The translations under genes and the position numbers were made by a program. The notes under the pieces are model-generated. The model did not search any database. It had not been told where the DNA came from and saw nothing but the letters and a program-made list of their open reading frames with translations. Source: Saprospiraceae bacterium (lineage in GTDB: Bacteria; Bacteroidota; Bacteroidia; Chitinophagales; Saprospiraceae). From it: a stretch of 64,000 bases of DNA. Below, piece after piece: positions 1 through 64,000 of this stretch. The stretch is from contig JAKVCU010000055.1 in the NCBI GenBank assembly GCA_022448955.1, positions 1 through 64,000 of the forward strand. The letters are read 5' to 3'. The stretch's first letter is position 1; every line of letters begins with the position of its first letter.

Positions 1-340
1 GCAAGAGAAAAATCAACCACTCTACGAAAAAGTGATGCGTACTGCACAAACTTGGGGATCGCCTGAAAATCTAATGTTTGTTGTAGGCGCTACTCATCCA
101 GAAAAGTTCCAAGAAATTCGTCGTATCGCTCCTGATCATTTCCTTCTGGTACCAGGTATTGGTGCGCAAGGTGGCGATTTAAAAGGAGTAAGCAATTATG
201 GCCAGAATGATCAATGTGGGCTTTTAGTTAATTCCTCAAGAGGAATTATCTATGCAGGAGATGGCGAAGATTTTGCAGAAAAGGCAAGGCAATCTGCAGC
301 TACTATACAACAGCAGATGGCCGAAATTTTAAGCGGCTAG
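1..340 (+). CDS. pyrF: Orotidine 5'-phosphate decarboxylase, C-terminal part
   Basis: This is the last ~113 residues of OMP decarboxylase, which converts OMP to UMP in the last step of de novo pyrimidine synthesis in the cytoplasm. The reading frame is open from base 2, so the N-terminal part lies outside the window. The LVPGIGAQGGD segment and the later NSSRGIIYAG segment are the phosphate-binding loops of the type 2 PyrF family (usually about 270 residues). The final codons (L-S-G-stop) and the stop codon fall inside the left end of an interspersed repeat that recurs at 46187, so the last residues of the protein may be repeat-derived. No terminator other than the repeat's GC-rich palindrome is seen downstream. 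The identification is secure; only the truncation limits it. Confidence 0.92.
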   Translation, partial: QEKNQPLYEKVMRTAQTWGSPENLMFVVGATHPEKFQEIRRIAPDHFLLVPGIGAQGGDLKGVSNYGQNDQCGLLVNSSRGIIYAGDGEDFAEKARQSAATIQQQMAEILSG

Positions 341-511
341 TCAAAATTGCTTGTATAAAATTAATTCCTGCCAGCCGGCAGGCACGGCCTCAGCTCAAAA
401 ATAGTAAGTATCTGACGATAGGAGAGTTACGCATGATTTTAAAACTGACTAAAAGATTTTATCATACCAATTTCAGCCAGAGGCTGACAGGTACTAGCCT
501 AACTACCCAAG
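329..511 (+). repeat. Interspersed repeat A, copy 1
   Basis: About 183 bp that matches 46187-46367 along its whole length in the same orientation, with scattered substitutions. Shared blocks include TTAAGCGGCTAGTC, AATTGCTTGTATAA, CAGCTCAAAAATAGTAAGTA and CTAGCCTAACTAC. It carries a GC-rich near-palindrome (CCTGCC...GGCAGG, 372-387). The inverted pairs that are perfect in copy 2 are partly decayed here. No ORF or transposase is present, so it resembles a non-autonomous element or a structured-RNA repeat. It begins inside the pyrF stop region. Confidence 0.8.
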
Positions 512-566
512 TTAATCATCTAATATAGATGATAACTTAACCTTTTGTTCAAGCAGACTTATATAT

Positions 567-1946
567 TTATAATCTAAAGTTGATAGGTAAGGTAAACTGA
601 GTTTTTATGGCATTGCCATAAGCATCTCTACCGGGCAACAAAAGACCTTCCTTGTTCATTTGCATGACTATTCTGAGTCCTTCTTCTCCACAGCCATCTC
701 CAATATCCTTTATGATTGTAGGATTACTGATTTGTCCCAATTCGTTAATAACAAATTGTATAATAACCACACCTTCAGTACTATTAGCTATCGCTACCTC
801 TGGATAATTAATATTGCTATCAATGAAATATGATAACTCTTCTTGAGCACACTCATACTTTACAGTAATCAAGGCTTCGTTTTCACAGTATTCAGAAAAA
901 AAGCGAGGCAGATGAGCACTTACTCTGTAGATAGGTTCTTCAGAATCATTATTGGGGATAAAAAACCTTGGACTAATCTCTGCTGAAAAGAAAGGTTCTC
1001 CTTTGGGTTTCCAATAAAGCATTTTATCTAAATAGATAAAAATAAATTCTCGTTCTACTTCTGAGATCAACTCTCCAGCTCTGTATTTTAATGTTTTATT
1101 ATTCATTTTTCCTTTTGTAAAGGAAAAATATTGGACTGTTATATATTCTGTTGGCACATCATCTTGTACTTTCTTTTTAATACTTGTATCTCTAAACACG
1201 AATTCCTTTCCATCTAATTGAAGCATTTTTTTTGAAGCATTTGGTGTAAGGATGGGTGGTAATTCAGAATTTTTATCTTTTGATGATTTGTTTTTTCTTC
1301 TTCTTTTCTTTTTGATTTTACTTTTTTCTAATTCTAATAAAATATTTTCTCGTTCAATTCTACGTTCAAGTGTTTGGGCAATAAACTGGTAATAGGTATT
1401 GATTCTTATCAAGGCGTCTTCTATATTATTATTATAATAAGTCTTGACAAATGAAAAATCATTATTAAATCTTATGCATGAACCTCTTTTTCCCTTATTG
1501 TTGGTATAGGTATAAATTCCGTTTAATTCTATATCACCTAGTTTTTTAACTTTTGCATTAAACAGAAGTGAGCTAAAATTGGTAATTGGTACAGTAAGTA
1601 TCGGAGTTAAAATTAGCTTAACGCTCAACTCTGACAAACCGTTATCTAGAATCAGTTGCCCATTTTCTATGTACATCGAGATAGATCGCCCTACAAAGCT
1701 AAGCATTGAGTCCTCAACTTGATAATTCATTAATAAATACCCCTCTGAAGACTCTTGAATAAGCTGTCCGTTATCAAAAAAATGAAATTGAAGATCCTTT
1801 ATTTTATCCTTAAAATGATCGTCAAAGTGATTAACCTCAGTTACCTCCCAACTACCAATTATGGACTGGGCTGTACCTAAAAATGAGAAAGAGAACAGGA
1901 ATAACAAAGAATTGAAGGACAGGAAATTTAGATTTTTTCCAAACAT
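567..1946 (-). CDS. Exported lipocalin-like protein with C-terminal TonB domain
   Basis: A 459-residue protein when started at the ATG at 1946, which gives a clear signal peptide (FGKNLNFLSF... ending SFLGTAQS); the longer frame upstream has no good start. After the signal, GSWEVTEV begins a lipocalin-like region of the kind found in many Bacteroidota periplasmic proteins. The middle holds a very basic stretch (KIKKKRRRKNK, roughly residue 210). The last ~95 residues read as a TonB C-terminal domain: NYPEVA, EGVVIIQFVINELGQISNPTII, then a PI-NFRL ending. In true TonB proteins this domain contacts outer-membrane receptors, but there is no N-terminal membrane anchor here, so an energy-transducing role is doubtful and a secreted or periplasmic role is more likely. 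It stands alone, divergent from the molybdenum hydroxylase genes. Domain call fairly sure; function unknown. Confidence 0.75.
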   Translation of the reverse strand: MFGKNLNFLSFNSLLFLFSFSFLGTAQSIIGSWEVTEVNHFDDHFKDKIKDLQFHFFDNGQLIQESSEGYLLMNYQVEDSMLSFVGRSISMYIENGQLILDNGLSELSVKLILTPILTVPITNFSSLLFNAKVKKLGDIELNGIYTYTNNKGKRGSCIRFNNDFSFVKTYYNNNIEDALIRINTYYQFIAQTLERRIERENILLELEKSKIKKKRRRKNKSSKDKNSELPPILTPNASKKMLQLDGKEFVFRDTSIKKKVQDDVPTEYITVQYFSFTKGKMNNKTLKYRAGELISEVEREFIFIYLDKMLYWKPKGEPFFSAEISPRFFIPNNDSEEPIYRVSAHLPRFFSEYCENEALITVKYECAQEELSYFIDSNINYPEVAIANSTEGVVIIQFVINELGQISNPTIIKDIGDGCGEEGLRIVMQMNKEGLLLPGRDAYGNAIKTQFTLPINFRL

Positions 1947-2137
1947 AGTTTTAGTTTTTTCGTTGAAAATGCTTTGGGATACTAAAATTAAAAAGTAAGA
2001 CGCAAAGATTCTTACCAAAATCTTAAAAAATCCAACAAAACCATAAGTTAAGCTAGGTTTTTAGTAATATTGTAAAGGCTACCTAATGCCTATTTACCCC
2101 TAAAGATCATCCATCAATAACCGTTAAATCACTCAGC

Positions 2138-2596
2138 ATGTCAACTTTTAGTATTAAAGTAAATGGAGTCGAACATTCTGTAGAAGCAGATGATGCGACG
2201 CCTATCTTATGGATTCTTCGTGACCATCTTCAACTTGTCGGAACAAAATATGGCTGTGGTATTGGGCAGTGTGGTGCATGTACCATCCACTTGGAAGGCA
2301 CCTCAGCCCGTTCATGCAATCTTCCAATCAGTGCTGCTGCAGGCAAGTCTATCACTACCATTGAAGGTCTTTCAGAAAATGGAACGCACCCTGTACAAAA
2401 AGCATGGGTAGAGCACGATGTTCCCCAGTGTGGTTACTGCCAATCAGGGCAAATTATGACGGCGGCTGCTTTCTTGAAAGAAAATAACAACCCTTCTGAT
2501 GAAGAAATTAAAGCAGCTATGCATGGCAATATTTGCCGTTGTGGAACCTACAACCGCATTCGTGCAGCAGTAAAAACTGCTGCTCAAAATTCTTAA
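2138..2596 (+). CDS. (2Fe-2S)-binding subunit of a xanthine dehydrogenase-family molybdenum hydroxylase
   Basis: A 152-residue electron-transfer subunit, the normal length for this family (CoxS/IorA type). Cys40, 45, 48 and 60 form the plant-ferredoxin-like cluster (CGIGQCGAC), and Cys98, 101, 133 and 135 (CGYC, CRC) form the second 2Fe-2S cluster next to the molybdopterin. It passes electrons from the catalytic subunit encoded 57 bp downstream. No FAD (CoxM-type) subunit gene is adjacent, so the enzyme is of the two-subunit isoquinoline-1-oxidoreductase or aldehyde-dehydrogenase type, in which the electron acceptor is probably a cytochrome or quinone-linked carrier. It has no signal peptide of its own and would be exported, if at all, with the Tat-signal partner. 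Family sure; substrate not predictable. Confidence 0.93.
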
Positions 2597-2653
2597 ACTC
2601 TTCATGAAGTTAAAGTTTCTTATTAACTATTTCATGTCAAACAAGCTAGACTA

Positions 2654-4798
2654 ATGACAAAGCAAAATATAGATAGAAGATCATTTCTGAAAGTGAGTGG
2701 TGCAGCTACAGGTGGTGTGCTATTTGGTTTCAGTTGGTTGGTTTCTTGCCAAAATGAAGTTCAGGCAGAAATCATTCCTGAATTAGAAATGCCAGAGCAG
2801 TGGTTCTCACTTAATGGTTATATTAAAATTGGAGATAATGGCGTGGTAACTATCATGGCTCCAAATCCAGAAATTGGCCAGAATGTAAAAACTTCTATGC
2901 CAATGATCGTAGCGGAAGAATTGGATGCAGATTGGAATAAAGTAGTGGTTGAGCAAGCTCCGCTTGATCCAGAAAAATTTCCACGCCAAGTGGCAGGTGG
3001 TTCGCAATCTATTCGCCAATCATGGGAAGGTTTGCGTAAAGCAGGTGCTACAGCTAAAGCAATGCTAGTGGCTGCTGCTGCTGAAAAATGGGGCGTAGAT
3101 GCGGCTACTTTAAAAACAGAAAAAGGGCATATCATCAATGCTAATGGTGAAAAAATACACTATGGTGAAGTGGCGACTGCTGCATCGCAATTGGAAGTAC
3201 CAGAGGATGCACCTTTAAAAGATCCAAAAGATTTCACAATCATTGGTCAAAGCAAAAAGAATGTTGACCTAAAAGACATTATCACAGGTGAACCTTTATT
3301 TGGGTTAGATACCAAGGTAGAAGGTATGAAATATGCGGTGGTCCTTCGTCCTCCTGCTTTTGGGCAAAAGCTACAATCAGTAGATGATGCCGCAGCTAAA
3401 GCTCTTACTGGAGTAGAGAGTGTCCTCCAGTTTGGAGATAAGGTTGCCGTACTGGCCAACTCCACATGGGCAGCTATGCAGGGTAAAAAAGCGCTTACGG
3501 CTGTTTGGACAGAGGATACCCCATTAGAAAGTACAACTTACCATGATGAAGAATTGGCTAAATTGCTCACCGCAAAGACAGAAGCAGTACGTCATGATGG
3601 TAATGTAGATCGTGCATTTGCGGAAGCAGACGAAATAGTCGAAAGAGTTTATGAGTCTCCTTTCTTGCCTCATAACTGTATGGAGCCAATGAATTTCTTT
3701 GCTCATGTTACAGATGAGAAAGTATTATTAGATGGTCCTATACAAACACCACAATGGACCAGACAGAGAGTAGCTGATTTGCTAGAACGTGAAGCAGAGC
3801 AGGTAGAGGTAAAAATGACGCGTATGGGTGGTGGCTTTGGCCGTCGTTTATATGGTGATTTTGCCCTTGAGGCAGCAGAAGTTTCTAAGTTGGCAAAAGC
3901 ACCAGTTCAACTTGTATTTTCAAGAGAAGATGATATGAGTGCAGGTACTTATCGTATGGCGATTAAGTATAAAATCAAAGCTGCGATTAAGGATAAAAAA
4001 ATCACTGCTTATCACCTTACAGAGGCTGCAATCAATAGTAACATGTATGGATTGATTCCAAACTTCTTCCCAGCGGGTGCTATTGAAAATTATAGAGTAG
4101 ACAATGCCAAAATGGAAAGTAATATCACTACAGGCGCTTGGCGTGCTCCGTATACGAATTTCTTGGCTTTCGCCGAACAAAGTTTCTTTGATGAATTAAG
4201 CGAAAAAATGGAAGTGGATGCTGTTCAACTCCGCCTAGATCTATTGGAAAATGCAAAAAAGAACAAGGAGGATGAACGTATGCAGTGGTCGCCTGATCGC
4301 ATGCAAGAATGTATCAAACTAGTTGCTGAAAAAGCAGGCTGGAGTACACCAAAAGAAGGCGTTTTCCAAGGATTAAGTGCCTATTACTCGCATAATACAC
4401 ATGTGGCAGAGATTGCAGAAGTGGTGATGAAGGAAAACCGTCCAGTGGTAACAAAGGTATACTGTGCTGTAGACTGTGGTATTGTAGTTAATCCAGAAGC
4501 GGCCAAAAACCAGATTGAAGGTGGTATTATAGATGGTGTTGGTCATGCAATGTTTGGGGACCTAGCGTTTAATAATGGTATTCCTAGTGCCACCAACTTT
4601 GATAAATTCCGTTTGATTAGACATCAAGAAGCACCTGAAATTGAGGTGTTCTTTATACAAAATAATGTTGATCCTACTGGTTTGGGTGAACCATCCTTAC
4701 CTCCTGCAGGTGGTGCCATAGCCAATGCGATTTACAAGGCAACAGGTAAACGTTTTTACAAGCAGCCATTCGTTCAAGAAATGGATGTTTTAGGATAA
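2654..4798 (+). CDS. Molybdopterin-binding catalytic subunit, xanthine dehydrogenase family (IorB-like)
   Basis: A 714-residue catalytic subunit of a molybdenum hydroxylase that oxidises an aldehyde or N-heterocycle using water as oxygen donor. It starts with a twin-arginine signal (DRRSFLK, residues 7-13) followed by a hydrophobic stretch ending in LVSC (Cys32), so it may be a Tat-exported lipoprotein. GGGFGRR near residue 395 is the molybdopterin-binding glycine motif, and GLGEPSLPPAGGA near residue 680 contains the conserved active-site glutamate. The length matches the periplasmic IorB group rather than cytoplasmic xanthine dehydrogenase. It is cotranscribed with the 2Fe-2S subunit. No molybdopterin-insertion chaperone or cofactor gene lies nearby. 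A stable hairpin follows the stop within 8 bp. Family sure, substrate unknown. Confidence 0.92.
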   Translation: MTKQNIDRRSFLKVSGAATGGVLFGFSWLVSCQNEVQAEIIPELEMPEQWFSLNGYIKIGDNGVVTIMAPNPEIGQNVKTSMPMIVAEELDADWNKVVVEQAPLDPEKFPRQVAGGSQSIRQSWEGLRKAGATAKAMLVAAAAEKWGVDAATLKTEKGHIINANGEKIHYGEVATAASQLEVPEDAPLKDPKDFTIIGQSKKNVDLKDIITGEPLFGLDTKVEGMKYAVVLRPPAFGQKLQSVDDAAAKALTGVESVLQFGDKVAVLANSTWAAMQGKKALTAVWTEDTPLESTTYHDEELAKLLTAKTEAVRHDGNVDRAFAEADEIVERVYESPFLPHNCMEPMNFFAHVTDEKVLLDGPIQTPQWTRQRVADLLEREAEQVEVKMTRMGGGFGRRLYGDFALEAAEVSKLAKAPVQLVFSREDDMSAGTYRMAIKYKIKAAIKDKKITAYHLTEAAINSNMYGLIPNFFPAGAIENYRVDNAKMESNITTGAWRAPYTNFLAFAEQSFFDELSEKMEVDAVQLRLDLLENAKKNKEDERMQWSPDRMQECIKLVAEKAGWSTPKEGVFQGLSAYYSHNTHVAEIAEVVMKENRPVVTKVYCAVDCGIVVNPEAAKNQIEGGIIDGVGHAMFGDLAFNNGIPSATNFDKFRLIRHQEAPEIEVFFIQNNVDPTGLGEPSLPPAGGAIANAIYKATGKRFYKQPFVQEMDVLG

Positions 4799-4805
4799 AA
4801 TTTAT

Positions 4806-4836
4806 CCCTTGTGTGAGGTAAGACTTCACACAAGGG
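4806..4836. terminator. 11-bp perfect hairpin between convergent genes
   Basis: CCCTTGTGTGA and TCACACAAGGG form an 11-bp perfect stem around a 9-base loop, 8 bp after the molybdenum hydroxylase stop and 14 bp before the stop of the convergent nuclease gene. There is no T-run on the plus side; on the minus side an AT-rich stretch follows. It probably terminates one or both transcripts, but is not a canonical rho-independent terminator. Confidence 0.5.
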
Positions 4837-4857
4837 TTCGAATCCCAGCTCACACGA
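4834..4857 (+). other. tRNA 3'-end-like sequence (T-arm plus acceptor strand)
   Basis: GGGTTCGAATCCC followed by AGCTCACACGA has the look of a tRNA T-loop (GGTTCGAATCC), the 3' T-stem strand and a 7-base acceptor strand (CTCACAC) with G as discriminator. GTGTGAG at 4811-4817 could pair with that acceptor strand. There is no room for D- and anticodon arms (only 51 bases separate the two stop codons), so this is not a functional tRNA. It could be a tRNA fragment left by an old integration or duplication, or chance. The acceptor-like part overlaps the last codons of the minus-strand nuclease gene. Confidence 0.35.
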
Positions 4858-6247
4858 TCTTTAAAATCTTGGTGCTAGGATTTTGATTCAGAAATCTTTG
4901 GATGATTCGAGTGGTCTCTGGATTACCTTCATACGGGGTGATGAGGTCGTATAGTTCGTCCGGGCGAGTCCACTGATCATTTTCATTAAAATAACCAAAC
5001 CCTTTATATTTTCCTTCTTTAATTAAGACGACAGACTTTTCAGCTTCTTCGCGACCTTGATCGATGATCAAGAAGTCATTTTCAAACACCGTTCTTAATA
5101 CTTCCATCGCTTCCCCTACCCTATCATTATATAAATCCATATCCTCTGCACCGATGCAAGCACCATGACATTGTTTTAAGTGATATTGAAAACAAGCACC
5201 CTTACCCGCATGTATATGACAAAAACGAGAACACAGTTCAAATTTTCGCACGATAGCATTAAGATGATTCTTTGCTCTGTTCAAGCTAGGATATTCTGCT
5301 ATGATCTCAAGTTTTTTTCTAGTTTTACTATCCGCTTTGCAAGCTTCTAAGCAGATATAACCTTCCTCATTCAAATAAGCATGGATAAAATAAGGAAAAT
5401 GGCGTACTCGCTGCGCCCTATTAATAGGTGGTCGAAGACGTTTAATTTCGGCAGATTCATACAGTAATGCAATCAATTCGCTACCCGTTCTTTCGTAGCT
5501 AATGTCATGAACATATTTTTGTAATTTGCTGGCCTTTTCTGTCTTTTTGGAAAAATGCTCTGCTACTCTTTTTTTGATGTTGATGCTTTTTCCTACATAA
5601 ACTACACTTCCTTTTTGATCATGAAAATAATATACGCCACAATCTTCTGGTAGAGCATGAATTTTCTCTAGATCAATATTTTTTGGCAATAGTGATTCCT
5701 TAATACCTAAATTGACCATTTCATTGATTTGGTCTTGGTGTTCATCTCTATTTAAAATGTATGAAAGAATCTCTTGGGTAGCTTTGGCATCAGCCATTGC
5801 TCTATGTCGAGCATTAACAGGAATAGAAAAATGTTGGATAAGCTTTGCCAAGCTATACGATGCTAGTCCAGGAAAAGCTTTTCTACTCAAACGAACTGTA
5901 CAAAGTTGTTTACGTGTAAACGTAAAACCTAAACGGCTAAACTCTGCTCTTAAAAAGCTGTAATCAAAGCGCACATTATGTGCTACAAAGATAGCTCCTT
6001 CGGTCATCTCAACAATCTGCTTCGCTACTTCATAAAACTTAGGTGCATCCTGCACCATATCTTGAGATATACCGGTGAGTTGAGTAATTCCGTAGGGTAT
6101 GTAAGTTTCTGGATTAATCAAAGATTCAAAAGTGTCAATAATGGTTTCTCCATCATAAAGCACAATAGCTACCTCAGTTATACGATCCCGACTTGCCCTT
6201 CCGCCAGTAGTTTCTAAATCCACTACAGCATATAATTTTTTCTTCAT
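4850..6247 (-). CDS. DnaQ-type 3'-5' exonuclease fused to a GIY-YIG nuclease domain
   Basis: A 465-residue two-domain nuclease starting at the ATG at 6247, preceded by AGAGGAG; upstream residues in the frame are unlike the family. Residues 1-180 form a DEDDh exonuclease like the polymerase III epsilon subunit: DLETTGG (Asp10, Glu12), HNVRFD and HRAMADAKA supply the metal ligands. Residues ~215-300 form a GIY-YIG domain like the UvrC N-terminus: GVYYF, YVGKS, the Arg in KKRVAEH, the Glu in YESAEIKRLRPP and the Asn in PPIN. A cysteine-bearing segment (CSRFCH, KQCHGAC) near residue 365 resembles the corresponding part of Cho/UvrC-like proteins. The fusion is a known bacterial architecture thought to act in DNA repair. 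A TATATTTG box lies on the minus strand at 6294-6301. Divergent from NamZ, 71 bp away. Confidence 0.9.
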   Translation of the reverse strand: MKKKLYAVVDLETTGGRASRDRITEVAIVLYDGETIIDTFESLINPETYIPYGITQLTGISQDMVQDAPKFYEVAKQIVEMTEGAIFVAHNVRFDYSFLRAEFSRLGFTFTRKQLCTVRLSRKAFPGLASYSLAKLIQHFSIPVNARHRAMADAKATQEILSYILNRDEHQDQINEMVNLGIKESLLPKNIDLEKIHALPEDCGVYYFHDQKGSVVYVGKSINIKKRVAEHFSKKTEKASKLQKYVHDISYERTGSELIALLYESAEIKRLRPPINRAQRVRHFPYFIHAYLNEEGYICLEACKADSKTRKKLEIIAEYPSLNRAKNHLNAIVRKFELCSRFCHIHAGKGACFQYHLKQCHGACIGAEDMDLYNDRVGEAMEVLRTVFENDFLIIDQGREEAEKSVVLIKEGKYKGFGYFNENDQWTRPDELYDLITPYEGNPETTRIIQRFLNQNPSTKILKIV

Positions 6248-6318
6248 GCTCAAATGCTCCTCTTTCTCGTGTATCTTGATTATTTTTGGATACCAAATAT
6301 AACAATACATCAAACAAT

Positions 6319-7542
6319 ATGATAAGTTTAATCAAATTATTTGTTGCAAGCTCTTTATTTTTTCAACTAAATTGTAGTAAACCTACTACAAATGCAATCC
6401 AAACCCCCAACAGGCTGAAAAAAATAAGCGTAGATACACTTCTTGAGGTCGGGGCAGCACAGTTTGATCTTTACTTACCACAGTTAGCTGATAAGAAGGT
6501 AGCCATGATGGTCAATCAAACTTCAGTTATCGAAGGAACTCATATTGTTGATCTATTGATTGAAAAAGGCATTGCTATACAAAAAATATTTGCCCCTGAG
6601 CATGGTTTTCGCGGAACAGCGGATGCAGGAGAAAAGCTAGAAGATGGCCGCGATGCGAAGACGGGCCTTCCTCTTATTTCCCTTTATGGGAAAAAGAAAA
6701 AGCCCAACCAAGAAGACTTAGAAGATATTGATATTATTATTTTCGATATACAAGACGTAGGCGCTCGATTTTATACCTATATCTCTAGTATGCATTACCT
6801 AATGGAGGCTTGTGTCGAAAATGGGAAGCAATTCATGGTATTAGATCGACCTAACCCTAATGGTCATTATGTGGATGGCCCCATGCTAGATCCAGATTTT
6901 TCTTCTTTTGTGGGTATGCATCCCATCCCAGTTGTACATGGTATGACCGTAGGCGAATATGCTCAAATGGTGAATGGTGAAGGATGGCTAAGTGATGGAC
7001 AACAATGTGAACTGACCGTGATTCCTTGTAAAAACTATGATCATCAAGATTTTTACGAATTACCCATTAAACCCTCTCCTAATCTGCCAAATATTCGTTC
7101 GATCTATTTATACCCTTCATTATGCTTTTTGGAAGGTACCCAAGTAAGTGTGGGTAGAGGAACGAATACCCAGTTTCAAGTCTATGGACATCCTGACTTT
7201 ACGGATATGCCCTATGCTTTCACGCCTGTACCTATGCCGGGAGCAAAGTATCCAAAGCTAAAGGAAAAAGAGTGTTACGGGCTTAATTTGACGAAAGTCT
7301 CCTTAGAAGAATTACAAAACAAAGCACGATTGGATTTATCCTACCTCATCAATGCTTACAAAGCATTTCCTGAAAAGGAGAAATTCTTTTTGAAGACGAA
7401 CTTCATTGATAAATTGGCAGGTAGCGATGCACTGCGCAAAGCTATTATCGCAGGAAAAACAGAAGAAGAAATTAGAGCGACATGGCAAGAAGATTTGGCG
7501 GTATTTAGGGCAAATAGAGCAAAGTATCTATTATATCAATAA
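6319..7542 (+). CDS. namZ: DUF1343 family exo-beta-N-acetylmuramidase (NamZ-like) lipoprotein
   Basis: A 407-residue protein if started at the ATG at 6319, which gives a lipoprotein signal ending FQLNC (an ATG-less longer frame begins at 6286). It belongs to the DUF1343/NamZ family, whose characterised members remove terminal N-acetylmuramic acid from peptidoglycan-derived saccharides. Visible family motifs are APEHGFRGTADAGE, DIQDVGARFYTYISSM, VLDRPNPNG and GRGTNTQFQVYG. Lipid anchoring would place it in the periplasm or outer membrane, consistent with recycling or scavenging of murein fragments. No other MurNAc catabolic gene is nearby, so it acts as a single gene here. Divergent from the exonuclease gene and convergent with the pirin gene. 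Family assignment strong; activity inferred from homologues. Confidence 0.85.
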   Translation: MISLIKLFVASSLFFQLNCSKPTTNAIQTPNRLKKISVDTLLEVGAAQFDLYLPQLADKKVAMMVNQTSVIEGTHIVDLLIEKGIAIQKIFAPEHGFRGTADAGEKLEDGRDAKTGLPLISLYGKKKKPNQEDLEDIDIIIFDIQDVGARFYTYISSMHYLMEACVENGKQFMVLDRPNPNGHYVDGPMLDPDFSSFVGMHPIPVVHGMTVGEYAQMVNGEGWLSDGQQCELTVIPCKNYDHQDFYELPIKPSPNLPNIRSIYLYPSLCFLEGTQVSVGRGTNTQFQVYGHPDFTDMPYAFTPVPMPGAKYPKLKEKECYGLNLTKVSLEELQNKARLDLSYLINAYKAFPEKEKFFLKTNFIDKLAGSDALRKAIIAGKTEEEIRATWQEDLAVFRANRAKYLLYQ

Positions 7543-7565
7543 TGAACTACCATCCCATAAGTATG

Positions 7566-8444
7566 CTAAAACCTCATAGGCACATCCATCAATAATACCT
7601 TAGCATTAGTATCTGCGGTGATGGCTAATTGATTGGTATCCCAAATGCCAAAGCCATCTCTTTTGTTCAATTTTTGGCCTTCGATTGTCACATCCCCTTC
7701 AATGATGAAGGCATATACACCATTACCTGATCGACGAATATGGTAAGTCTCTGAACAAGCTTTTTCCAAATTACCTAAATGAAACCATGCATTTTGATGA
7801 GTCCAAACACCAGCGTCTTTTGCACTAGGTGATAAAACTTGTCTAAATACAGAATCATTGGCAATCTCTTCAACTGTAATTTGATCATAACGTGGCTCCA
7901 CATTTTTTCTATTCGGAAACATCCATATTTGTAAGAAACGAACTGCTTGATCTTTATTCTTATTGAATTCGCTATGGTAAATCCCTGTACCAGCACTCAT
8001 AATTTGTACATCACCTTGTTTGATGACAGCAGTATTCCCCATACTATCTTTATGCTCAAGATCGCCTGAAAGCGGAATGGAGATAATTTCCATATTATCA
8101 TGAGGGTGACGGCGGAAACCACGGCCACCCGCTACCACATCATCATTCAATACCCTAAGCACACCAAAGTGCATACGATCTGGATTGTAGTAATTAGCAA
8201 AACTAAAAGTGTGGTATGAATCCAACCAACCATGATTAGCATGCCCACGCGTATTAGCTTTATGAAGAACCGTTTTGGCAGTCATCGTTTCTTCATTTGG
8301 CAAGTGGTTAAATCCCACTTGTTCCATTAATTTATCGTAAGTGGATGTTTCTTTATTTTCTGTTTTTGCATTTAAAGCCTTGGTACCAAGCCCAAGTCCA
8401 GCAGCACCAAAAATAGATTTTTTCAAAAAGTTCTTTCTATCCAT
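7566..8444 (-). CDS. Pirin family protein with N-terminal export-like signal
   Basis: A 292-residue bicupin of the pirin family. The first ~28 residues (DRKNFLKKS then a Gly/Ala/Leu-rich stretch) resemble a twin-arginine-type signal with RK in place of RR, which is unusual because most pirins are cytoplasmic. The family core starts near residue 60: HGWLDSYHTFSFANYYNPD, FRRHPHDNMEIIS with the metal-binding His residues, and the later AGTGIYHSE. Pirins bind Fe and some have quercetinase activity; the substrate here is unknown. The gene is single, convergent with NamZ at 23 bp. A TTTG-N17-TATTTTG promoter candidate lies at 8522-8549. Family sure, export moderately likely, function uncertain. Confidence 0.88.
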   Translation of the reverse strand: MDRKNFLKKSIFGAAGLGLGTKALNAKTENKETSTYDKLMEQVGFNHLPNEETMTAKTVLHKANTRGHANHGWLDSYHTFSFANYYNPDRMHFGVLRVLNDDVVAGGRGFRRHPHDNMEIISIPLSGDLEHKDSMGNTAVIKQGDVQIMSAGTGIYHSEFNKNKDQAVRFLQIWMFPNRKNVEPRYDQITVEEIANDSVFRQVLSPSAKDAGVWTHQNAWFHLGNLEKACSETYHIRRSGNGVYAFIIEGDVTIEGQKLNKRDGFGIWDTNQLAITADTNAKVLLMDVPMRF

Positions 8445-8521
8445 GATTTCTGAATTTTGTCCACTACAATTTTACTCCATTAATGCTATTACCAACAGGT
8501 AAAAACCCCCTAAATAATGGT

Positions 8522-8549
8522 CAAAATAGCGGATACTTCAATCAACAAA
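8522..8549 (-). promoter_or_regulatory. Candidate promoter of the pirin gene
   Basis: On the minus strand TTTG, 17 bases, then TATTTTG, close to the Bacteroidota -33/-7 consensus (TTTG / TAnnTTTG, here one base short in the -7 box). It lies about 78 bases upstream of the pirin ATG. Confidence 0.4.
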
Positions 8550-8600
8550 TTAAATAATATATTATTTGTATTTTTTTTATATTAAATATGTTTGATATTA

Positions 8601-8755
8601 TTGGCTTTATGTGTATCAAAGTTGTACTTTTGTTTAAAATGATTGCATATGATATTCCTTTGTGGATTGACATATAAGATCAAATGAGCTTTTTAGAAAG
8701 GCTATCTTAATACCAAAAAATTTTAAAAAGGAATGAGTTGCTCATTCCTTTTTTT
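8601..8755 (+). ncRNA. Candidate small RNA (promoter plus intrinsic terminator), plus strand
   Basis: The 315-base gap 8445-8759 has no ORF. It contains TTG (8601) - 21 bases - TACTTTTG (8625-8632), matching the Bacteroidota promoter form, and 93 bases further a 13-bp hairpin with seven T at 8725-8755. Together these could make a ~115-nt plus-strand RNA. The hairpin is also the natural terminator of the minus-strand amidohydrolase, so it need not belong to an RNA gene. Low confidence. Confidence 0.25.
8725..8755. terminator. Bidirectional intrinsic terminator
   Basis: AAAAAGGAATGAG, loop TTG, then CTCATTCCTTTTT: a 13-bp perfect stem with A-run and T-run on either side, so it can work in both directions. 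It sits 5 bp after the stop of the minus-strand amidohydrolase (8760). Confidence 0.85.
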
Positions 8756-8759
8756 ATCA

Positions 8760-10352
8760 TTAGTTACTCTTCTTTTCCATTCCAGGCTGTGTAATTTCGA
8801 AGTCGTCTTTTGTCTTAGAATCTTTCACCATTTTCTTCACATCTTCTAATAATTGCTTTGCATCGAATACAATACCGTCCTTTACCGTATACTTCACTCC
8901 TCCTACCCTGACTACTTCATTTTCTGGTGTTAGCTTGATAGCTCCTGTGCCGTACAAAACCTTTAAGTTTTGAAGTGGATTTTCTTCTACAATCACAAAG
9001 TCTGCTAGTTTTCCAACTTGCACTGTACCTATTTTATCGTCCATTCCCAATGCTTGTGCACCATTCAAAGTAGCAGAACGAATGACCTCTAGAGGATGAA
9101 ATCCTGCTTCACGCAATAATTCTAATTCTCTTACATAAGCGAATCCATACAGCTGATAGATAAAGCCAGAATCTGAGCCAGCTGTAACACGGCCCCCACG
9201 ATTCTTGTATTCATTAATAAAAGTCATCCATAAACGATAGTTCTCTCTCCAATCCACTTCTTCTTCTGTACCCCAAAAGTGCCAATAGGAACCATGAGAG
9301 ATACGACTTGGTCTATAAAATAACCATAAGGAAGGCATCGTATATTCATCATGCCACTCTGCTCTTCGAGCACGATGCAAGTCTCGACTGGCTTCATAGA
9401 TATTGAAAGTAGGGTCAATGGTAAAGTCGAGTGCTAAAAGTTCATTCATCACCTTGTTCCAATGCTCTGAATAAGGCTTAGCCGCCTGTTTCCAGAGCCT
9501 TCCTGCCTCTTTAAAGCGATCTTGCTCATTTTGATAATTATAATCAAGTGGGTAATTCTGAACAGTTTTGTCATCAAATAAAGCTTCTGGTAAGCCATAC
9601 CAATGCTCCATCGTAGTCAAGCCCGCTTTCGCGGAATTCAAAACATTCCAAAGTCCAACATCCATTTGTGCGTGGTGACAAGCAGAGCGAAGTCCCAATT
9701 TCTTATTTTCATCTAGTGCTGCCGACATTAACTCTGGTGGTGCCCCAAAAAACTTAATCCCTTGTGCCCCTTTGGCTGCATTTTGACGCACCCATTCTCT
9801 TGCCATTTCTGGCGTGCTAATAGGCTCTTCCGAACCTTGTCCAAAAACAGTATAAGCTTCAATTCTTGGTGCGGTGATTTCATTCTTTTCACTACGCATT
9901 TTATGCTTAAGCACCCAATCTAGACCATTACCGCAGGCTGGATCACGAATAGTTGTAATACCGTGCCCCATCCATAATTTAAAGACATATTCCGCATCAG
10001 CACCTTGCATTTTTCCACCAATATGGCCATGCATATCGACAAAGCCTGGTAGTAAGTACATACCTTCAACATCCAATTCCTTTCCACCTTCTTTTAACTT
10101 TGGACGGCCTTCCGGATCAATTGGAACGCCTGGGTAGCCCACCACTGTTATTTGTTTGATGACATTATTTTCAACCACAATGTCAATAGGCCCTCTAGGT
10201 GGCGCACCATTTCCATTGATGAGCGTAATTCCTCGGATAATGAGTTGTTCGTGGGGGCCATCGCCACGATAGCGATTTGGTGCTTCTCGAACTTGACCAT
10301 AGGCAAGATTTACCCATGCTAGAAGCATTAGAAGTAAGTAAATATTTTTCAT
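8760..10352 (-). CDS. Exported metal-dependent amidohydrolase
   Basis: A 530-residue amidohydrolase with a signal peptide when started at the ATG at 10352 (MKNIYLLLMLL...AYGQ); the 30 residues upstream in the frame do not look like signal sequence. The TIM-barrel metal-binding HxH is in DMHGHIGG (about residue 110), GIKFFGAP may supply the bridging lysine, HAQMDV and EHW supply further histidines, and TAGSDSG carries the conserved metal-binding aspartate. The C-terminal GTVQVGKLADFVIVEENPL is the typical composite-domain end of imidazolonepropionase/prolidase-like amidohydrolases. Likely hydrolyses a C-N bond of a periplasmic substrate. It has the same orientation as the propeller-amidohydrolase upstream, with a ~400 bp gap filled by repeats, so they may be separately transcribed. 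Substrate unknown. Confidence 0.88.
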   Translation of the reverse strand: MKNIYLLLMLLAWVNLAYGQVREAPNRYRGDGPHEQLIIRGITLINGNGAPPRGPIDIVVENNVIKQITVVGYPGVPIDPEGRPKLKEGGKELDVEGMYLLPGFVDMHGHIGGKMQGADAEYVFKLWMGHGITTIRDPACGNGLDWVLKHKMRSEKNEITAPRIEAYTVFGQGSEEPISTPEMAREWVRQNAAKGAQGIKFFGAPPELMSAALDENKKLGLRSACHHAQMDVGLWNVLNSAKAGLTTMEHWYGLPEALFDDKTVQNYPLDYNYQNEQDRFKEAGRLWKQAAKPYSEHWNKVMNELLALDFTIDPTFNIYEASRDLHRARRAEWHDEYTMPSLWLFYRPSRISHGSYWHFWGTEEEVDWRENYRLWMTFINEYKNRGGRVTAGSDSGFIYQLYGFAYVRELELLREAGFHPLEVIRSATLNGAQALGMDDKIGTVQVGKLADFVIVEENPLQNLKVLYGTGAIKLTPENEVVRVGGVKYTVKDGIVFDAKQLLEDVKKMVKDSKTKDDFEITQPGMEKKSN

Positions 10353-10453
10353 CTGTTTGAAATTTTTATGCAAGTGGTAAAATGCAGAAAAATTTCTGCA
10401 CAAATGGAACCGCTTTGCTCTCGCATAATCTTTTTTAATCATTCCCTTGCGTG

Positions 10454-10468
10454 TCCGCCTAAGGCGGA
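10454..10468. repeat. GC-rich palindrome
   Basis: TCCGCC-TAA-GGCGGA, a perfect 6-bp inverted repeat in an AT-rich gap. It is one of several short GC-rich palindromes in this window (also at 372, 10659, 10758 and 46223). Confidence 0.6.
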
Positions 10469-10523
10469 TGATTAATAAAGATCATACTCGTTTCATACTA
10501 ATCATTTTGCTGAGCTATAAATT

Positions 10524-10560
10524 GCCCTGCAAGAGAAATCCTTACAGGGCTTTATTTTAT
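10524..10560 (+). terminator. Orphan hairpin with T-rich tail
   Basis: GCCCTG/CAGGGC plus AAG/CTT stems with one mismatch, followed on the plus strand by TTTATTTTAT. No plus-strand gene precedes it; on the minus strand it lies between the two amidohydrolases and could end the upstream transcript less efficiently. Confidence 0.45.
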
Positions 10561-10566
10561 TAATTG

Positions 10567-10747
10567 GACTTGTTCATCGTATCACGAATGAGCGAGAATG
10601 AAGCAAATTTTATTTTGCACGAGGCAAAAAACACAGACAATGCCGTAGTATTGGCGAGCCTGCCTGCCGGCAAAGGCAGGTATTTTTAACGAAGTACAAG
10701 ATATAACTTTGCCATTCATAGCCATTTGGTGATGCGGTGAACAAGTC
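10567..10747. mobile_element. MITE-like long imperfect palindrome
   Basis: The ends GACTTGTTCATCGTATCAC (10567-10585) and GTGATGCGGTGAACAAGTC (10729-10747) are inverted copies differing at two positions. The inverted similarity continues inward (GAATG, TTGCAC/TTGTAC blocks on opposite arms), and the centre holds CCTGCC-TGCCGGCA-AA-GGCAGG (10659-10680). The element is ~181 bp with no ORF, which is the form of a miniature inverted-repeat element. No clear target-site duplication is visible. Its right end is 8 bp from the stop of the propeller-amidohydrolase gene. Confidence 0.6.
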
Positions 10748-10754
10748 TATTAGT

Positions 10755-13700
10755 CTAGTGCCTGCGGCAGGCACACTGTACTGGCATTAAAGATTTTGAA
10801 TCGCTCATCATCGGATAAGCATTTCCACTTCCTTCCATTTCAAAGTAGAAAGGCTGACGATCCTTTGTATAATTGCCTACCTCATTCATAGTAGCTGCAT
10901 CGTACAATCGACCATTTACCATGGTGTATTTGATAAATTCTGAGTTGCGAATATTTTCTAATGGATTTTTATCTAGGATTAGCAAATCTGCTAGTTTTCC
11001 TTCTTCAATAGAACCAATTTGGCTATCCATTCCTAGGTATTTTGCCCCATTGATCGTTGCACATTTTAAAGCTTGGTGATTGCTCATTCCGCCTTGTTGT
11101 AACATCCATAATTCCCAATGTGCCCCTAATCCTTGCAATTGACCATGTGCCCCTAAATTCACATTCACTCCAGCATCTTGCAATTTCTTTAAAGAACGAG
11201 AAGTAAGCATATGCCCATTTTCGTATTCTTCTTCAGGAAGCATGGTACGATGACGTGCACGTGCATCGACTACAGCTCTTGGTGTAAAAGTCAACAAACG
11301 ATCTTTTTCCCAAACATTCGTGTGCTGATACCAATAGTATTCGCCACTAACACTACCATAATTCACCACCAAAGTAGGTGTATTGTGAGTATTGGTATTT
11401 GACCAGAATTGAATAACATCATTATACAATGGAGCCACTGGAATGTTATGCTCTACCCCTGTGTGACCATCTGCTACCATACTCATATTGTGATAGAAGA
11501 AAGAACCACCTTCTGGATAAACCATGATACCTAATTCTCTAGCTGCTTGCATCACTTGCTGACGCTGCTCTCTTCTGGGCTGGTTATAACTCTTTACAGA
11601 AAATGCGCCATAAGCCTTTGTACGACGAATGGCAGAACGTGCATCATCTAAGCTATTGACCACTGCTTTAAAATCACCATCTGCTCCATAAAGAATCGTT
11701 CCTGTAGAATAAAGACGCGGACCAAGTATGTGTCCAGCTTTAATCATTTCAGAATGCGAGAAAATCATTTCAGAATTAGAACTAGGATCATGAGCAGTCG
11801 TTACGCCATAGGCCAAGTTCGCGTAGTAATACCAGTTCTGTTGAGGGCTCAATCCATATCTAAAATCTCCCAAGTGCCCATGTACATCGATCATACCTGG
11901 CATAATGGTCTTGCCTTCACAATCGATCACAGTAGCCCCTCTTGGCACTCTTACCTTTCTACCAACTTTTTTGATTTTATTTCCTTCTACTAAAACAGCA
12001 CCATTTTCAATTACTTTGTCACCATCCATTGTGATGATACGAGCATTCGTAAATAATACCTGTCCTTGTGGCTGATCATAAGCTAATTGAAGGTTAATCT
12101 TTAGGCCTGTACTATCCATCGGTGGAAGACTATCTAAGGCCCCTTCGACAAACTTAAATCGCTCTGTTAACTGATCGGAGAAGTAAATATTCCCCAACGT
12201 CCAGAATAACTTCTTACTGTCTTTCGACCAATGGATATTGATCCCTGCATCCTTTGCCACCTGTGCCACAGGCACGGCCTTTGTACCAGATGAAATGCCT
12301 ACTGGCTTCCCCATCTTTGGCATTGGTGCGATATACACTTTATATAATTCTGACCAAGCAACCCATTTATTATCTGGACTAGGGATGAAACGCTGTGCAT
12401 ATTTACCACTGAACAATTGCTGCTCATCCTTACCATTTAATTTAATCTGATTGTAAGTCTTTGTTAGAGCACCAAATATAAATCCACCTTTCTGAAATAA
12501 GATATGCTTTCCATCGGCACTAAATATTGGGTATTCACCATTTGAGGTTACAAAAGTAGGTGCCCCACCTGAAGCACTAACGGTATAAATCCCAGGCTTT
12601 TTACTATGCGTATAGCCTTGGTGAATATTTCCTCCATCCTTTCGGTAAACCACCATTTTGCCGTCAGGTGAAAAGGTAGGTGTACGATAGATTCCCTTTT
12701 TGCTCGTTAGCTTAGTTTTAGTGCCACTAGCCAGATTCATCTTGATCACTGATCCCATATCTCGGTCATCCCAGCTAACGTAGACAATAGATTTGCCGTC
12801 AGGCGAAAAAGCAGCTTCAAACTCAAAATGTTCGTCAGAAGTGATACGCTGAGGACGGCCATCAGGGAGGTTCTTCTTCCATAAGTATCCCACTGCATTA
12901 AAAATCAGCATCTTCTCATCTGGTGAAGTGACTGCTGAGCGAATCACATTTACCTCAAAGTTTTCTTCAAAGGCGGCATTTTTAAACCTTACTGTTTCTG
13001 CTAATTTATGCTTTGGTTGAGCAGTGAATGGAATATTCGTAGCTTCTCCTGTTTTAGCATTGACTTTCCAGAGTTTTCCTTTTCCCCAGATTACAATGTG
13101 CTCGTCATCTGGCATCCAGTCAAAACCCGTATACACACCAAAAATAGACCAAGCTTCTTGTTGGTCTTTACTTAATCCATCGTAGATGGGGAAGTTTTCC
13201 CCCGTTTCTAAGTCATGGACAAAAAGCACTGTTTTAGTTCTTACTCTGCGTATGAAAGCAAGCTTTTTACCATCGTTAGAAATTTGCGGTCGTACTGCAC
13301 CACCTGGACCACTCACCAAATTCTCTAACGTTCCACTTTCCATATCATAGCGACGAATCACATAAATCTGGCTGTTTGGATCTTTATTATATTGAAAATA
13401 CCCTCCTGGGTACATATCTTCACTAAAATAAACGTATTTGCCGTCAGGCGAAACAGATGGTTCATTCACATCTTGCTGGTCATTTTTACGCTTTGTTAAT
13501 TGAATACCACTCCCTCCTGTGATATGATACATCCACATTTCCCCCGCGCCTAGCGAACGACTAGAGGTAAAGTGTTTACGCGCTACAAAGTATTCGCCAT
13601 CTGGCATCCATGCAGCATTATTTAATAGGCGGAAACGCTCTTTGGTAATTTGCTTCGCATTGGAACCATCAACATTCATGGTCCAAATATTATCGCCCCC

Positions 13701-14018
13701 TCCTGCATCACTTGTAAAGAGAATCGTTTTTCCATCAGGACTAAACCGTGGCTGCACTTCCCATGCTAGACCAGAACGAATAGGGTTTGCTTTACCGCCT
13801 GAAATAGGCATCGTATAAATATCACCAAGCATATCAAAGGCAATCATTTTTCCATCAGGACTAACGTCCAAGTTCATCCACGTACCTTCGTCCGTTTTAA
13901 AACTCACATCCTTATAAATACCCTTTGGATTATTGACGTCCCATTTATCTTTTTCTTGGGCTAAAATATTACCTAAAAAACAAGCATTTAAAAAAAGAAA
14001 AAATAATAAAGGTTTCAT
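10755..14018 (-). CDS. TolB-like beta-propeller fused to an amidohydrolase domain, exported
   Basis: A 1087-residue exported protein (signal MKPLLFFLFLNACFLGNILAQ). Residues ~30-650 hold repeated TolB/PD40-type blades, seen as recurring SPDGKMI, SPDGKTI, SPDGKSI and SADGKHI units. Residues ~690-1060 form an amidohydrolase: DVHGHLGD gives the HxH metal motif, VKSYNQP the possible bridging lysine, GVEHNIP a further histidine; the usual Asp motif is replaced by LGAHGQLQG. The C-terminal GSIEEGKLADLLILDKNPL is typical. This propeller-amidohydrolase architecture is known in Bacteroidota and proteobacteria and is thought to act on peptides or amides, but the substrate is not established. The last six residues (C-A-C-R-R-H) are encoded by a GC-rich palindrome (10758-10774), suggesting that a repeat changed the 3' end. 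Confidence 0.87.
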   Translation of the reverse strand: MKPLLFFLFLNACFLGNILAQEKDKWDVNNPKGIYKDVSFKTDEGTWMNLDVSPDGKMIAFDMLGDIYTMPISGGKANPIRSGLAWEVQPRFSPDGKTILFTSDAGGGDNIWTMNVDGSNAKQITKERFRLLNNAAWMPDGEYFVARKHFTSSRSLGAGEMWMYHITGGSGIQLTKRKNDQQDVNEPSVSPDGKYVYFSEDMYPGGYFQYNKDPNSQIYVIRRYDMESGTLENLVSGPGGAVRPQISNDGKKLAFIRRVRTKTVLFVHDLETGENFPIYDGLSKDQQEAWSIFGVYTGFDWMPDDEHIVIWGKGKLWKVNAKTGEATNIPFTAQPKHKLAETVRFKNAAFEENFEVNVIRSAVTSPDEKMLIFNAVGYLWKKNLPDGRPQRITSDEHFEFEAAFSPDGKSIVYVSWDDRDMGSVIKMNLASGTKTKLTSKKGIYRTPTFSPDGKMVVYRKDGGNIHQGYTHSKKPGIYTVSASGGAPTFVTSNGEYPIFSADGKHILFQKGGFIFGALTKTYNQIKLNGKDEQQLFSGKYAQRFIPSPDNKWVAWSELYKVYIAPMPKMGKPVGISSGTKAVPVAQVAKDAGINIHWSKDSKKLFWTLGNIYFSDQLTERFKFVEGALDSLPPMDSTGLKINLQLAYDQPQGQVLFTNARIITMDGDKVIENGAVLVEGNKIKKVGRKVRVPRGATVIDCEGKTIMPGMIDVHGHLGDFRYGLSPQQNWYYYANLAYGVTTAHDPSSNSEMIFSHSEMIKAGHILGPRLYSTGTILYGADGDFKAVVNSLDDARSAIRRTKAYGAFSVKSYNQPRREQRQQVMQAARELGIMVYPEGGSFFYHNMSMVADGHTGVEHNIPVAPLYNDVIQFWSNTNTHNTPTLVVNYGSVSGEYYWYQHTNVWEKDRLLTFTPRAVVDARARHRTMLPEEEYENGHMLTSRSLKKLQDAGVNVNLGAHGQLQGLGAHWELWMLQQGGMSNHQALKCATINGAKYLGMDSQIGSIEEGKLADLLILDKNPLENIRNSEFIKYTMVNGRLYDAATMNEVGNYTKDRQPFYFEMEGSGNAYPMMSDSKSLMPVQCACRRH
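10758..10774. repeat. GC-rich palindrome inside the 3' end of a coding sequence
   Basis: GTGCCTGC-G-GCAGGCAC, an 8-bp perfect inverted repeat that directly precedes the minus-strand stop and encodes its last residues. The same CCTGC/GCAGG core appears in the MITE centre and in repeat A. Confidence 0.7.
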
Positions 14019-14389
14019 ATTAATATAATTTTGGCATAGGGTGAATATAAAGAAGAATTATTGTTGAAAGGAAATTTTTTAAATAAAACAAGGGAGGCTG
14101 CTACTCAAATAGCTAAAATAAAATGTATTCCCCAAAAGCCCCTTTGAATAAATGCCAATTATGGGTGCAACCAGATAGCTATTCATTCTCTTATTCAGCA
14201 TGCAAAATACTCTTCAATGCATACTTGATTAGAGCTATTTGAAATTAAAACTCTTGTCCTAATTTATTGTTGAGTATATTTGCAAGATGAACAACAACCG
14301 GCTACATATGAATACCCTGCCGGCTTTACGTCACATCGTATGAGGTGATACTTGAACGTATTTTAACTTCATACCTTAATTCAGTTGAG
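14019..14389. other. Intergenic region between divergent genes
   Basis: No credible ORF. It separates the divergent propeller-amidohydrolase and 2OG oxygenase genes, contains the promoter candidate at 14254-14282, and a ~100-base leader with CCGGC-type short inverted repeats (14298-14326). Nothing else is recognised. Confidence 0.6.
14254..14282 (+). promoter_or_regulatory. Candidate promoter of the 2OG oxygenase gene
   Basis: TTG (14254-14256), 18 bases, TATATTTG (14275-14282): a good match to the Bacteroidota -33/-7 consensus. It predicts a transcript start near 14288 and a leader of ~100 bases. Confidence 0.55.
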
Positions 14390-15247
14390 ATGATTCAACA
14401 ACAAACTAAGCAACAAATACTTGACCTAAACAAATGGCAAAGCATTTTTAGCGAAAAAGCTAAGGATTACCAAACTGGAGATCCTTACCCTTACGGTGTT
14501 TTTGAAAACTTCCTTGAAGATTGGGCTGCTAAAAAAGCAATGGAGTCTTTTCCTAAAGTACAGGATGCTGGATGGATTCACTATATTCATGTTAATGAAA
14601 AGAAACATGGGTTGAACAAAATGGATCGTATTCCTAGCTTCCTACAAGATGTCATTCGCGAATTAAATAGCGAAGAATTTGTCTCTGCATTAAGTAAATT
14701 GACAGGTATCTCTGGACTCAGGCCTGATCCAAGTCTAGAAGGAGGTGGTTTACATCAAACACAGAGAGGAGGTTTCTTAAATATCCATGCAGACTTCACT
14801 GTACACCCACATAAGCGCAACTGGCGTCGCCGAGTAAATGTTTTGGTTTACTTGAATGAAGATTGGTTACCAGAATATAAAGGGGAATTAGAATTATGGA
14901 CCAGAGACATGAAAGAATGTCGACAGAAACTAAGTCCGATCTATAATAGAATGGTGGTTTTTAATACCGATGAAGATTCATACCATGGCCTACCTGATCC
15001 AATTCAGTGTCCAGAAGGTATGACTCGTAAATCTATCGCATTATATTACTTTACAGAAGAAGATACTGCGCCAAAGAAACGCGCCACAAATTACAAGGCG
15101 AGACCAGGCGATGGGATCAAGAGCCTATTTATTTATTTGGATAAACAAGCCATTGTTGTCTACAACTGGTTAAAAGGCGCACTTGGCATCAATGACGACT
15201 TTATCAGTAAAGTACTTGGCTTCTTTGATCGCAAGAAGAAGAAGTGA
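14390..15247 (+). CDS. 2-oxoglutarate/Fe(II)-dependent oxygenase (prolyl-hydroxylase-like)
   Basis: A 285-residue protein from the ATG at 14390; the longer GTG-started frame adds 15 residues without family character. The double-stranded beta-helix core carries the iron ligands His133 and Asp135 (IHADF) and His199 (SYHGLPDP), and Arg213 (MTRKS) to bind 2-oxoglutarate. GGGLHQTQRGGFL just before HAD is typical of the P4H-like 2OG-FeII_Oxy_3 group that hydroxylates proteins or small substrates in the cytoplasm. A charged C-terminal tail follows (FFDRKKKK). It is monocistronic and convergent with a SnoaL-like gene across a strongly folded spacer. Family sure; substrate unknown. Confidence 0.88.
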   Translation: MIQQQTKQQILDLNKWQSIFSEKAKDYQTGDPYPYGVFENFLEDWAAKKAMESFPKVQDAGWIHYIHVNEKKHGLNKMDRIPSFLQDVIRELNSEEFVSALSKLTGISGLRPDPSLEGGGLHQTQRGGFLNIHADFTVHPHKRNWRRRVNVLVYLNEDWLPEYKGELELWTRDMKECRQKLSPIYNRMVVFNTDEDSYHGLPDPIQCPEGMTRKSIALYYFTEEDTAPKKRATNYKARPGDGIKSLFIYLDKQAIVVYNWLKGALGINDDFISKVLGFFDRKKKK

Positions 15248-15250
15248 CTT

Positions 15251-15327
15251 TGTGAAGGGGGGGCGATTCCTAAATACAATTGACACGAAAAAAGTCAACT
15301 CATTTCAGGAGCAGCCTCCCCCTCACA
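15251..15327. repeat. Nested inverted-repeat structure between convergent genes
   Basis: TGTGAAGGGGGGGC (15251-15264) pairs with GCCTCCCCCTCACA (15314-15327) at 13 of 14 positions (one G-U). Inside it TCCT/AGGA and TTGAC/GTCAA form further stems. No T-run follows, so it is either a non-canonical terminator or a structured RNA element. Confidence 0.5.
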
Positions 15328-15362
15328 TGGTCTCATCGTCACAAACGCTCATTGTCAAAACA

Positions 15363-15752
15363 TCATCCCTTCATCTGCTCCAACATTTCACCCATTTTTT
15401 GATGAATAAGGTTGACGGCTTTTAGAGGTCGAAGCATAACTTTAAAGTCGATTATTTTTCCATTCTCATTGAATTTGATCATATCCACGCCATTGATAAA
15501 AACGCCATCAATTTCTACTGTAAATTCTAAAATGGCATCTTTCTCTCCCACTACTTCTCTTACGTATTGAAATGAATCATTGACTAAAGTGTGAAAAGCT
15601 GCCTGCAGATAAAACTCAACAATAGCTCGCCCAGATAATGGTCGGAATACAACAGGCGAATGCATAACAATCTCATCATCTAATATTTCTTTTAATAGTT
15701 GGGTATCTGCATGTTGAACAATTTGATGCCACTGTTGAATAAGCTTCTTCAT
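15363..15752 (-). CDS. SnoaL-like/NTF2-fold protein
   Basis: A 129-residue single-domain protein with the NTF2-like pattern: helix MKKLIQQWHQIVQHADTQ, the segment LLDDEIVMHSPVVF, a central GRAIVEFYL helix and C-terminal strands EFTVEIDGVFINGVDMIKF and GKIIDFKVMLRP. Such proteins are polyketide-cyclase-like isomerases or small-ligand binders; many have no known reaction. No signal peptide, so cytoplasmic. It is divergent from the MDR oxidoreductase at 81 bp, which may hint at joint regulation. Family likely, function open. Confidence 0.8.
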   Translation of the reverse strand: MKKLIQQWHQIVQHADTQLLKEILDDEIVMHSPVVFRPLSGRAIVEFYLQAAFHTLVNDSFQYVREVVGEKDAILEFTVEIDGVFINGVDMIKFNENGKIIDFKVMLRPLKAVNLIHQKMGEMLEQMKG

Positions 15753-15833
15753 ATTAGCCTAGTTTAATGAGCAAATAAATGAATTTTTGTAAGTTGCTGC
15801 CAATTTAACAGAACTTTTCAAAGTAGAATATAT

Positions 15834-16826
15834 ATGAACAAAAGAATATTACTGGCTAGCCGCCCTGAAGGCTTACCAAAAGAAGAGAATTGGACATTGG
15901 ATACGCAGGAAATTCCAAGTGTCGGGGAAGGAGAAATCTTAATCCGTAATCACTATGTATCATTAGACCCTGCTATGCGTATTTGGATCACCAATGTAAA
16001 ATCATACCTACCGCCAGTGGGTATTGATGAAGTGATGCGTGCAGGCACGGTGGGTGAGGTGATCGAAAGCAAAAATGAAAGCCATCCAGTTGGTTCATTC
16101 GTATCTGGCTGGGGAGGCGTACAACAATATACCCTTAGTGATGGAAAAACGATGTATTCTGTTGATCCTAAATTAGCACCACTACCAACCTATATTGGAA
16201 GCCTAGGAATGCCTGGCATGACTGCTTATTTTGGAATTTTGCAAGAAGGACAAATCAAGGAAGGCGAAACAGTATTAGTTTCTGGAGGGGCCGGAGCAGT
16301 TGGAAGTATCGTCGGACAAATTGCTAAAATCAAAGGCTGTAAAGTGGTGGGTATTGCTGGTGGTCCAGAAAAATGCCAATACATGAAAAATCTTGGTTTT
16401 GACGAAGTCATTGACTACAAAAATGAACATGTATACAAAGCTATCCGCAAAACCTGCCCTAAAGGCGTAGATGTATACTTCGATAATGTAGGCGGTGAAA
16501 TTTTAGATTTTGCTTTAGCAAATATCAGAATGCATGCTAGAGTAATCATTTGTGGTGCCATTTCTCAATATAATACCAATGATATCTATGGTCCTAAAAA
16601 CTATCTCAACCTCTTGAATAAAAGGGCTATCATGAAAGGGATGTTAGTCTTAGACTATGCTAAAGACTACCGCAAAGCAGCTATGGAAATGGGGCAATGG
16701 ATGATGCAAGGAAAGTTAAAAACCAAAGAAGATATTTATGAAGGCATAGAAAACTTTAATGAAACCTTCCTTCGTCTATTTAGTGGACAGAAAAAAGGTA
16801 AGTTAGTATTGAAAGTAATCGAATAA
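15834..16826 (+). CDS. NADP-dependent medium-chain oxidoreductase (PTGR/CurA-like)
   Basis: A 330-residue zinc-independent MDR protein of the leukotriene B4 dehydrogenase/CurA group, which reduces the C=C double bond of alpha,beta-unsaturated ketones and aldehydes with NADPH. It starts with the family phrase ILLASRPEGLP and contains NHYVSLDPAMRIWI, the nucleotide-binding loop VSGGAGAVGSIVGQIAK (about residues 147-163) and VDVYFDNVGGEILD. It lacks the structural and catalytic zinc cysteines, as expected. Likely a cytoplasmic detoxification enzyme. No signal or operon partner; the next gene starts 92 bp later. Confidence 0.92.
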   Translation: MNKRILLASRPEGLPKEENWTLDTQEIPSVGEGEILIRNHYVSLDPAMRIWITNVKSYLPPVGIDEVMRAGTVGEVIESKNESHPVGSFVSGWGGVQQYTLSDGKTMYSVDPKLAPLPTYIGSLGMPGMTAYFGILQEGQIKEGETVLVSGGAGAVGSIVGQIAKIKGCKVVGIAGGPEKCQYMKNLGFDEVIDYKNEHVYKAIRKTCPKGVDVYFDNVGGEILDFALANIRMHARVIICGAISQYNTNDIYGPKNYLNLLNKRAIMKGMLVLDYAKDYRKAAMEMGQWMMQGKLKTKEDIYEGIENFNETFLRLFSGQKKGKLVLKVIE

Positions 16827-16851
16827 TAAACATACCTTCATAAATTGGATA

Positions 16852-16887
16852 AGGGTTTTCTTATGATTCTTTTCATGGGAGAACCCT
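16852..16887. terminator. Weak hairpin downstream of the MDR gene
   Basis: AGGGTTTTC and GAGAACCCT form a 9-bp stem (one G-U) with an 18-base loop, 25 bp after the stop. There is no plus-strand T-run, so termination is only possible, not shown. Confidence 0.3.
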
Positions 16888-16918
16888 ATATTCAAAAAAA
16901 TACAATTATCCCACAAAA

Positions 16919-17776
16919 ATGACCCGACATTATACGTTTAAGGCAAACCTTTGCAATTACCTCATTATCGTCCTTTTAACTGTCTACTTTTCATCCTGCC
17001 AGAATAAACAAGCGAATCAAAAATCTGATCTACCAACTCAATCTCCTACTACAGATTTACAGATTGACCATTTAAATATTTGGGTAAAAAATCCAGATAG
17101 AGCAAAAGAGCAGTTAATGAATATTGGATTTAGAGCGATTCCTGATTCACTCTCCCAAATCCATAAAGGTCAGGGAACGACTGGAAGATATTTCAACTTT
17201 TTAAATGGTTACCTTGAACTGATCTTTGTTTATGACGAAGTTGAATTTGCACAAAACAATAAAGTCAATAATCAACTAGATTTTGAAGAGCGTGCAAAAT
17301 TCGAAAGTAATGGAGCATCCCCCTTTAGTCTTGCTCTAAAAGTAAAAGATTATAAGCTTGAGAAAATTCCATTTGAAAAAGTAAGATATCACCAAGACTG
17401 GATGGAAGCAAATTCAAGTATTTATGCTGCCAAAAGTTCAAAAACCCACATTAAAGCACCTTCTATCTTTGTTGTTTATCCAGGAATTGAATCCGATGTT
17501 TTTGAAACGCTTGCTGATTTAAAAAATATTCCTGAAGAGTATGCTTTCTATAGGGACTATTTTAAACACCCAAATGGAGCAAAAAAAATTACAGCTATTA
17601 TTATCAGGTCGACCAGTTCAAATTTAGAGACAGAGACCATGCAAGCTGTTAATGGCCTTGGAAATGTAAAAGTCCAAAATGGTACCGAACACTTCATGGA
17701 ATTATACTTCGACGATCATATTCAAGGAAAATCTTTTGATTTAAGACCTGAGTTACCCTTAGTAATACACCTTTAA
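16919..17776 (+). CDS. VOC/glyoxalase-like lipoprotein
   Basis: A 285-residue predicted lipoprotein: signal LCNYLIIVLLTVYFSSC with the lipobox cysteine near residue 27. After a short linker, IDHLNIWVKNPDRAKEQLMNIGF starts a vicinal-oxygen-chelate fold of the Glyoxalase_3-like type, with ARYFNFLNGYLELIFVYDE-like strands (here GRYFNFLNGYLELIFV) supplying a possible metal-binding Glu. The second half (DHLKNIPEEYAFYRDYF region onward) is less conserved. Members without known activity are common in Bacteroidota. A surface or periplasmic site is expected from the lipid anchor. It precedes the serine hydrolase by 21 bp and is probably cotranscribed with it. Fold fairly sure, function unknown. Confidence 0.72.
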   Translation: MTRHYTFKANLCNYLIIVLLTVYFSSCQNKQANQKSDLPTQSPTTDLQIDHLNIWVKNPDRAKEQLMNIGFRAIPDSLSQIHKGQGTTGRYFNFLNGYLELIFVYDEVEFAQNNKVNNQLDFEERAKFESNGASPFSLALKVKDYKLEKIPFEKVRYHQDWMEANSSIYAAKSSKTHIKAPSIFVVYPGIESDVFETLADLKNIPEEYAFYRDYFKHPNGAKKITAIIIRSTSSNLETETMQAVNGLGNVKVQNGTEHFMELYFDDHIQGKSFDLRPELPLVIHL

Positions 17777-17797
17777 TAAATCTCCAAAACCATCAAT

Positions 17798-18934
17798 ATG
17801 AACCAAATCAGAACCATATCAAGTATCATACTACTCTTCCCCTTTTTTCTTCATGCTCAAACTTTAGAAAGCTACTTTCAACATAAGTTAGACTCGCTAT
17901 TTAATGAACACAAAGACGCTATTGGTGTAATCCTGCACATCGAATGCCCTGATAACAATATATCTTGGACGTATTCTGTTGGTTCTTCAAATAAAGAGAC
18001 ACTACAAACCTTAAATGAACAGCAACCGATCTTAGTGGCCAGTAATACAAAGCCTTATGTTGCTGCCTCCATATTGAGATTAGTTGAAATGGATAAAATT
18101 GAACTAGATCAGCCTATCAACAAATATTTAACAGCTGAAACCAATCAGATTTTTAAAAAGAATGGCTATGATTTTAATGCTATAAGCGTACGCCATTTAA
18201 CATCACATACCTCAGGGATAAACGATTATGTAGATAAAGCTTACTTCCAATTTGTTCGTCAAAACCCACAATACAACTGGAAAAAGGAAGAACAGATAAA
18301 AAGAAGTGCAGAGATTGGAGGTCCGTTATTCGACGCTGGCACAAATTTTAAATATGGTGATATTAATTACCTATTACTAACAGAAATAATCGAACAAGCA
18401 ACAGGGCTCCCATTCTATAATTCAATAAAAAAGCTCTTGAAATTTGAAGAATTAAAGCTCACCAGTACTTGGTTTAAAAATCTAGAACCTTATCCAGCCA
18501 ATACATTACCCTTAGCACATCAATACGCAGATAAATACGATTGGGATTCCTACAACCTCAATCCGTCTTGGGATCTTTATGGAGGAGGGGGTATTGCTAC
18601 AACAGCAAAAGAGGCTGCCTTATTTTTTCAGTATCTATTTGAAGGAGAAATTATTGAAGACGAGTCCATTCTCAAAGAGATGTATCAGTACGTGCTTCCA
18701 AAAGAAAAGTCTAACTATTGCCTAGGTATAAATAATATTTCTTTTCCCAATTTTACTGCATACTATCATGGTGGATGGTGGGGGACCGATGTAGCTTATA
18801 TTCCAGAAACCAATACAAGTGTTGCCGTTTTTACCCTTCAAAAATCTAAACGAGATGAATTCGCACGTTTGAGTATTGAGTTTATGGGAAAACTACAAGA
18901 AGAATTTAAAGATATTCCAGCGGATAAGGAATAG
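17798..18934 (+). CDS. Exported serine hydrolase, class C beta-lactamase-like
   Basis: A 378-residue exported protein (signal NQIRTISSIILLFPFFLHAQ). It has the three active-site motifs of the beta-lactamase/esterase superfamily: SNTK (SxxK, about residue 76), YGDIN (YxN, about residue 187) and HGGWWGTD (HxG, about residue 325). The SxxK serine is the nucleophile. Such proteins in environmental bacteria are mostly esterases or D-aminopeptidases rather than antibiotic-resistance enzymes. It lies 21 bp after the VOC lipoprotein and upstream of a glycosyltransferase, in the same orientation. Family sure; substrate unknown. Confidence 0.88.
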   Translation: MNQIRTISSIILLFPFFLHAQTLESYFQHKLDSLFNEHKDAIGVILHIECPDNNISWTYSVGSSNKETLQTLNEQQPILVASNTKPYVAASILRLVEMDKIELDQPINKYLTAETNQIFKKNGYDFNAISVRHLTSHTSGINDYVDKAYFQFVRQNPQYNWKKEEQIKRSAEIGGPLFDAGTNFKYGDINYLLLTEIIEQATGLPFYNSIKKLLKFEELKLTSTWFKNLEPYPANTLPLAHQYADKYDWDSYNLNPSWDLYGGGGIATTAKEAALFFQYLFEGEIIEDESILKEMYQYVLPKEKSNYCLGINNISFPNFTAYYHGGWWGTDVAYIPETNTSVAVFTLQKSKRDEFARLSIEFMGKLQEEFKDIPADKE

Positions 18935-19017
18935 TAGCTTTTCACAAATTGAATGGTATTTTTTTGCGGAATACAAGCTATTGTTTGTTAGTTTTGCCTC
19001 TTCAAATGAACGGCCGT

Positions 19018-20694
19018 ATGAATTCAAAACAAATTCAGTATTCCTTACTTTTTGCAGCACTTGGTGTGTTTTTCTTTATTCCTTTTAATGGAGGTGTTCA
19101 TCTCTTTGATTGGGACGAAATCAACTTTGCTGAGATTAGTCGTGAAATGTTGCTTACGCAAGATTATACACGCGTTTATATTGATTTTGCCCCTTTCTGG
19201 GAAAAACCACCGCTCTTCTTTTGGATGCAGGTCTTGGCCATGAAATTATTTGGTGTTAATGAATTTGCAGCAAGGCTTCCAAATGCATTAATTGGCGTTG
19301 CTACACTTGTACTACTATTTAATATTGGACGTAAGCTTTATAATGATCGTTTTGGATACATTTGGGCAGGTGTTTACTTTGGAAGTATCTTACCTTTTCT
19401 GTATTTCAAATCAGGGATTATCGACCCTTATTTCAACTTCTTTATCTTTTTAGGGATTTATTTCTTTATCCTATTCTATTGGAAGAAAGATAAATTTGGC
19501 AATATTGAATTGAAATGGAATCCTTGGACTTATCTATTCATTGGAGGTTTTTTTATTGGACTCGGTATTCTTACTAAAGGTCAGGTAGCTTATTTGATTG
19601 CAGCATTGACCTTTTTTGTATATTGGGTCGATCAGCGCCTACGTTTTTATGTCAATGTACCAGAGTTTCTATTTTTCACTTTTGCCGCTACTTTAGTTAC
19701 ACTAGGATGGTATGGCGTAGAGACTGCTAAAAATGGCCCTTGGTTTATCAATGAGTTTAATATATATCAATATCGCTTATTTAGTACGCCGGATGCAGGT
19801 CATAGAGGGTTTCCAGGTTATCACTTTGCCGTTTTATTAGTTGGTTGTTTCCCTGCTTCCATCTTTGCTATTCGTAACTTTTGGCCAATGCCGAAGGAAG
19901 AATTTGCTTATCGCAAAGATTTTAAAAAGTGGATGAAATATCTTTTCTGGGTAGTACTCATTCTTTTCACTATTGTGAAATCAAAAATTGTACACTACTC
20001 TTCTATGTGTTACTTCCCCCTAACATTCTTAGCAGCTAATACTATTTATCATATATTGGAAGAAGGCATTGATTTTAGCCCTTGGATGAAGAGGCTATTA
20101 TATATCGTTGGGGGTATTTTTGTATTTGCTACAGTGGCCTTACCATTCATTGGAATGAATGTAGAAAGTATCATTCCACTAATCAATGACCCATTTGCAC
20201 AAGCAAACCTAGAAGCAGATGTGAATTGGACGATCTGGCAAATCATACCTGGCGTATTCCTATTAGCTTTGATGATTTATGCTGTTCGAACCATTGTCAA
20301 AGGTCAAAAACAATTAGGATTTTCGGTGCTCTTTGCTGGGACTGCTGTTTTTGTCATGCTTACCTTATTCTTCTACATTGGTAAAATTGAGCGTATTTCG
20401 CAAAGGGCAGCTATTGAGTTTTTTGAAGAAAGACAGGGAGAAGATTGTTATGTCATGACTTCTGGATACAAGTCTTATGCTCATCTATTTTATACGCAGA
20501 AGCCTTATGAAAAGCTTTATCAGCAAGAAGATAGAGAGCCTAGAAAACAGTTTATGCTGACTGGACCTATTGATAAAGACGTTTATTTGGTCACCAAAGT
20601 CCACAAAACCCATCATGTAGAAGAATATCCTGAGTTTAAGGAAATTGGTCGCAAGAATGGTTTTGTATTTTATAAACGAACGGCCAAAAAGTAA
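19018..20694 (+). CDS. GT39/ArnT-like membrane glycosyltransferase
   Basis: A multi-pass membrane glycosyltransferase, 558 residues from the ATG at 19018 (an ATG at 19006 is the alternative; the longer frame from 18949 overlaps poor sequence). The early loop FDWDEINFAEISREM carries the acidic D-E pair used for metal and lipid-phosphate-sugar binding in GT39/GT83 enzymes, and WEKPPLFFW is also typical. About ten hydrophobic segments follow, then a ~90-residue soluble tail. The family transfers a sugar from a polyprenyl-phosphate donor to lipid A, protein or glycan on the outer face of the inner membrane; the acceptor here is unknown. Its stop overlaps the next start (TAATG), so the alpha/beta hydrolase is translationally coupled. 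Confidence 0.85.
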   Translation: MNSKQIQYSLLFAALGVFFFIPFNGGVHLFDWDEINFAEISREMLLTQDYTRVYIDFAPFWEKPPLFFWMQVLAMKLFGVNEFAARLPNALIGVATLVLLFNIGRKLYNDRFGYIWAGVYFGSILPFLYFKSGIIDPYFNFFIFLGIYFFILFYWKKDKFGNIELKWNPWTYLFIGGFFIGLGILTKGQVAYLIAALTFFVYWVDQRLRFYVNVPEFLFFTFAATLVTLGWYGVETAKNGPWFINEFNIYQYRLFSTPDAGHRGFPGYHFAVLLVGCFPASIFAIRNFWPMPKEEFAYRKDFKKWMKYLFWVVLILFTIVKSKIVHYSSMCYFPLTFLAANTIYHILEEGIDFSPWMKRLLYIVGGIFVFATVALPFIGMNVESIIPLINDPFAQANLEADVNWTIWQIIPGVFLLALMIYAVRTIVKGQKQLGFSVLFAGTAVFVMLTLFFYIGKIERISQRAAIEFFEERQGEDCYVMTSGYKSYAHLFYTQKPYEKLYQQEDREPRKQFMLTGPIDKDVYLVTKVHKTHHVEEYPEFKEIGRKNGFVFYKRTAKK

Positions 20695-21542
20695 TGTTGG
20701 CAAATAAGATTTTACCGAAAGGTACAGTCCTACATGAAGTGATAAGTTTAGGAGAATATTGGTATCGAACTTATACCAATCCCTTGCCTATGCTGGCTAA
20801 AGAACTTAAAATTCCTTTTGGGAAGGATAAGAATCAGTATTTACTACTCTTTCTTCCTAATCGCCCAATAAAAGATAAAGTCATCATCTATTTTCATGGT
20901 GGTGGATGGGCATTTGGAAAGCCTGAAACTTTTCGAAATAATGCAGCTTGCTTTGTCCAAGAAGGTTATCCCGTTATTCTTCCTGCATATCGCAAAGTCC
21001 CTAAGTTTAACTCTAATCAAATTCGAGAAGATGCTTTCTTAGCTATTCAAAGAGCTAAAGAACTATTTCGACAACATCTGGGAAAAGATATAGATATCAT
21101 TGTCGGAGGCATGTCGGCAGGTGGTAATTTAGCAGCTTTGGCCTTCTTAGATCAAGAGAGTCAACAAAAGTATCAAATTTCAGCCCATCAATTAAAAGGA
21201 TTGATCGCATTAGGAGCACCACTCGAATTACAGCATATGAACAAAGCCTTATCGCTTCGAATTTATGCAGGAAAGGCAGATAGTAAGCAATTTCAAAAAG
21301 CGAATCCAATTAACTTTTTGAATCACCCGGCACCGGGTCCTATTCTGTGTATTCATGGAACGAGGGATGGATTGGTGAATTACAAGAGTGCACAGATTTT
21401 TGCGGAAGTATTCCAAAAAAAGCAACAACATAGGCTCGATTTTTTGACTTTACCGAATACCTCACATATTGAAGTGGCAAGTTGGCCATTGCAGCAAATT
21501 CAAGTAAAAAAGAAGATACTGCAATGGCTAGAAGATTTATAA
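20694..21542 (+). CDS. Alpha/beta hydrolase of the HSL/esterase type
   Basis: A 282-residue cytoplasmic hydrolase. FHGGGWAFG (about residue 68) is the oxyanion-hole HGGG motif, GGMSAGGN (about residue 139) holds the GxSxG nucleophile, IHGTRDGLVN supplies the acid and TSHIEV the histidine. This is the hormone-sensitive-lipase-like family of carboxylesterases and deacetylases. It starts one base inside the stop of the GT39 gene, so both are expected to be made together; a role in deacylating or deacetylating a sugar product is possible but unproven. It is convergent with, and overlaps by 6 bp, the M24 peptidase gene. Confidence 0.87.
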   Translation: MLANKILPKGTVLHEVISLGEYWYRTYTNPLPMLAKELKIPFGKDKNQYLLLFLPNRPIKDKVIIYFHGGGWAFGKPETFRNNAACFVQEGYPVILPAYRKVPKFNSNQIREDAFLAIQRAKELFRQHLGKDIDIIVGGMSAGGNLAALAFLDQESQQKYQISAHQLKGLIALGAPLELQHMNKALSLRIYAGKADSKQFQKANPINFLNHPAPGPILCIHGTRDGLVNYKSAQIFAEVFQKKQQHRLDFLTLPNTSHIEVASWPLQQIQVKKKILQWLEDL

Positions 21543-22931
21543 ATCGCCGGAACGAGCGGCTTCCACTTCTTTGATTGTTTTTGGAATTCGTTCTCCAAGT
21601 ACCCGACTCCCATGGTCTGTAATGAGTACATCGTCCTCAATTCGGATTCCGCCAAAATCTAGGTAACTTTCCAACTTATCATAATTGATAAAGTCAGTAA
21701 ATTGATTGTTAGCTTTCCATTTAGCAATCAGCTCAGGTATGAAATAAATACCTGGTTCTACCGTAATTACAAATCCCGCTTCTAAAGTTTTAGCTAGTCT
21801 TAAAGACTTCAGTCCAAACTGGGTACTACGCTGATGATTCGGTCCATAACCAACATAATCTTCTCCAAGGTCTTCCATATCATGCACTCCTAAGCCAATC
21901 ATATGTCCCAGGCCATGAGGGAAAAACATTGCATGGGCTCCTGCCTGAACTGCATCGTCCGTGCTACCTTTCATAATCCCTAATGCTTTCAGTCCATCCG
22001 TAATTGTTGTTGCTGCTTGCAAATGCATATCCAGATAGGTAATGCCTGGTCTTAGGTTTTGGATTACCCCTTCCTCAGCATCTAATACAATTTGATAAAT
22101 ATCTTTTTGTTTGGACGTAAATGTTCTATCAACGGGGAAAGTACGAGTAATATCACCTGCATAGTGCATAGCCGTTTCTGCTCCGAAATCCCCTAAGACC
22201 AGACGACCAGAAGTCAATGTATTGCCATGATAATGATTGTGTAAGGTCTGCCCATTTACCGTAAGGATAACCGAATAAGCTAAATGTCCGCCGCCACTTA
22301 CAGCAATACCTTCTACAAGACCTGCCAATTCGGCCTCTTTCATCCCTACTTTTGCCTGACGCATGGCAGCAATGTGCATTTTACGGCTTATGTTTACCGC
22401 TTTTTCCATCTCAGCAATTTCTTCAGCACTCTTGATAGATGCTTGTTTGATAACTGCTTTAATCAGTTTTTCAGATACCCACTTTTGTAAATCTTGAATA
22501 GGTGTTTGAAGCCACTGACTAAGCTTAATTTTATTGGCAGCTCTATATGGAGGAAGGATATGGATAGGCGTCCCTTCTTTTTGGGCTTTCGCCAAAACAT
22601 TTGTAACCACATTATATGGGGAAACCTCTTCTATACCTGAACGATCTGCTAGTTCTCTCATGGATGGTTGTGGACCCATCCAAACGATATACTCCACAGA
22701 AATATCGTTGCCAAAAAGAGTTGTTTTTCCAGTTCTGGTATCAATAATAGCATTAAGATGGGCTTGATCAATACCAATAAAATAAAGGAAGTTAGAATCT
22801 TGGCGATAATGATAGGTATTATCGGTATAATTCATAGGGCTTTCATCATTACCCATGAGTAAGATTATGCCATCTTCTACATCTGCAATAAGTTGTTGTC
22901 TTCTTTTTTGGTAAGTATTTGATTGGAACAT
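21537..22931 (-). CDS. pepP: Xaa-Pro aminopeptidase (M24B, aminopeptidase P)
   Basis: A 464-residue cytoplasmic aminopeptidase P, the usual length. Residues 1-130 are the AMP_N domain (NDESPMNYTDNTYHYRQDSNFLYF, FLYFIGIDQ), and residues ~175-450 the pita-bread M24 catalytic domain. The dinuclear metal ligands are visible: DFGAE and DITRTFP give the aspartates, HGLGHMIG the histidine, TVEPGIYF and GGIRIEDD the glutamates. It removes an N-terminal residue when proline follows. It is followed (47 bp upstream on the minus strand) by the bifunctional nuclease gene; TATCTTTG at 22971-22978 may be its own -7 box. Confidence 0.92.
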   Translation of the reverse strand: MFQSNTYQKRRQQLIADVEDGIILLMGNDESPMNYTDNTYHYRQDSNFLYFIGIDQAHLNAIIDTRTGKTTLFGNDISVEYIVWMGPQPSMRELADRSGIEEVSPYNVVTNVLAKAQKEGTPIHILPPYRAANKIKLSQWLQTPIQDLQKWVSEKLIKAVIKQASIKSAEEIAEMEKAVNISRKMHIAAMRQAKVGMKEAELAGLVEGIAVSGGGHLAYSVILTVNGQTLHNHYHGNTLTSGRLVLGDFGAETAMHYAGDITRTFPVDRTFTSKQKDIYQIVLDAEEGVIQNLRPGITYLDMHLQAATTITDGLKALGIMKGSTDDAVQAGAHAMFFPHGLGHMIGLGVHDMEDLGEDYVGYGPNHQRSTQFGLKSLRLAKTLEAGFVITVEPGIYFIPELIAKWKANNQFTDFINYDKLESYLDFGGIRIEDDVLITDHGSRVLGERIPKTIKEVEAARSGDL

Positions 22932-22978
22932 AGGATGAATTCTTTAATGCATGAAGTAAAAACATCACGCCAAAGATA

Positions 22979-23563
22979 TTAATCCTCTTGATTTCTCCGC
23001 TTTAATTCATCGCGAATCTGCGCAGCACGCTCATAATCTTCACCATTCAATGCCTCATCAAGCATTTTCGTGAGATCATTTAGAGCATACTTTGAAAGGG
23101 GACGATCAGATCCAACAGCTTTCTTTTCTTTTTCAAGATTTGAAGTTTGCTCATCTAGTTCGATACCCGCTTTATCTAAAATTTGTTCATAGGCAAAAAT
23201 GGGACATCCAAAACGTATAGCTAAAGCAATGGCATCGGAAGTACGCGAATCCAATTCCACTACTGTTCCGTCTGCCTGCTCCATGATGAGGGTAGCATAA
23301 AAAATATTGTTCTTAAGATCTGAGATGACAATTTCTTTTAAGTCAACCCCTATTGAAACTAAAGTATTCTTGAATAGATCGTGGGTAAGCGGTCTATTAG
23401 GTTGAATATTTTCAATAGCGATAGCAATGGCTTGTGCTTCAAAACCACCAATAACTACGGGAAGACGCCTTGTCCCAGATTCTTCTTTGAGTATAACCAC
23501 AAAGCTGTTCGGCTGAGACTCACTATTAGCTAAAGCAATGATATTCAGTTCTTGTTTCTTCAT
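22979..23563 (-). CDS. Bifunctional nuclease (BFN/DUF151) family protein with UVR motif
   Basis: A 194-residue protein. Residues ~1-135 are the BFN domain (ESGTRRLPVVIGGFEAQAIAIA, then ELDSRTSDAIALAIRFGCPIFA), found in plant and bacterial proteins with reported DNase/RNase activity. Residues ~160-190 form a UVR helical hairpin (ALNGEDYERAAQIRDELKRR), the motif by which UvrB and UvrC interact. The combination is conserved in Bacteroidota and Chlorobi. It is cytoplasmic with no signal. It lies just upstream of the aminopeptidase gene in the same orientation, but the two functions are unrelated. Family sure, cellular role unclear. Confidence 0.88.
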   Translation of the reverse strand: MKKQELNIIALANSESQPNSFVVILKEESGTRRLPVVIGGFEAQAIAIAIENIQPNRPLTHDLFKNTLVSIGVDLKEIVISDLKNNIFYATLIMEQADGTVVELDSRTSDAIALAIRFGCPIFAYEQILDKAGIELDEQTSNLEKEKKAVGSDRPLSKYALNDLTKMLDEALNGEDYERAAQIRDELKRRNQED

Positions 23564-23720
23564 TAAGAGACGGAATCGTTAATAATTTTCCATTCCCCTT
23601 AAGTTACTTCTTTTATCGACAATACCAAAGGATAGGAAATAATTATAGGTATAGGTTTAAAACTATGATTGAAAACAAAACACCGTAAGCTGAGTAGAAG
23701 TTGAGAAGGGAATAAAAAGA

Positions 23721-24038
23721 TTAATTCAGACAAATAGAAAGTAGGCTTTGGTCTGCCTTTAAATAACCTCTTTCATCTCTCGCAGCAATCCTTCTGAAAT
23801 AATCTCCGAAGATTCGAGCCTTATCGTAAGTGTTACAGCTATTGACGGCCCACCTAACGAAACGGAAAGGGTTATGAATATCTATGAAAACTAAAGATAC
23901 CTCCCAAAGACCTCTGGCCCTGCGAATATTATATCTTACTTCCGTATCCACTAACCAAGTTTCTCCTGTCAAAACATGCAAATCAAGATAATTCCCTTTA
24001 CAATCCCATTCCTTAAAAGTCTCGAAATCAAACCCCAT
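23721..24038 (-). CDS. Conserved hypothetical protein
   Basis: A 105-residue protein of no recognised function. The sequence is rich in aromatic and charged residues with the phrases GNYLDLHVLTGETWLVD, ARGLWEVSLVFIDI and FGDYFRRIAARDERG, and it ends in SICLN. No signal peptide, membrane segment or known motif. The even codon use and amphipathic pattern suggest a real gene, and I believe similar small proteins occur in other Bacteroidota. On the minus strand an intrinsic-terminator-like hairpin (24122-24152) lies upstream of it, which could be an attenuator in its leader. Confidence 0.6.
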   Translation of the reverse strand: MGFDFETFKEWDCKGNYLDLHVLTGETWLVDTEVRYNIRRARGLWEVSLVFIDIHNPFRFVRWAVNSCNTYDKARIFGDYFRRIAARDERGYLKADQSLLSICLN

Positions 24039-24121
24039 AATACGAATATTTGGAATCTAAACACTAATGAATAAACATTGTTTAGCGTTTTTTGGAAAAA
24101 ACGGGAAGTGAATTAGCAAAC

Positions 24122-24152
24122 AAAAAAATACCCGAAACATCACTGCATCGGG
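24122..24152 (-). terminator. Orphan minus-strand intrinsic terminator
   Basis: On the minus strand CCCGA...TCGGG is followed by TATTTTTTT. No gene lies immediately upstream on that strand, so it may end a small RNA or attenuate the leader of the 23721-24038 gene. Confidence 0.45.
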
Positions 24153-24301
24153 CATCCACATTATGGGTTAAATTCAAGATTTGCCTTAGTTAAAAAGGAA
24201 GCATATTACTTCCGATTCTAAATATAATCTAAAAAAATAGTTTTGAAAAGTATTTTTAAGAATAAAAATTAAATATTCTATTTTGTGGAGTGGTTTAATA
24301 A

Positions 24302-24456
24302 ACTGTAATTTAAGTTTATTGGAGTTTCGAACCAGCTAATTTTTGCTCAGCTTAAGGCGCAGCGGAGCCTAATTGCCATAGCTATTGCGGCGAGTAAGCA
24401 AGGCTGAGCTGAGTAAAAAGATGCCTTCAACATGCTAAGTAATTTAGATTACAGGG
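24302..24456 (-). repeat. Interspersed repeat B, copy 1
   Basis: Read on the minus strand it begins CTGTAATCTAAATTACTTAG and ends CCAATAAACTTAAATTACAG. Both ends and internal blocks (TACTCAGCTC, TTACTCGCC) recur at 31136-31250, and the left half recurs at 31265-31318. The ends TGTAAT...ATTACA are inverted, and TTTTTGCTCAGCTT / AAGGCTGAGCTGAGTAAAAA form a second internal inverted pair. No ORF. Confidence 0.65.
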
Positions 24457-24825
24457 TATTTAAATATTAAAAACCAATTTTTTTGAACTGAAGTAGAATG
24501 AAACTATAAAGGACGGTAGATTGATCAGAATAATCTAAAAGTTTTATATATTTCAACTTGTTTTACTAATTCAAACTAATCATATGTTTAAATTTTCTAC
24601 TGTTTGCCAACCAAAGCTTTGAGCACCGTGGCGTGTGAATGGATCAGTACCTTAGCTTGCTAAGTTCCATCACAAATCCTTAGCCAAAACCCTAACTTTG
24701 TTAGTAGGTAGGCTCAAGCCATTGATTATCAGCTGGAATAACAGTTAAACATACTCTAAAATTTGGTTCATGCTTGGTACAGCAGTTCGCCTTTTTTTGA
24801 TCACTTGTATAAATCTAAACTTAAC

Positions 24826-27800
24826 ATGCGAAACTTCGCCCCTCTATTTTTCTTATTATTCATTTGTTCGTTGAATTCTCTGTCTGCGCAGGACATTCAA
24901 CTACTTCGAGAACCCTCTATAAGCCCAGATGGTAGTCAGGTGACTTTTAGTTATCAAGGCGATCTATGGGTCGCTTCCATGAATGGTGGATTAGCCAGAC
25001 GAATCACAATACACGAAGCCTATGATTCTTATCCTAGCTGGAGTCCAAATGGCCAACAGATTGCCTTTGTGAGTTCGAGGTTTGGTAACACTGATGTTTT
25101 TATCATGAATCCAGACGGTGGTGTACCTAGACGAATTACGCATTTTTCAGGTGGAGATAGTTCACCTCAGTGGATGGGTAATGATCACATTCTTTTTTCA
25201 AGTCGAAGAATGTTTGCTCAAGTAGAGCGCGAAGCAGAAGTAATGAAAGTGAGTGTGAATGGTGGTACACCTGTACGTGCTATGGATGCGACAGGCTTAA
25301 GTGCAATGCCCTCTCCGAGTGGCCGTTATATTGCTTTAGTAATGGGTAATTGTAGGTATGTAAGGGAAGCATATGTTGGTCCTGCAAATAGGGATATTTG
25401 GGTATATGATACTCAGAATGATGTTTATCATCAGATCAGCTCTTATGATGGTCAAGATACGCATCCTGATTGGGGCGACGATAATACACTTTACTTTGTA
25501 AGCGCTAAGAGTGGCCGTTATAATTTGTATCAACAAAAGCTAAACGATGGTGCAAAAGTGGGTGAGCCCAAGCAGATGACAAAGTTTACTAAAGAAGGAA
25601 TTCGCTCATACGATATTAGCGCTGATGGTAAAACAGCTGTAATTGCCTATGAAACGAATTTATACTCAAAAGATTTAGTCAAAAATTCAAAGGTCAAAAA
25701 ACTAAGCTTTGATGTAACCGCTGACTATCGTTTTGACCTGGAAGAATCCAAATCTTATTCTAGTAATGCAAGCTCATTCGATTTATCACCTAATGGAAAA
25801 GAATTGATCTTTTCAGTGAATGGTGAAATTTTCGTTCGTCAAGCTAAAAAGGACAAAAAGCGTACACGTACCATCACTCATCACTCTGCTCGCGAGCAAA
25901 GTCCTGCATGGTTAAGCGATACTACTGCTATTTTCATTTCTGATAGAAACGGTAATAATGACTTGTTCTTAGTTCAATCGGCAGATACTTCCGAATTAAG
26001 CCTAGCAAAAACACTAAAGCTGACGACTAAGGCACTTACGAAAAGCACAGATAACGAATCTCGCTTTGTCTTATCACACGATAAAAAACAAATTGCTATT
26101 CAGAAAGGAAGAGGAAAACTAATGGTAGCAGATATTGATGGGGAAGGTAATATGACAAATGAGCGTGTATTGTTAGATGGGTGGGCTACGCCTTCTGGCT
26201 TGAGCTGGAGCCCTGATAACAGATGGTTAACCTATAGTCTGTCTGACTTAGATTTTAATCAAGAAATATATATTCATCCAGCAGATAATAGTTCTAAGGG
26301 TATAAATGTAAGTCTTCACCCAAGAACAGATAATTCTCCAGTTTGGAGTGCAGATGGCAGTAAATTAGGCTTTTTATCTGATCGTAATAATGGGGATACT
26401 GATGTTTGGTTTGTATGGTTAAACAAAGCTGATTGGGAAAAAACAAGAAGAGACTGGGAAGACGAAGAAGATGATAAAAAGAAAGAAAAAAGAGATAGTG
26501 CTTGGAGTATACAAATAGATTTTGAAGACATTCATGATCGTATAGAGCAGGTCACTCGTTTAGCAGGAAATGAATCAAACTTAGCTATTTCTAAAGATGG
26601 AGAAACTTTCTATTATGGCACTAATCGTGGTGGACGCCAAGGAAGTGGAGGAAAACGTACATTCAACAGTATAAAATGGGATGGCTCTGAAGGGAAAGTT
26701 TTACTTTCAGGAAAATCTTTCCGCTCCATCAAATGGGACGAGAAGCATAAGAATATGTATTTGCTTGATGGAAGAGGTACACTGAGCAACTTCAACCCTG
26801 GTTCAAAAAAACAAGAAACGCTCTCCTTCCAAGCAAAAATGAAAATGAACTACCCAGAAATTAGACGTCAAGTATTTAATGAGGCATGGAGAGCCATGAA
26901 TGAAGGTTTCTACGACCCACAATTCCACGGCTATGATTGGACTAAGCTACGTCAGCAATACGAAGCAAGAGCACTAGCAGCATCTACTAGCCAAGATTTT
27001 AGAGACATGTTCAATGAAATGCTTGGTCAATTAAATGCGAGTCATATGGGTATGTATGGTTCCGATCCAGAACAAACCCAACGGAACAGAACAGGTTTAC
27101 TAGGCATCGAAACAGCAATTAAGGGTAATAATCTTGTTATTTCAAGTATTCTGAGCAACAGCCCAGCAGATCGTGAAAAAAGCAAATTAAATGTCGGTGA
27201 AACCCTAGTCTCAATCAATGGAGAGAATATTAATGCCCGTACTAATATTTATGGTATTCTGGAAGGGACAACTAACGAAAGAACATTGGTGGTGGTGAGA
27301 AGTGCAAATGGAGAAGAAAGAGAGGTAGTTATTCGTCCTACCGGAAGTGTTCGTTCTCAATTATATGAAGATTGGGTAAAAGAGCGTAAAGCACTCACAG
27401 AAAAATATTCTAATGGCCAATTAGGTTATATTCATATTCAAGGTATGAATTGGCCAAGTTTTGAACGTTTCCAGAGAGAACTTACTGCAAGTGGTCTGGA
27501 TAAAAAAGGGATTGTTATTGATGTGAGATTTAATGGTGGCGGATGGACTACCGACATGTTAATGACCATACTAAACGTACGTCAACATTCATACACTATT
27601 CCTAGGGGCGCGTCGGATAATATCAAAAAAGAAAATAAGGCATTTAAAGAATACTACCCCTATGGTGAGCGTTTACCTTTTCCAGCTTTGACCAAACCGT
27701 CTATTGCTTTGTGTAACCAAAATAGCTATAGTAATGCAGAAATTTTCTCTCATGCATACAAAACATTAGATATTGGTACGCTTGTTGGACAACCTACCTT

Positions 27801-28017
27801 TGGGGCAGTAATTTCTACAGGTGGATATAGCTTGATGGATGGTTCATTCATTCGAATGCCATTCCGTGCATGGTATGTAAAAGCAACTGGTGAAAATATG
27901 GAGCACGGCCCTGCTGTTCCAGACATCATTGTGGAAAATGCACCAGATAGTAAGGCTAAAGGTGAAGATGAGCAATTGAAAAGAGCGGTAGATGAGTTAT
28001 TAAATCAACTTAAGTAA
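24826..28017 (+). CDS. Tricorn protease homologue (S41 family), exported
   Basis: A 1063-residue protease when started at the ATG at 24826 (MRNFAPLFFLLFICSL... signal ending SLSAQ); the 21 preceding residues are not signal-like. Residues ~25-330 form a TolB/tricorn beta-propeller (SPDGSQVTFSYQGDLWVAS, WSPNGQQIAF), ~330-640 a second propeller, ~740-800 the C1 helical region with LNASHMG giving the catalytic-site histidine, ~790-860 a PDZ domain (GLLGIETAI, SPADREKSKLNVGETLVSING), and ~880-1050 the S41 core with the nucleophile in NSYSNAEIF. Tricorn trims peptides to short oligopeptides; this family member is periplasmic rather than cytoplasmic. An acidic/basic insert (DWEDEEDDKKKEKRD) sits near residue 545. 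Single gene, followed by a strong hairpin. Confidence 0.92.
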   Translation: MRNFAPLFFLLFICSLNSLSAQDIQLLREPSISPDGSQVTFSYQGDLWVASMNGGLARRITIHEAYDSYPSWSPNGQQIAFVSSRFGNTDVFIMNPDGGVPRRITHFSGGDSSPQWMGNDHILFSSRRMFAQVEREAEVMKVSVNGGTPVRAMDATGLSAMPSPSGRYIALVMGNCRYVREAYVGPANRDIWVYDTQNDVYHQISSYDGQDTHPDWGDDNTLYFVSAKSGRYNLYQQKLNDGAKVGEPKQMTKFTKEGIRSYDISADGKTAVIAYETNLYSKDLVKNSKVKKLSFDVTADYRFDLEESKSYSSNASSFDLSPNGKELIFSVNGEIFVRQAKKDKKRTRTITHHSAREQSPAWLSDTTAIFISDRNGNNDLFLVQSADTSELSLAKTLKLTTKALTKSTDNESRFVLSHDKKQIAIQKGRGKLMVADIDGEGNMTNERVLLDGWATPSGLSWSPDNRWLTYSLSDLDFNQEIYIHPADNSSKGINVSLHPRTDNSPVWSADGSKLGFLSDRNNGDTDVWFVWLNKADWEKTRRDWEDEEDDKKKEKRDSAWSIQIDFEDIHDRIEQVTRLAGNESNLAISKDGETFYYGTNRGGRQGSGGKRTFNSIKWDGSEGKVLLSGKSFRSIKWDEKHKNMYLLDGRGTLSNFNPGSKKQETLSFQAKMKMNYPEIRRQVFNEAWRAMNEGFYDPQFHGYDWTKLRQQYEARALAASTSQDFRDMFNEMLGQLNASHMGMYGSDPEQTQRNRTGLLGIETAIKGNNLVISSILSNSPADREKSKLNVGETLVSINGENINARTNIYGILEGTTNERTLVVVRSANGEEREVVIRPTGSVRSQLYEDWVKERKALTEKYSNGQLGYIHIQGMNWPSFERFQRELTASGLDKKGIVIDVRFNGGGWTTDMLMTILNVRQHSYTIPRGASDNIKKENKAFKEYYPYGERLPFPALTKPSIALCNQNSYSNAEIFSHAYKTLDIGTLVGQPTFGAVISTGGYSLMDGSFIRMPFRAWYVKATGENMEHGPAVPDIIVENAPDSKAKGEDEQLKRAVDELLNQLK

Positions 28018-28029
28018 TTATTATTTTTA

Positions 28030-28063
28030 GGGAGCATTCAAAATTTGAATTTTGAATGCTCCC
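28030..28063. terminator. 16-bp perfect hairpin after the tricorn gene
   Basis: GGGAGCATTCAAAATT, loop TG, AATTTTGAATGCTCCC, 13 bases after the stop. The stem is perfect, but CAACGA rather than a T-run follows, so it is a strong mRNA 3' structure and a probable though not canonical terminator. Confidence 0.6.
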
Positions 28064-28166
28064 CAACGAATAATCAACTAATCCTATCGACTAATATTAC
28101 TCCCCTACATAGGATTTCATTTTATAGCATTTTTGGTTTATCGTTAAAACTTAAACCCGTACCGCT

Positions 28167-29150
28167 ATGAAATGGAATATCCTCATCCTCCTCGCATTGA
28201 GCATCTTATCTTGGAATTGTCAGGAAGATCAATTTGGACATCAACTAGATGAAGTAAATGATTTTCATGCCTATCAGATCAGATTGGGCGATGGCGTACC
28301 TATAAATTTAGCTTTGTCTATTCGATGGCAGATTAACAAACCTAAGGTTTTTTATAGTCAATTTGTTTTACCAGATAGCTTTTCGCAAAAAATCTTGTAC
28401 CCTAGAATGATGGAATTAACGAATGAAAAGGCAAGCGAATTTATAAGCATTGATTCTGTCTTTGGAAAGCAAAGGCAGTCGTTTACAGAAAAAATTAAAA
28501 AACACTTACTAGACAATTTAGCTGAAGAAGGGATATTAATCAAAGAGGTTTTCTTGAAAGAAATCACTTTTCCTTCTAGTTATACGCAAGCGATGGAGCA
28601 AGCAGGTTTGCAACAGCAAGAGCTGGAACGCATTAAACAAAAAAGCATAATTGCCCTTGCGCAGTCGGAAGCTAACAAACAAAAGACAGACGCTGACGCA
28701 AAAGTTCGTATCGCTCAGGCCGAATCGGAAAGTAGGATAGCCAAGATTCAAGCAAAAACAGAAGAAAATAGAAGAAAAAGTGAGTTAGCAAAAGCAGAAA
28801 CTACTGCCCAAATTGCAGAGCGCCAAGCAGAAGCTGAAGCAAAGAGATTAAGACTTTTAGCGAAAGCGGAATTGGAAAAGAAAGAAGACTTAAAAAATTT
28901 AGAAATCCAAAAACAAAAAGAACGAACCGCCTTAGAGGTAGAAAAACAAAAACTCCTGAATAAAGTAGATTTTGCCAAGCAGTTAGAATTGGCTAAGGTC
29001 TATCAAGACAATCCAGTTTACGCATCCTTTGTCGTGAATAAAGAATTAGCTTCTAAAGTAGAAATAGCCGTTTTGCCAAGCGGCAGCGATCCGAATGTGT
29101 TTGGAAGTTTTTTAAAACAGGGGATTAAAAAAGAAAAAAATGATGAATAA
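28167..29150 (+). CDS. SPFH/band 7-like lipoprotein with long coiled coil
   Basis: A 327-residue protein. The signal ends LSWNC (Cys18), so it is a predicted lipoprotein rather than the usual N-terminal transmembrane SPFH protein. Residues ~30-140 resemble an SPFH (prohibitin/stomatin) domain (GVPINLALSIRWQINKPKVFY, LAEEGILIKEVFLKEITFP). Residues ~150-280 are a continuous Ala/Glu/Lys-rich coiled coil (IAQAESESRIAKIQAK, AERQAEAEAKRLRLLAKAE), typical of SPFH oligomers. The C-terminal ~45 residues carry YASFVVNKELASKVEIAVLPSG. SPFH proteins form ring- or cage-like membrane scaffolds. The lipid anchor would put this one on the periplasmic face. Single gene with an intrinsic terminator downstream. 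Domain likely, role unknown. Confidence 0.8.
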   Translation: MKWNILILLALSILSWNCQEDQFGHQLDEVNDFHAYQIRLGDGVPINLALSIRWQINKPKVFYSQFVLPDSFSQKILYPRMMELTNEKASEFISIDSVFGKQRQSFTEKIKKHLLDNLAEEGILIKEVFLKEITFPSSYTQAMEQAGLQQQELERIKQKSIIALAQSEANKQKTDADAKVRIAQAESESRIAKIQAKTEENRRKSELAKAETTAQIAERQAEAEAKRLRLLAKAELEKKEDLKNLEIQKQKERTALEVEKQKLLNKVDFAKQLELAKVYQDNPVYASFVVNKELASKVEIAVLPSGSDPNVFGSFLKQGIKKEKNDE

Positions 29151-29215
29151 ACTTTTTTATTCTTCAGGAATAATTCTCTTGATTATATATAGTTCTAAGC
29201 CATATTTAATCACTC

Positions 29216-29249
29216 AAGAAGGTGAGTACCATCCACCTTCTTTTTATTT
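29216..29249 (+). terminator. Intrinsic terminator of the SPFH gene
   Basis: AAGAAGGTG, 9-base loop, CACCTTCTT, followed by TTTATTT: a 9-bp perfect stem with T-rich tail, 65 bases after the stop. Confidence 0.8.
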
Positions 29250-29321
29250 CTCCATTCTTTCTTCCAAACACAGTAAACAATTTGATTGTAACTAAACTTT
29301 AGTATGAAGTAAAAACACTTT

Positions 29322-30227
29322 ATGAATAAATTGACCATAGCACTCGATTGGACACCCAATATCAACCATATTGGCTTCTTTATGGCAAAAGAAAAAGGTT
29401 ACTATAAGGACCTAAACTTAGAGGTAAATATCATAGATCCCTCTATGGACAATTATCAGCTTACGCCAGCCAAAAAAGTAGAATTAGGAATAGCTGATTT
29501 TGCACTCTGCCCTACCGAAAGTGTAATCAGTTACAGAACTAAGAGCACGCCCTTCAAGCTAATTGGTATTGCTTGCTTGCTAAAGACAGATTTGAGTGCC
29601 ATCGTTGTGTTATCTGAAAGTGACATCAATCGCCCCAAAGACCTAGATGGAAGGATTTACAGTTCGTACAAAGCCAGATACGAAGATGGAATTATCAAGG
29701 AACTTATAAAAAATGATGAAGGAAATGGTAATATTAAAATCATTTACCCTAATAAACTAGGCATCTGGAATACCATTGTCAGTGGAGAAGCCGATGCCAC
29801 TTGGATTTTCCAAAACTGGGAAGGTGTGGAAGCTGAAGCATCTAGTCATTCATTCCATTATTTCCGTCTACGGGACTATAATATCCCCTACTCCTACTCT
29901 CCTTTGATAGCAGCAAATGAACAAATGATTAAGCCTCATAAAGAAAAGTATCGTGCATTCTTAGCCGCCACCAAAAGGGGTTATTTATACAGTAAGACCC
30001 AGCCGAAAGAATCCACTGATCTACTCCATCAACTTGTCCCAGCAACAGATCAAAATATAAATCTGTTGAAAGCCCTAGAAGTTTCAGCACCACATTTTGG
30101 CAATGAAAAAACTTGGGGTAAGATGGATGAAAGTACCGTTCAAAATTTCCTAGATTGGATAAAAGAAAAAAAACTGGAAATAAGTGATATAAAAGTTTCA
30201 GATATTATCTCCAATACTTGTTTGTAA
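29322..30227 (+). CDS. Cytoplasmic NMT1/THI5-like periplasmic-binding-fold protein
   Basis: A 301-residue protein of the NMT1/THI5-like (SsuA/ThiY) binding-protein fold: LTIALDWTPNINHIGFFMAKEKGYY at the N-terminus, KVELGIADFALCPTESVI, DLDGRIYSSYKARY and GEADATWIFQNWEGVEA. The family usually binds thiamine precursors or similar solutes for an ABC transporter. It has no signal peptide or lipobox, and an in-frame TAA at 29310-29312 excludes a longer N-terminus. No ABC permease or ATPase is nearby. In yeast and Legionella, cytoplasmic Thi5 proteins make the HMP-P pyrimidine precursor of thiamine, but the CCCFC motif and the active-site His of Thi5 are not present here. Hence an orphan, probably cytoplasmic ligand binder or divergent enzyme. 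Confidence 0.8.
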   Translation: MNKLTIALDWTPNINHIGFFMAKEKGYYKDLNLEVNIIDPSMDNYQLTPAKKVELGIADFALCPTESVISYRTKSTPFKLIGIACLLKTDLSAIVVLSESDINRPKDLDGRIYSSYKARYEDGIIKELIKNDEGNGNIKIIYPNKLGIWNTIVSGEADATWIFQNWEGVEAEASSHSFHYFRLRDYNIPYSYSPLIAANEQMIKPHKEKYRAFLAATKRGYLYSKTQPKESTDLLHQLVPATDQNINLLKALEVSAPHFGNEKTWGKMDESTVQNFLDWIKEKKLEISDIKVSDIISNTCL

Positions 30228-30240
30228 AATGGTATAACCA

Positions 30241-30975
30241 CTACCCCAACAGCTTAAGCAGTGGTGCTCTGCGGCGAGTGGACACTACTACTTGTGCACC
30301 ATCTTTCATGCGTAAATATCCCCCATCCTGTTTTAGAAAGGCCTCAATCCATGCTGAATTGACGAGGTGAGATTGATGAACGCGTAGAAAGCCATAAGGA
30401 CTTAAAATTTTATCAAACTCTTTTAGTGTTTTAGTAACTAGTATTTTTTTCTGGTCTCCCAAAAAGAATTGAGTGTAATTACCACTTGATTCACAACGTA
30501 CAATATTTTTAATTTCTACAATTTGAATTTTCTCAAGGGTATGTAAAGCTAAGCGGCCTGTGCGCTCTCCTTTTGTCATCGTTTCTTTAAGTAGAGCGAT
30601 ACTTTCAGCTTGACCTAAGAGTTGTGCCTCTACTTTTTTGATGGCCTCCTCCAATTGTTGAGGATCTATAGGCTTTAGCAAATAATCAACCGCTGCCACT
30701 CTAAAGGCTTCGACTGCAAAGGCATCCGATGCAGTTGTAAAAATTACTTTAGCCTTGAGGTCAGGCAAAATTTCAAGAATATCAAATCCTGTCCCATCTC
30801 CTAATTGTATATCCAAAAACAATAGATCAGTAGGTCTTTGGCGAAGCAGTTTAGCTCCACTGACGACACTATCGGCTGTACCAACAACTTGTATACTAGA
30901 AGCAAATCGCGCCAAATCTAGTTGCAAATTTTTTATAGCATCTTCAGAATCATCAATAATTATGGCTTTCAACAT
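30241..30975 (-). CDS. LytTR-family response regulator
   Basis: A 244-residue two-domain regulator. Residues 1-120 are a receiver domain: IIDDSEDA (acidic pocket), LLFLDIQLGDG with the phospho-acceptor Asp near residue 56, FTTASDAFA, and DYLLKPID with the conserved Lys. Residues ~140-244 are a LytTR DNA-binding domain (EKIQIVEIKNIVRCESSGNYTQ, FLRVHQSHLVNSAWIEAF). The usual partner, a LytS/YehU-type histidine kinase with a His_kinase domain, is not adjacent. The nearest kinase gene (31415) is divergent and of the HisKA type, so pairing is uncertain. Cytoplasmic DNA-binding protein; the target genes cannot be told from the sequence. Its stop is 13 bp from the convergent THI5-like gene. Confidence 0.93.
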   Translation of the reverse strand: MLKAIIIDDSEDAIKNLQLDLARFASSIQVVGTADSVVSGAKLLRQRPTDLLFLDIQLGDGTGFDILEILPDLKAKVIFTTASDAFAVEAFRVAAVDYLLKPIDPQQLEEAIKKVEAQLLGQAESIALLKETMTKGERTGRLALHTLEKIQIVEIKNIVRCESSGNYTQFFLGDQKKILVTKTLKEFDKILSPYGFLRVHQSHLVNSAWIEAFLKQDGGYLRMKDGAQVVVSTRRRAPLLKLLG

Positions 30976-31135
30976 TTAATATAGAATTGATAAATTTCGA
31001 GTGATCAAAATAAGATTTTTCAATTAGAAATACTTATCTTGACGAATCCAGCATCATAAATCATGCGCACAAAGATACTTTTAGTAATTAGAGCGCAGTA
31101 TAAACATACCTAAGATTCAACGTAAATTAAAAATT

Positions 31136-31250
31136 TGTAATCTAAACTACTTAGCATTTTGAAATGTATTTTTGCTCAGTTTTGTATGATATACTCGCCC
31201 TAACTCGAGCAAGACCCGCAACTTCAAGATACCAATAAACTTAAATTACA
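31136..31250 (+). repeat. Interspersed repeat B, copy 2
   Basis: Begins TGTAATCTAAACTACTTAGC and ends CCAATAAACTTAAATTACA, matching the minus strand of 24302-24456 at both ends, with TACTCGCC in the middle. It lacks ~35 bases of the middle of copy 1. Part of the 439-base gap 30976-31414, in which no gene is seen. Confidence 0.65.
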
Positions 31251-31264
31251 AAGCATTAAATACA

Positions 31265-31318
31265 CTATAATCTAGCTTACTAAGCATTGTGAAGACGTCT
31301 TTACTCAGCTCTGCATAT
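31265..31318 (+). repeat. Interspersed repeat B, partial copy 3
   Basis: CTATAATCTAGCTTACTAAG through TTTACTCAGCTCTGCAT aligns with the left half of copies 1 and 2; similarity fades after ~31318, although a GCTGAG block follows at 31341. It lies 15 bases after copy 2, making a tandem arrangement upstream of the histidine kinase gene. Confidence 0.5.
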
Positions 31319-31414
31319 TAGCTAAGGCTATTATAAATCGCTGAGCTTTAATCTGATTAAAATCTTATGCTTAGAAATAAACTTAAATCAAAGTGTATTA
31401 AACGATCTAAAGTA

Positions 31415-32725
31415 ATGCTTAAAATTTGGAGAAGACTTTCTGATATTGGTGTTTACACAGATACAACGGAAAGCGAGTTAAAAAAAATAAGGCTACTCAA
31501 CCACATGGCCATTTTGGCTACTCTGCTGCAGATAGCAGGCCTTCTTATATTATTCGTCAACTTCACACCTGGCCTTTTAGCAGTAAGTTGTTTTCCTTTG
31601 CCTTTTTATCTATTTATATTCTATCTTCAAAAAAAGAAGCATTACTACACGGCTAGATGGCTGCTAATTATTGGAGCCATATTCATCATCACTATTTTTA
31701 ATTTATTATTTGGCCCCAAATTAAATGCAGTAATTGCCTTTTTTGCCATTGCTCCACTCATTACAATTTTTCTAAAAAAACGAAGAAGTTCCCAAGTCCT
31801 ATATGGCTTAATTATCGTTTCTTTTACCTTTTCCACTATTTACAACTACTACTACTCTGCACCTTTTGAGCAATATGTAATTCCGACGGTTCGCTACTAT
31901 TCTTTTGTAATCGTATTTGTAGCCCTTATTCTTACTTTAAAGATATTTCAATTAGAGAGTAATCAAAGAGAAAAAGAATTAGGAAACTTATTAGACAAAC
32001 TAAAAGATAAAAATGAAGAGCTCGAACGGATAACCTATGTTGCTTCACATGATTTAAAAACGCCTTTAAGACATGTAAGTAGCTATCTAAGTCTGCTTCA
32101 GCTAAAGCTGATCAAAACGGAAGACCCTCAATTGCAACATTATTTGGCGACAGCCGTTAAGGGTGCTAAGCAGATGTATCATACAATAGAGAATGTATTG
32201 GAATATTCAAGGGTTGGCGATTTGGATAGTACAATGGAAATAGTTGATCTTAATAAGGTCATTGAAAAAGTTAGTTTTAATCTTCAAAACGAGATCAACA
32301 ATAAAAACGCCATCATCGAAAGTCATGCTCTACCGATGAGTTGGGCAAATGAAAATCAAATGACTTCCCTTTTTCAGAATTTAATCGAGAATAGTTTAAA
32401 GTATAATAAAAACGAGAAAGCTATTATTCACATTTCCTTCGAATCCACTCAAGATCATCACTTCATTTCCATTTCTGATAATGGCATTGGAATAGATCAA
32501 AAATATGGAAACCAGATCTTCGAAATTTTTCGAAGATTGCACGATCAAGACCAATTTGAGGGTTCTGGTGTAGGCCTAGCCATCTGCAAAAAAATAGTTG
32601 AAAATCACAAAGGAAGCATATGGCTGGATAAATCTGATGCGGAGGGCTCCACTTTTAAAATAAAATTGCCAATTTTAAAACAAGAAAATATCCTATTAGA
32701 ATCAACCTCCAATTTTCATGAATAA
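31415..32725 (+). CDS. Membrane sensor histidine kinase (HisKA type)
   Basis: A 436-residue sensor kinase from the ATG at 31415; an ATG at 31367 would add 16 basic residues and cannot be excluded. Residues ~30-180 hold five or six hydrophobic segments forming a membrane sensor with no large periplasmic loop. A short coiled coil (EKELGNLLDKLKDKNEELER) leads to the H-box SHDLKTPLRHV (phospho-acceptor His near residue 212). The HATPase domain follows: NLIENSLKYN (N box), DNGIGID (G1) and GSGVGLAICKKIVE (G2). No receiver domain is fused. The stop overlaps by 8 bases the start of a choice-of-anchor B gene, so kinase and secreted protein are translationally coupled. The cognate regulator may be elsewhere. 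Confidence 0.92.
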   Translation: MLKIWRRLSDIGVYTDTTESELKKIRLLNHMAILATLLQIAGLLILFVNFTPGLLAVSCFPLPFYLFIFYLQKKKHYYTARWLLIIGAIFIITIFNLLFGPKLNAVIAFFAIAPLITIFLKKRRSSQVLYGLIIVSFTFSTIYNYYYSAPFEQYVIPTVRYYSFVIVFVALILTLKIFQLESNQREKELGNLLDKLKDKNEELERITYVASHDLKTPLRHVSSYLSLLQLKLIKTEDPQLQHYLATAVKGAKQMYHTIENVLEYSRVGDLDSTMEIVDLNKVIEKVSFNLQNEINNKNAIIESHALPMSWANENQMTSLFQNLIENSLKYNKNEKAIIHISFESTQDHHFISISDNGIGIDQKYGNQIFEIFRRLHDQDQFEGSGVGLAICKKIVENHKGSIWLDKSDAEGSTFKIKLPILKQENILLESTSNFHE

Positions 32726-34280
32726 GCTGAAGTCATTTTTATTTTCGCTCTCTCTTCTTCTTTCATATTTCTCTCTGAATGCTCAAATTTCTCTGAATGT
32801 TGATTTAATTGCAGCCATTGATCGAGGAGACTCGAGGTACTCTGGAAGCTGGGTATATGTCGATCCATTAGGACAAGAATATGCTTTGGTAGGTGCCAAA
32901 ACAGGTACAGCTATCTATTGGTTAGACAATCCAGATGGGATGGAAAATGAAGTGGCTTTTATACCGGGTCCTAGTACTAATTGGCGCGAAATAACTGTGA
33001 TTGCGGATAAAGCTTATGTCGTCACGGATGTTCAGGATACCGATCATAGCATGCAAGTCATTGATCTGGGCGCTTTACCTGATTATGCCAACTTGATTAG
33101 CTCTTATGACGATACCTTTGATAAAGGCCATATCATTCAGAAGGATATTTTTGATGATAGTCCATATGTATATATCAATGGCACAACAACAACCTCCGGT
33201 GTGCATATACTAGATATTAGTGATCCCTTTGAACCAGTTGAAGTGGGTGTTTATAATCCTGGTTATTATATACATGATTGCCACGTTAGAGGCAATTTAC
33301 TATTTGCACATGCCTTTTTTGAACCCGGAACTGATGTAGTGGATATTAGCGATAAAAGCAATCCTACCTTTTTATATCGAATCCCTGATCCGAATGGATC
33401 AACGCATTCTTCAACCATGACTATGGACGGTAAGTATTTAATAGTAGCTAACGAACAAGACGGGCGCGATGCCATCATTTGGAATATAGAAGACCCTAAT
33501 AACTTGGAAGCTGTAGCTACCTATACGGCTAACAATGAAAGTTTGGTTCACAATCCATATATAAAAGGTGATTTTGTTTACATTGCTCACAATACGGAAG
33601 GCTTAAGAATTGTTGATTTGGCCGATCCAGAAGTGCCTGTAGAAGTTGGCTTTTATGATACCTTCGAAGGTCCAAGTGGTGGATTTAGTGGTTTGTGGTC
33701 AGCTTGTCCTTATTTGCCTTCTGGCAGAATTATAGGTGGCGAGCGTACAAGGGGCTTGATGATTTGGGAGTGGGAAGAACATCGTGCAGGGCGTGTGTAC
33801 GTTCAATTAGTAGACAGTGATACACAAAGCCCTATTTTTAATGCAGATGTTATTATTGGCCAAGATTCCTTACTTACAGATGATCAAGGCTGGGCCAGAT
33901 GGGGTAATTTGAACGGTACTTTCTCTGCTGTCATTCAAGCAGAAAATTTCTTTCCACAAACCCTAAACTTTTCCATCACTGAAGATCAAAAAGACACCAT
34001 AATTGTAGTTTTAGAAAGCTCAATTGTGCCAACGAAAGCTTCTCTTCTCAAAGAAACATTTTCTTTTGCTCCTAATCCAACAAAACATCAAATTCAAATA
34101 CAGGCCATGCAAGCCGCAGAATGGCGTATTTTAGATATAGCGGGAAAGGTTCTTTTGACTTTCGTCAAATCAAGTGGTAATCATACTATAAACCTCCAGA
34201 ATTTACCTTCTGGGACTTATATTATACAGGCTGTTACAGCACACAACAGGTGGAATCAAAAATTGATCAAGCAAGATTAG
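32718..34280 (+). CDS. Choice-of-anchor B (LVIVD-repeat) protein with T9SS sorting domain
   Basis: A 520-residue secreted protein. The signal ([19 protein letters not shown]) is followed by a propeller of LVIVD-type repeats: [91 protein letters not shown]. Residues ~355-430 form a carboxypeptidase-regulatory-like domain ([21 protein letters not shown]). The C-terminal ~75 residues are a type IX secretion type A sorting domain ([36 protein letters not shown]). The TIGR04312 choice-of-anchor B family is secreted to the cell surface; its molecular function is not known. A second member lies at 46543. It is cotranscribed with the upstream kinase and convergent with trmD (4-base overlap). Confidence 0.9.
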
Positions 34281-34960
34281 TCGTCTCTTTCAAGTAAATC
34301 TGGTCTTCTTGTTTGAGTACGTTCTAATGCTTTCTCATACCGCCAATCTTCTATTCTGGCTTCATGCCCAGAAAGCAATATATCTGGTACCTTCCAGCCA
34401 TTATAATTAGCTGGTCGGGTATAAACGGGCGGCGCAAGTAAATTATCTTGGAAAGAGTCAAAAAGTGCAGAAGTTTCGTCTCCTAGTACACCAGGCAATA
34501 ATCGGCCAATGGAATCTACTAAGATAGCAGCAGGTAGCTCACCTCCAGATAATACGAAGTCTCCAATAGAAATTTCCATGGTGATGTAATGCTCTCTGAT
34601 GCGTTCATCTACACCTTTATAATGGCCGCAAAGCATCATTAGATTGCCTTTTAGCGAAAGCTGATTAGCGATAGGCTGTTCTAATCGTTGGCCATCAGGC
34701 GTCAAATAAATCACCTCATCGTATTTGCGTTCTGCCATTAAAGTATCCATACATTTGGCAACAGGCTCGATCATCATTACCATACCAGCTCCTCCCCCGT
34801 ATTGGTAGTCATCAATTTGTCGATAATTACCTAAGCCATAATCTCTCAAGTTGTGTACCACGACCTCTAACAATCCTTTTTCCTGAGCTCTTTGCATAAT
34901 CGAGTGCTGTAAAGGACTCTGCAATAATTCTGGTACAACGGAAATGATATCTATTCGCAT
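34277..34960 (-). CDS. trmD: tRNA (guanine-N1)-methyltransferase
   Basis: A 227-residue TrmD, the SPOUT methyltransferase that makes m1G37 in tRNAs with G at position 36 using S-adenosylmethionine, needed to prevent frameshifting. [13 protein letters not shown] at the start, [30 protein letters not shown] and the trefoil-knot segment [16 protein letters not shown] are diagnostic, as is [13 protein letters not shown] at the end. The family's usual rimM-trmD-rplS neighbours are absent here, so it is monocistronic. A TATTTTTG box lies 68 bases upstream on the minus strand (35028-35035). Confidence 0.96.
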
Positions 34961-35289
34961 GGATGTAATTTTTATTTTCTTTCTTACCCAACTTTAACTC
35001 TTTTTCACTTCATGATAAGAAGAAGCGCAAAAATATGTTAAATGTATTTTAAACCCTAAAACTTAACACAGATGGTGGAATTTATTCCATTAATTTCCAG
35101 TATTAATAGGCGTAAAGAATTATGTTAATTCATTTTTATTTTGCCAAAGTGGTGAGAACAAACTGACTAACAGAAAGTTTGGAACATCAATTTGGTGAAA
35201 TATTAAGAATAAAAAATGAGTTAATATAATTTAGCCTAATAATTTAAACTAGTAAAATAGTTTCAATTGAAATCACTAAATCACCGACT
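34961..35289. other. Intergenic region, divergent promoters
   Basis: 329 bases between divergent trmD and a small membrane protein. It contains the TATTTTTG box for trmD (35028-35035, minus) and a 12-bp perfect palindrome TTTCAATTGAAA (35261-35272) 17 bases before the small gene, possibly an operator. No ORF. Confidence 0.5.
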
Positions 35290-35595
35290 ATGCAAAAAAA
35301 TCTAAAAAAAGCAGTGTGGCTTTCTGTCATACTCAGCTTCTCCTTAGGTATTACCGTCTCTAGGATTCACCAGCAACAAAAGACTATTTATGCATTAGAA
35401 GTGGAAAATTTTTCAGCTTACCACACCTCTTTTACGATTGATCTGAGCATGAAAGATCAATTGGATCAATTACAGGAGGATTTACTTGAACTTGAAGAAA
35501 TGAAACAAGAGCAAATGGAAGATTTAAAGGAAGAACTAGAAGAGATTCGTACCAACATTCTTGAAGATATCAAGGAAATCAGAATAGATTTATAA
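35290..35595 (+). CDS. Small membrane-anchored coiled-coil protein
   Basis: A 101-residue hypothetical protein. Residues 8-25 are hydrophobic (AVWLSVILSFSLGITVS) and act as a membrane anchor or uncleaved signal. From residue ~50 to the end it is an unbroken acidic coiled coil (DQLDQLQEDLLELEEMK, EDLKEELEEIRTN). No family is recognised. A palindrome lies just upstream and a strong terminator just downstream, so it is likely a real single gene. The function is unknown; a membrane-tethered oligomer in the periplasm is a reasonable guess. Confidence 0.65.
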   Translation: MQKNLKKAVWLSVILSFSLGITVSRIHQQQKTIYALEVENFSAYHTSFTIDLSMKDQLDQLQEDLLELEEMKQEQMEDLKEELEEIRTNILEDIKEIRIDL

Positions 35596-35597
35596 AA

Positions 35598-35657
35598 AGT
35601 ATCCCGCCCCCATCCAAGACCTGTAAAACGATCAGACATGGTGGCGGATAACTTTTT
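35598..35657. terminator. Hairpin terminator between convergent genes
   Basis: AGTATCCCGCCCCCAT pairs with ATGGTGGCGGATAACT (small bulges, one mismatch), followed by TTTTT on the plus strand. It ends the small coiled-coil gene and overlaps the last codon of the convergent FKBP gene. Confidence 0.6.
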
Positions 35658-36285
35658 AGTTGATATCTAATAACTCTACTTCAAAAATTAAAGCAGCGTA
35701 TGGTTGAATCTTTGGAGGAGCACCTCTTTCACCATAAGCTAAGTTATAAGGAATATAAAACTTGTATTTTGAGCCCTTACTCATTAGTTGCAATCCTTCT
35801 ACCCAACCTTGGATAACCTGTGTCACCCCAAAGGATGCAGGGCGGCCTCTTTCTACAGAACTATCAAAAACAGTTCCGTCGATTAAAGTACCATGATAAT
35901 GAACGGTTACTTTTTGGTCAGTATTTGGCTGAGGACCATCACCTTCTTTCAACACTTCATACTGAAGGCCCGAAGCAGTTGTTGTTACTTCTGGACGCTT
36001 GCCATTTTCCGCAAGGAAAGCTTCACCAGCACCGGCTTGCTTCTCCTGAAGATATTTATTTACATTTTGACCTGCTGATCTTTCGTCAATTGCTAGATCT
36101 TTACCTCCTAGGTAATCTTCAATTGCACGTGCAAGTGAAACGGCATCAACTTGATCAATTCCTTGTTGTTTCAAGCTTTTCCCCAAAACTACACCAACAC
36201 TGTAGCTTAATGAATCCATTGTTGATTGTGCTTTTAAATTAAATGATAAAAAAACGAATACAATAAATAATAATCCTTTGTTCAT
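35656..36285 (-). CDS. FKBP-type peptidyl-prolyl cis-trans isomerase, exported
   Basis: A 209-residue periplasmic isomerase of the FkpA/Mip type. Signal MNKGLLFIVFVFLSFNLKAQ, an N-terminal dimerisation region (~residues 22-95: DSLSYSVGVVLGKSLKQQGI), then an FKBP domain from ~residue 105 (VTVHYHGTLIDGTVFDSS, FGVTQVIQGWVEGLQLM, YIPYNLAYGERGAP, ALIFEVELLDI). The active-site residues (Tyr, Phe, Asp, Val-Ile, Trp, Tyr) of the family are in place. It assists folding of exported proteins. Monocistronic. Identification secure; the gene name fkpA is not certain. Confidence 0.93.
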   Translation of the reverse strand: MNKGLLFIVFVFLSFNLKAQSTMDSLSYSVGVVLGKSLKQQGIDQVDAVSLARAIEDYLGGKDLAIDERSAGQNVNKYLQEKQAGAGEAFLAENGKRPEVTTTASGLQYEVLKEGDGPQPNTDQKVTVHYHGTLIDGTVFDSSVERGRPASFGVTQVIQGWVEGLQLMSKGSKYKFYIPYNLAYGERGAPPKIQPYAALIFEVELLDIN

Positions 36286-36574
36286 CTGAAAAATGTTTTG
36301 ATGAAGAATTAACGGATAACAAAGTGCAAAGATTGCTTCGAAAATTAGCTACAAAGAAACAGCAAATAAATTAGCTTTCAAAACCCCTTTTCTTTATTTC
36401 CTTTTTAAAGCTTTCTTTGAAGACCTTTAACAAAACATCTAGCTCATACTATTCGAATTTATTAATCGGTTAAGCAATAGCCAGTGCATGTGCTTCTAAC
36501 TAAAAAGTCTTAGGTCAAAAAATACTATTTAAGTTTGTTCGATAAGCTGAAAGAACCTAAACCCAAGCAAAGAT

Positions 36575-37132
36575 TTATTCCCCCCATCGGTAAGTATTTA
36601 GCTGCAAACCAGCCAAGTCTAGTGCTCGATCTACCACAGTAGCAACGATCTCTTCCATCGTCTTTGGCTGACTATAAAAGGAGGGGATGGCAGGGCAGAT
36701 GATTCCTCCTGCCTCAGTAATCGTTTTCATATTGTTGATATGGATGAGACTAAATGGCGTTTCTCGAATCACCATAATCAATTTACGACGTTCCTTCAAA
36801 ATAACATCAGCTGCCCTTGTGATCAAATCATTGGAAATACCATGCGCTACTCTTCCCATTAGCCCCATGGAGCAAGGACAGATAATCATGCTACCATACT
36901 TAGCAGAGCCAGATGCGAAGGGAGCCATAAAATCAGACTTTTCAAAGAAAGAAAAGGGATAATTATTATAATCTTCGTTACCTAGTTCATACTTCCAATT
37001 AAACTTAGCATTCTCTGTCATTACCACTCCAACCGCCTGCGTCTGATCTTTCAAATTTTTTAATCGATCAAGTAATACTTTTGCATAAATCGAGCCACTA
37101 GAGCCTCCAATACCTACTACTATTTTGTGCAT
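36575..37132 (-). CDS. ubiX: Flavin prenyltransferase, UbiX family
   Basis: A 185-residue UbiX/Pad1-type enzyme that joins dimethylallyl phosphate to FMN to form the prenylated flavin used by UbiD-type decarboxylases. The flavin-binding start KIVVGIGGSSGSIYAKVLL, the central CPCSMGLMGRVAHGISNDLITRAADV and the substrate-binding RETPFSLIHINNM are all visible. It makes the cofactor for UbiD-like decarboxylation in quinone or other metabolism; no ubiD is nearby. Monocistronic, between two intergenic gaps of ~260-290 bases. Confidence 0.94.
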   Translation of the reverse strand: MHKIVVGIGGSSGSIYAKVLLDRLKNLKDQTQAVGVVMTENAKFNWKYELGNEDYNNYPFSFFEKSDFMAPFASGSAKYGSMIICPCSMGLMGRVAHGISNDLITRAADVILKERRKLIMVIRETPFSLIHINNMKTITEAGGIICPAIPSFYSQPKTMEEIVATVVDRALDLAGLQLNTYRWGE

Positions 37133-37391
37133 ATGAAAAATTTATGTCTTATTTGGAACGTTTAATCGTTAAAAATGCATTAACAATAAACACATCTTAC
37201 TTTTTACTCCTCTTTAAAAGTATATTTGAATAGAGAAGGTTTAAGTAGTAAGCCAGAAAATTGGTACAACAAACTTTTAAGTCTGATCAAAATTGTTCGT
37301 AACTCTTATCTAGTCAGTTTCTTACTATTTTCGATCTGACCGTTCGTTTTACAAGACCATTTTATCTTGGCAGTAATAAAAATCGAATTCC

Positions 37392-37928
37392 ATGAAAAAT
37401 TTATTTTTTGCTTTGTTATCTATCGTATTTATTCTTTCATCTTTCACATTATCTATTCAGGATGAAAAGGAAAAGATTAACTGGCTGACTTGGGAAGAAG
37501 CTATGGCACTTGACAATGAGAATGACAAGAAATATTTCGTTGATCTATATACAGAATGGTGTGGCTATTGCAAAAAGATGGATCGTACAACTTTCAAAGA
37601 TAAAGAAGTAATCAAGTACGTTAACCAACACTTTATTCCCATCAAACTAGACGCAGAACAAAAAGAAGCCATTCAATATAAAGGATATGAATTCACTCAT
37701 AAAAAAGACGTAGGTCGGCGCGGCATGCATGAAATGGCCATTGCTTTGCTAGAAGGTGTTCAAAGAGTAGGTTATCCCACCTATGTTTACCTTGACTCAG
37801 CGCAAAACCGTATTACTATTTCACCAGGTTTTAAGCAAAGCAGAGAAATGTTGATGGAGCTAAACTTTATAGCTGGAGATCATTACAAAACAACTAAATT
37901 TGACGATTTTGCAAAAAACTATAACTAA
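37392..37928 (+). CDS. Exported thioredoxin-fold protein
   Basis: A 178-residue periplasmic protein with signal MKNLFFALLSIVFILSSFTLS. Residues ~30-130 are a thioredoxin fold with the active site WCGYCKKMD (WCxxC), preceded by FVDLYTE and followed by VNQHFIPIKLDAEQKE and VGYPTYVYLD (cis-Pro). Family of DUF255/thioredoxin_7-like proteins, common in Bacteroidota, probably a disulfide reductase or isomerase. Monocistronic; a bidirectional hairpin separates it from the convergent gene. A TATATTTG box at 37221-37228 is a possible -7 element, though 164 bases upstream. Confidence 0.88.
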   Translation: MKNLFFALLSIVFILSSFTLSIQDEKEKINWLTWEEAMALDNENDKKYFVDLYTEWCGYCKKMDRTTFKDKEVIKYVNQHFIPIKLDAEQKEAIQYKGYEFTHKKDVGRRGMHEMAIALLEGVQRVGYPTYVYLDSAQNRITISPGFKQSREMLMELNFIAGDHYKTTKFDDFAKNYN

Positions 37929-37941
37929 TAATTATGATATC

Positions 37942-37970
37942 GTTATGTGAAGCCCCCAACTTCACATAAC
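37942..37970. terminator. Bidirectional hairpin between convergent genes
   Basis: GTTATGTGAAG, loop CCCCCAA, CTTCACATAAC: an 11-bp perfect stem, flanked by AAAAAG. It likely ends both the thioredoxin gene and the minus-strand coiled-coil gene. Confidence 0.65.
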
Positions 37971-37978
37971 AAAAAGCA

Positions 37979-38656
37979 CTAAAGTTGATTCAATTCTTTA
38001 GTGATCTTTTCTAATTCTTTTTGCAAATTCAAACGACCTTTTTGATCATCCATTTTTTGAACTTGAGACGATAACTCATCAATGGTATCAAGATAGAAAA
38101 CATCCATTTCAATATCTGAGCGGACATTTTCCATGTCCGCTAATTCTTCAAAATGATTTTCTTTTAGCTCATTAAGCTTTTCCTTTTTTTGTTGAATATC
38201 CTTTTTTACTCTTTGATTCAGCTGCATTTTCTCCAATTTGGAAATGCATATAAAATAAAATTGTCGTTTTTGCTGTCGCAACTTCTTTTCCTGTTGAAAA
38301 GAAGACAAAAGTGATTTCAGCTTCACCTTATTTTTTTCGGAAACATCTGGGTCCTTTAAATCTCGACATACAGCCTTAATCTCAATATCAATTTCTTTGA
38401 GCTTATCCTCTATTTTGAGAATATGGTCTTGACAGTCTCTCATTTGTTGTTCAATGCGCTCATTTCCATTTAGACTTTCAGCTCTTTTTTTCCTTCGTAT
38501 AAGCACCGGAATCATAATCAAACTGACCATTACAATCAATAGCCCCAGAGTCAGTATAAGCCTAGGAAGTAAAGGCGGAAAAATACGTACCAAGACAAGC
38601 AATCCTATTGCCAGTCCGATATATGCTAACCAATTTATATTTTTTAATCGTATCAT
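37979..38656 (-). CDS. Membrane protein with cytoplasmic coiled coil
   Basis: A 225-residue hypothetical protein. Residues ~8-50 form two transmembrane segments (INWLAYIGLAIGLLVLVRIF, LILTLGLLIVMVSLIMIPVL) separated by a short PPLLP turn; the rest is basic and acidic coiled coil (DHILKIEDKLKEIDIEIKAV, QKKEKLNELKENHFEELADM). No enzyme motif. Likely the coil is cytoplasmic because of the RRKKR after the second segment. The family is not recognised. Monocistronic. Confidence 0.65.
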   Translation of the reverse strand: MIRLKNINWLAYIGLAIGLLVLVRIFPPLLPRLILTLGLLIVMVSLIMIPVLIRRKKRAESLNGNERIEQQMRDCQDHILKIEDKLKEIDIEIKAVCRDLKDPDVSEKNKVKLKSLLSSFQQEKKLRQQKRQFYFICISKLEKMQLNQRVKKDIQQKKEKLNELKENHFEELADMENVRSDIEMDVFYLDTIDELSSQVQKMDDQKGRLNLQKELEKITKELNQL

Positions 38657-38809
38657 TTAGCCAATATAAAGAATAGATGTTGAGTAAAAATTAGATGTTT
38701 AAACTTTTTTTTCAGAAAACCTTAATATTTATGAACCCTTTCAGTTTAACGCTGTTACCCATTCAGTTTCAGAATCGCTAATGTTTTTTGTTTGTTTATA
38801 GTTTATGTG

Positions 38810-38840
38810 GGTGCTCCTAAAGGAGTACCTTTTTTATTTT
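38810..38840 (+). terminator. Orphan intrinsic terminator
   Basis: GGTGCTCC-TAAA-GGAGTACC (8-bp stem, one G-U) followed by TTTTTT. It is 109 bases before the DUF4956 gene with no plus-strand gene upstream, so it may end a small RNA or a leader, or be fortuitous. Confidence 0.5.
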
Positions 38841-38948
38841 ACTCCTCCTCAGTTTACAACCACTAAAGAAAATAAATTTAAATTTGCTTTTAATAATAAC
38901 CCATTAGATGTGTAAGTTGTTGACCTAAACCCATCTCAAGCAAACAAA

Positions 38949-39638
38949 ATGGATTTACTCAAAAAAATTCAAGAAAGGTATCTACAAGAGTTTTCAGATA
39001 ATGTGTCCTTTGACGAATTCTTGATTAATATAGTTGTAACTGCCGCTTTAATAGCATTTTTACGACTTTTTTATATTTATTATGGCAATGCCATCTCTAA
39101 TAGACGAAAATTCGCTTCTAACTTTCTCCCATTGTCTTTGGGTACTATGCTCATTATTATGATTATTAAGTCTTCTGTGGCTTTATCTCTTGGACTAGTT
39201 GGAGCCTTATCTATTGTGCGTTTTCGTGCTGCCATTAAAGACCCAGAAGAATTAACCTATTTGTTCATCGCCATTGGACTTGGGCTAGCAGGTGGCGCGA
39301 ATGAGCCTATTCTCGCGATTGCTGCATTTGTAGCCATTATTGGTCTCCTTTTTATAGGTAAAAGATTTACCCGTTCGTACTCTTTTAAAAGTGAAGATCG
39401 CTTGTTTGTAAACATAAATACGGAGAGCAACGATTTTAAAGAAATTCACCAAATTCTTAAAGAGCACTTTTCACATGTAGAGTTGAAAAGAATGGATACA
39501 CTAGAAACAGGACTTGATCTTAGCTTTATTTGTAAAGCTAAATCTACAGATGAAATAGATAATGCTCGCATCCAACTCTCTGCCCTGCCCTACAAAATTA
39601 GTACATCTATCATCGACCAACCAGATTTAATCCTTTAG
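38949..39638 (+). CDS. DUF4956 membrane protein
   Basis: A 229-residue membrane protein of the DUF4956 family. Residues ~25-145 contain about four transmembrane segments, including the family hallmark SLGLVGALSIVRFRAAIKDP (charged helix-rich signature) and TYLFIAIGLGLAGG. The ~80-residue C-terminal part is a small cytoplasmic domain (RLFVNINTESNDFKEIHQI). In other bacteria DUF4956 proteins lie next to VTC-type polyphosphate polymerases or CotH-like kinases and are thought to act in polyphosphate or cell-surface processes. No such partner is found here. A TAAATTTG box lies at 38879-38886. Family sure; function unknown. Confidence 0.9.
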   Translation: MDLLKKIQERYLQEFSDNVSFDEFLINIVVTAALIAFLRLFYIYYGNAISNRRKFASNFLPLSLGTMLIIMIIKSSVALSLGLVGALSIVRFRAAIKDPEELTYLFIAIGLGLAGGANEPILAIAAFVAIIGLLFIGKRFTRSYSFKSEDRLFVNINTESNDFKEIHQILKEHFSHVELKRMDTLETGLDLSFICKAKSTDEIDNARIQLSALPYKISTSIIDQPDLIL

Positions 39639-39846
39639 AAAAGAAGAAATCCGTTTTCCTTAAACGTTAAAGAATCGACAGCATTTTTTATAATTATAGA
39701 AAAAAGAAAAAATCAACTGAGTAAAATCCATCTCCATTATTATAATAATCAATAGTTATTTTAACGCGTCTTTGGTTATTTTTTGACAAAAAATCAGTAT
39801 CATGGAGGTAGATGCTTTTTATATTTGCATCAAATGGAATTAATCT

Positions 39847-42567
39847 ATGAAAAAATATATCCTTTCTCTACTTGCTGTTTTTGCTAGCCTAATAGCAATT
39901 GCACAATTACCCACAGATTTTTACGACCAACTTTGCCATGATGCATTTAATGATCCAATGGGAATTGTTTTTGATGAACAAGGGCGCATGTTTGTTTGGG
40001 AAAAACAAGGGAAAGTATGGATTGTAGAACAAGAGGGAACCATAGCACAGGAGCCATTTCTTGATTTGACGGACGAAATAGGCAATTGGAAAGACCATGG
40101 CCTGATGGGCTTCAGTCTTGATCAAGACTTTTTAGAAAATGGCAGATGCTACCTACTGTACGCTGTAGATTTTCATCACTATGAAAACTTTGGCACCGCT
40201 GCTTTTGAAGTAGATTCTTTGGACTCTCCCCATCACCCAACATTTGGTCGTGTTAGTAGTTATATTGCTGACCCAGCTACCAATCTCAGTACAATTTTAC
40301 CTGATAGCAGAAATATCCTTTTAGGTGAAACTCATGAAATGGGTATACCACTATACAATGTATTTCATGGATTGGGATCAATTATTGCTGCGGAAGATGG
40401 CACATTGCTCATATCAGTTGGTGATGGAGCGACCAATGTGCCAGATGTAGGAGGCGACGCAACAGGTACCTTTGCCTCAAGGGCCATAGAAAAAGGCATA
40501 CTAAGGCCAGACCAAGACTTGGGCTCTTACAAGGCTCAATATCTAAAATCCTTGCAAGGCAAAATACTTAGAATTGATGCATTAACTGGAAATGGATTGC
40601 CTTCTAATCCCTTCTTTCAAGCAGGAAACCCGCGCACCGAACAATCTCGTATTTGGTCAGTAGGCTTTAGAAATCCTTATCGAATATGTATAAGACCTGG
40701 TACTAGTGGCCATGAGCCAAGTGAAGGAAAACCTGGAATCATTATGGTAGGAGATGTAGGCAATGGATCATGGGAAGAGCTTAATTTAGTAGATCGGCCA
40801 GGTATGAATTTTGGATGGCCTCTTTTTGAAGGTATTCGCTTCAATTGGGGTTTTTGGTCAATGGATATTTTAGAAAATCCAATGGCACCCAATCCTCTTT
40901 TTGGAAATGGTGGATGTGAAGAAGCGTTTTTTAAATTCTCAGACCTGTTAGTTCGTCCATTCAAAAATCAAGAATGGACCGCTACTAACCCTTGCAACCC
41001 CTCCCAATTAATTCCAGCAGAGTTATACCCAATGGTAGAACGACTTCCCTTACTAGCTTGGAGTAATGCTCGATGGAATCCACCAGCAAGGGCGGTAATA
41101 CCAGATACCCTTGAAAACGATATCCAACAGATTGAACTTTCTGATGATCTTTCATCCGTTGAGGGCGAAAACTTCAATGGATATTCTAGTCTTGCAGGTG
41201 CCTTTTATACAGGATCAGTATATCCAGAAAAATACCAGGGTAAATATTTTGCAGTAGATTTTAGCGGTTGGATAAAAATGATGGATATTAATGAGAATAA
41301 TGAATTAGTATCTGTAGAAAACTTTCACACCAACAGCAAAGATATTATCCACCTTGCTTATAACCCAGTAGATGAAACCCTTTACTATATCAATATCCAA
41401 AATGAAATTAGGAAAATTACTTTTGGAGGAAATCCACCTCCAGTAGCGATAATAGATGCAGATCACTTCTTTGGCCCAAGCCCACTAGATGTACAGTTTG
41501 ATGGAAGCAGTTCTTTTGATTCTAACTTACCATTAGTCAATTATTTATGGAATTTTGGTGATGGTACAGCTAGTACTGAAGTTCAACCTTCTCATACTTT
41601 CCAAACTTCAGAAAATGGACCAAAGAGCTTCGAAGTTAGCCTTACTGTAGAAGATGCCGAAGGTGCCACACATACCACAACAAAAATTGTATCCATCAAT
41701 AATACACCTCCTGAAGTCAATATTAATAGCTTCCAAGATGGTGATAGATATCCAATTACTTCTTCTAGCTTGTTGCGTTTAAGCGCCACTGTAAATGACC
41801 AAGAAAGTAAGGATGAAGAGCTCACTTATGAATGGCGTGTGTTTTTCCATCACAATGATCATTATCATCCAGAACCAGTAGATTTTAATCATGAGTCTTA
41901 TCTTTTAGTAGACCCTTATGGTTGTGATCAAGAAATATTTTGGTACAGAATCGAACTAACAGTTACCGATCCACAAGGGCTTTCCAATAAAGATGTTGGC
42001 CAGATTTTCCCTTACTGTGGTGATCCATTCATCCAATGGACGAGCCTAACAGCAATAGGTGATGACCGTCATATTACTTTGGATTGGGAAACTATAGAAG
42101 GAGATTCTGTTCAATACTATGAAATTCAAAGAGGTAGTGATTTTAATGAATTTCAAACGATTGGGACAATGGATGCCAAAGGCAGTCCATCCTACCAGTT
42201 TATTGACCTAGAACCACTAAGAGGGACGAACTTCTATCGAATAAAAGTACTTACAGAAGGAAGGGCCTATAGCTTTTCAAATTTAGCGACCGCTGCTTTC
42301 CCTACCTTTTCAAACATCCGATTATTCCCCAATCCAGCTAATAACCTCTTAAATATCGAATTGAAAGAAGCTACAGATGCTTTAGTAAAACTAGAGTTAT
42401 TTAATCCAGCAGGGATTCCTGTTTTTTCTACAACATGGGAAGCTACTCCAGAAGAGTTTCATCAAAAAAGCTTAGCTGCTGAATTAATTCCTAATGGAAT
42501 TTATTTTTTTCGAATAACAAATGGCGAACAGGAAGAAACTGGTAAAATAATAATCCGACATTTTTAA
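39847..42567 (+). CDS. PQQ-dependent sugar dehydrogenase-like protein with PKD and T9SS domains
   Basis: A 906-residue secreted protein (signal MKKYILSLLAVFASLIAIAQ). Residues ~25-525 are a GSDH-like six-bladed propeller with motifs GIVFDEQGRMFVWEKQGKVW, HGLGSIIAAEDGTLLISVGDG, SLQGKILRID and SVGFRNPYRICI, homologous to PQQ-dependent glucose/sorbosone dehydrogenases. Residues ~530-620 form a PKD domain (PVAIIDADHFFGPSPLDVQF, NYLWNFGDG). Further Ig/FN3-like sequence follows, and the C-terminus is a type IX sorting domain (RLFPNPANNLLNIELK, LIPNGIYFFRITNGEQE). Secreted sugar oxidation at the cell surface is plausible, though PQQ binding cannot be shown. A TATATTTG box is at 39820-39827. Monocistronic. 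Confidence 0.9.
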   Translation: MKKYILSLLAVFASLIAIAQLPTDFYDQLCHDAFNDPMGIVFDEQGRMFVWEKQGKVWIVEQEGTIAQEPFLDLTDEIGNWKDHGLMGFSLDQDFLENGRCYLLYAVDFHHYENFGTAAFEVDSLDSPHHPTFGRVSSYIADPATNLSTILPDSRNILLGETHEMGIPLYNVFHGLGSIIAAEDGTLLISVGDGATNVPDVGGDATGTFASRAIEKGILRPDQDLGSYKAQYLKSLQGKILRIDALTGNGLPSNPFFQAGNPRTEQSRIWSVGFRNPYRICIRPGTSGHEPSEGKPGIIMVGDVGNGSWEELNLVDRPGMNFGWPLFEGIRFNWGFWSMDILENPMAPNPLFGNGGCEEAFFKFSDLLVRPFKNQEWTATNPCNPSQLIPAELYPMVERLPLLAWSNARWNPPARAVIPDTLENDIQQIELSDDLSSVEGENFNGYSSLAGAFYTGSVYPEKYQGKYFAVDFSGWIKMMDINENNELVSVENFHTNSKDIIHLAYNPVDETLYYINIQNEIRKITFGGNPPPVAIIDADHFFGPSPLDVQFDGSSSFDSNLPLVNYLWNFGDGTASTEVQPSHTFQTSENGPKSFEVSLTVEDAEGATHTTTKIVSINNTPPEVNINSFQDGDRYPITSSSLLRLSATVNDQESKDEELTYEWRVFFHHNDHYHPEPVDFNHESYLLVDPYGCDQEIFWYRIELTVTDPQGLSNKDVGQIFPYCGDPFIQWTSLTAIGDDRHITLDWETIEGDSVQYYEIQRGSDFNEFQTIGTMDAKGSPSYQFIDLEPLRGTNFYRIKVLTEGRAYSFSNLATAAFPTFSNIRLFPNPANNLLNIELKEATDALVKLELFNPAGIPVFSTTWEATPEEFHQKSLAAELIPNGIYFFRITNGEQEETGKIIIRHF

Positions 42568-42597
42568 GTAGAAGCATTTGTTTTTTCATACCATATG

Positions 42598-43011
42598 CTA
42601 ATACATATTGGTTTCTCCCAGTTCTAGAATTGTCTCAAATTCTTCTGCTGTCAAGGGCATAACAGATAAGCGCCCTATTTTCACCAATGGCATTTCGGCT
42701 AGTTCAGGCCTAGCCTTTATTGTTTTTAAACTTACGGCTTTCGCCAAATATTTCACTGGCACTAGATCTACAGCTGACCAATCCTCTTTTTCTGCTGTTG
42801 GATCTGGGTAGCTTTCTTTTTGCACTTTTGCGATGCCAACTATTTCTAAACCTTTTCTGCTATGATAATACAATACAAAGTCATCCTGCCTCATATTGCG
42901 CAGATGGTTGCGGGCAGCATAATTTCGTACGCCACTCCAAACCGTTGAGCCATCCCTTATTAAATCCTCAAAACTATATTCATATGGTTCTGATTTAACT
43001 AACCAATACAT
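42598..43011 (-). CDS. EVE domain-containing protein
   Basis: A 137-residue single EVE domain, a PUA-like fold that in other proteins recognises modified DNA bases. It starts MYWLVKSEPYEYSFEDLIRDG, and carries WSGVRNYAARNHLRNM, DFVLYYHSRKGLEIVGIAKV and PVKYLAKAVSLKTIK. No restriction or modification gene adjoins it, so it is the stand-alone housekeeping type. Divergent from miaA at 75 bp. Cytoplasmic. Confidence 0.93.
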   Translation of the reverse strand: MYWLVKSEPYEYSFEDLIRDGSTVWSGVRNYAARNHLRNMRQDDFVLYYHSRKGLEIVGIAKVQKESYPDPTAEKEDWSAVDLVPVKYLAKAVSLKTIKARPELAEMPLVKIGRLSVMPLTAEEFETILELGETNMY

Positions 43012-43086
43012 AGACTTTGGTTTTTATTCTGTTGTTTAAAAATAAAGGTAATTATAAAACTTTCTATCACTTTTGTATTTTGTGGC

Positions 43087-44388
43087 ATGCTCGACAAGAA
43101 TTTTTTGATTGTGGTTGGAGGCCCTACGGCCAGTGGAAAAACTGGATTTGCTATTCGCTTAGCACAACATTTTCAGACCGCAATCGTTTCTAGCGATAGT
43201 CGGCAATTTTATAAAGAAATGACTATTGGCACAGCCAAACCCTCTGCCGAAGAATTAGCCCAAGCGCCGCACTATCTTATCAATAGCATTTCCATAGAAC
43301 AATATTATAGTGTTGGTGATTTTGAGAGAGATGCTCTGAAATTATTAGAACAGCTATTTGAAAAACATCAGGTCATTATCTTAGCAGGAGGTTCTGGTTT
43401 ATTTATCAATGCCCTTTGCCAAGGGCTAGATCATTTTCCAGCGGTGCCTTCTGAAATTAAAATTCAGATAGAGCAAGAGTATGAAGAGAAGGGTTTAAAA
43501 TGGCTGCAAGAGCAAATACGTGTCCATGATCCTGCCTATTTTACGGAAGTAGATATTCAAAATCCACATCGTTTAATGCGCGCCTTATGCGTTTGTAGAG
43601 CAAGTGGCCAGCCTTATTCCTCTTTTCGAAAGGGAGGAGAAGCAAGCCGAAACTTTACGCCAATTTACCTTCAAATGAACTGGTTAAGGCCTCAACTTTA
43701 CGCAAGAATCAATAAGAGAGTAGACCTTATGATGACGGAAGGCCTTTTGGCAGAGGCCAAATTATTATACCCCAAAAAGAACCTAAGTGCTCTTCAAACC
43801 GTTGGATACCAAGAACACTTTTCTTACTTTGACGGACATATTAGTCAAGGAGAGGCTGTAGCATTAATTAAACGCAACAGTCGAAGATATGCCAAACGAC
43901 AGCTCACTTGGGCTAGAAGAGATGGCTTTTGGAAAAAATTCCATCCCAATGATTGGGAACATTGCTTAGATTATTTAAAATTATCCATGACACAAGAAAC
44001 AAACGTAAAAACAGGTACTACTGAAGATTGGCAACACCTCACAGGTAAAACGCCAGAAAACGATGATTACATTCAGCTCATCATGTCATTTAAGGCAGAA
44101 ATACCAACTGCAGGCATTCGTTTAGTTCGATTAAAGAACCTTTTCATCGTGGAAGAATTAGTGGAAAGGGCAGATGTGCCCACCATCAGTATGCTCATAC
44201 ACGAAACAATTGAAAGGGCAGCTGATACGCCCCTATTTGTCATGTGCCGTTGGGCTAAAATGGCCTTATTTAAACAATTTGGCTTTGAAACTATTCCTTT
44301 TAGTGATGCTCCTGAAATAATTCAGAAAAGATACGAAGAAGAACTATCAGATGGTATTCAAACCATCTTGATGCAGAAAGTAAAATGA
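43087..44388 (+). CDS. miaA: tRNA dimethylallyltransferase with GNAT-like C-terminal extension
   Basis: A 433-residue protein, ~120 residues longer than ordinary MiaA. Residues 1-300 are MiaA, which transfers dimethylallyl to A37 of tRNAs reading U-starting codons: P-loop GGPTASGKTGFAI, SSDSRQFYKEMTIGTAKP, ILAGGSGLFINALCQG, and RRYAKRQLTWARRDGFWKKF near the end. Residues ~305-433 have the order of strands and helices of the C-terminal half of a GNAT acetyltransferase (RLVRLKNLFIVEELVERAD, PTISMLIHETIERAADTPLF, MALFKQFGFETIPF), but the usual acetyl-CoA loop (Q/RxxGxG/A) is replaced by VERADVPTIS, so activity is doubtful. Its stop overlaps the next start by 4 bases. MiaA certain; extension inferred. 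Confidence 0.9.
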   Translation: MLDKNFLIVVGGPTASGKTGFAIRLAQHFQTAIVSSDSRQFYKEMTIGTAKPSAEELAQAPHYLINSISIEQYYSVGDFERDALKLLEQLFEKHQVIILAGGSGLFINALCQGLDHFPAVPSEIKIQIEQEYEEKGLKWLQEQIRVHDPAYFTEVDIQNPHRLMRALCVCRASGQPYSSFRKGGEASRNFTPIYLQMNWLRPQLYARINKRVDLMMTEGLLAEAKLLYPKKNLSALQTVGYQEHFSYFDGHISQGEAVALIKRNSRRYAKRQLTWARRDGFWKKFHPNDWEHCLDYLKLSMTQETNVKTGTTEDWQHLTGKTPENDDYIQLIMSFKAEIPTAGIRLVRLKNLFIVEELVERADVPTISMLIHETIERAADTPLFVMCRWAKMALFKQFGFETIPFSDAPEIIQKRYEEELSDGIQTILMQKVK

Positions 44389-45653
44389 GTCGAATAAAAA
44401 AAATGCTCTCTGGGTATAAAAAAATTGGCCCCCACTTACGGAATATGTTCGTGGCCCAGTTTTTTATTCAATCTGTTAATACTGCTTTCTTTTTATTGCT
44501 CAACTTCTACATGGTGAAATCTGGCTTTGAAGATTTCCAAGTGGCAAAGGTATTATCTTACCGATTTTTAGCAGTTTTTGTATTAGCATTTCCAATTGGG
44601 TTGTACATTAAAGGCAGAAGAATCATCCCTTTCTTTTATGCAGCGGCTATTGGTTTGCCTATATTTTCTCATATCATTTTGTATGCTGTTGAAGCTCATG
44701 CCTATACCCTATTAAATGTGGCTGCTATGTTCTGGGGTGTTGCTTACACTTGTATCCAAATTACTATTTTACCTTTTATCTTACTCAATGCAGATAAAGA
44801 AGTCCATTCAGAAGCTTTTTCACTATCTTTTTTGAGCTTTAGTGTAACCATGTTTATTGTGGGTGTAGGTTACTATTTTCTTCATGATTATCATCCTACC
44901 TTTTTTACAGAGAAGCGTGTATTACAAATTATTTCAACACTTGCACTCGCTAGTATATATTTTGTCAGCAGGATAAATTGGAAAGAAAATACTACGGCAA
45001 AAATACCCATTAGATCAATTATTCATGCTTACGATTGGTCACTTATTTTTAAAGCAATTACCCCTACATTGATTATAGCCATTGGTGCAGGTTTTACCAT
45101 ACCCGTGATCAACCTTTTCTTTTTAAATATTCATGGGATCTCTAGTGATACCTTCTCTATAATTGGGGCTGCGTGTTTTTTCTTAGTAGCATGTGTAATG
45201 ATATTCATTCCCTTTATCAAAAGAAATTTTGGATATCGTACAGCTATAACACTTTTCCAATCTTTAGCAATTTTGGCCCTGTTTTTATTGGCTACAACAG
45301 AGTATTATGCAGACTGGAAATATGCGGTTTATTTAGCCATTTTTTTCTACGTGGTACGACAACCCTTGATGAATGCAGCAGCACCTATGACATCAGAGTT
45401 GACGATGTATTATGTAGGCAAAAAAAATCAAGAAATCATCAGTTCTTTGAATGCTTCGATATGGTCAGGAAGTTGGTTCATCTCTACTCAAATTTTTAGT
45501 CTTTTACGACAATTAGACTTTAGATATGTAAGCATTTTCTTAATCACTGTTCTATTTTATATAATAGGTGTAGTTTGGTATGCTTATCTCATTAAGGCAT
45601 ATGAAAAGAAGACCAATCAGCAAAAAGGAACGCCTGCTTTCGCAAAATCTTAA
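44385..45653 (+). CDS. MFS-type membrane transporter
   Basis: A 422-residue integral membrane protein with about 12 hydrophobic segments (e.g. NMFVAQFFIQSVNTAFFLLL, FLAVFVLAFPIGLYI, TLIIAIGAGFTIPVINLFF, VVRQPLMNAAAPM). The pattern of two sets of six segments separated by a short loop (near residue 190-210, RINWKENTTAKIP) is that of the major facilitator superfamily. The substrate cannot be told. It overlaps the miaA stop by 4 bases and ends 12 bp before menI, so miaA, this gene and menI are likely one operon, though their functions differ. Confidence 0.8.
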   Translation: MSRIKKMLSGYKKIGPHLRNMFVAQFFIQSVNTAFFLLLNFYMVKSGFEDFQVAKVLSYRFLAVFVLAFPIGLYIKGRRIIPFFYAAAIGLPIFSHIILYAVEAHAYTLLNVAAMFWGVAYTCIQITILPFILLNADKEVHSEAFSLSFLSFSVTMFIVGVGYYFLHDYHPTFFTEKRVLQIISTLALASIYFVSRINWKENTTAKIPIRSIIHAYDWSLIFKAITPTLIIAIGAGFTIPVINLFFLNIHGISSDTFSIIGAACFFLVACVMIFIPFIKRNFGYRTAITLFQSLAILALFLLATTEYYADWKYAVYLAIFFYVVRQPLMNAAAPMTSELTMYYVGKKNQEIISSLNASIWSGSWFISTQIFSLLRQLDFRYVSIFLITVLFYIIGVVWYAYLIKAYEKKTNQQKGTPAFAKS

Positions 45654-45665
45654 ACTAGATAACAG

Positions 45666-46091
45666 ATGATCTGGAAACAAACGATGAGCCTTGAAGGCCT
45701 TAACAACACTTCAAAAAATACCTTAGTAGAACATTTAGGAATTGAGTTTATTGAAATCGGTGAGGATTATATCAAGGCTAAAATGCCTGTAGACAGCCGC
45801 ACAATTCAGCCCTACGGGCTATTACATGGCGGAGCTTCTGTGGTACTTGCTGAAACATTAGGAAGCATTGCCAGTTTAGGAGTAATTGAAAATTTTGACC
45901 AACATATGCCTGTTGGTGTCGAAATCAATGCTAATCATTTACGCTCTGCTTCCGAGGGCTTTGTCTATGGCATAAGCAAACCAGTGAAACTAGGCAAACG
46001 ACTACAAGTGTGGAATATTGAAATTAAAGATGAAGATAATCAGCTTGTATGTGTCAGCCGAATAACAATTGCTGTAATAGCAAGGCGATAA
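45666..46091 (+). CDS. menI: Hotdog thioesterase, 1,4-dihydroxy-2-naphthoyl-CoA hydrolase-like
   Basis: A 141-residue hotdog-fold thioesterase of the PaaI/YdiI type. The sequence runs parallel to E. coli MenI (YdiI) throughout: MIWKQTMSLEGLN at the start, KMPVDSRTIQPYGLLHGGAS, the catalytic VVLAETLGS and GVEINANHLRSASEGFVYG. MenI hydrolyses DHNA-CoA in menaquinone synthesis; menaquinone is the usual quinone of Bacteroidota. Other men genes are not in the window. Last gene of the miaA-MFS-menI cluster. A related acyl-CoA thioesterase role is possible. Confidence 0.85.
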   Translation: MIWKQTMSLEGLNNTSKNTLVEHLGIEFIEIGEDYIKAKMPVDSRTIQPYGLLHGGASVVLAETLGSIASLGVIENFDQHMPVGVEINANHLRSASEGFVYGISKPVKLGKRLQVWNIEIKDEDNQLVCVSRITIAVIARR

Positions 46092-46186
46092 GCAACCATT
46101 AGCTATCTTAAAAACTTATATTTCGAAAATATTTGTATAAAGAAAGTTCTAACAGTCAGAAAGCTGTTTAAAAAATTGGTTATCCA

Positions 46187-46367
46187 TTAAGCGGCTAGTC
46201 AAAATTGCTTGTATAATAAATTCCTGCCAGCTGGCAGGCACTGCGCCAGCTCAAAAATAGTAAGTAACTGACAATAGAAAAGTTACGCACGATTTTTGAG
46301 CTGACTAAAAGAATTTATTATACCAATTTCAGCCATAGGCTGACAGGTTCTAGCCTAACTACTTAAG
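46187..46367 (+). repeat. Interspersed repeat A, copy 2 (nested inverted repeats)
   Basis: About 181 bp matching 329-511. Better conserved folding: GTATAATAAATTC (46211-46223) pairs perfectly with GAATTTATTATAC (46311-46323); CCTGCCAGCTGGCAGG (46223-46238) is a perfect 16-bp palindrome; CAGCTCAAAAAT (46247-46258) pairs with ATTTTTGAGCTG (46292-46303); TCAGCC-ATA-GGCTGA (46329-46343) is a further hairpin. Placed in the 451-base gap between menI and the second LVIVD gene, with no coding capacity. Confidence 0.85.
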
Positions 46368-46399
46368 CATAACAACTAAATAATCAAAATAAACATCTT

Positions 46400-46428
46400 T
46401 TTGTACTTCGTCTCTATAAATACGTTTG
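46400..46428 (+). promoter_or_regulatory. Candidate promoter of the second LVIVD gene
   Basis: TTTG (46400-46403), 17 bases, TACGTTTG (46421-46428): a full match to the Bacteroidota -33/-7 pattern. It lies 33 bases after repeat A and predicts a leader of ~109 bases before the ATG at 46543. Confidence 0.65.
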
Positions 46429-46542
46429 TAAAGAAGCTTCCTGAAACCAACAAACCTTTTGAAATCATATCAATCAAATAGTTTATTATGCTTCTTACAC
46501 TTTGAATTGCTTTTGATAATAATGCCTTATAAAAATTTTGAA

Positions 46543-48966
46543 ATGAACAGATTTTTATTCTTATTCTTTCTTTTTTGCGCGCTCACTAGCTATGCACAAC
46601 AACCCGACTTTAATCTAGAACTCATTGGTCAAAATGGAGATTATTCAAATGATCAATACAATGATATTTGGGGTTGGGTAGATAGTGATGGCGTTGAATA
46701 TGCTATTATTGGTAGCCGCACCGCAACCATCGTTTACAGCCTTGAAGATCCTGCTAATCCTCAAGAGGTCTACTATGTTCCTGGAGCTACATCTTTGTGG
46801 AGAGATATGAAAAATTGGGGTGATTTTGTTTATGTGACAACAGATGTAGGTACCGATGGACTTTTAATCATTGATATGTCAGGAGCTCCTGAAAATATTA
46901 CACACGAATTCTGGACACCAACACTTACAGTAGATAATGAAACTGCTCCCTTAGAAACCTGCCACAACTTGTACATTGATGAAAATGGGTATTGCTATTT
47001 AGCGGGTTGCAACCTCAATGATGGTGGCCCACTTATCTTAGATGTCGCTACTACTCCAGGAGAACCTGTTTTAGTTGGTCATGCTGATCGTCGTTATTCG
47101 CATGATGTTTATGCAAGAGGCGATACCCTTTGGAGCTCAGATATTCTGGACGGCTTCTTTTCTGTAGTTGATGTAACAGATAAAGCCAATCCAGTAACCA
47201 TGGCTATCACCGAAACCTCTTTCTTCTTCACACATAACGCATGGTTATCAGATGATGGCGATTTCTTATTCACTACAGATGAGAGAAATAATGCTAATGT
47301 TGATTCTTACGATGTGTCTGATTTAAATGACATCCGCAGAATGGATACCTTTCGCCCACAGGCTACAGAAGGAACAGGTGTAATTCCTCATAATACCCAT
47401 TATCATAATGGCTTCTTAGTTACTTCATGGTATATTGATGGTGTAAAAGTGACAGATGTACATCGTCCTTCTAATATGATTGAAGTGGGTAGTTATGATA
47501 CTTACTCTGGTAATCTAACTGATTTTAATGGCTGTTGGGGTGTTTATCCATTTTTACCATCTGGTTTAATCATTGCAGCTGATATTAACTCGGGACTTTA
47601 TGTATTCGAGCCAAACTATGTGAGGGCTTGTTACTTGGAAGGTACTGTTACAGATGCCAACTCTGGTGCTCAGTTATTTGACGTAAAGGTAGATATCGTC
47701 GAAACAGATCTTGAAAAAGCAGCCAGTACAGATTTGATGGGAGAATACAAAACTGGTTTAGCAGAAGCAGGAGAATATACCATAACCTTTACAAAAGCTG
47801 GTTATATCCCATTCACCACTACTGCAACTTTAGATAATGGCGTAGTTACAATAGTTGATGCTACACTACAATTACTTCCAAATGTTGACTTAACAGGTAA
47901 AGTAATTGATGCCAATACACAAGCCGGTATCCCCAACGCAAAAGTTTTATTTGCTAATGAAGAGTTCAGCTTCGAACTCAGCACGGATGCAAATGGTGAA
48001 TTTGAAGTGAATTCTATTTTTATTGATACCTATAATGTAGTGGGAGGTGCATGGGGTTACCTACACGAAGAAATTGAAGGTTTTGAAGTTACTGTGGCAG
48101 AAGAGGTGATTATCGAATTAAGTGAATTTGGATATCAAGATGATTTTGTACTTGACTTTGAATGGACAACTGATTCACAACAAGGTACTTCCTCTGGATT
48201 TTGGGTTAGAGAAATCCCAAATGGAACCATCTTTGGCAACAGTGCATCTAATCCCTTTGAAGACCTTGATAATGATATTGGTGAGCGTTGTTATGTAACT
48301 GGCAATTCACCACAATCAGGAGCAGGGAATGATGATATTGACAATGGTCTAGTACGTTTAACTTCTCCATCTATGGATTTAAGTAATTATGGCAATCCTA
48401 TTCTTTCTCATAACCTTTGGTTTTTCAATGAAGGTGGAAGTACAGAAGCTAATGATAGCTTACGAGTGTTGGTATCCAATGGCCCAGGTACAGAGGTAGT
48501 TGTAGAAGTAGTGACAGAGTCAAATCGTGAGTGGAGACCACGATCTGAAATTGATTTAACAGGACTAATTGATTTGAGCCAGCCTGTTCGTGTTATTTAC
48601 GAGGCAAGCGATTTACCAGGCTTCCAACAAGGACACATTTCTGAAGCTGCAGTAGATGCATTTGCCGTATTAGATGGAGCAGCATCTAACACGAATTTAC
48701 TTCCAAGTACAGCTTATCAATTAAATGTTTCTCCCAATCCTTTCGCTACTCAAGCTGCAGTAGACTATCAGATTATGGAGAACTTCAAAGATGCTCGCTT
48801 ACACTTAAGTAATGCACTTGGGCAACGCTTAAGCACTTTTGAAATTGAGCAATCTAACGGACAATTAGAAATTGGTCAGCAATTAATCCCTGGTGTTTAT
48901 TTCCTTCAATTAGAAGTAGATGGAAGCATCAGTAATGCTGGGAAATTAATCAAGATAGCGGAATAA
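46543..48966 (+). CDS. Choice-of-anchor B protein with carboxypeptidase-like repeats and T9SS domain
   Basis: An 807-residue secreted protein from the ATG at 46543 (signal MNRFLFLFFLFCALTSYAQ); the 28 residues before it in the frame are not signal-like. Residues ~20-360 form LVIVD propeller repeats (NDIWGWVDSDGVEYAIIGSR, VYSLEDPANPQEVYYVPG, FFSVVDVTDKANPVTM, VTDVHRPSNMIEVGSYD). Two carboxypeptidase-regulatory-like domains follow (CYLEGTVTDANSGAQLFDVK; VDLTGKVIDANTQAGIPNAK), then a MAM-like jelly-roll segment (SSGFWVREIPNGTIFGNS) and a type IX sorting domain (NVSPNPFATQAAVDYQI, LIPGVYFLQLEVDGS). It shares its overall plan with the 32718-34280 protein. A strong terminator for it lies inside the convergent P-loop gene. 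Confidence 0.9.
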   Translation: MNRFLFLFFLFCALTSYAQQPDFNLELIGQNGDYSNDQYNDIWGWVDSDGVEYAIIGSRTATIVYSLEDPANPQEVYYVPGATSLWRDMKNWGDFVYVTTDVGTDGLLIIDMSGAPENITHEFWTPTLTVDNETAPLETCHNLYIDENGYCYLAGCNLNDGGPLILDVATTPGEPVLVGHADRRYSHDVYARGDTLWSSDILDGFFSVVDVTDKANPVTMAITETSFFFTHNAWLSDDGDFLFTTDERNNANVDSYDVSDLNDIRRMDTFRPQATEGTGVIPHNTHYHNGFLVTSWYIDGVKVTDVHRPSNMIEVGSYDTYSGNLTDFNGCWGVYPFLPSGLIIAADINSGLYVFEPNYVRACYLEGTVTDANSGAQLFDVKVDIVETDLEKAASTDLMGEYKTGLAEAGEYTITFTKAGYIPFTTTATLDNGVVTIVDATLQLLPNVDLTGKVIDANTQAGIPNAKVLFANEEFSFELSTDANGEFEVNSIFIDTYNVVGGAWGYLHEEIEGFEVTVAEEVIIELSEFGYQDDFVLDFEWTTDSQQGTSSGFWVREIPNGTIFGNSASNPFEDLDNDIGERCYVTGNSPQSGAGNDDIDNGLVRLTSPSMDLSNYGNPILSHNLWFFNEGGSTEANDSLRVLVSNGPGTEVVVEVVTESNREWRPRSEIDLTGLIDLSQPVRVIYEASDLPGFQQGHISEAAVDAFAVLDGAASNTNLLPSTAYQLNVSPNPFATQAAVDYQIMENFKDARLHLSNALGQRLSTFEIEQSNGQLEIGQQLIPGVYFLQLEVDGSISNAGKLIKIAE

Positions 48967-49477
48967 TTTGACGCTTTAGTCTTTTCAATAATCGGTCCAC
49001 GTCTTTATCACTTTTACAGACGTGGATCGTTTTTTTATCCCCTACCCTTTTCAGTCTTTCTAGAATTTTTGGTTTTTTCATATCATTAAAGTGAAAGACA
49101 TATACCATGAACTTCCAATCAAAGCGTTCATAACAACCTTCCGCCATATCAAATCGTTTTTGCTTATAGTTAGAAAGTATACGCTTCGTCACTCTCCATA
49201 AGCAAATCCACCTTGAACGATCAAGAAAAATAATGGTATCAGCATACGCTAATCGCTGATCTATCGAACTGCCATAGTTGCCATCGATTATCCACTTCTC
49301 TTTTTTGACTACTTCGGCTGCTTTTTCAAGCCAATCTTCTTTTGCAGGTTCGGTCCAATTGGGAAGCCAATATATTTGATCAAGATGGTACAAAGGAAGT
49401 CCTGTAATATCCTGGATTTTCTTGGACAAAGTTGATTTCCCTGCCCCACAGCATCCTATGACCATAATTCTCTTCAT
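48950..49477 (-). CDS. P-loop NTPase (adenylate-kinase-like, 'topology modulation' family)
   Basis: A 175-residue P-loop protein with Walker A GCCGAGKST (residues 8-16) and the family phrases LYHLDQIYWLPNW, EKWIIDGNYGSSIDQRLAYAD and TIIFLDRSRW. These small AAA/nucleoside-kinase-like proteins are annotated as DNA topology modulation protein FlaR in Gram-positives, but their reaction is not established. Starts inside the stop of the GNAT gene (4-base overlap), so both are one operon. The 3' end overlaps the convergent LVIVD gene by 17 bases and contains its terminator hairpin as codons. Confidence 0.88.
   Translation of the reverse strand: MKRIMVIGCCGAGKSTLSKKIQDITGLPLYHLDQIYWLPNWTEPAKEDWLEKAAEVVKKEKWIIDGNYGSSIDQRLAYADTIIFLDRSRWICLWRVTKRILSNYKQKRFDMAEGCYERFDWKFMVYVFHFNDMKKPKILERLKRVGDKKTIHVCKSDKDVDRLLKRLKRQIIPLS
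48993..49037 (+). terminator. Strong intrinsic terminator embedded in the antisense gene
   Basis: CGGTCCACGTCT (48993-49004), 13-base loop, AGACGTGGATCG (49018-49029), then eight T. The stem is 12 bp with one G-U. It stands 26 bases after the stop of the LVIVD gene but within the coding sequence of the minus-strand P-loop gene. Confidence 0.88.
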
Positions 49478-49965
49478 TTGGAGGAAATTTGTTTTAGCAA
49501 AGTATAAGAATAGCCATCAAAATATTCTTCCTCAAATCCTAATCGCTTGTACCAAGCATATACCCAATTCCGAGGATCTACACTTAAAGATACTTGATGA
49601 ATATTTTGGTTGGACTGCAGATCTGACAACAAGCGAGTCATTAATATAGTTCCCACTCCTCTGCCTCTATAAGCAGGTAAAATGGCCATAGACAATTCTG
49701 GTGTTTGTGTATCCACAAAACCATAACCTCTATCTTCTTCTGTAAACAAACGTGCCCAAATAGCTCCCATAAACTTGCTTTCTACAAGGGTAATAAAACC
49801 GATATCCCCCTCTTTTCCCCATCCTGCATAATACTTTTTCCAATGCGCTTCGTCCAATTCTTCTCTATCAAAAGGGGCTTCTCCTTCTGGGATATAAATC
49901 GCCTGATAAAGCATTTCCTTTAGAAAATCTTCATATTCAGCATGAATAGGTTTTATTGTAATCAT
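49474..49965 (-). CDS. GNAT family N-acetyltransferase
   Basis: A 163-residue acetyltransferase of the GNAT fold: ITIKPIHAEYEDFLKEML start, then ELSMAILPAYRGRGVGTILM with the acetyl-CoA pyrophosphate loop (RGRGVG) and VDPRNWVYAWYKRLGFEEEYFDG near the end. Cytoplasmic; the acceptor amine is not predictable. First gene of a two-gene operon with the P-loop NTPase; its stop (TGA) overlaps the start of that gene (ATGA). The upstream trypsin-like protease gene ends 8 bp downstream on the same strand and could be separately expressed. Confidence 0.92.
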   Translation of the reverse strand: MITIKPIHAEYEDFLKEMLYQAIYIPEGEAPFDREELDEAHWKKYYAGWGKEGDIGFITLVESKFMGAIWARLFTEEDRGYGFVDTQTPELSMAILPAYRGRGVGTILMTRLLSDLQSNQNIHQVSLSVDPRNWVYAWYKRLGFEEEYFDGYSYTLLKQISSK

Positions 49966-49973
49966 AAAAAGAA

Positions 49974-51878
49974 TTAATCTACAGCAGCATCACCATCTGC
50001 ATCACCTGATTTTACTCCGACAAAATTTAGATTATTGATATCTGTTGTAAAATCTCCAACTCCAAAATGGGTAGGAAGATCTAAAGCTATTGGATTGGAA
50101 ATATTTGCGAAAACATAATCACTAGGAAAAAATTGCCAATTTTCCACATTTGCAAAAGCAGCATCTAAACTCAGAATGACTCGGCGAATTTGGATCACAT
50201 CCAAAACTGAAATCGATTGATCGGCAGAAACGTTTGAAGCAATCACCTTCCAAGGTGCTTCTAGTGACTCGACGGTTGTAATATGACGCTGAATTTTTAC
50301 CAAGTCAATCACACTTACCCCATTCGTAGCAGAGCCCCCTTTTTGTAAACTAATACTGTAGTTATTACTCAATGCCAGACCATCAAATGAGTAGTTTCCA
50401 GTTGCATCTGAAGTCGTAGAATCGCTTAGTGTGCCACTATCATATAAATAGAGGGTAACATCCGCTAAACCTACTGCACCTTCATTTTGGACCTTACCGG
50501 CAATACTATTCCCTCCTACCGGGAAAAATGCACCATCTTGCATCATTGCACCTGTATTAAGAGGATCGAGCCAATCGCTCAAACGAGTACTACTACTTCC
50601 TCCTCCATCCCACGAAAGTGCAAAACGACCTCCCCATGTTTTGGAATTAGTACATTGCGGATTGCCACCATGTAGTTGCCCTACAACATGTCGATTTTCA
50701 TCAAAGAATGGACAACCCGAGGAGCCCGGCTCAAACGTTCCTATATCTAAAAACAGTTCAAAATGATGCATAGCAGGCGTCGTGACATCATTATCCCAAT
50801 TAATTTGCCCCTGAAAAATAGTAGCTGCATCTTCATCCTTAGAAAACTTTTGAATATCACCACTTGCATGATGAATTAATACAGTACTATCAGGAACACC
50901 TGCATCTTTATTCCAACCATTAAAATAAAAGTTCTGATTAGTGGGTAAATCTTCCGTGACTTCTAGCAGTATGAAATCATTTTCTTGGCGACCAGCCTTC
51001 AATTCTGAGCCCAATAAAGAAGTAAAGGAAGGTGCAATATTAGGATTATTACAATCCGGACTTTCATAATTAAAATCAAAGCGAAACATATCCCATTCTG
51101 GAGTATAGCCATCTTGACAATGGAATGCACTCAGTATATATGGCGTAGCATCCTCAGCAGTATTATTCATTAATGAACCTGTACAAAAGCCAGTACCCGC
51201 AGTCACCACTACAATTATCCTGCAGATACCTTGTTTTTCAGTTTGCCAAGCATCTGCTTCAGAGCAATTGATATTTACATTACAGGCATCAGCTGTTCCA
51301 AAACCAAATGATACGGCCAGCTCACCATTTCGATTAAACTGCGAAGCATCGTAAGCCTGATCCACTCTGTAAATATGCAATTGGCCTTCTCCTCGGACTG
51401 CTTTTGGCTCATAGTATTCCAAAACAGCAGTAGTTCCAGTAGTAAAGCCCGTCCAAAATCGACCACTCACTGGATTATTTACAGCAGTATATCCACCCTT
51501 CCATTGGGTACGTTCTCCATTGTACATGTAAAGGGTTGCGCCTTTCGGCAAATAAAATACATCATAAAATACAGCCAATCCTAATGCATCGGATTGCATC
51601 TCTAATCGCCAAATTCTATCGCCATTGGGCAATTCTGTCCATTGGCCATTATTTTCCATACTCCAATCAACAGCAGTTGCCGCAGCAAATCTTCTATTCG
51701 GATTTTGCGCATCTTCCCGCTCAATCTTCGCCATATCCAAGCCTGGAACTCTTTCTGCTTGTTGTAATCGATCAATTTTTTGTGTAAAAGAGATGGGCTG
51801 CCCTCCTATATGGGACTGAGCAAATACCAAAAATGGCAGCGCTAGAAGAATTGTTAAGCTTAAGATTTTATTGTTCAT
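49974..51878 (-). CDS. Trypsin-like serine endoprotease with dockerin-like C-terminal domain
   Basis: A 634-residue secreted protease from the ATG at 51878 (signal NNKILSLTILLALPFLVFAQ). Residues ~70-160 are a pro-region/beta-domain; ~190-440 a chymotrypsin-fold catalytic domain of the lysyl-endopeptidase type with the triad His in LSAFHCQD, Asp in RQENDFILLEV and Ser in EPGSSGCPF, and several cysteine pairs. Residues ~470-530 form a carboxypeptidase-like/SdrD-B domain (SIAGKVQNEGAVGLADVTLY), and the last ~110 residues the dockerin-type domain common in Saprospiraceae (GVSVIDLVKIQRHI, ISVLDVIQIRRVIL, VGVKSGDADGD). No T9SS domain follows, so the way it reaches the surface is unclear. A promoter candidate is at 51918-51948. 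Confidence 0.88.
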   Translation of the reverse strand: MNNKILSLTILLALPFLVFAQSHIGGQPISFTQKIDRLQQAERVPGLDMAKIEREDAQNPNRRFAAATAVDWSMENNGQWTELPNGDRIWRLEMQSDALGLAVFYDVFYLPKGATLYMYNGERTQWKGGYTAVNNPVSGRFWTGFTTGTTAVLEYYEPKAVRGEGQLHIYRVDQAYDASQFNRNGELAVSFGFGTADACNVNINCSEADAWQTEKQGICRIIVVVTAGTGFCTGSLMNNTAEDATPYILSAFHCQDGYTPEWDMFRFDFNYESPDCNNPNIAPSFTSLLGSELKAGRQENDFILLEVTEDLPTNQNFYFNGWNKDAGVPDSTVLIHHASGDIQKFSKDEDAATIFQGQINWDNDVTTPAMHHFELFLDIGTFEPGSSGCPFFDENRHVVGQLHGGNPQCTNSKTWGGRFALSWDGGGSSSTRLSDWLDPLNTGAMMQDGAFFPVGGNSIAGKVQNEGAVGLADVTLYLYDSGTLSDSTTSDATGNYSFDGLALSNNYSISLQKGGSATNGVSVIDLVKIQRHITTVESLEAPWKVIASNVSADQSISVLDVIQIRRVILSLDAAFANVENWQFFPSDYVFANISNPIALDLPTHFGVGDFTTDINNLNFVGVKSGDADGDAAVD

Positions 51879-51917
51879 GGGATCCTTTGTATGTGGTATT
51901 TCTGCAAAGCTAAAGAT

Positions 51918-51948
51918 CAAAGATAAAAAAGAATCTGCTTTGCTTCAA
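51918..51948 (-). promoter_or_regulatory. Candidate promoter of the serine protease gene
   Basis: On the minus strand TTG, 20 bases, TATCTTTG, matching the -33/-7 pattern; a second TAGCTTTG box lies closer to the gene. It predicts a leader of ~35 bases. Confidence 0.5.
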
Positions 51949-51989
51949 GAGGTAGCATTTGTTGTTTGTTATTAAGGGGAATACAGATG

Positions 51990-52012
51990 GGTTATTGCTT
52001 GTACCAATAACC
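51990..52012. terminator. 8-bp hairpin after the M49 gene
   Basis: GGTTATTG-CTTGTAC-CAATAACC, perfect stem, 9 bases after the stop of the minus-strand M49 gene. No T-run on either side; termination is possible. Confidence 0.35.
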
Positions 52013-52020
52013 AGCAACCA

Positions 52021-53676
52021 TTATATACCAAGTACTGAGGCTCCTTGTTCGAAAACAATGTCTTCAGGAATGCCTTCTTTTGCTAGTTGATCGAGGTCAG
52101 CTTGGAGTTGTGATTTAATAACTGCCTTTTCTTTGACCAGCTTCGCTACGCCTTCATAATCGCCATCTCCCTGTAAACTCAAAATTAATTGAGTTAAAGC
52201 ATTAGTAGCTTCTTCTAGTTTTTCAAAGTTTACGCTATAAAGCCCCGTTGATTCATCTCTGGTAAATGCGCCATACTCCTTAAAGAAATTGAAGCGAATC
52301 ATATTGGCTTTTCCATGCGCAGAGGATGCCCCAAAACGAACGGAACGGAAGATACCGGTCATGAAGGTTACGTAATAATCTTTTAAGTCTCCTTCAATTT
52401 CACCACGTTCGTGTAGTTGTTTAATCATAAATAAACCTAGAATATCAGCCTTCCCTTCCTCTATAGCAGATGCATGTTCCTTCAAAGCTTGACGTACTGT
52501 GCCACTCCCATCAATGGTGTTTTTGATTCCCAAACCATGTGCTACTTCATGAAACATCGTATTGCTAAAGAAAGCATCAAAAGTCACATGACTTCTCTGA
52601 TCTTCTACTATTAATTCGGAGGCAATAGGAAGCATAATTTTATCAAATTTCGCACGCATGGTATTCTTGAGTTGTAATCTTCTAGTTCCTTTTTGTAATT
52701 GCACTTCTTCATCGTTTGGAAGATTGATAGCAATCGTCTTGCTACCAGCATTACAATCACCTGCATAATACACTACATCATAGGCATTCAACTCAGAATC
52801 ACTACCGGGCTTTTCTTGTTTGTACTTATTATCAACAGGCAAATTGCGTTGCAATTCTGGCAAGAAATTAGCGTATTTGGCTAATCTGGCACTCCATTCC
52901 ATATCTTTGATCAAGACATAACACTCATGAGCAGCGCGATAACCGTACAATTTATCTTCATAAGTTTCAATTGGTCCAACGACTACATCAACAGGATTAT
53001 TTTTCATGCTCATCCATGCCAAATCACTTTCTTGGTATTTGTCATTCATAACGGCATCAGCGCGAAGGTTCAAGTACTTTTTAAAAAATACAAATACTGC
53101 TAATTGGGCTGCAAACCGTAGTTTGGAAGCTAATTGCTGGATACTATCTTTGAACATCACATGATAAGGCACAGCCTTAAAGTTGCCAGAAATATCACGC
53201 CTTACGAAGGAATATAAGCCAGCTTTATCATTAAATCGATTACTTTCAAAATCTTCCTTCGTCATATCCTTTGGGTAATAATTAGCCCCTAATGGCTTCG
53301 CTCCTACTCCTTTGATAAAAGGTTTATCACCGTTCAGACGATCCCAAGGACCGTAATTAATTTTCACAAATTCAGCTAAATTTGGATCATCGATTAAAGC
53401 TAAAAGAGAATCACGATCACCGTAAGCTTCATACCAGAAAAAATCATCCATCATCTCCCCTACTTCGATCAATACTTTAATCATTCTTTGCTGCCTTATG
53501 CTAAGATTATTCATCGCATTTGTCGTAAGACGAACCTTAGCATATCGCTTCAAGTTTGCAGCGACATCAAAGCCTTCTACTGCTTCTACTTTTGCAACTT
53601 TCTCTTGTTCTCCTCCTTGGCTACATGCCAATAAACAACATGCAATCAAAACTAAAAATACCGTACTCCACTTCAT
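52021..53676 (-). CDS. Dipeptidyl-peptidase III-like (M49) metallopeptidase, lipoprotein
   Basis: A 551-residue predicted lipoprotein (lipobox LLACS, Cys18). The zinc site is HEVAHGLG (pentapeptide HExxH) with the third ligand in EEGKADILG about 50 residues later, the M49 dipeptidyl-peptidase III arrangement. Classical members have HExxGH, but pentapeptide variants are known in bacteria. The remaining sequence (DKPFIKGVGAKPLGANYYP, EDQRSHVTFDAFF-like region) agrees with the family. It releases dipeptides from short peptides; here on the periplasmic side. It follows the S9 peptidase by only 5 bases and is cotranscribed with it. Family likely, substrate range unknown. Confidence 0.82.
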   Translation of the reverse strand: MKWSTVFLVLIACCLLACSQGGEQEKVAKVEAVEGFDVAANLKRYAKVRLTTNAMNNLSIRQQRMIKVLIEVGEMMDDFFWYEAYGDRDSLLALIDDPNLAEFVKINYGPWDRLNGDKPFIKGVGAKPLGANYYPKDMTKEDFESNRFNDKAGLYSFVRRDISGNFKAVPYHVMFKDSIQQLASKLRFAAQLAVFVFFKKYLNLRADAVMNDKYQESDLAWMSMKNNPVDVVVGPIETYEDKLYGYRAAHECYVLIKDMEWSARLAKYANFLPELQRNLPVDNKYKQEKPGSDSELNAYDVVYYAGDCNAGSKTIAINLPNDEEVQLQKGTRRLQLKNTMRAKFDKIMLPIASELIVEDQRSHVTFDAFFSNTMFHEVAHGLGIKNTIDGSGTVRQALKEHASAIEEGKADILGLFMIKQLHERGEIEGDLKDYYVTFMTGIFRSVRFGASSAHGKANMIRFNFFKEYGAFTRDESTGLYSVNFEKLEEATNALTQLILSLQGDGDYEGVAKLVKEKAVIKSQLQADLDQLAKEGIPEDIVFEQGASVLGI

Positions 53677-53681
53677 ATTTT

Positions 53682-55703
53682 CTATTTTTTGTATTTATCA
53701 AACCATGCTAAGATATAAACCACCTTATTCATTAGGTTACTGGGTTTATTGGCAATACCGTGACCAGCATTTTGAATTCTTACCAAAGCACTTTCTACCT
53801 TATTTAGCTTTAAAGCGGTATAATATTGCTCCGTTTCTGACATTGGTGTACGGTAATCTTGTTCTCCCGTAAGTAACATCGTTGGGGTAGTTACATTGCC
53901 GACCAATGAAATTGGTGAACGTTTCATGTAGTGTTCTGTATGGTCCCAAGGTAATCCAGGAAACCAATATTTGTAAAAAAAGGCAGGATTATCGGCATGT
54001 AATACAAAACTGTACCAATTAATTACTGGTTTTGCTACTACGGCTGCTCTAAAACGATCCGTTTTTCCCACAATCCATGCAGTGAGTACACCACCACCAC
54101 TACCACCAGTGACGAATAGATTTTCAGTATCCACATTTCCTTTGGCAATAACTCCATCCACTACAGACATCAAATCATCATAATCTTGGTTGGGATAATT
54201 ATGATGAATCAAATTTCCAAAATCTTCTCCATAACTTGAACTACCTCTAGGATTGGAATAAACCACAATATATCCAGCCGCAGCAAACATTTGTACCTCT
54301 GCACTAAACCGATCACCATAATTGGCAAAGGGGCCACCGTGAATTTCGAGGATTAAAGGATACTTTTTAGTAGGATCAAAATTAGGGGGGTAACAAATCC
54401 ACGACTGAATAGCTTGCTGATCATAAGAAGACTTCACCCACATTTCTTCTACTTGACCTATTTTTTTGTGGCTAAACAAGTCTTCGTTGACTTTCGTCAA
54501 ACGTCTAGGCGGAGAGTCCGCATTCACGACTGCTAAGTCTGCAGGATGTTCTGTGGTACCGAGAGTAAACGCAATATTATCATTTTTAGCGACAGCGAAA
54601 ACCCCACCACTGTAAGGCCTTCCTAGCGATAGACCTCCAATATTCGAAGCAATTTTAGTTCTTTTACCACTTAAATCTGTTCTTACAATATGTGTATCAC
54701 CTTTATCATCATATTGGAAATAAATGCCTTCTCCATCTGCATCCCATTTAATCCCAGCAACGCTACGATCCAAATCCTTAGAGATATTCTTACTATTGGA
54801 ACCATCACGATTCATGAGGTATAAGTAGTTATTTTGATAGCCTAACAGCTTATCGTCATGACCGGTGTAGGCAATATATTTGCCATCCGGTGAAATAATC
54901 GGATTAGTATCAGGGCCATTGCGTTTTGTAAGTTGGGTGAGTTTTCCTGAAGCTATTACTAACTCATAGATATCCGAATTTTTGGCTTCATATTCCCAGT
55001 TATCACCTCTCCTTGCGGAAAAAACGATGGATTCGCTGTCTGGTGCCCAAGAATAGTTCGCATGATTGTAATCACCGGAAGTAAGTTGACGCACATGACC
55101 ACCATCCGCAGAAATAACAAAAATTTGCGTAAAACCGGGTGTTAAGAAGCCTGCCCCATCTGCCTTAAACTTCATATCATCGATATACTTGGGTGGAGAA
55201 GTCCATTTTGCTCCTTTGGGTTTTTTGGGCAACTTAGCTAAAGAAGGTGGTGTGGCATCTACTTTCATGGTAAAGCTAATCCATTTGCCATCAGGCGACC
55301 ATTGGATATTACCTGCACCTTTTTGAAGATTGCTCAGTCTTCTTTCTGCACCACTATCCAGCATACGTAGATATAATTGAGAACTTCCCTCCTGGTTGGA
55401 GCGATAGACCAGCTGCTTTCCATTGGGAGACCATCGAGGAGAACCATCTGAACGCATACCAGTCGTAAGCGGACGCATATTATTACCACCAAAGTCTGTA
55501 ATCCATAGATTGGAGCGGTTTCCATCCGTCATGATATCTTTAAAATTACGGACAAAAACAACTTGAGAGCCATCTGAAGACAGCTGAGGGTCGGAGATAT
55601 ATTCAAAATCAAAAATATCAATCGGCTCAAGAACCGAAGTTTGAGCAAAGAGAGAAAAAGGTAAGAAAAATAATAATGCAAAAAGCAAGTTGGAGTGATT
55701 CAT
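53682..55703 (-). CDS. S9 family peptidase (prolyl oligopeptidase-type), exported
   Basis: A 673-residue exported serine peptidase (signal NHSNLLFALLFFLPFSLFAQ). Residues ~30-380 hold TolB-like propeller blades (SSDGSQVVFVRNF, WSPNGKQLVYRS, SPDGKYIAYTG). Residues ~415-673 form the alpha/beta-hydrolase catalytic domain: GGSGGGVLTAWI with the nucleophilic Ser, TGEQDYRTPMSE with the Asp and QNAGHGIANK with the His. This is the dipeptidyl-aminopeptidase/acylaminoacyl-peptidase group. Upstream gene of a two-gene operon with the M49 peptidase, together converting peptides to dipeptides in the periplasm (inference). Confidence 0.93.
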   Translation of the reverse strand: MNHSNLLFALLFFLPFSLFAQTSVLEPIDIFDFEYISDPQLSSDGSQVVFVRNFKDIMTDGNRSNLWITDFGGNNMRPLTTGMRSDGSPRWSPNGKQLVYRSNQEGSSQLYLRMLDSGAERRLSNLQKGAGNIQWSPDGKWISFTMKVDATPPSLAKLPKKPKGAKWTSPPKYIDDMKFKADGAGFLTPGFTQIFVISADGGHVRQLTSGDYNHANYSWAPDSESIVFSARRGDNWEYEAKNSDIYELVIASGKLTQLTKRNGPDTNPIISPDGKYIAYTGHDDKLLGYQNNYLYLMNRDGSNSKNISKDLDRSVAGIKWDADGEGIYFQYDDKGDTHIVRTDLSGKRTKIASNIGGLSLGRPYSGGVFAVAKNDNIAFTLGTTEHPADLAVVNADSPPRRLTKVNEDLFSHKKIGQVEEMWVKSSYDQQAIQSWICYPPNFDPTKKYPLILEIHGGPFANYGDRFSAEVQMFAAAGYIVVYSNPRGSSSYGEDFGNLIHHNYPNQDYDDLMSVVDGVIAKGNVDTENLFVTGGSGGGVLTAWIVGKTDRFRAAVVAKPVINWYSFVLHADNPAFFYKYWFPGLPWDHTEHYMKRSPISLVGNVTTPTMLLTGEQDYRTPMSETEQYYTALKLNKVESALVRIQNAGHGIANKPSNLMNKVVYILAWFDKYKK

Positions 55704-55857
55704 ACTTTTTTCTCTCTAAGGTAGGAAGTAGAAATAAAACGAACAACTCGTTCTTTGTCCAGAAGCTTAATAGTTAAACGCTAAGGATATATTGATAACT
55801 CGTAAAGTATTAACTATTCGACTTTTATCCATTAATCTTTTTGACAAAGTATTCATT

Positions 55858-58284
55858 CTATTCAATTACTATTTCTGCACTCAATCTAATGTCTCTTGAG
55901 GAAGCAGCAGCTTTAATCATATAGCCTCCTTTCTCCAACTGCCAACTATTCGTTGATTCATCCCAATAGCTTAATTCTTTGGAAGGGATATGCATTTGAA
56001 TCCTTTGAGTAGCATTGGGTTCCAAGGTATTCGTTTTAGCGAAAGCTTTTAGTTCTTGTTTAGGTCGATCCACTGCTGAGGAAGTAGGAGAGATATAGAT
56101 TTGAACCACTTCTTTGCCTTTTACCTCACCAATATTCTGAACATCGAAAGCAATCATGATAGAATCATTTTCGCTAAGCACTTGAATATTCGAATATTCA
56201 AAATTGGTATAAGACAAACCATAACCAAAGGGGTAAGAAACATCTAGGTTCGCCTTATCAAAGTGGCGATAGCCAACATAAATACCTTCTTCATAATCAG
56301 TGAAATCAATATTTTCCTTTTGTTCGGATTCAGAGCGATCTTTTGCTCCAAAGATTAGGTTCATCATATTTTGACCTAGATTATTATCTTGCCCTCCCAT
56401 TGGGAAATTGGCATGGGCGGCATGATCTTGAATTTGAATAGGGAAGGTCATAGGTAATTTTCCACTTGGATTTATTACGCCACTCATGATATCTGCTACC
56501 GAGTTTCCACCTTCTTGTCCTCCTTGCCAAGCCAACACAATAGCGTCTGGTTGTTCTTTCCAACTTGCTGTTTCGATGACACCCCCGATGTTTAATACGA
56601 CTACCACTTTTTTTCCACTATCATGGAAAGCCTTGCAGCTTGTTTTTATCATATTTTGTTCTATATCTGAAAGCTCAAAATCATTTTCAATGATTCGGTC
56701 GCCGCCCTCCCCTGCATTTCGACCTATCGTAATGATTCCGATATCGGAAGTGGCTACAATTTGATTAAGCTGCTCTTCTGAGTATTCGATTTGTGGCGGT
56801 GAATAAGGATTAAACATGGCTTGAAAACCCTCTGGCTTAATAAAAGCCTCTTTATTCGCCTCTTTATAGGCTTCAAAAGCCCCTCTAGCGGTTTCATTTA
56901 TTTTGAATCCAGCATTGATCAAGCCTTCTTCTAATGAAATGGTATAAGCTTCATTTACATCACCAGAACCTGTTCCCCCTGCTATAAAATCATAAGAAGT
57001 TGTTCCTAGCAATGCCACCTTCATGCGGTTGTCTATTGGTAATGTAGCATTATTTTTTAGCAGCACGATACCCTCTGCAGCAGATTGTCGAGTGATATTG
57101 GCATGTGCTTCAAGATCTGGATGATTACCAAAATCATATTGCTGCATTTTCTTGGATCTAAGGATCAAGCTTAATATTCTGCTTACAGCTCTATCAATAA
57201 TCGCGCTAGACAATTCTCCTTGTTCTTGAGCTTTGATTAAAGCATTCCACTGCTTTTTAGTACCAGGTTCCAGTAGGTCATTTCCTGCTATAATTTGGTT
57301 CGGGGCATTTCTTCCTCCAAACCAATCACTCATAACCAAGCCTTCAAACTTCCAATCATCGCGCAATACCTCCGTTAATAAGTACTCACTTTCTGAAGTA
57401 TAAGTACCATTCACTTTATTATAAGAAGACATGATTGTCCAAGGTTGTGCCTTTTTTACAATGATTTCAAAACCTTTAAGGTAAATTTCACGCAGTGCAC
57501 GCTCAGAAACTCTACTGTCATTTAAGAAGCGTTCTGTTTCTTGGTTATTGGCTACAAAATGCTTTATGGAAGTACCAATACCATTGGATTCTATACCATT
57601 AACCATTGCAGCACCTATATTTCCAGTGAGTAAGGGGTCTTCAGAGTAATATTCGAAGTTACGTCCACATAGAGGATGCCTGTGAATGTTAACACCAGGA
57701 CCTAGAATAACATCTAATCCATATTCCAATGCTTCATTCCCCATGGCGATACCTACTTCTTGCACGAGGGTTTCATTCCAAGTGGAAGCCAGCATACTTG
57801 CAATTGGAAAAGCCGTACAATAGTAAGTACGATCTTCGCCTGGTCTTCTAGGCTGAATCCTTAGACCAGCTGGTCCATCTGACAAATAAACCGTTGGAAG
57901 GCCCAGTCTTGGTGTAGGTACGATTGTTCCAACTGCTCCGGGAATACCTTCACCCTCTTCTACCATACCAGCAGCGGAAGCAATACCAGATCCTTTTAAC
58001 AGATGAATTTTTTCTTCCATCGTCATTTGCGAAAGCACATCTGCTACTCTTACGGCAATAGTATTTCTATCATCTTCGTAAGCATCTAATTCACCATTAT
58101 CATTTCGGTCAAGAAATGTATATCCGTCTTTTGTTAATTCTGTGATTGTTGTTCTTTCTTTATAGTCCCCTTCAAAAGAAAGAAAAGTATTTTGAAAATA
58201 ACGCCATCCTAGAAATCCACCAATCGCGACTATAATCACTAATGACAAGATGACAATAAGCGAAACTTTAATGACCTTTTTCAT
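55858..58284 (-). CDS. Glycoside hydrolase family 3 beta-glucosidase, membrane-anchored
   Basis: An 808-residue GH3 enzyme. An N-terminal transmembrane segment (VSLIVILSLVIIVAIGGFLG) anchors it facing the periplasm. DRNDNGELDAYEDD (about residues 59-72) has the Dx[DN]xDGxxDxxE form of an EF-hand-like calcium loop. Residues ~90-390 are the GH3 TIM barrel (VYLSDGPAGLR, HFVANNQETERFLNDS) with the nucleophile Asp in GLVMSDWFGG; ~410-640 the C-terminal sandwich domain; and ~700-800 a fibronectin III-like domain (YPFGYGLSYTNFEYS, GKEVVQIYI). Length and architecture are normal for GH3 beta-glucosidases/xylosidases. It is divergent from a NUDIX-type regulator with two operator palindromes between, so it is probably sugar-induced. 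Confidence 0.93.
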   Translation of the reverse strand: MKKVIKVSLIVILSLVIIVAIGGFLGWRYFQNTFLSFEGDYKERTTITELTKDGYTFLDRNDNGELDAYEDDRNTIAVRVADVLSQMTMEEKIHLLKGSGIASAAGMVEEGEGIPGAVGTIVPTPRLGLPTVYLSDGPAGLRIQPRRPGEDRTYYCTAFPIASMLASTWNETLVQEVGIAMGNEALEYGLDVILGPGVNIHRHPLCGRNFEYYSEDPLLTGNIGAAMVNGIESNGIGTSIKHFVANNQETERFLNDSRVSERALREIYLKGFEIIVKKAQPWTIMSSYNKVNGTYTSESEYLLTEVLRDDWKFEGLVMSDWFGGRNAPNQIIAGNDLLEPGTKKQWNALIKAQEQGELSSAIIDRAVSRILSLILRSKKMQQYDFGNHPDLEAHANITRQSAAEGIVLLKNNATLPIDNRMKVALLGTTSYDFIAGGTGSGDVNEAYTISLEEGLINAGFKINETARGAFEAYKEANKEAFIKPEGFQAMFNPYSPPQIEYSEEQLNQIVATSDIGIITIGRNAGEGGDRIIENDFELSDIEQNMIKTSCKAFHDSGKKVVVVLNIGGVIETASWKEQPDAIVLAWQGGQEGGNSVADIMSGVINPSGKLPMTFPIQIQDHAAHANFPMGGQDNNLGQNMMNLIFGAKDRSESEQKENIDFTDYEEGIYVGYRHFDKANLDVSYPFGYGLSYTNFEYSNIQVLSENDSIMIAFDVQNIGEVKGKEVVQIYISPTSSAVDRPKQELKAFAKTNTLEPNATQRIQMHIPSKELSYWDESTNSWQLEKGGYMIKAAASSRDIRLSAEIVIE

Positions 58285-58293
58285 CGTTTACCC

Positions 58294-58322
58294 TATATTT
58301 GTGACCTAATGTCACAAATATA
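58294..58322. promoter_or_regulatory. Operator palindrome 1 between GH3 and NUDIX regulator
   Basis: TATATTTGTGAC-CTAAT-GTCACAAATATA: 12-bp perfect arms around a 5-base centre. Each arm contains TATATTTG, a -7 box for transcription away on either strand, so binding here would block both divergent promoters. It is 9 bases before the GH3 start codon. Confidence 0.75.
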
Positions 58323-58330
58323 ATTTTATT

Positions 58331-58349
58331 TTGTGACTCTTAGACACAA
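58331..58349. promoter_or_regulatory. Operator palindrome 2
   Basis: TTGTGACTCTTAGACACAA, a 19-base inverted repeat of the same form as the core of site 1 (TTGTGACCTAATGTCACAA), centred 32 bases from it, about three helical turns, and 12 bases before the regulator start. Confidence 0.65.
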
Positions 58350-58361
58350 TTAATACTTTAA

Positions 58362-59081
58362 ATGAATTATACTGATTTTTTAAATCAAAAAAGCACGTCC
58401 TATTTACAGAACCTATCTATTGATTTGATCATTATTGGTTATCAGGAAGGTATACTAAAATGCTTATTACCCCAATTTGGAAATAAGTGGTTATTGCCGG
58501 GAGGATATATAGGTATAGAAGAATCGGTAGATGATGCTGTGAAGAGAATTTTAAAAGAATGTGTTGGACTTGAGCATGCGCATCTGAAGTTTTTGATGGT
58601 AGCAGGTAGTGCACATCGGCGATTTAGAGATGAGTTTAAGGCATTTTTTGATCAAGAGGGTTTACCTTGGAAAGAAGACTATTGGTTTAATAATCGTTTT
58701 GTGACCTTGGCTCATTATGCACTCGTTAATTTGGAAGAAACCCATCCAAAGATCAATGTGCTTTATGAGCGTTTTGCCTGGTTTAACTTTGATGAATTAC
58801 CAGAAATGTGGATGGATCATCGATCTATTGCTTTAAATGCTAGGAAAAGGCTCAAAGAAGATATTCAAGAAGAGATAGTCGTTTATAATTTATTACCGGC
58901 GGAGTTCACCATGCCTGAATTACATCAATTGTACCAATCTATTTTGGAAAAGGCGATTGACCGCAGCAGGTTTCAAAAAAAAATGCTTTCTTCCGGTCTA
59001 TTCGAACGTTTGCCACTTCTCAAAAAAGAGACCAGAGGTAGAAACCCTTATCAATATCGATTAAAAAAAGAGAAAATATAA
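58362..59081 (+). CDS. NUDIX-domain transcriptional regulator (NrtR/AraR-like)
   Basis: A 239-residue regulator. Residues ~20-150 form a NUDIX fold (LIIIGYQEGILKCLLPQFG, WLLPGGYIGIEESVDDAVKR); the catalytic NUDIX box is degenerate (ILKECVGLE in place of REUxEE), so it likely binds rather than hydrolyses its ligand. Residues ~165-239 are a winged helix (FTMPELHQLYQSILEKAIDR, SRFQKKMLSSGLFERL, GRGRNPYQYRL-like end). This is the NrtR group; in Bacteroidota its members control sugar utilisation genes, responding to a sugar derivative. It is divergent from GH3 with two matching operators between, strongly suggesting local repression and autoregulation. The next gene starts 1 base after its stop. 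Confidence 0.88.
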   Translation: MNYTDFLNQKSTSYLQNLSIDLIIIGYQEGILKCLLPQFGNKWLLPGGYIGIEESVDDAVKRILKECVGLEHAHLKFLMVAGSAHRRFRDEFKAFFDQEGLPWKEDYWFNNRFVTLAHYALVNLEETHPKINVLYERFAWFNFDELPEMWMDHRSIALNARKRLKEDIQEEIVVYNLLPAEFTMPELHQLYQSILEKAIDRSRFQKKMLSSGLFERLPLLKKETRGRNPYQYRLKKEKI

Positions 59082-59082
59082 G

Positions 59083-59514
59083 ATGGAAAACTGGATTTTA
59101 GGAATACATATTTTGGTGAGCTTTTATATGTTTGGGCTAATTTGGTTTGTACAAGTTGTTCATTATCCACTATTTAGAAAGGTAGGTCAGGCAGATTGGC
59201 TAGAATATGAAAAAGCCCATACTCATTTCACTTCTTTTGTCACCGCCCCTATTATGATTATCGAATTGGGTACAGCAGCTTTGCTTTGGTGGTGGAGTGA
59301 TCCCAATTTACCGCAATGGTGGTTGTTAACTAACTTTATTTTGGTGGTTGCCTTATGGTTATCTACTTTCATGATCCAAGTACCTTTGCATAATCAGTTG
59401 CTAAAAGCACATGCTGAGAAAGCGATCCAGCAATTAGTCCATAGCAACTGGATTAGAACGGTAATTTGGACCGTAAAAGCAGTAGTTTGGAGCTACCTCT
59501 TATTCATCAAATAG
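59083..59514 (+). CDS. Four-helix membrane protein of unknown function
   Basis: A 143-residue integral membrane protein with four hydrophobic segments (ILGIHILVSFYMFGLIWFV, IMIIELGTAALLWWW, WWLLTNFILVVALWLSTFMI, VIWTVKAVVWSYLLFI) and a conserved-looking VQVVHYPLFRKVG and HNQLLKAHA in the loops. It resembles DUF1772-like small membrane proteins but I do not assign it firmly. It is in the same operon as the NUDIX regulator and therefore may be controlled by the same sugar signal. Its 3' end overlaps xseB by 15 bases. Confidence 0.72.
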   Translation: MENWILGIHILVSFYMFGLIWFVQVVHYPLFRKVGQADWLEYEKAHTHFTSFVTAPIMIIELGTAALLWWWSDPNLPQWWLLTNFILVVALWLSTFMIQVPLHNQLLKAHAEKAIQQLVHSNWIRTVIWTVKAVVWSYLLFIK

Positions 59515-59676
59515 CTGCTGTAATTCTGTCTCAGAATTTCTTAATTTCTCCTTACAAAATTGGATCAGTTCTGCTGCTCTTTTGATTTTAGTCGAAAGAT
59601 CATCAATACCTATTTGTCCATTTTGTAATTCTTGCACTATGTCTTGAAGTTCTTGATATGCTTTTTCGTAATTCAT
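59500..59676 (-). CDS. xseB: Exodeoxyribonuclease VII small subunit
   Basis: A 58-residue gene read as N-Y-E-K-A-Y-Q-E-L-Q-D-I-V... with the family pattern ELQNGQIGIDDLSTKIKRAAELI, FCKEKLRNSE and the LFDE end. XseB is the small regulatory/structural subunit that binds XseA in a multi-subunit complex cutting single-stranded DNA. Its ATG overlaps the xseA stop by 4 bases (ATGA), so translation is coupled. It is convergent with, and overlaps, the membrane-protein gene. Confidence 0.9.
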   Translation of the reverse strand: MNYEKAYQELQDIVQELQNGQIGIDDLSTKIKRAAELIQFCKEKLRNSETELQQLFDE

Positions 59677-60911
59677 GATTTGTTTTTTATGTCATTTACG
59701 GTACTCGACACTCTTCCATCTTTAAACTGGGTTTCAATCTGATCTCCTTCCTTTACATCTTTGACAGAATCGATCAGCATACCATCTTTTAACACCAGGT
59801 GATATCCTCTTGCAAGTGTATTCTCAACGCTCAATAAATCTAGCTGTTTTTCCCATTCCTTCAATTGTTGTTGGGCAGAAGTCATTTGAAACTTTGCCCA
59901 TTGAGGGATTTGTTTTTCAGCTAAATGAAGCTGTTGCTTTTGAGAGTCAATTATCTGTTGTGTTCCTAATTGAAACTGCTTTTCTAATTGGTATATACGA
60001 AGCAGTGCCATTTGGAAAGTTTGCTGTGTCTTTTGCTGAATGAAGTAAGCCATTTGCATTACCTCACTTTCAAAGTGTAGGGTCCGATTGATAATAAATT
60101 CTGCGACAGCAGTGGGTGTTTTTAAAGAAGTATGCACTACTCTATCCAGTATACTTTCATCTGTTTCGTGCCCAATCCCTACTAAAACAGGATAAGCATA
60201 ATTGGCAATAGCTTCACTCAATTCATATTGATCAAATGCATTTAAATCTAGCTTTGCTCCTCCCCCACGGATAATCACTACACAATCATATTGCTTACTT
60301 GATTTTCTGATTTTCTTTAGCTGTTGCAAAACTTCCTTTACGACTAGATCGCCTTGCATAGAAGCGGGAAAAATCTGTAAGTCATAATAGTATTGATAAG
60401 GATTGGAAGTGACTTGATTTAGAAAATCTTGCAGGCCAGCGGCCCTTTCAGATGAAATGATAGCTATTTTCTGGAGCACTTTAGGAAGTACGACCTCTTT
60501 GTTTTTGCCAATTAGGCCCTTTTCTTGAAGCTTTTGTAAAGTAGCTCTTTTTTGTAGTTCTAATTGCCCTAAGGTGTGTGCTGGATCGATCTCTTCAATT
60601 ACAAGTTTCAAGCCATATCGTTCATTATAATCTACCCTTGCCTTTAAGCGGATCGCTACCCCTGCTTGAAGCAAGGCTCGAATACTCAAACCAAGCTGTT
60701 TTCGCAGTTTTCGGTAGGTTTTGCTCCAAATAACTGCTTCCGATTGTGCTACAATCTGTTCACCATCCTTTTGCACTAAAGAAAGAAAATAGTGTCCTCT
60801 TGACTCATTGGATTGAGCGACCTCACATTCGATCCAAATCGCCTCCGGAAGATTTAGCGCTAGTATTCGCCTTACATATTCATTAAGCTCGAAAAGAGAA
60901 TAAACTTGCAT
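59673..60911 (-). CDS. xseA: Exodeoxyribonuclease VII large subunit
   Basis: A 412-residue XseA, near the usual length. An N-terminal OB domain (QVYSLFELNEYVRRILA, WIECEVAQSNESRGHYFLSL) is followed by the catalytic region with GLIGKNKEVVLPKVLQKIA, ISSERAAGLQDFLNQV, VIIRGGGAKLDLNAFD, VLVGIGHETDESILDRV and SLKTPTAVAEFI, then a helical region and the C-terminal GYHLVLKDGMLIDSVKDVKEGD. It degrades single-stranded DNA in repair and recombination. In an operon with xseB. TACCTTTG at 60916-60923 stands 5 bases from the start, so a leaderless or mis-placed start is possible. Confidence 0.95.
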   Translation of the reverse strand: MQVYSLFELNEYVRRILALNLPEAIWIECEVAQSNESRGHYFLSLVQKDGEQIVAQSEAVIWSKTYRKLRKQLGLSIRALLQAGVAIRLKARVDYNERYGLKLVIEEIDPAHTLGQLELQKRATLQKLQEKGLIGKNKEVVLPKVLQKIAIISSERAAGLQDFLNQVTSNPYQYYYDLQIFPASMQGDLVVKEVLQQLKKIRKSSKQYDCVVIIRGGGAKLDLNAFDQYELSEAIANYAYPVLVGIGHETDESILDRVVHTSLKTPTAVAEFIINRTLHFESEVMQMAYFIQQKTQQTFQMALLRIYQLEKQFQLGTQQIIDSQKQQLHLAEKQIPQWAKFQMTSAQQQLKEWEKQLDLLSVENTLARGYHLVLKDGMLIDSVKDVKEGDQIETQFKDGRVSSTVNDIKNKS

Positions 60912-61034
60912 GCAGCAAAGGTAGGCAAAAGAAATAGATTAAAAGCATGCTAAGAATAGCAACAAAAAAACTCAATAAAATGTATCTTTTTGAAAGTTTT
61001 TTGGTCTACCTACTAAATCAAAAAATTTAATCGT

Positions 61035-61151
61035 ATGAATAATTGTAAATGCACGGATTGTAAATGCAACAAATGTGATTGTCAAAATTGCGCTAAAAGT
61101 AATTGCTCTTGCTCTAAATGCGAGTGTAATCATTGCAAATGTTGTAAATAA
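61035..61151 (+). CDS. Metallothionein-like cysteine-rich peptide
   Basis: A 38-residue peptide with 14 cysteines (positions 4, 6, 9, 11, 14, 16, 19, 24, 26, 29, 31, 34, 36, 37), arranged mostly as CxC and CxxC (CKCTDCKC, CDCQNC, CSCSKCEC, CKCC), and one His33; the rest is Lys, Asn, Ser and Asp. It resembles metallothioneins, which bind Zn, Cd or Cu in thiolate clusters, but aligns with no family I can name. The frame is a precise ATG-to-TAA ORF with no cysteine-poor part, so chance is unlikely. It ends 47 bases before a SigZ-type sigma factor; a 7-bp hairpin lies between. No signal peptide, so cytoplasmic. Gene likely, function inferred. Confidence 0.75.
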   Translation: MNNCKCTDCKCNKCDCQNCAKSNCSCSKCECNHCKCCK

Positions 61152-61163
61152 AAAGCAAGATGG

Positions 61164-61185
61164 AGGTTGGTTGAAATACCAACCT
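61164..61185 (+). terminator. Intercistronic hairpin between the Cys-rich peptide and sigma factor
   Basis: AGGTTGG-TTGAAATA-CCAACCT, a 7-bp perfect stem followed by TTAATATTTG. It is too weak in T to be a full terminator, but could attenuate read-through so that the peptide mRNA exceeds that of the sigma factor, or protect the 3' end of the upstream message. Confidence 0.45.
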
Positions 61186-61198
61186 TTAATATTTGAAT

Positions 61199-61717
61199 AT
61201 GGAAACTCAAGATATCTACCATAGATTCAGTAACGAACTTTACTTTTTTATTCTCAAAAAAGTACAACACAAGAATATAGCTAATGATATTCTCCAAAAT
61301 ACTTTTTTAAAAGTTCATAAAAACCTTTCAAATCTGAAGGAAGAAAAAAAAGTTAAAGGATGGATTTTCCAAATTGCCCGAAACGAAATCGTCAATTATG
61401 TTAATGCTGAATCCATTTATAGAGATAAATCAAGCACCAAAGAAGAGCCCCTTTTAGATGGTCCGCAATTTGCCTGTTGCTTTGACAAATTTATTAATGA
61501 ACTACCTGACATTTACCGAGAAGTTATTGAAATGGTGTATATCAAGGGGCAAAAACAAAAAGATGTTGCAATAATATTGGATATAAGTCTAGAAAATACA
61601 AAAGCAAGAATTAGAAGAGCCAAGGACTTACTAAAGAAAAGGTTTAAGGAATGCTGTAAATATGAACTCAACAAAAAGGGTAAATTAACTGGAGAATCCA
61701 ATTGTTCAATATGTTAA
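61199..61717 (+). CDS. sigZ: ECF sigma factor, SigZ type, with cysteine-rich C-terminus
   Basis: A 172-residue ECF sigma factor from the ATG at 61199 (a TTG at 61193 is possible). Region 2 is YHRFSNELYFFILKKVQHKN...FQIARNEIVNYVNA and region 4 ELPDIYREVIEMVYIKGQKQKDVAIILDIS, KARIRRAKDLLK. The end CCKYELNKKGKLTGESNCSIC has Cys152, 153, 169 and 172 (CC...CxxC); the CC-aromatic-G pattern agrees with SigZ, but the final CxxC makes a possible metal-binding site. In CorE-type sigma factors a C-terminal Cys-rich domain senses copper, cadmium or zinc directly. No anti-sigma gene follows. Co-directional with the Cys-rich peptide, 47 bases apart. Confidence 0.88.
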   Translation: METQDIYHRFSNELYFFILKKVQHKNIANDILQNTFLKVHKNLSNLKEEKKVKGWIFQIARNEIVNYVNAESIYRDKSSTKEEPLLDGPQFACCFDKFINELPDIYREVIEMVYIKGQKQKDVAIILDISLENTKARIRRAKDLLKKRFKECCKYELNKKGKLTGESNCSIC

Positions 61718-62219
61718 AAGTGATCAGAATAAATCCAAGATCGATCGATTTATACCTACACCTAAAGGATATACACAAGTAGACATTAGTGGTTTGGTAG
61801 GATGCAAGCCTTTTTAAATCTTCATTGCATTTTTCAGTCCAGAGGTCAAAAGCAGTTGAACCATCTGAGAGAGAGTGTTCAAAGCTATGATCCTTCAAAA
61901 CAGCTGATAAAAAGTCAGCTACCAATATTTTTTTAGTTTTTAGCAATTATGCAACCATACCTAAATATTCGGGATGTTTATTATTGATGCTAAGGGATGA
62001 CGCACTCCTTTTAGAATGCATTGAATAATAATTTGCTGTATTCGAGCAGAATAGGCTTAACTGATTGATTCTCACACTAGTTTTAATGTTGCTCTAAAAG
62101 ATAAATTACTAGACTTTCATAAATAGACGGCATCTTTGAAAATTTAGAATTGTCGTCAATAACAAAAATAGAACTAGGTCATTTTATTACATTGCGGCAT
62201 TCTTTACAAAAAATAGATT
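61718..62219. other. Intergenic region without a supported gene
   Basis: 502 bases with no convincing gene. A minus-strand frame at 61668-61946 (92 codons) overlaps the sigma gene and has no recognisable family. AGCTGA/TCAGCT hairpin at ~61900. No repeat from the other families is seen. Confidence 0.5.
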
Positions 62220-64000
62220 ATGAATAGACTTTTATTCGTCACATTACTTCTTTTATTTAGCTATTCTTTATTTGCGCAAGTAGATGGAGAATTTGCAAAG
62301 AATAATTATGATAAGCAAGAAGTATACATTACCATGCGTGATGGTGTACGCTTATTTACTTCCATTTACACCCCTAAGGATCAATCTAAGACCTATCCTA
62401 TTCTAATTAAAAGAACCCCTTACAGCTGCCGTCCCTATGGTACCGACCAATACCCCAATATTCTAGGTCCTAACCGTTATATAATGCAAGAAGGCTATAT
62501 TGTAGTTTATCAAGATGTAAGAGGAAGATGGATGTCTGAAGGTGATTATGATAATATGCGTCCGCATGTACCAAATAAAAAATCTAAGGTTGATATTGAT
62601 GAAAGTTCTGATACTTATGACACGATTGATTGGTTGATTAAAAATGTCCAAAACAACAATGGTAAGGCAGGTATTTGGGGTATTTCATACCCTGGGTTTT
62701 ATGCGACGGCTGCCTCTGTGGAGGCGCATCCAGCGCTGAAAGCTTCTTCACCACAAGCATGTATCGGTGATTTTTATTTTGATGACTTTCACCACAATGG
62801 TGCTTATCTCTTGAGTTATTGGAGGGCAACTGCTGTTTTTGGCTATCAAACAACAGAACCAACTAAAACGTCTTGGTATACTGCCCCAAATTTGGGGACG
62901 CCTGATCAATATCAATTCTTTTTAGATGCAGGTCCTTTGTCTAATTTGGATAAATACTACGAGGACAATTTTTTCTGGCAGCAGCTTCGGAACCACCCTG
63001 ACTATGATGAGTTCTGGCAAAAAAGAGGTATTATTCAACACCTTAAAGATATTACTCCTGCTATGATGATCGTTGGAGGATGGTTTGATGCAGAAGATCT
63101 TTATGGCCCATTAACGACTTATCAGACGATTGAAAAAAATAATCCAGCTACTTATAATACCATTGTCATGGGGCCATGGAGTCATGGCGACTGGTCCAGA
63201 AGAAGACAGCGCCAAGCCGTGGGTAACGTTTATTTTGGTGATTATATCTCAGATTATTACCAATTTAATATTGAACGTCCATTTTTTCATCATTTCTTGA
63301 AGGAAGATGGAGAGTCTTCTCCCTTGCCAGAAGCTCACATGTACGACACTGGAAAAAAAGAGTGGAGCTCTTTTGAGCAATGGCCACCTAATAATACGAA
63401 GAAAAAGAAATGGTACCTGAAAGATGGTGATTTAAAAGAAAACCTAAGCAGAGCTGCTGAAACAGCAGCTACTTACGTCAGTGATCCTGCCAAGCCTGTG
63501 CCATATTCTGAAGATATCAAGGTGGTATTTACGCCAAGAAAATTCATGTCTGATGATCAACGATTTGCCGCAAGGCGCCCAGATGTTATTACCTTCGAAA
63601 CCGAAGTCTTAACTGAAGATGTTACACTTGCAGGGCCGATTAACGCATATCTTGTCGTTTCAACTACGGGTACAGATGCCGATTGGGTAGTTAAAGTAAT
63701 TGATGTATTCCCTCCAGATCATGAAGATTACAAAGAAACGCAGGATCATCTCAGAATGGGTAACTACCACATGATGGTACGCTCGGAGGTAATGCGTGGC
63801 AAGTACCGCGAAAGTTTCGTTCAGCCCAAAGCCTTCATACCAGAAGAGCAAACGGCAGTTAATTTCAAATTACAGGACGTATATCATACCTTCAAGAAAG
63901 GGCATAAAATTCAGATTCAGATTCAAAGCACTTGGTTTCCATACATTGATTTGAACCCGCAAACTTTCGTCAAAAATATCTTTGATGCTAAGGAAAGTGA
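62220..64000 (+). CDS. CocE/NonD family hydrolase (X-Pro dipeptidyl-peptidase S15), 3' end missing
   Basis: At least 593 residues, running off the end of the window. Signal NRLLFVTLLLLFSYSLFAQ, then EVYITMRDGVRLFTSIYTP, IVVYQDVRGRWMSEGDYDNM, and the nucleophile in GIWGISYPGFYA (GxSY). The MIVGGWFDAEDL segment gives the Asp, WSHGDWS the His. The C-terminal jelly-roll typical of CocE/NonD enzymes begins with FETEVLTEDVTLAGPIN. These exported enzymes hydrolyse esters, amides or X-Pro peptides. Divergent from nothing; upstream gap of 502 bases. Family sure, substrate unknown. Confidence 0.93.
   Translation, partial: MNRLLFVTLLLLFSYSLFAQVDGEFAKNNYDKQEVYITMRDGVRLFTSIYTPKDQSKTYPILIKRTPYSCRPYGTDQYPNILGPNRYIMQEGYIVVYQDVRGRWMSEGDYDNMRPHVPNKKSKVDIDESSDTYDTIDWLIKNVQNNNGKAGIWGISYPGFYATAASVEAHPALKASSPQACIGDFYFDDFHHNGAYLLSYWRATAVFGYQTTEPTKTSWYTAPNLGTPDQYQFFLDAGPLSNLDKYYEDNFFWQQLRNHPDYDEFWQKRGIIQHLKDITPAMMIVGGWFDAEDLYGPLTTYQTIEKNNPATYNTIVMGPWSHGDWSRRRQRQAVGNVYFGDYISDYYQFNIERPFFHHFLKEDGESSPLPEAHMYDTGKKEWSSFEQWPPNNTKKKKWYLKDGDLKENLSRAAETAATYVSDPAKPVPYSEDIKVVFTPRKFMSDDQRFAARRPDVITFETEVLTEDVTLAGPINAYLVVSTTGTDADWVVKVIDVFPPDHEDYKETQDHLRMGNYHMMVRSEVMRGKYRESFVQPKAFIPEEQTAVNFKLQDVYHTFKKGHKIQIQIQSTWFPYIDLNPQTFVKNIFDAKES

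Follow-up and report, generated by a model that had tools for sequence, protein, structure and literature searches.

The analysed stretch of 64,000 nucleotides (the window) carries a two-gene unit composed of a metallothionein-like peptide gene and a gene for a SigZ-like ECF sigma factor. The peptide gene (61035-61151, + strand) encodes 38 amino acids, 14 of them Cys (MNNCKCTDCKCNKCDCQNCAKSNCSCSKCECNHCKCCK). After an intergenic gap of 47 bases it is followed by the sigma factor gene (61199-61717, + strand), which starts with ATG at 61199, stops at 61717 and codes for 172 amino acids with the C-terminus ...ECCKYELNKKGKLTGESNCSIC. The Cys-rich ORF, its distance from the sigma gene and the CC...CxxC ending of the sigma factor had been reported in the initial annotation of this DNA and are confirmed by the coordinates, the sequence and the ORF translation. 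That account overlooked the arsenic genes beside relatives of this SigZ, and also the two features on which the mechanistic evidence mostly depends: a shared ECF promoter motif in front of the peptide gene (60981-61009, + strand) and a terminator-like hairpin between the genes (61161-61188, + strand). To the left of the unit, xseB- and xseA-like genes (exonuclease VII) occupy positions 59500-60911 on the opposite strand; the genes flanking the unit differ in most genomes examined.

The Cys fraction of the peptide ORF is 0.37, compared with 0.115 for the runner-up among the 360 ORFs of the window and with at most 0.20 in ten shuffles. Alignment of 12 related genes revealed that all 14 Cys positions are invariant and the other residues variable, that each gene uses both TGT and TGC codons for Cys, and that the variable sites are distributed 18/14/35 over codon positions 1/2/3. 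Judged from these three properties the peptide is under purifying selection at the protein level. A chance Cys-rich ORF was considered and rejected on the grounds of its outlying Cys content and the Cys residues invariant in the 12 genes. With its short chain, its CxC/CxxC array and little conservation outside the Cys residues, the product has the composition of a metallothionein. No Pfam or NCBIfam model, and so no described metallothionein family, matched it, and the comparison with solved structures gave nothing beyond a meaningless E = 9.4. It resembles SmtA/BmtA and MymT in being small, Cys-rich and presumably metal-binding; it differs from them in the lack of a Pfam or NCBIfam match, in the CxC/CxxC array and in having at most a single His. 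By composition and conservation we regard it as metallothionein-like and as a putative metal binder.

The sigma factor matches Sigma70_r2 and Sigma70_r4_2 above the cut-offs and comprises only the sigma2 and sigma4 domains, as expected of an ECF factor; its predicted model has an ECF sigma fold with matches to SigW, RpoE, SigH and SigK. Its top NCBIfam matches, over the whole length, are the two SigZ models TIGR02959 (129.2 bits, under the curated cut-off of 168.65) and PRK09637 (139.6 bits, under the curated cut-off of 212), hence the designation SigZ-type used in the initial annotation holds for the best match and not for membership by cut-off. The nearest named sequences are those of Salegentibacter, Psychroflexus and Aequorivita, which assigns the window to Bacteroidota. 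Three groups of Cys residues stand out in SigZ: C93 C94 in the sigma2-sigma4 linker (codons 61475-61480), C152 C153 where the last sigma4 helix ends (61652-61657) and the tail motif C169-x-x-C172 (61703-61714; all + strand). In an alignment of 35 SigZ proteins C152 is invariant (35/35) and C94 nearly so, and in a 19-row alignment C152 and C153 are both invariant. In the predicted SigZ model (pTM 0.42) C94 lies at the start of the first sigma4 helix, C152-C153 at the close of the last one (H131-153), with the tail beyond. C153 and the CxxC tail are common to the peptide-linked and most arsM/arsI-linked SigZ proteins of the 35-protein alignment and are lost in the clade linked to PhzF, for which the signal may have changed. 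At L033, L042, L069, L070, L072 and L079 a gene for a PhzF-type isomerase lies 30-72 bases downstream of a SigZ gene whose product has neither the second Cys nor the CxxC tail.

A comparison with the metal-sensing ECF factors of the CorE type had been drawn, and it holds in part. CorE and CorE2 of Myxococcus xanthus, formerly ECF44 and now ECF238, have no anti-sigma factor and carry Cys in the linker as well as a Cys-rich C-terminus, CorE sensing copper and CorE2 cadmium/zinc (PMC8999054, PMC9023288). SigZ shares with them the Cys in the sigma2-sigma4 linker and the Cys-rich C-terminus, and reading of the neighbouring ORFs in the window and in the enlarged loci disclosed no gene for an anti-sigma factor, zinc-binding or other. 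Unlike them, it has CC at 93-94 of the linker instead of CXC, and its C-terminus reads CC-x15-CxxC, whereas CorE and CorE2 have C-x4-C-x2-C-x1-C or CC-x3-C-x2-C-x1-C (PMC9023288). Further differences are the match to SigZ family models, the one-operon target and the presence of a metallothionein-like peptide. By analogy, SigZ may work like CorE; in linker and spacing it departs from the pattern of ECF44/ECF238. The C-terminal Cys residues of OrbS from Burkholderia cenocepacia likewise sense metal, and Fe(II) inhibits this sigma factor (PMC9023288). Putative on-board sensing by C-terminal Cys would be common to OrbS and SigZ, whereas for SigZ activation is expected.

Conservation of the arrangement was examined in 61 near relatives (own genome included), in 395 Bacteroidota genomes and by a scan of GTDB genomes that yielded 80 named loci. 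A SigZ-like gene at E <= 1e-20 is present in only five of the 61 near relatives, the own genome included, and is absent from the congener G001, so the unit is sporadic and has probably moved horizontally. Among the Bacteroidota genomes 29/395 carry a SigZ-like gene. With draws and GTDB scan pooled, a peptide with 11 to 14 Cys lies directly upstream of sigZ at 30 loci and a Cys-rich peptide directly downstream at seven; no such peptide adjoins the sigma gene at any of 40 ordinary ECF loci in the same scan. When 74 SigZ proteins were placed on a maximum-likelihood tree, the peptide-upstream loci formed a single clade (98/93) and the peptide-downstream loci a separate one (95/76). The pair would thus have been formed twice, or its gene order switched once, and either course favours a functional link between peptide and SigZ. 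A profile search with the peptide found it in 8/395 Bacteroidota genomes, next to sigZ in seven of the eight, a lower bound since the 11-Cys peptides of G088, G146, G165 and G369 escaped the search. The arrangement thus recurs across Bacteroidota; the check on relatives suggested in the initial annotation came out in favour of its view of peptide and sigma factor as one unit, with the linkage conserved in the SigZ clades. In agreement with its statement that no such pairing had been described, we found no published description of a peptide-sigma pair, of SigZ with a metallothionein or an arsenic response, or of such an ECF factor with arsM or ars operons, nor any occurrence of the phrase 'sigma factor SigZ', in a searched literature that leaves most subscription journals outside it, which makes the novelty provisional.

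The putative SigZ promoter consists of a -35 element TGTATCTTTTT (60981-60991) and a -10 element GTCTAC (61004-61009) and stands 25 bases before the ATG of the peptide gene. The consensus upstream of the peptide genes, TGYATCYTTTT, 12 bases and GTCTAY, is bipartite and of the ECF type, and its distance to the start codon is 24 to 27 bases in most loci. A matrix built from 28 of the 30 peptide-upstream loci scores >=20 in 30/30 of them, whereas reversal of these regions gave at most 7.8 and the control ECF loci at most 10.8. Other SigZ operons make the test independent in part: the motif stands directly before sigZ in the arsM loci L010, L012 and L073 (the last in a Chloroflexota genome) and in the arsI locus L029, all four outside the matrix set, and in the peptide-downstream locus L032. 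It occurs with spacing one base shorter in L009, L011, L062 and L065, and a SigZ-type motif is also carried by a Hymenobacter plasmid. Recognition of the motif by SigZ is something we infer, and many further ECF sigma genes are present in the genome, so that another sigma factor might read the motif, or a repressor bind it, with SigZ a mere passenger behind the peptide gene. This we consider very unlikely, given the bipartite -35/-10 layout, in most loci 24-27 bases from the start codon, the motif's company with sigZ in arsM, arsI and peptide-downstream operons in which sigZ comes first, and its decay when sigZ is lost, as described below.

The exact motif occurs once in the own genome, at the peptide-sigZ operon. 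Matches with <=2 mismatches number 13 against 14 in the reversed control, a comparison blind to a regulon with strongly divergent promoters, and, the operon promoter aside, they fall within ORFs or do not precede a gene. A further 23 genomes gave a similar picture, with matches outside the operon promoter at about control level. Because the exact motif is single and loose matches do not exceed the control, SigZ seems to serve essentially a single recognisable target, its own peptide operon. The sole credible second target is a possible one: a cation diffusion facilitator gene of G088, with the motif (L159, G088:C1:2224860-2224888) 16 bases ahead of it.

The genome G135, a congener of G197 and G248, has lost sigZ; the sigma gene that matches best there is a 32% paralogue, which G248 has too. 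G135 retains the gene order TfoX-like gene, peptide, 136-aa gene, RsmE-like gene, and the Cys array of the peptide is intact. Compared with its two congeners its promoter has decayed from TGAATCCTTTT to TGAGCGCTTTT, with loss of the ATCTAC element. Decay of the motif together with loss of sigZ ties the motif to SigZ, and retention of the peptide shows it to be worth keeping without the sigma factor. These observations bear on the role of the peptide, which had been envisaged as buffer, effector or titrating partner of the sigma factor. A peptide that regulates SigZ in place of the missing anti-sigma factor, by direct contact or by metal stripping, and for which detoxification is secondary, would fit the failure to see an anti-sigma gene nearby, and co-transcription with a hairpin that sets stoichiometry would suit a titrating partner. 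Such a role is nevertheless improbable, as G135 keeps a Cys-intact peptide after the loss of sigZ, and other SigZ members adjoin enzymes such as arsM without any peptide. From the G135 locus we favour the peptide as effector and buffer; titration finds no support. A peptide gene surviving the loss of its sigZ is located at 1495-1614 of L178.

The putative attenuator between the genes was identified by folding, by a simple scan that classed it as terminator-like, and by covariation. The hairpin of the window has a dG of -15.6 kcal/mol and a z of -4.8, and 0/200 shuffles were as good. A stable intergenic hairpin is present in 27 of the 30 loci (26 with z <= -3.6, L058 with -2.7) and lacking in L017, L018 and L019. 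In an alignment of 12 sequences 93.5% of the hairpin cells are paired, 13 cells are changed on both sides, the covariation score was reached by 0/500 shuffles, and slid structures came nowhere near it. The T tract behind the hairpin in the window is short and weak, so the natural reading would be a leaky terminator that allows much peptide and little SigZ to be made.

Taken as a unit, the two genes probably constitute an autoregulated metal(loid) detoxification operon run by a self-activating SigZ with its own operon as the main target. SigZ would work free of any anti-sigma factor. The thiols of C94 in the linker and of C152, C153, C169 and C172 at the C-terminal end would bind a soft metal(loid), As(III) being the likeliest, and the sigma factor in its bound form would join RNA polymerase. 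The holoenzyme would then read the TGTATC...GTCTAC motif ahead of the peptide gene, the only recognisable target in this genome. Most transcripts would end at the conserved hairpin behind the peptide gene, giving abundant peptide, and a minority would read through into sigZ and so provide limited positive feedback. Binding of metal by the peptide would lower the free level and switch SigZ off again. SmtA and MymT are controlled by the repressors SmtB and RicR. To our knowledge bacterial metallothioneins are few and the known ones are all under repressors; unlike the repressor-run SmtA and MymT, the present peptide seems to be under a sigma factor encoded beside it, and a sigma factor devoted to a metallothionein would introduce a new principle of control. 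The SigZ family, on which studies are sparse, would gain a testable function (soft metal/arsenic response) together with a promoter sequence and a candidate site for sensing. The small operon with a single recognisable promoter and a defined output is testable in a laboratory strain and perhaps usable there as a metal sensor.

The nature of the signal was approached through the neighbours of other SigZ genes. These include arsM (12 loci) and arsI (seven loci), as well as acr3, arsC, arsR and an ArsP/SaoE-like permease gene; such an arsenic-type gene is present in 26/74 SigZ loci compared with 0/40 control ECF loci. The SigZ genes found on plasmids adjoin arsC/ACR3, or an ArsR-like gene and an ArsP-like permease; on a Vibrio plasmid the ArsR-like gene overlaps sigZ and the permease gene lies opposite (assigned by reading rather than with a model). 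In G188 and G291 the peptide-sigZ promoter directly follows the end of an arsR-DUF6428-arsC-acr3 operon, which in G197 is located about 4 kb from peptide-sigZ, acr3 being the only model-checked gene of the operon and the remaining ones assigned by reading and similarity. Some arsenic-linked relatives share the promoter motif, and since Cys set and promoter are the same in peptide-linked and arsenic-linked SigZ, As(III) is the favoured and most economical common signal for what is itself a putative metal-dependent activity. Of the earlier phrase 'metal- or thiol-responsive', the family context narrows the first part to arsenic and soft metals and lends the thiol part no specific support. Against arsenic stand the searches of the own genome for ACR3 and ArsM, which found neither and so give no local pointer to this element, and the possible cation diffusion facilitator target in G088, which suggests Zn/Cd/Co. 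The same circuit might accordingly be induced by Zn/Cd, or Cu, as are CorE2 and CorE, with the peptide a Zn/Cd/Cu metallothionein and the arsenic neighbours reflecting a different specificity within the family. The C-terminal Cys motif of CorE2 starts with CC, and this factor answers to Cd/Zn (PMC9023288). We hold this alternative to be somewhat unlikely, because the Cys set is common to peptide-linked and arsM/arsI-linked SigZ, the same promoter serves the peptide-linked and arsenic-linked groups, and acr3 operons adjoin peptide-sigZ in G188 and G291. An arsenite-sensing SigZ, acting here as a one-target switch confined to the metallothionein operon in which it is encoded, where an attenuator would fix how much peptide is made relative to the sigma factor, is put forward tentatively, at somewhat under an even chance; if true, it would represent a sensor class beside the ArsR-type repressors. 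In several Bacteroidota ars operons a DUF6428-type gene of 155 aa is situated between arsR and arsC (L164 4197-4664, L165 4183-4650, L168 1569-2036).
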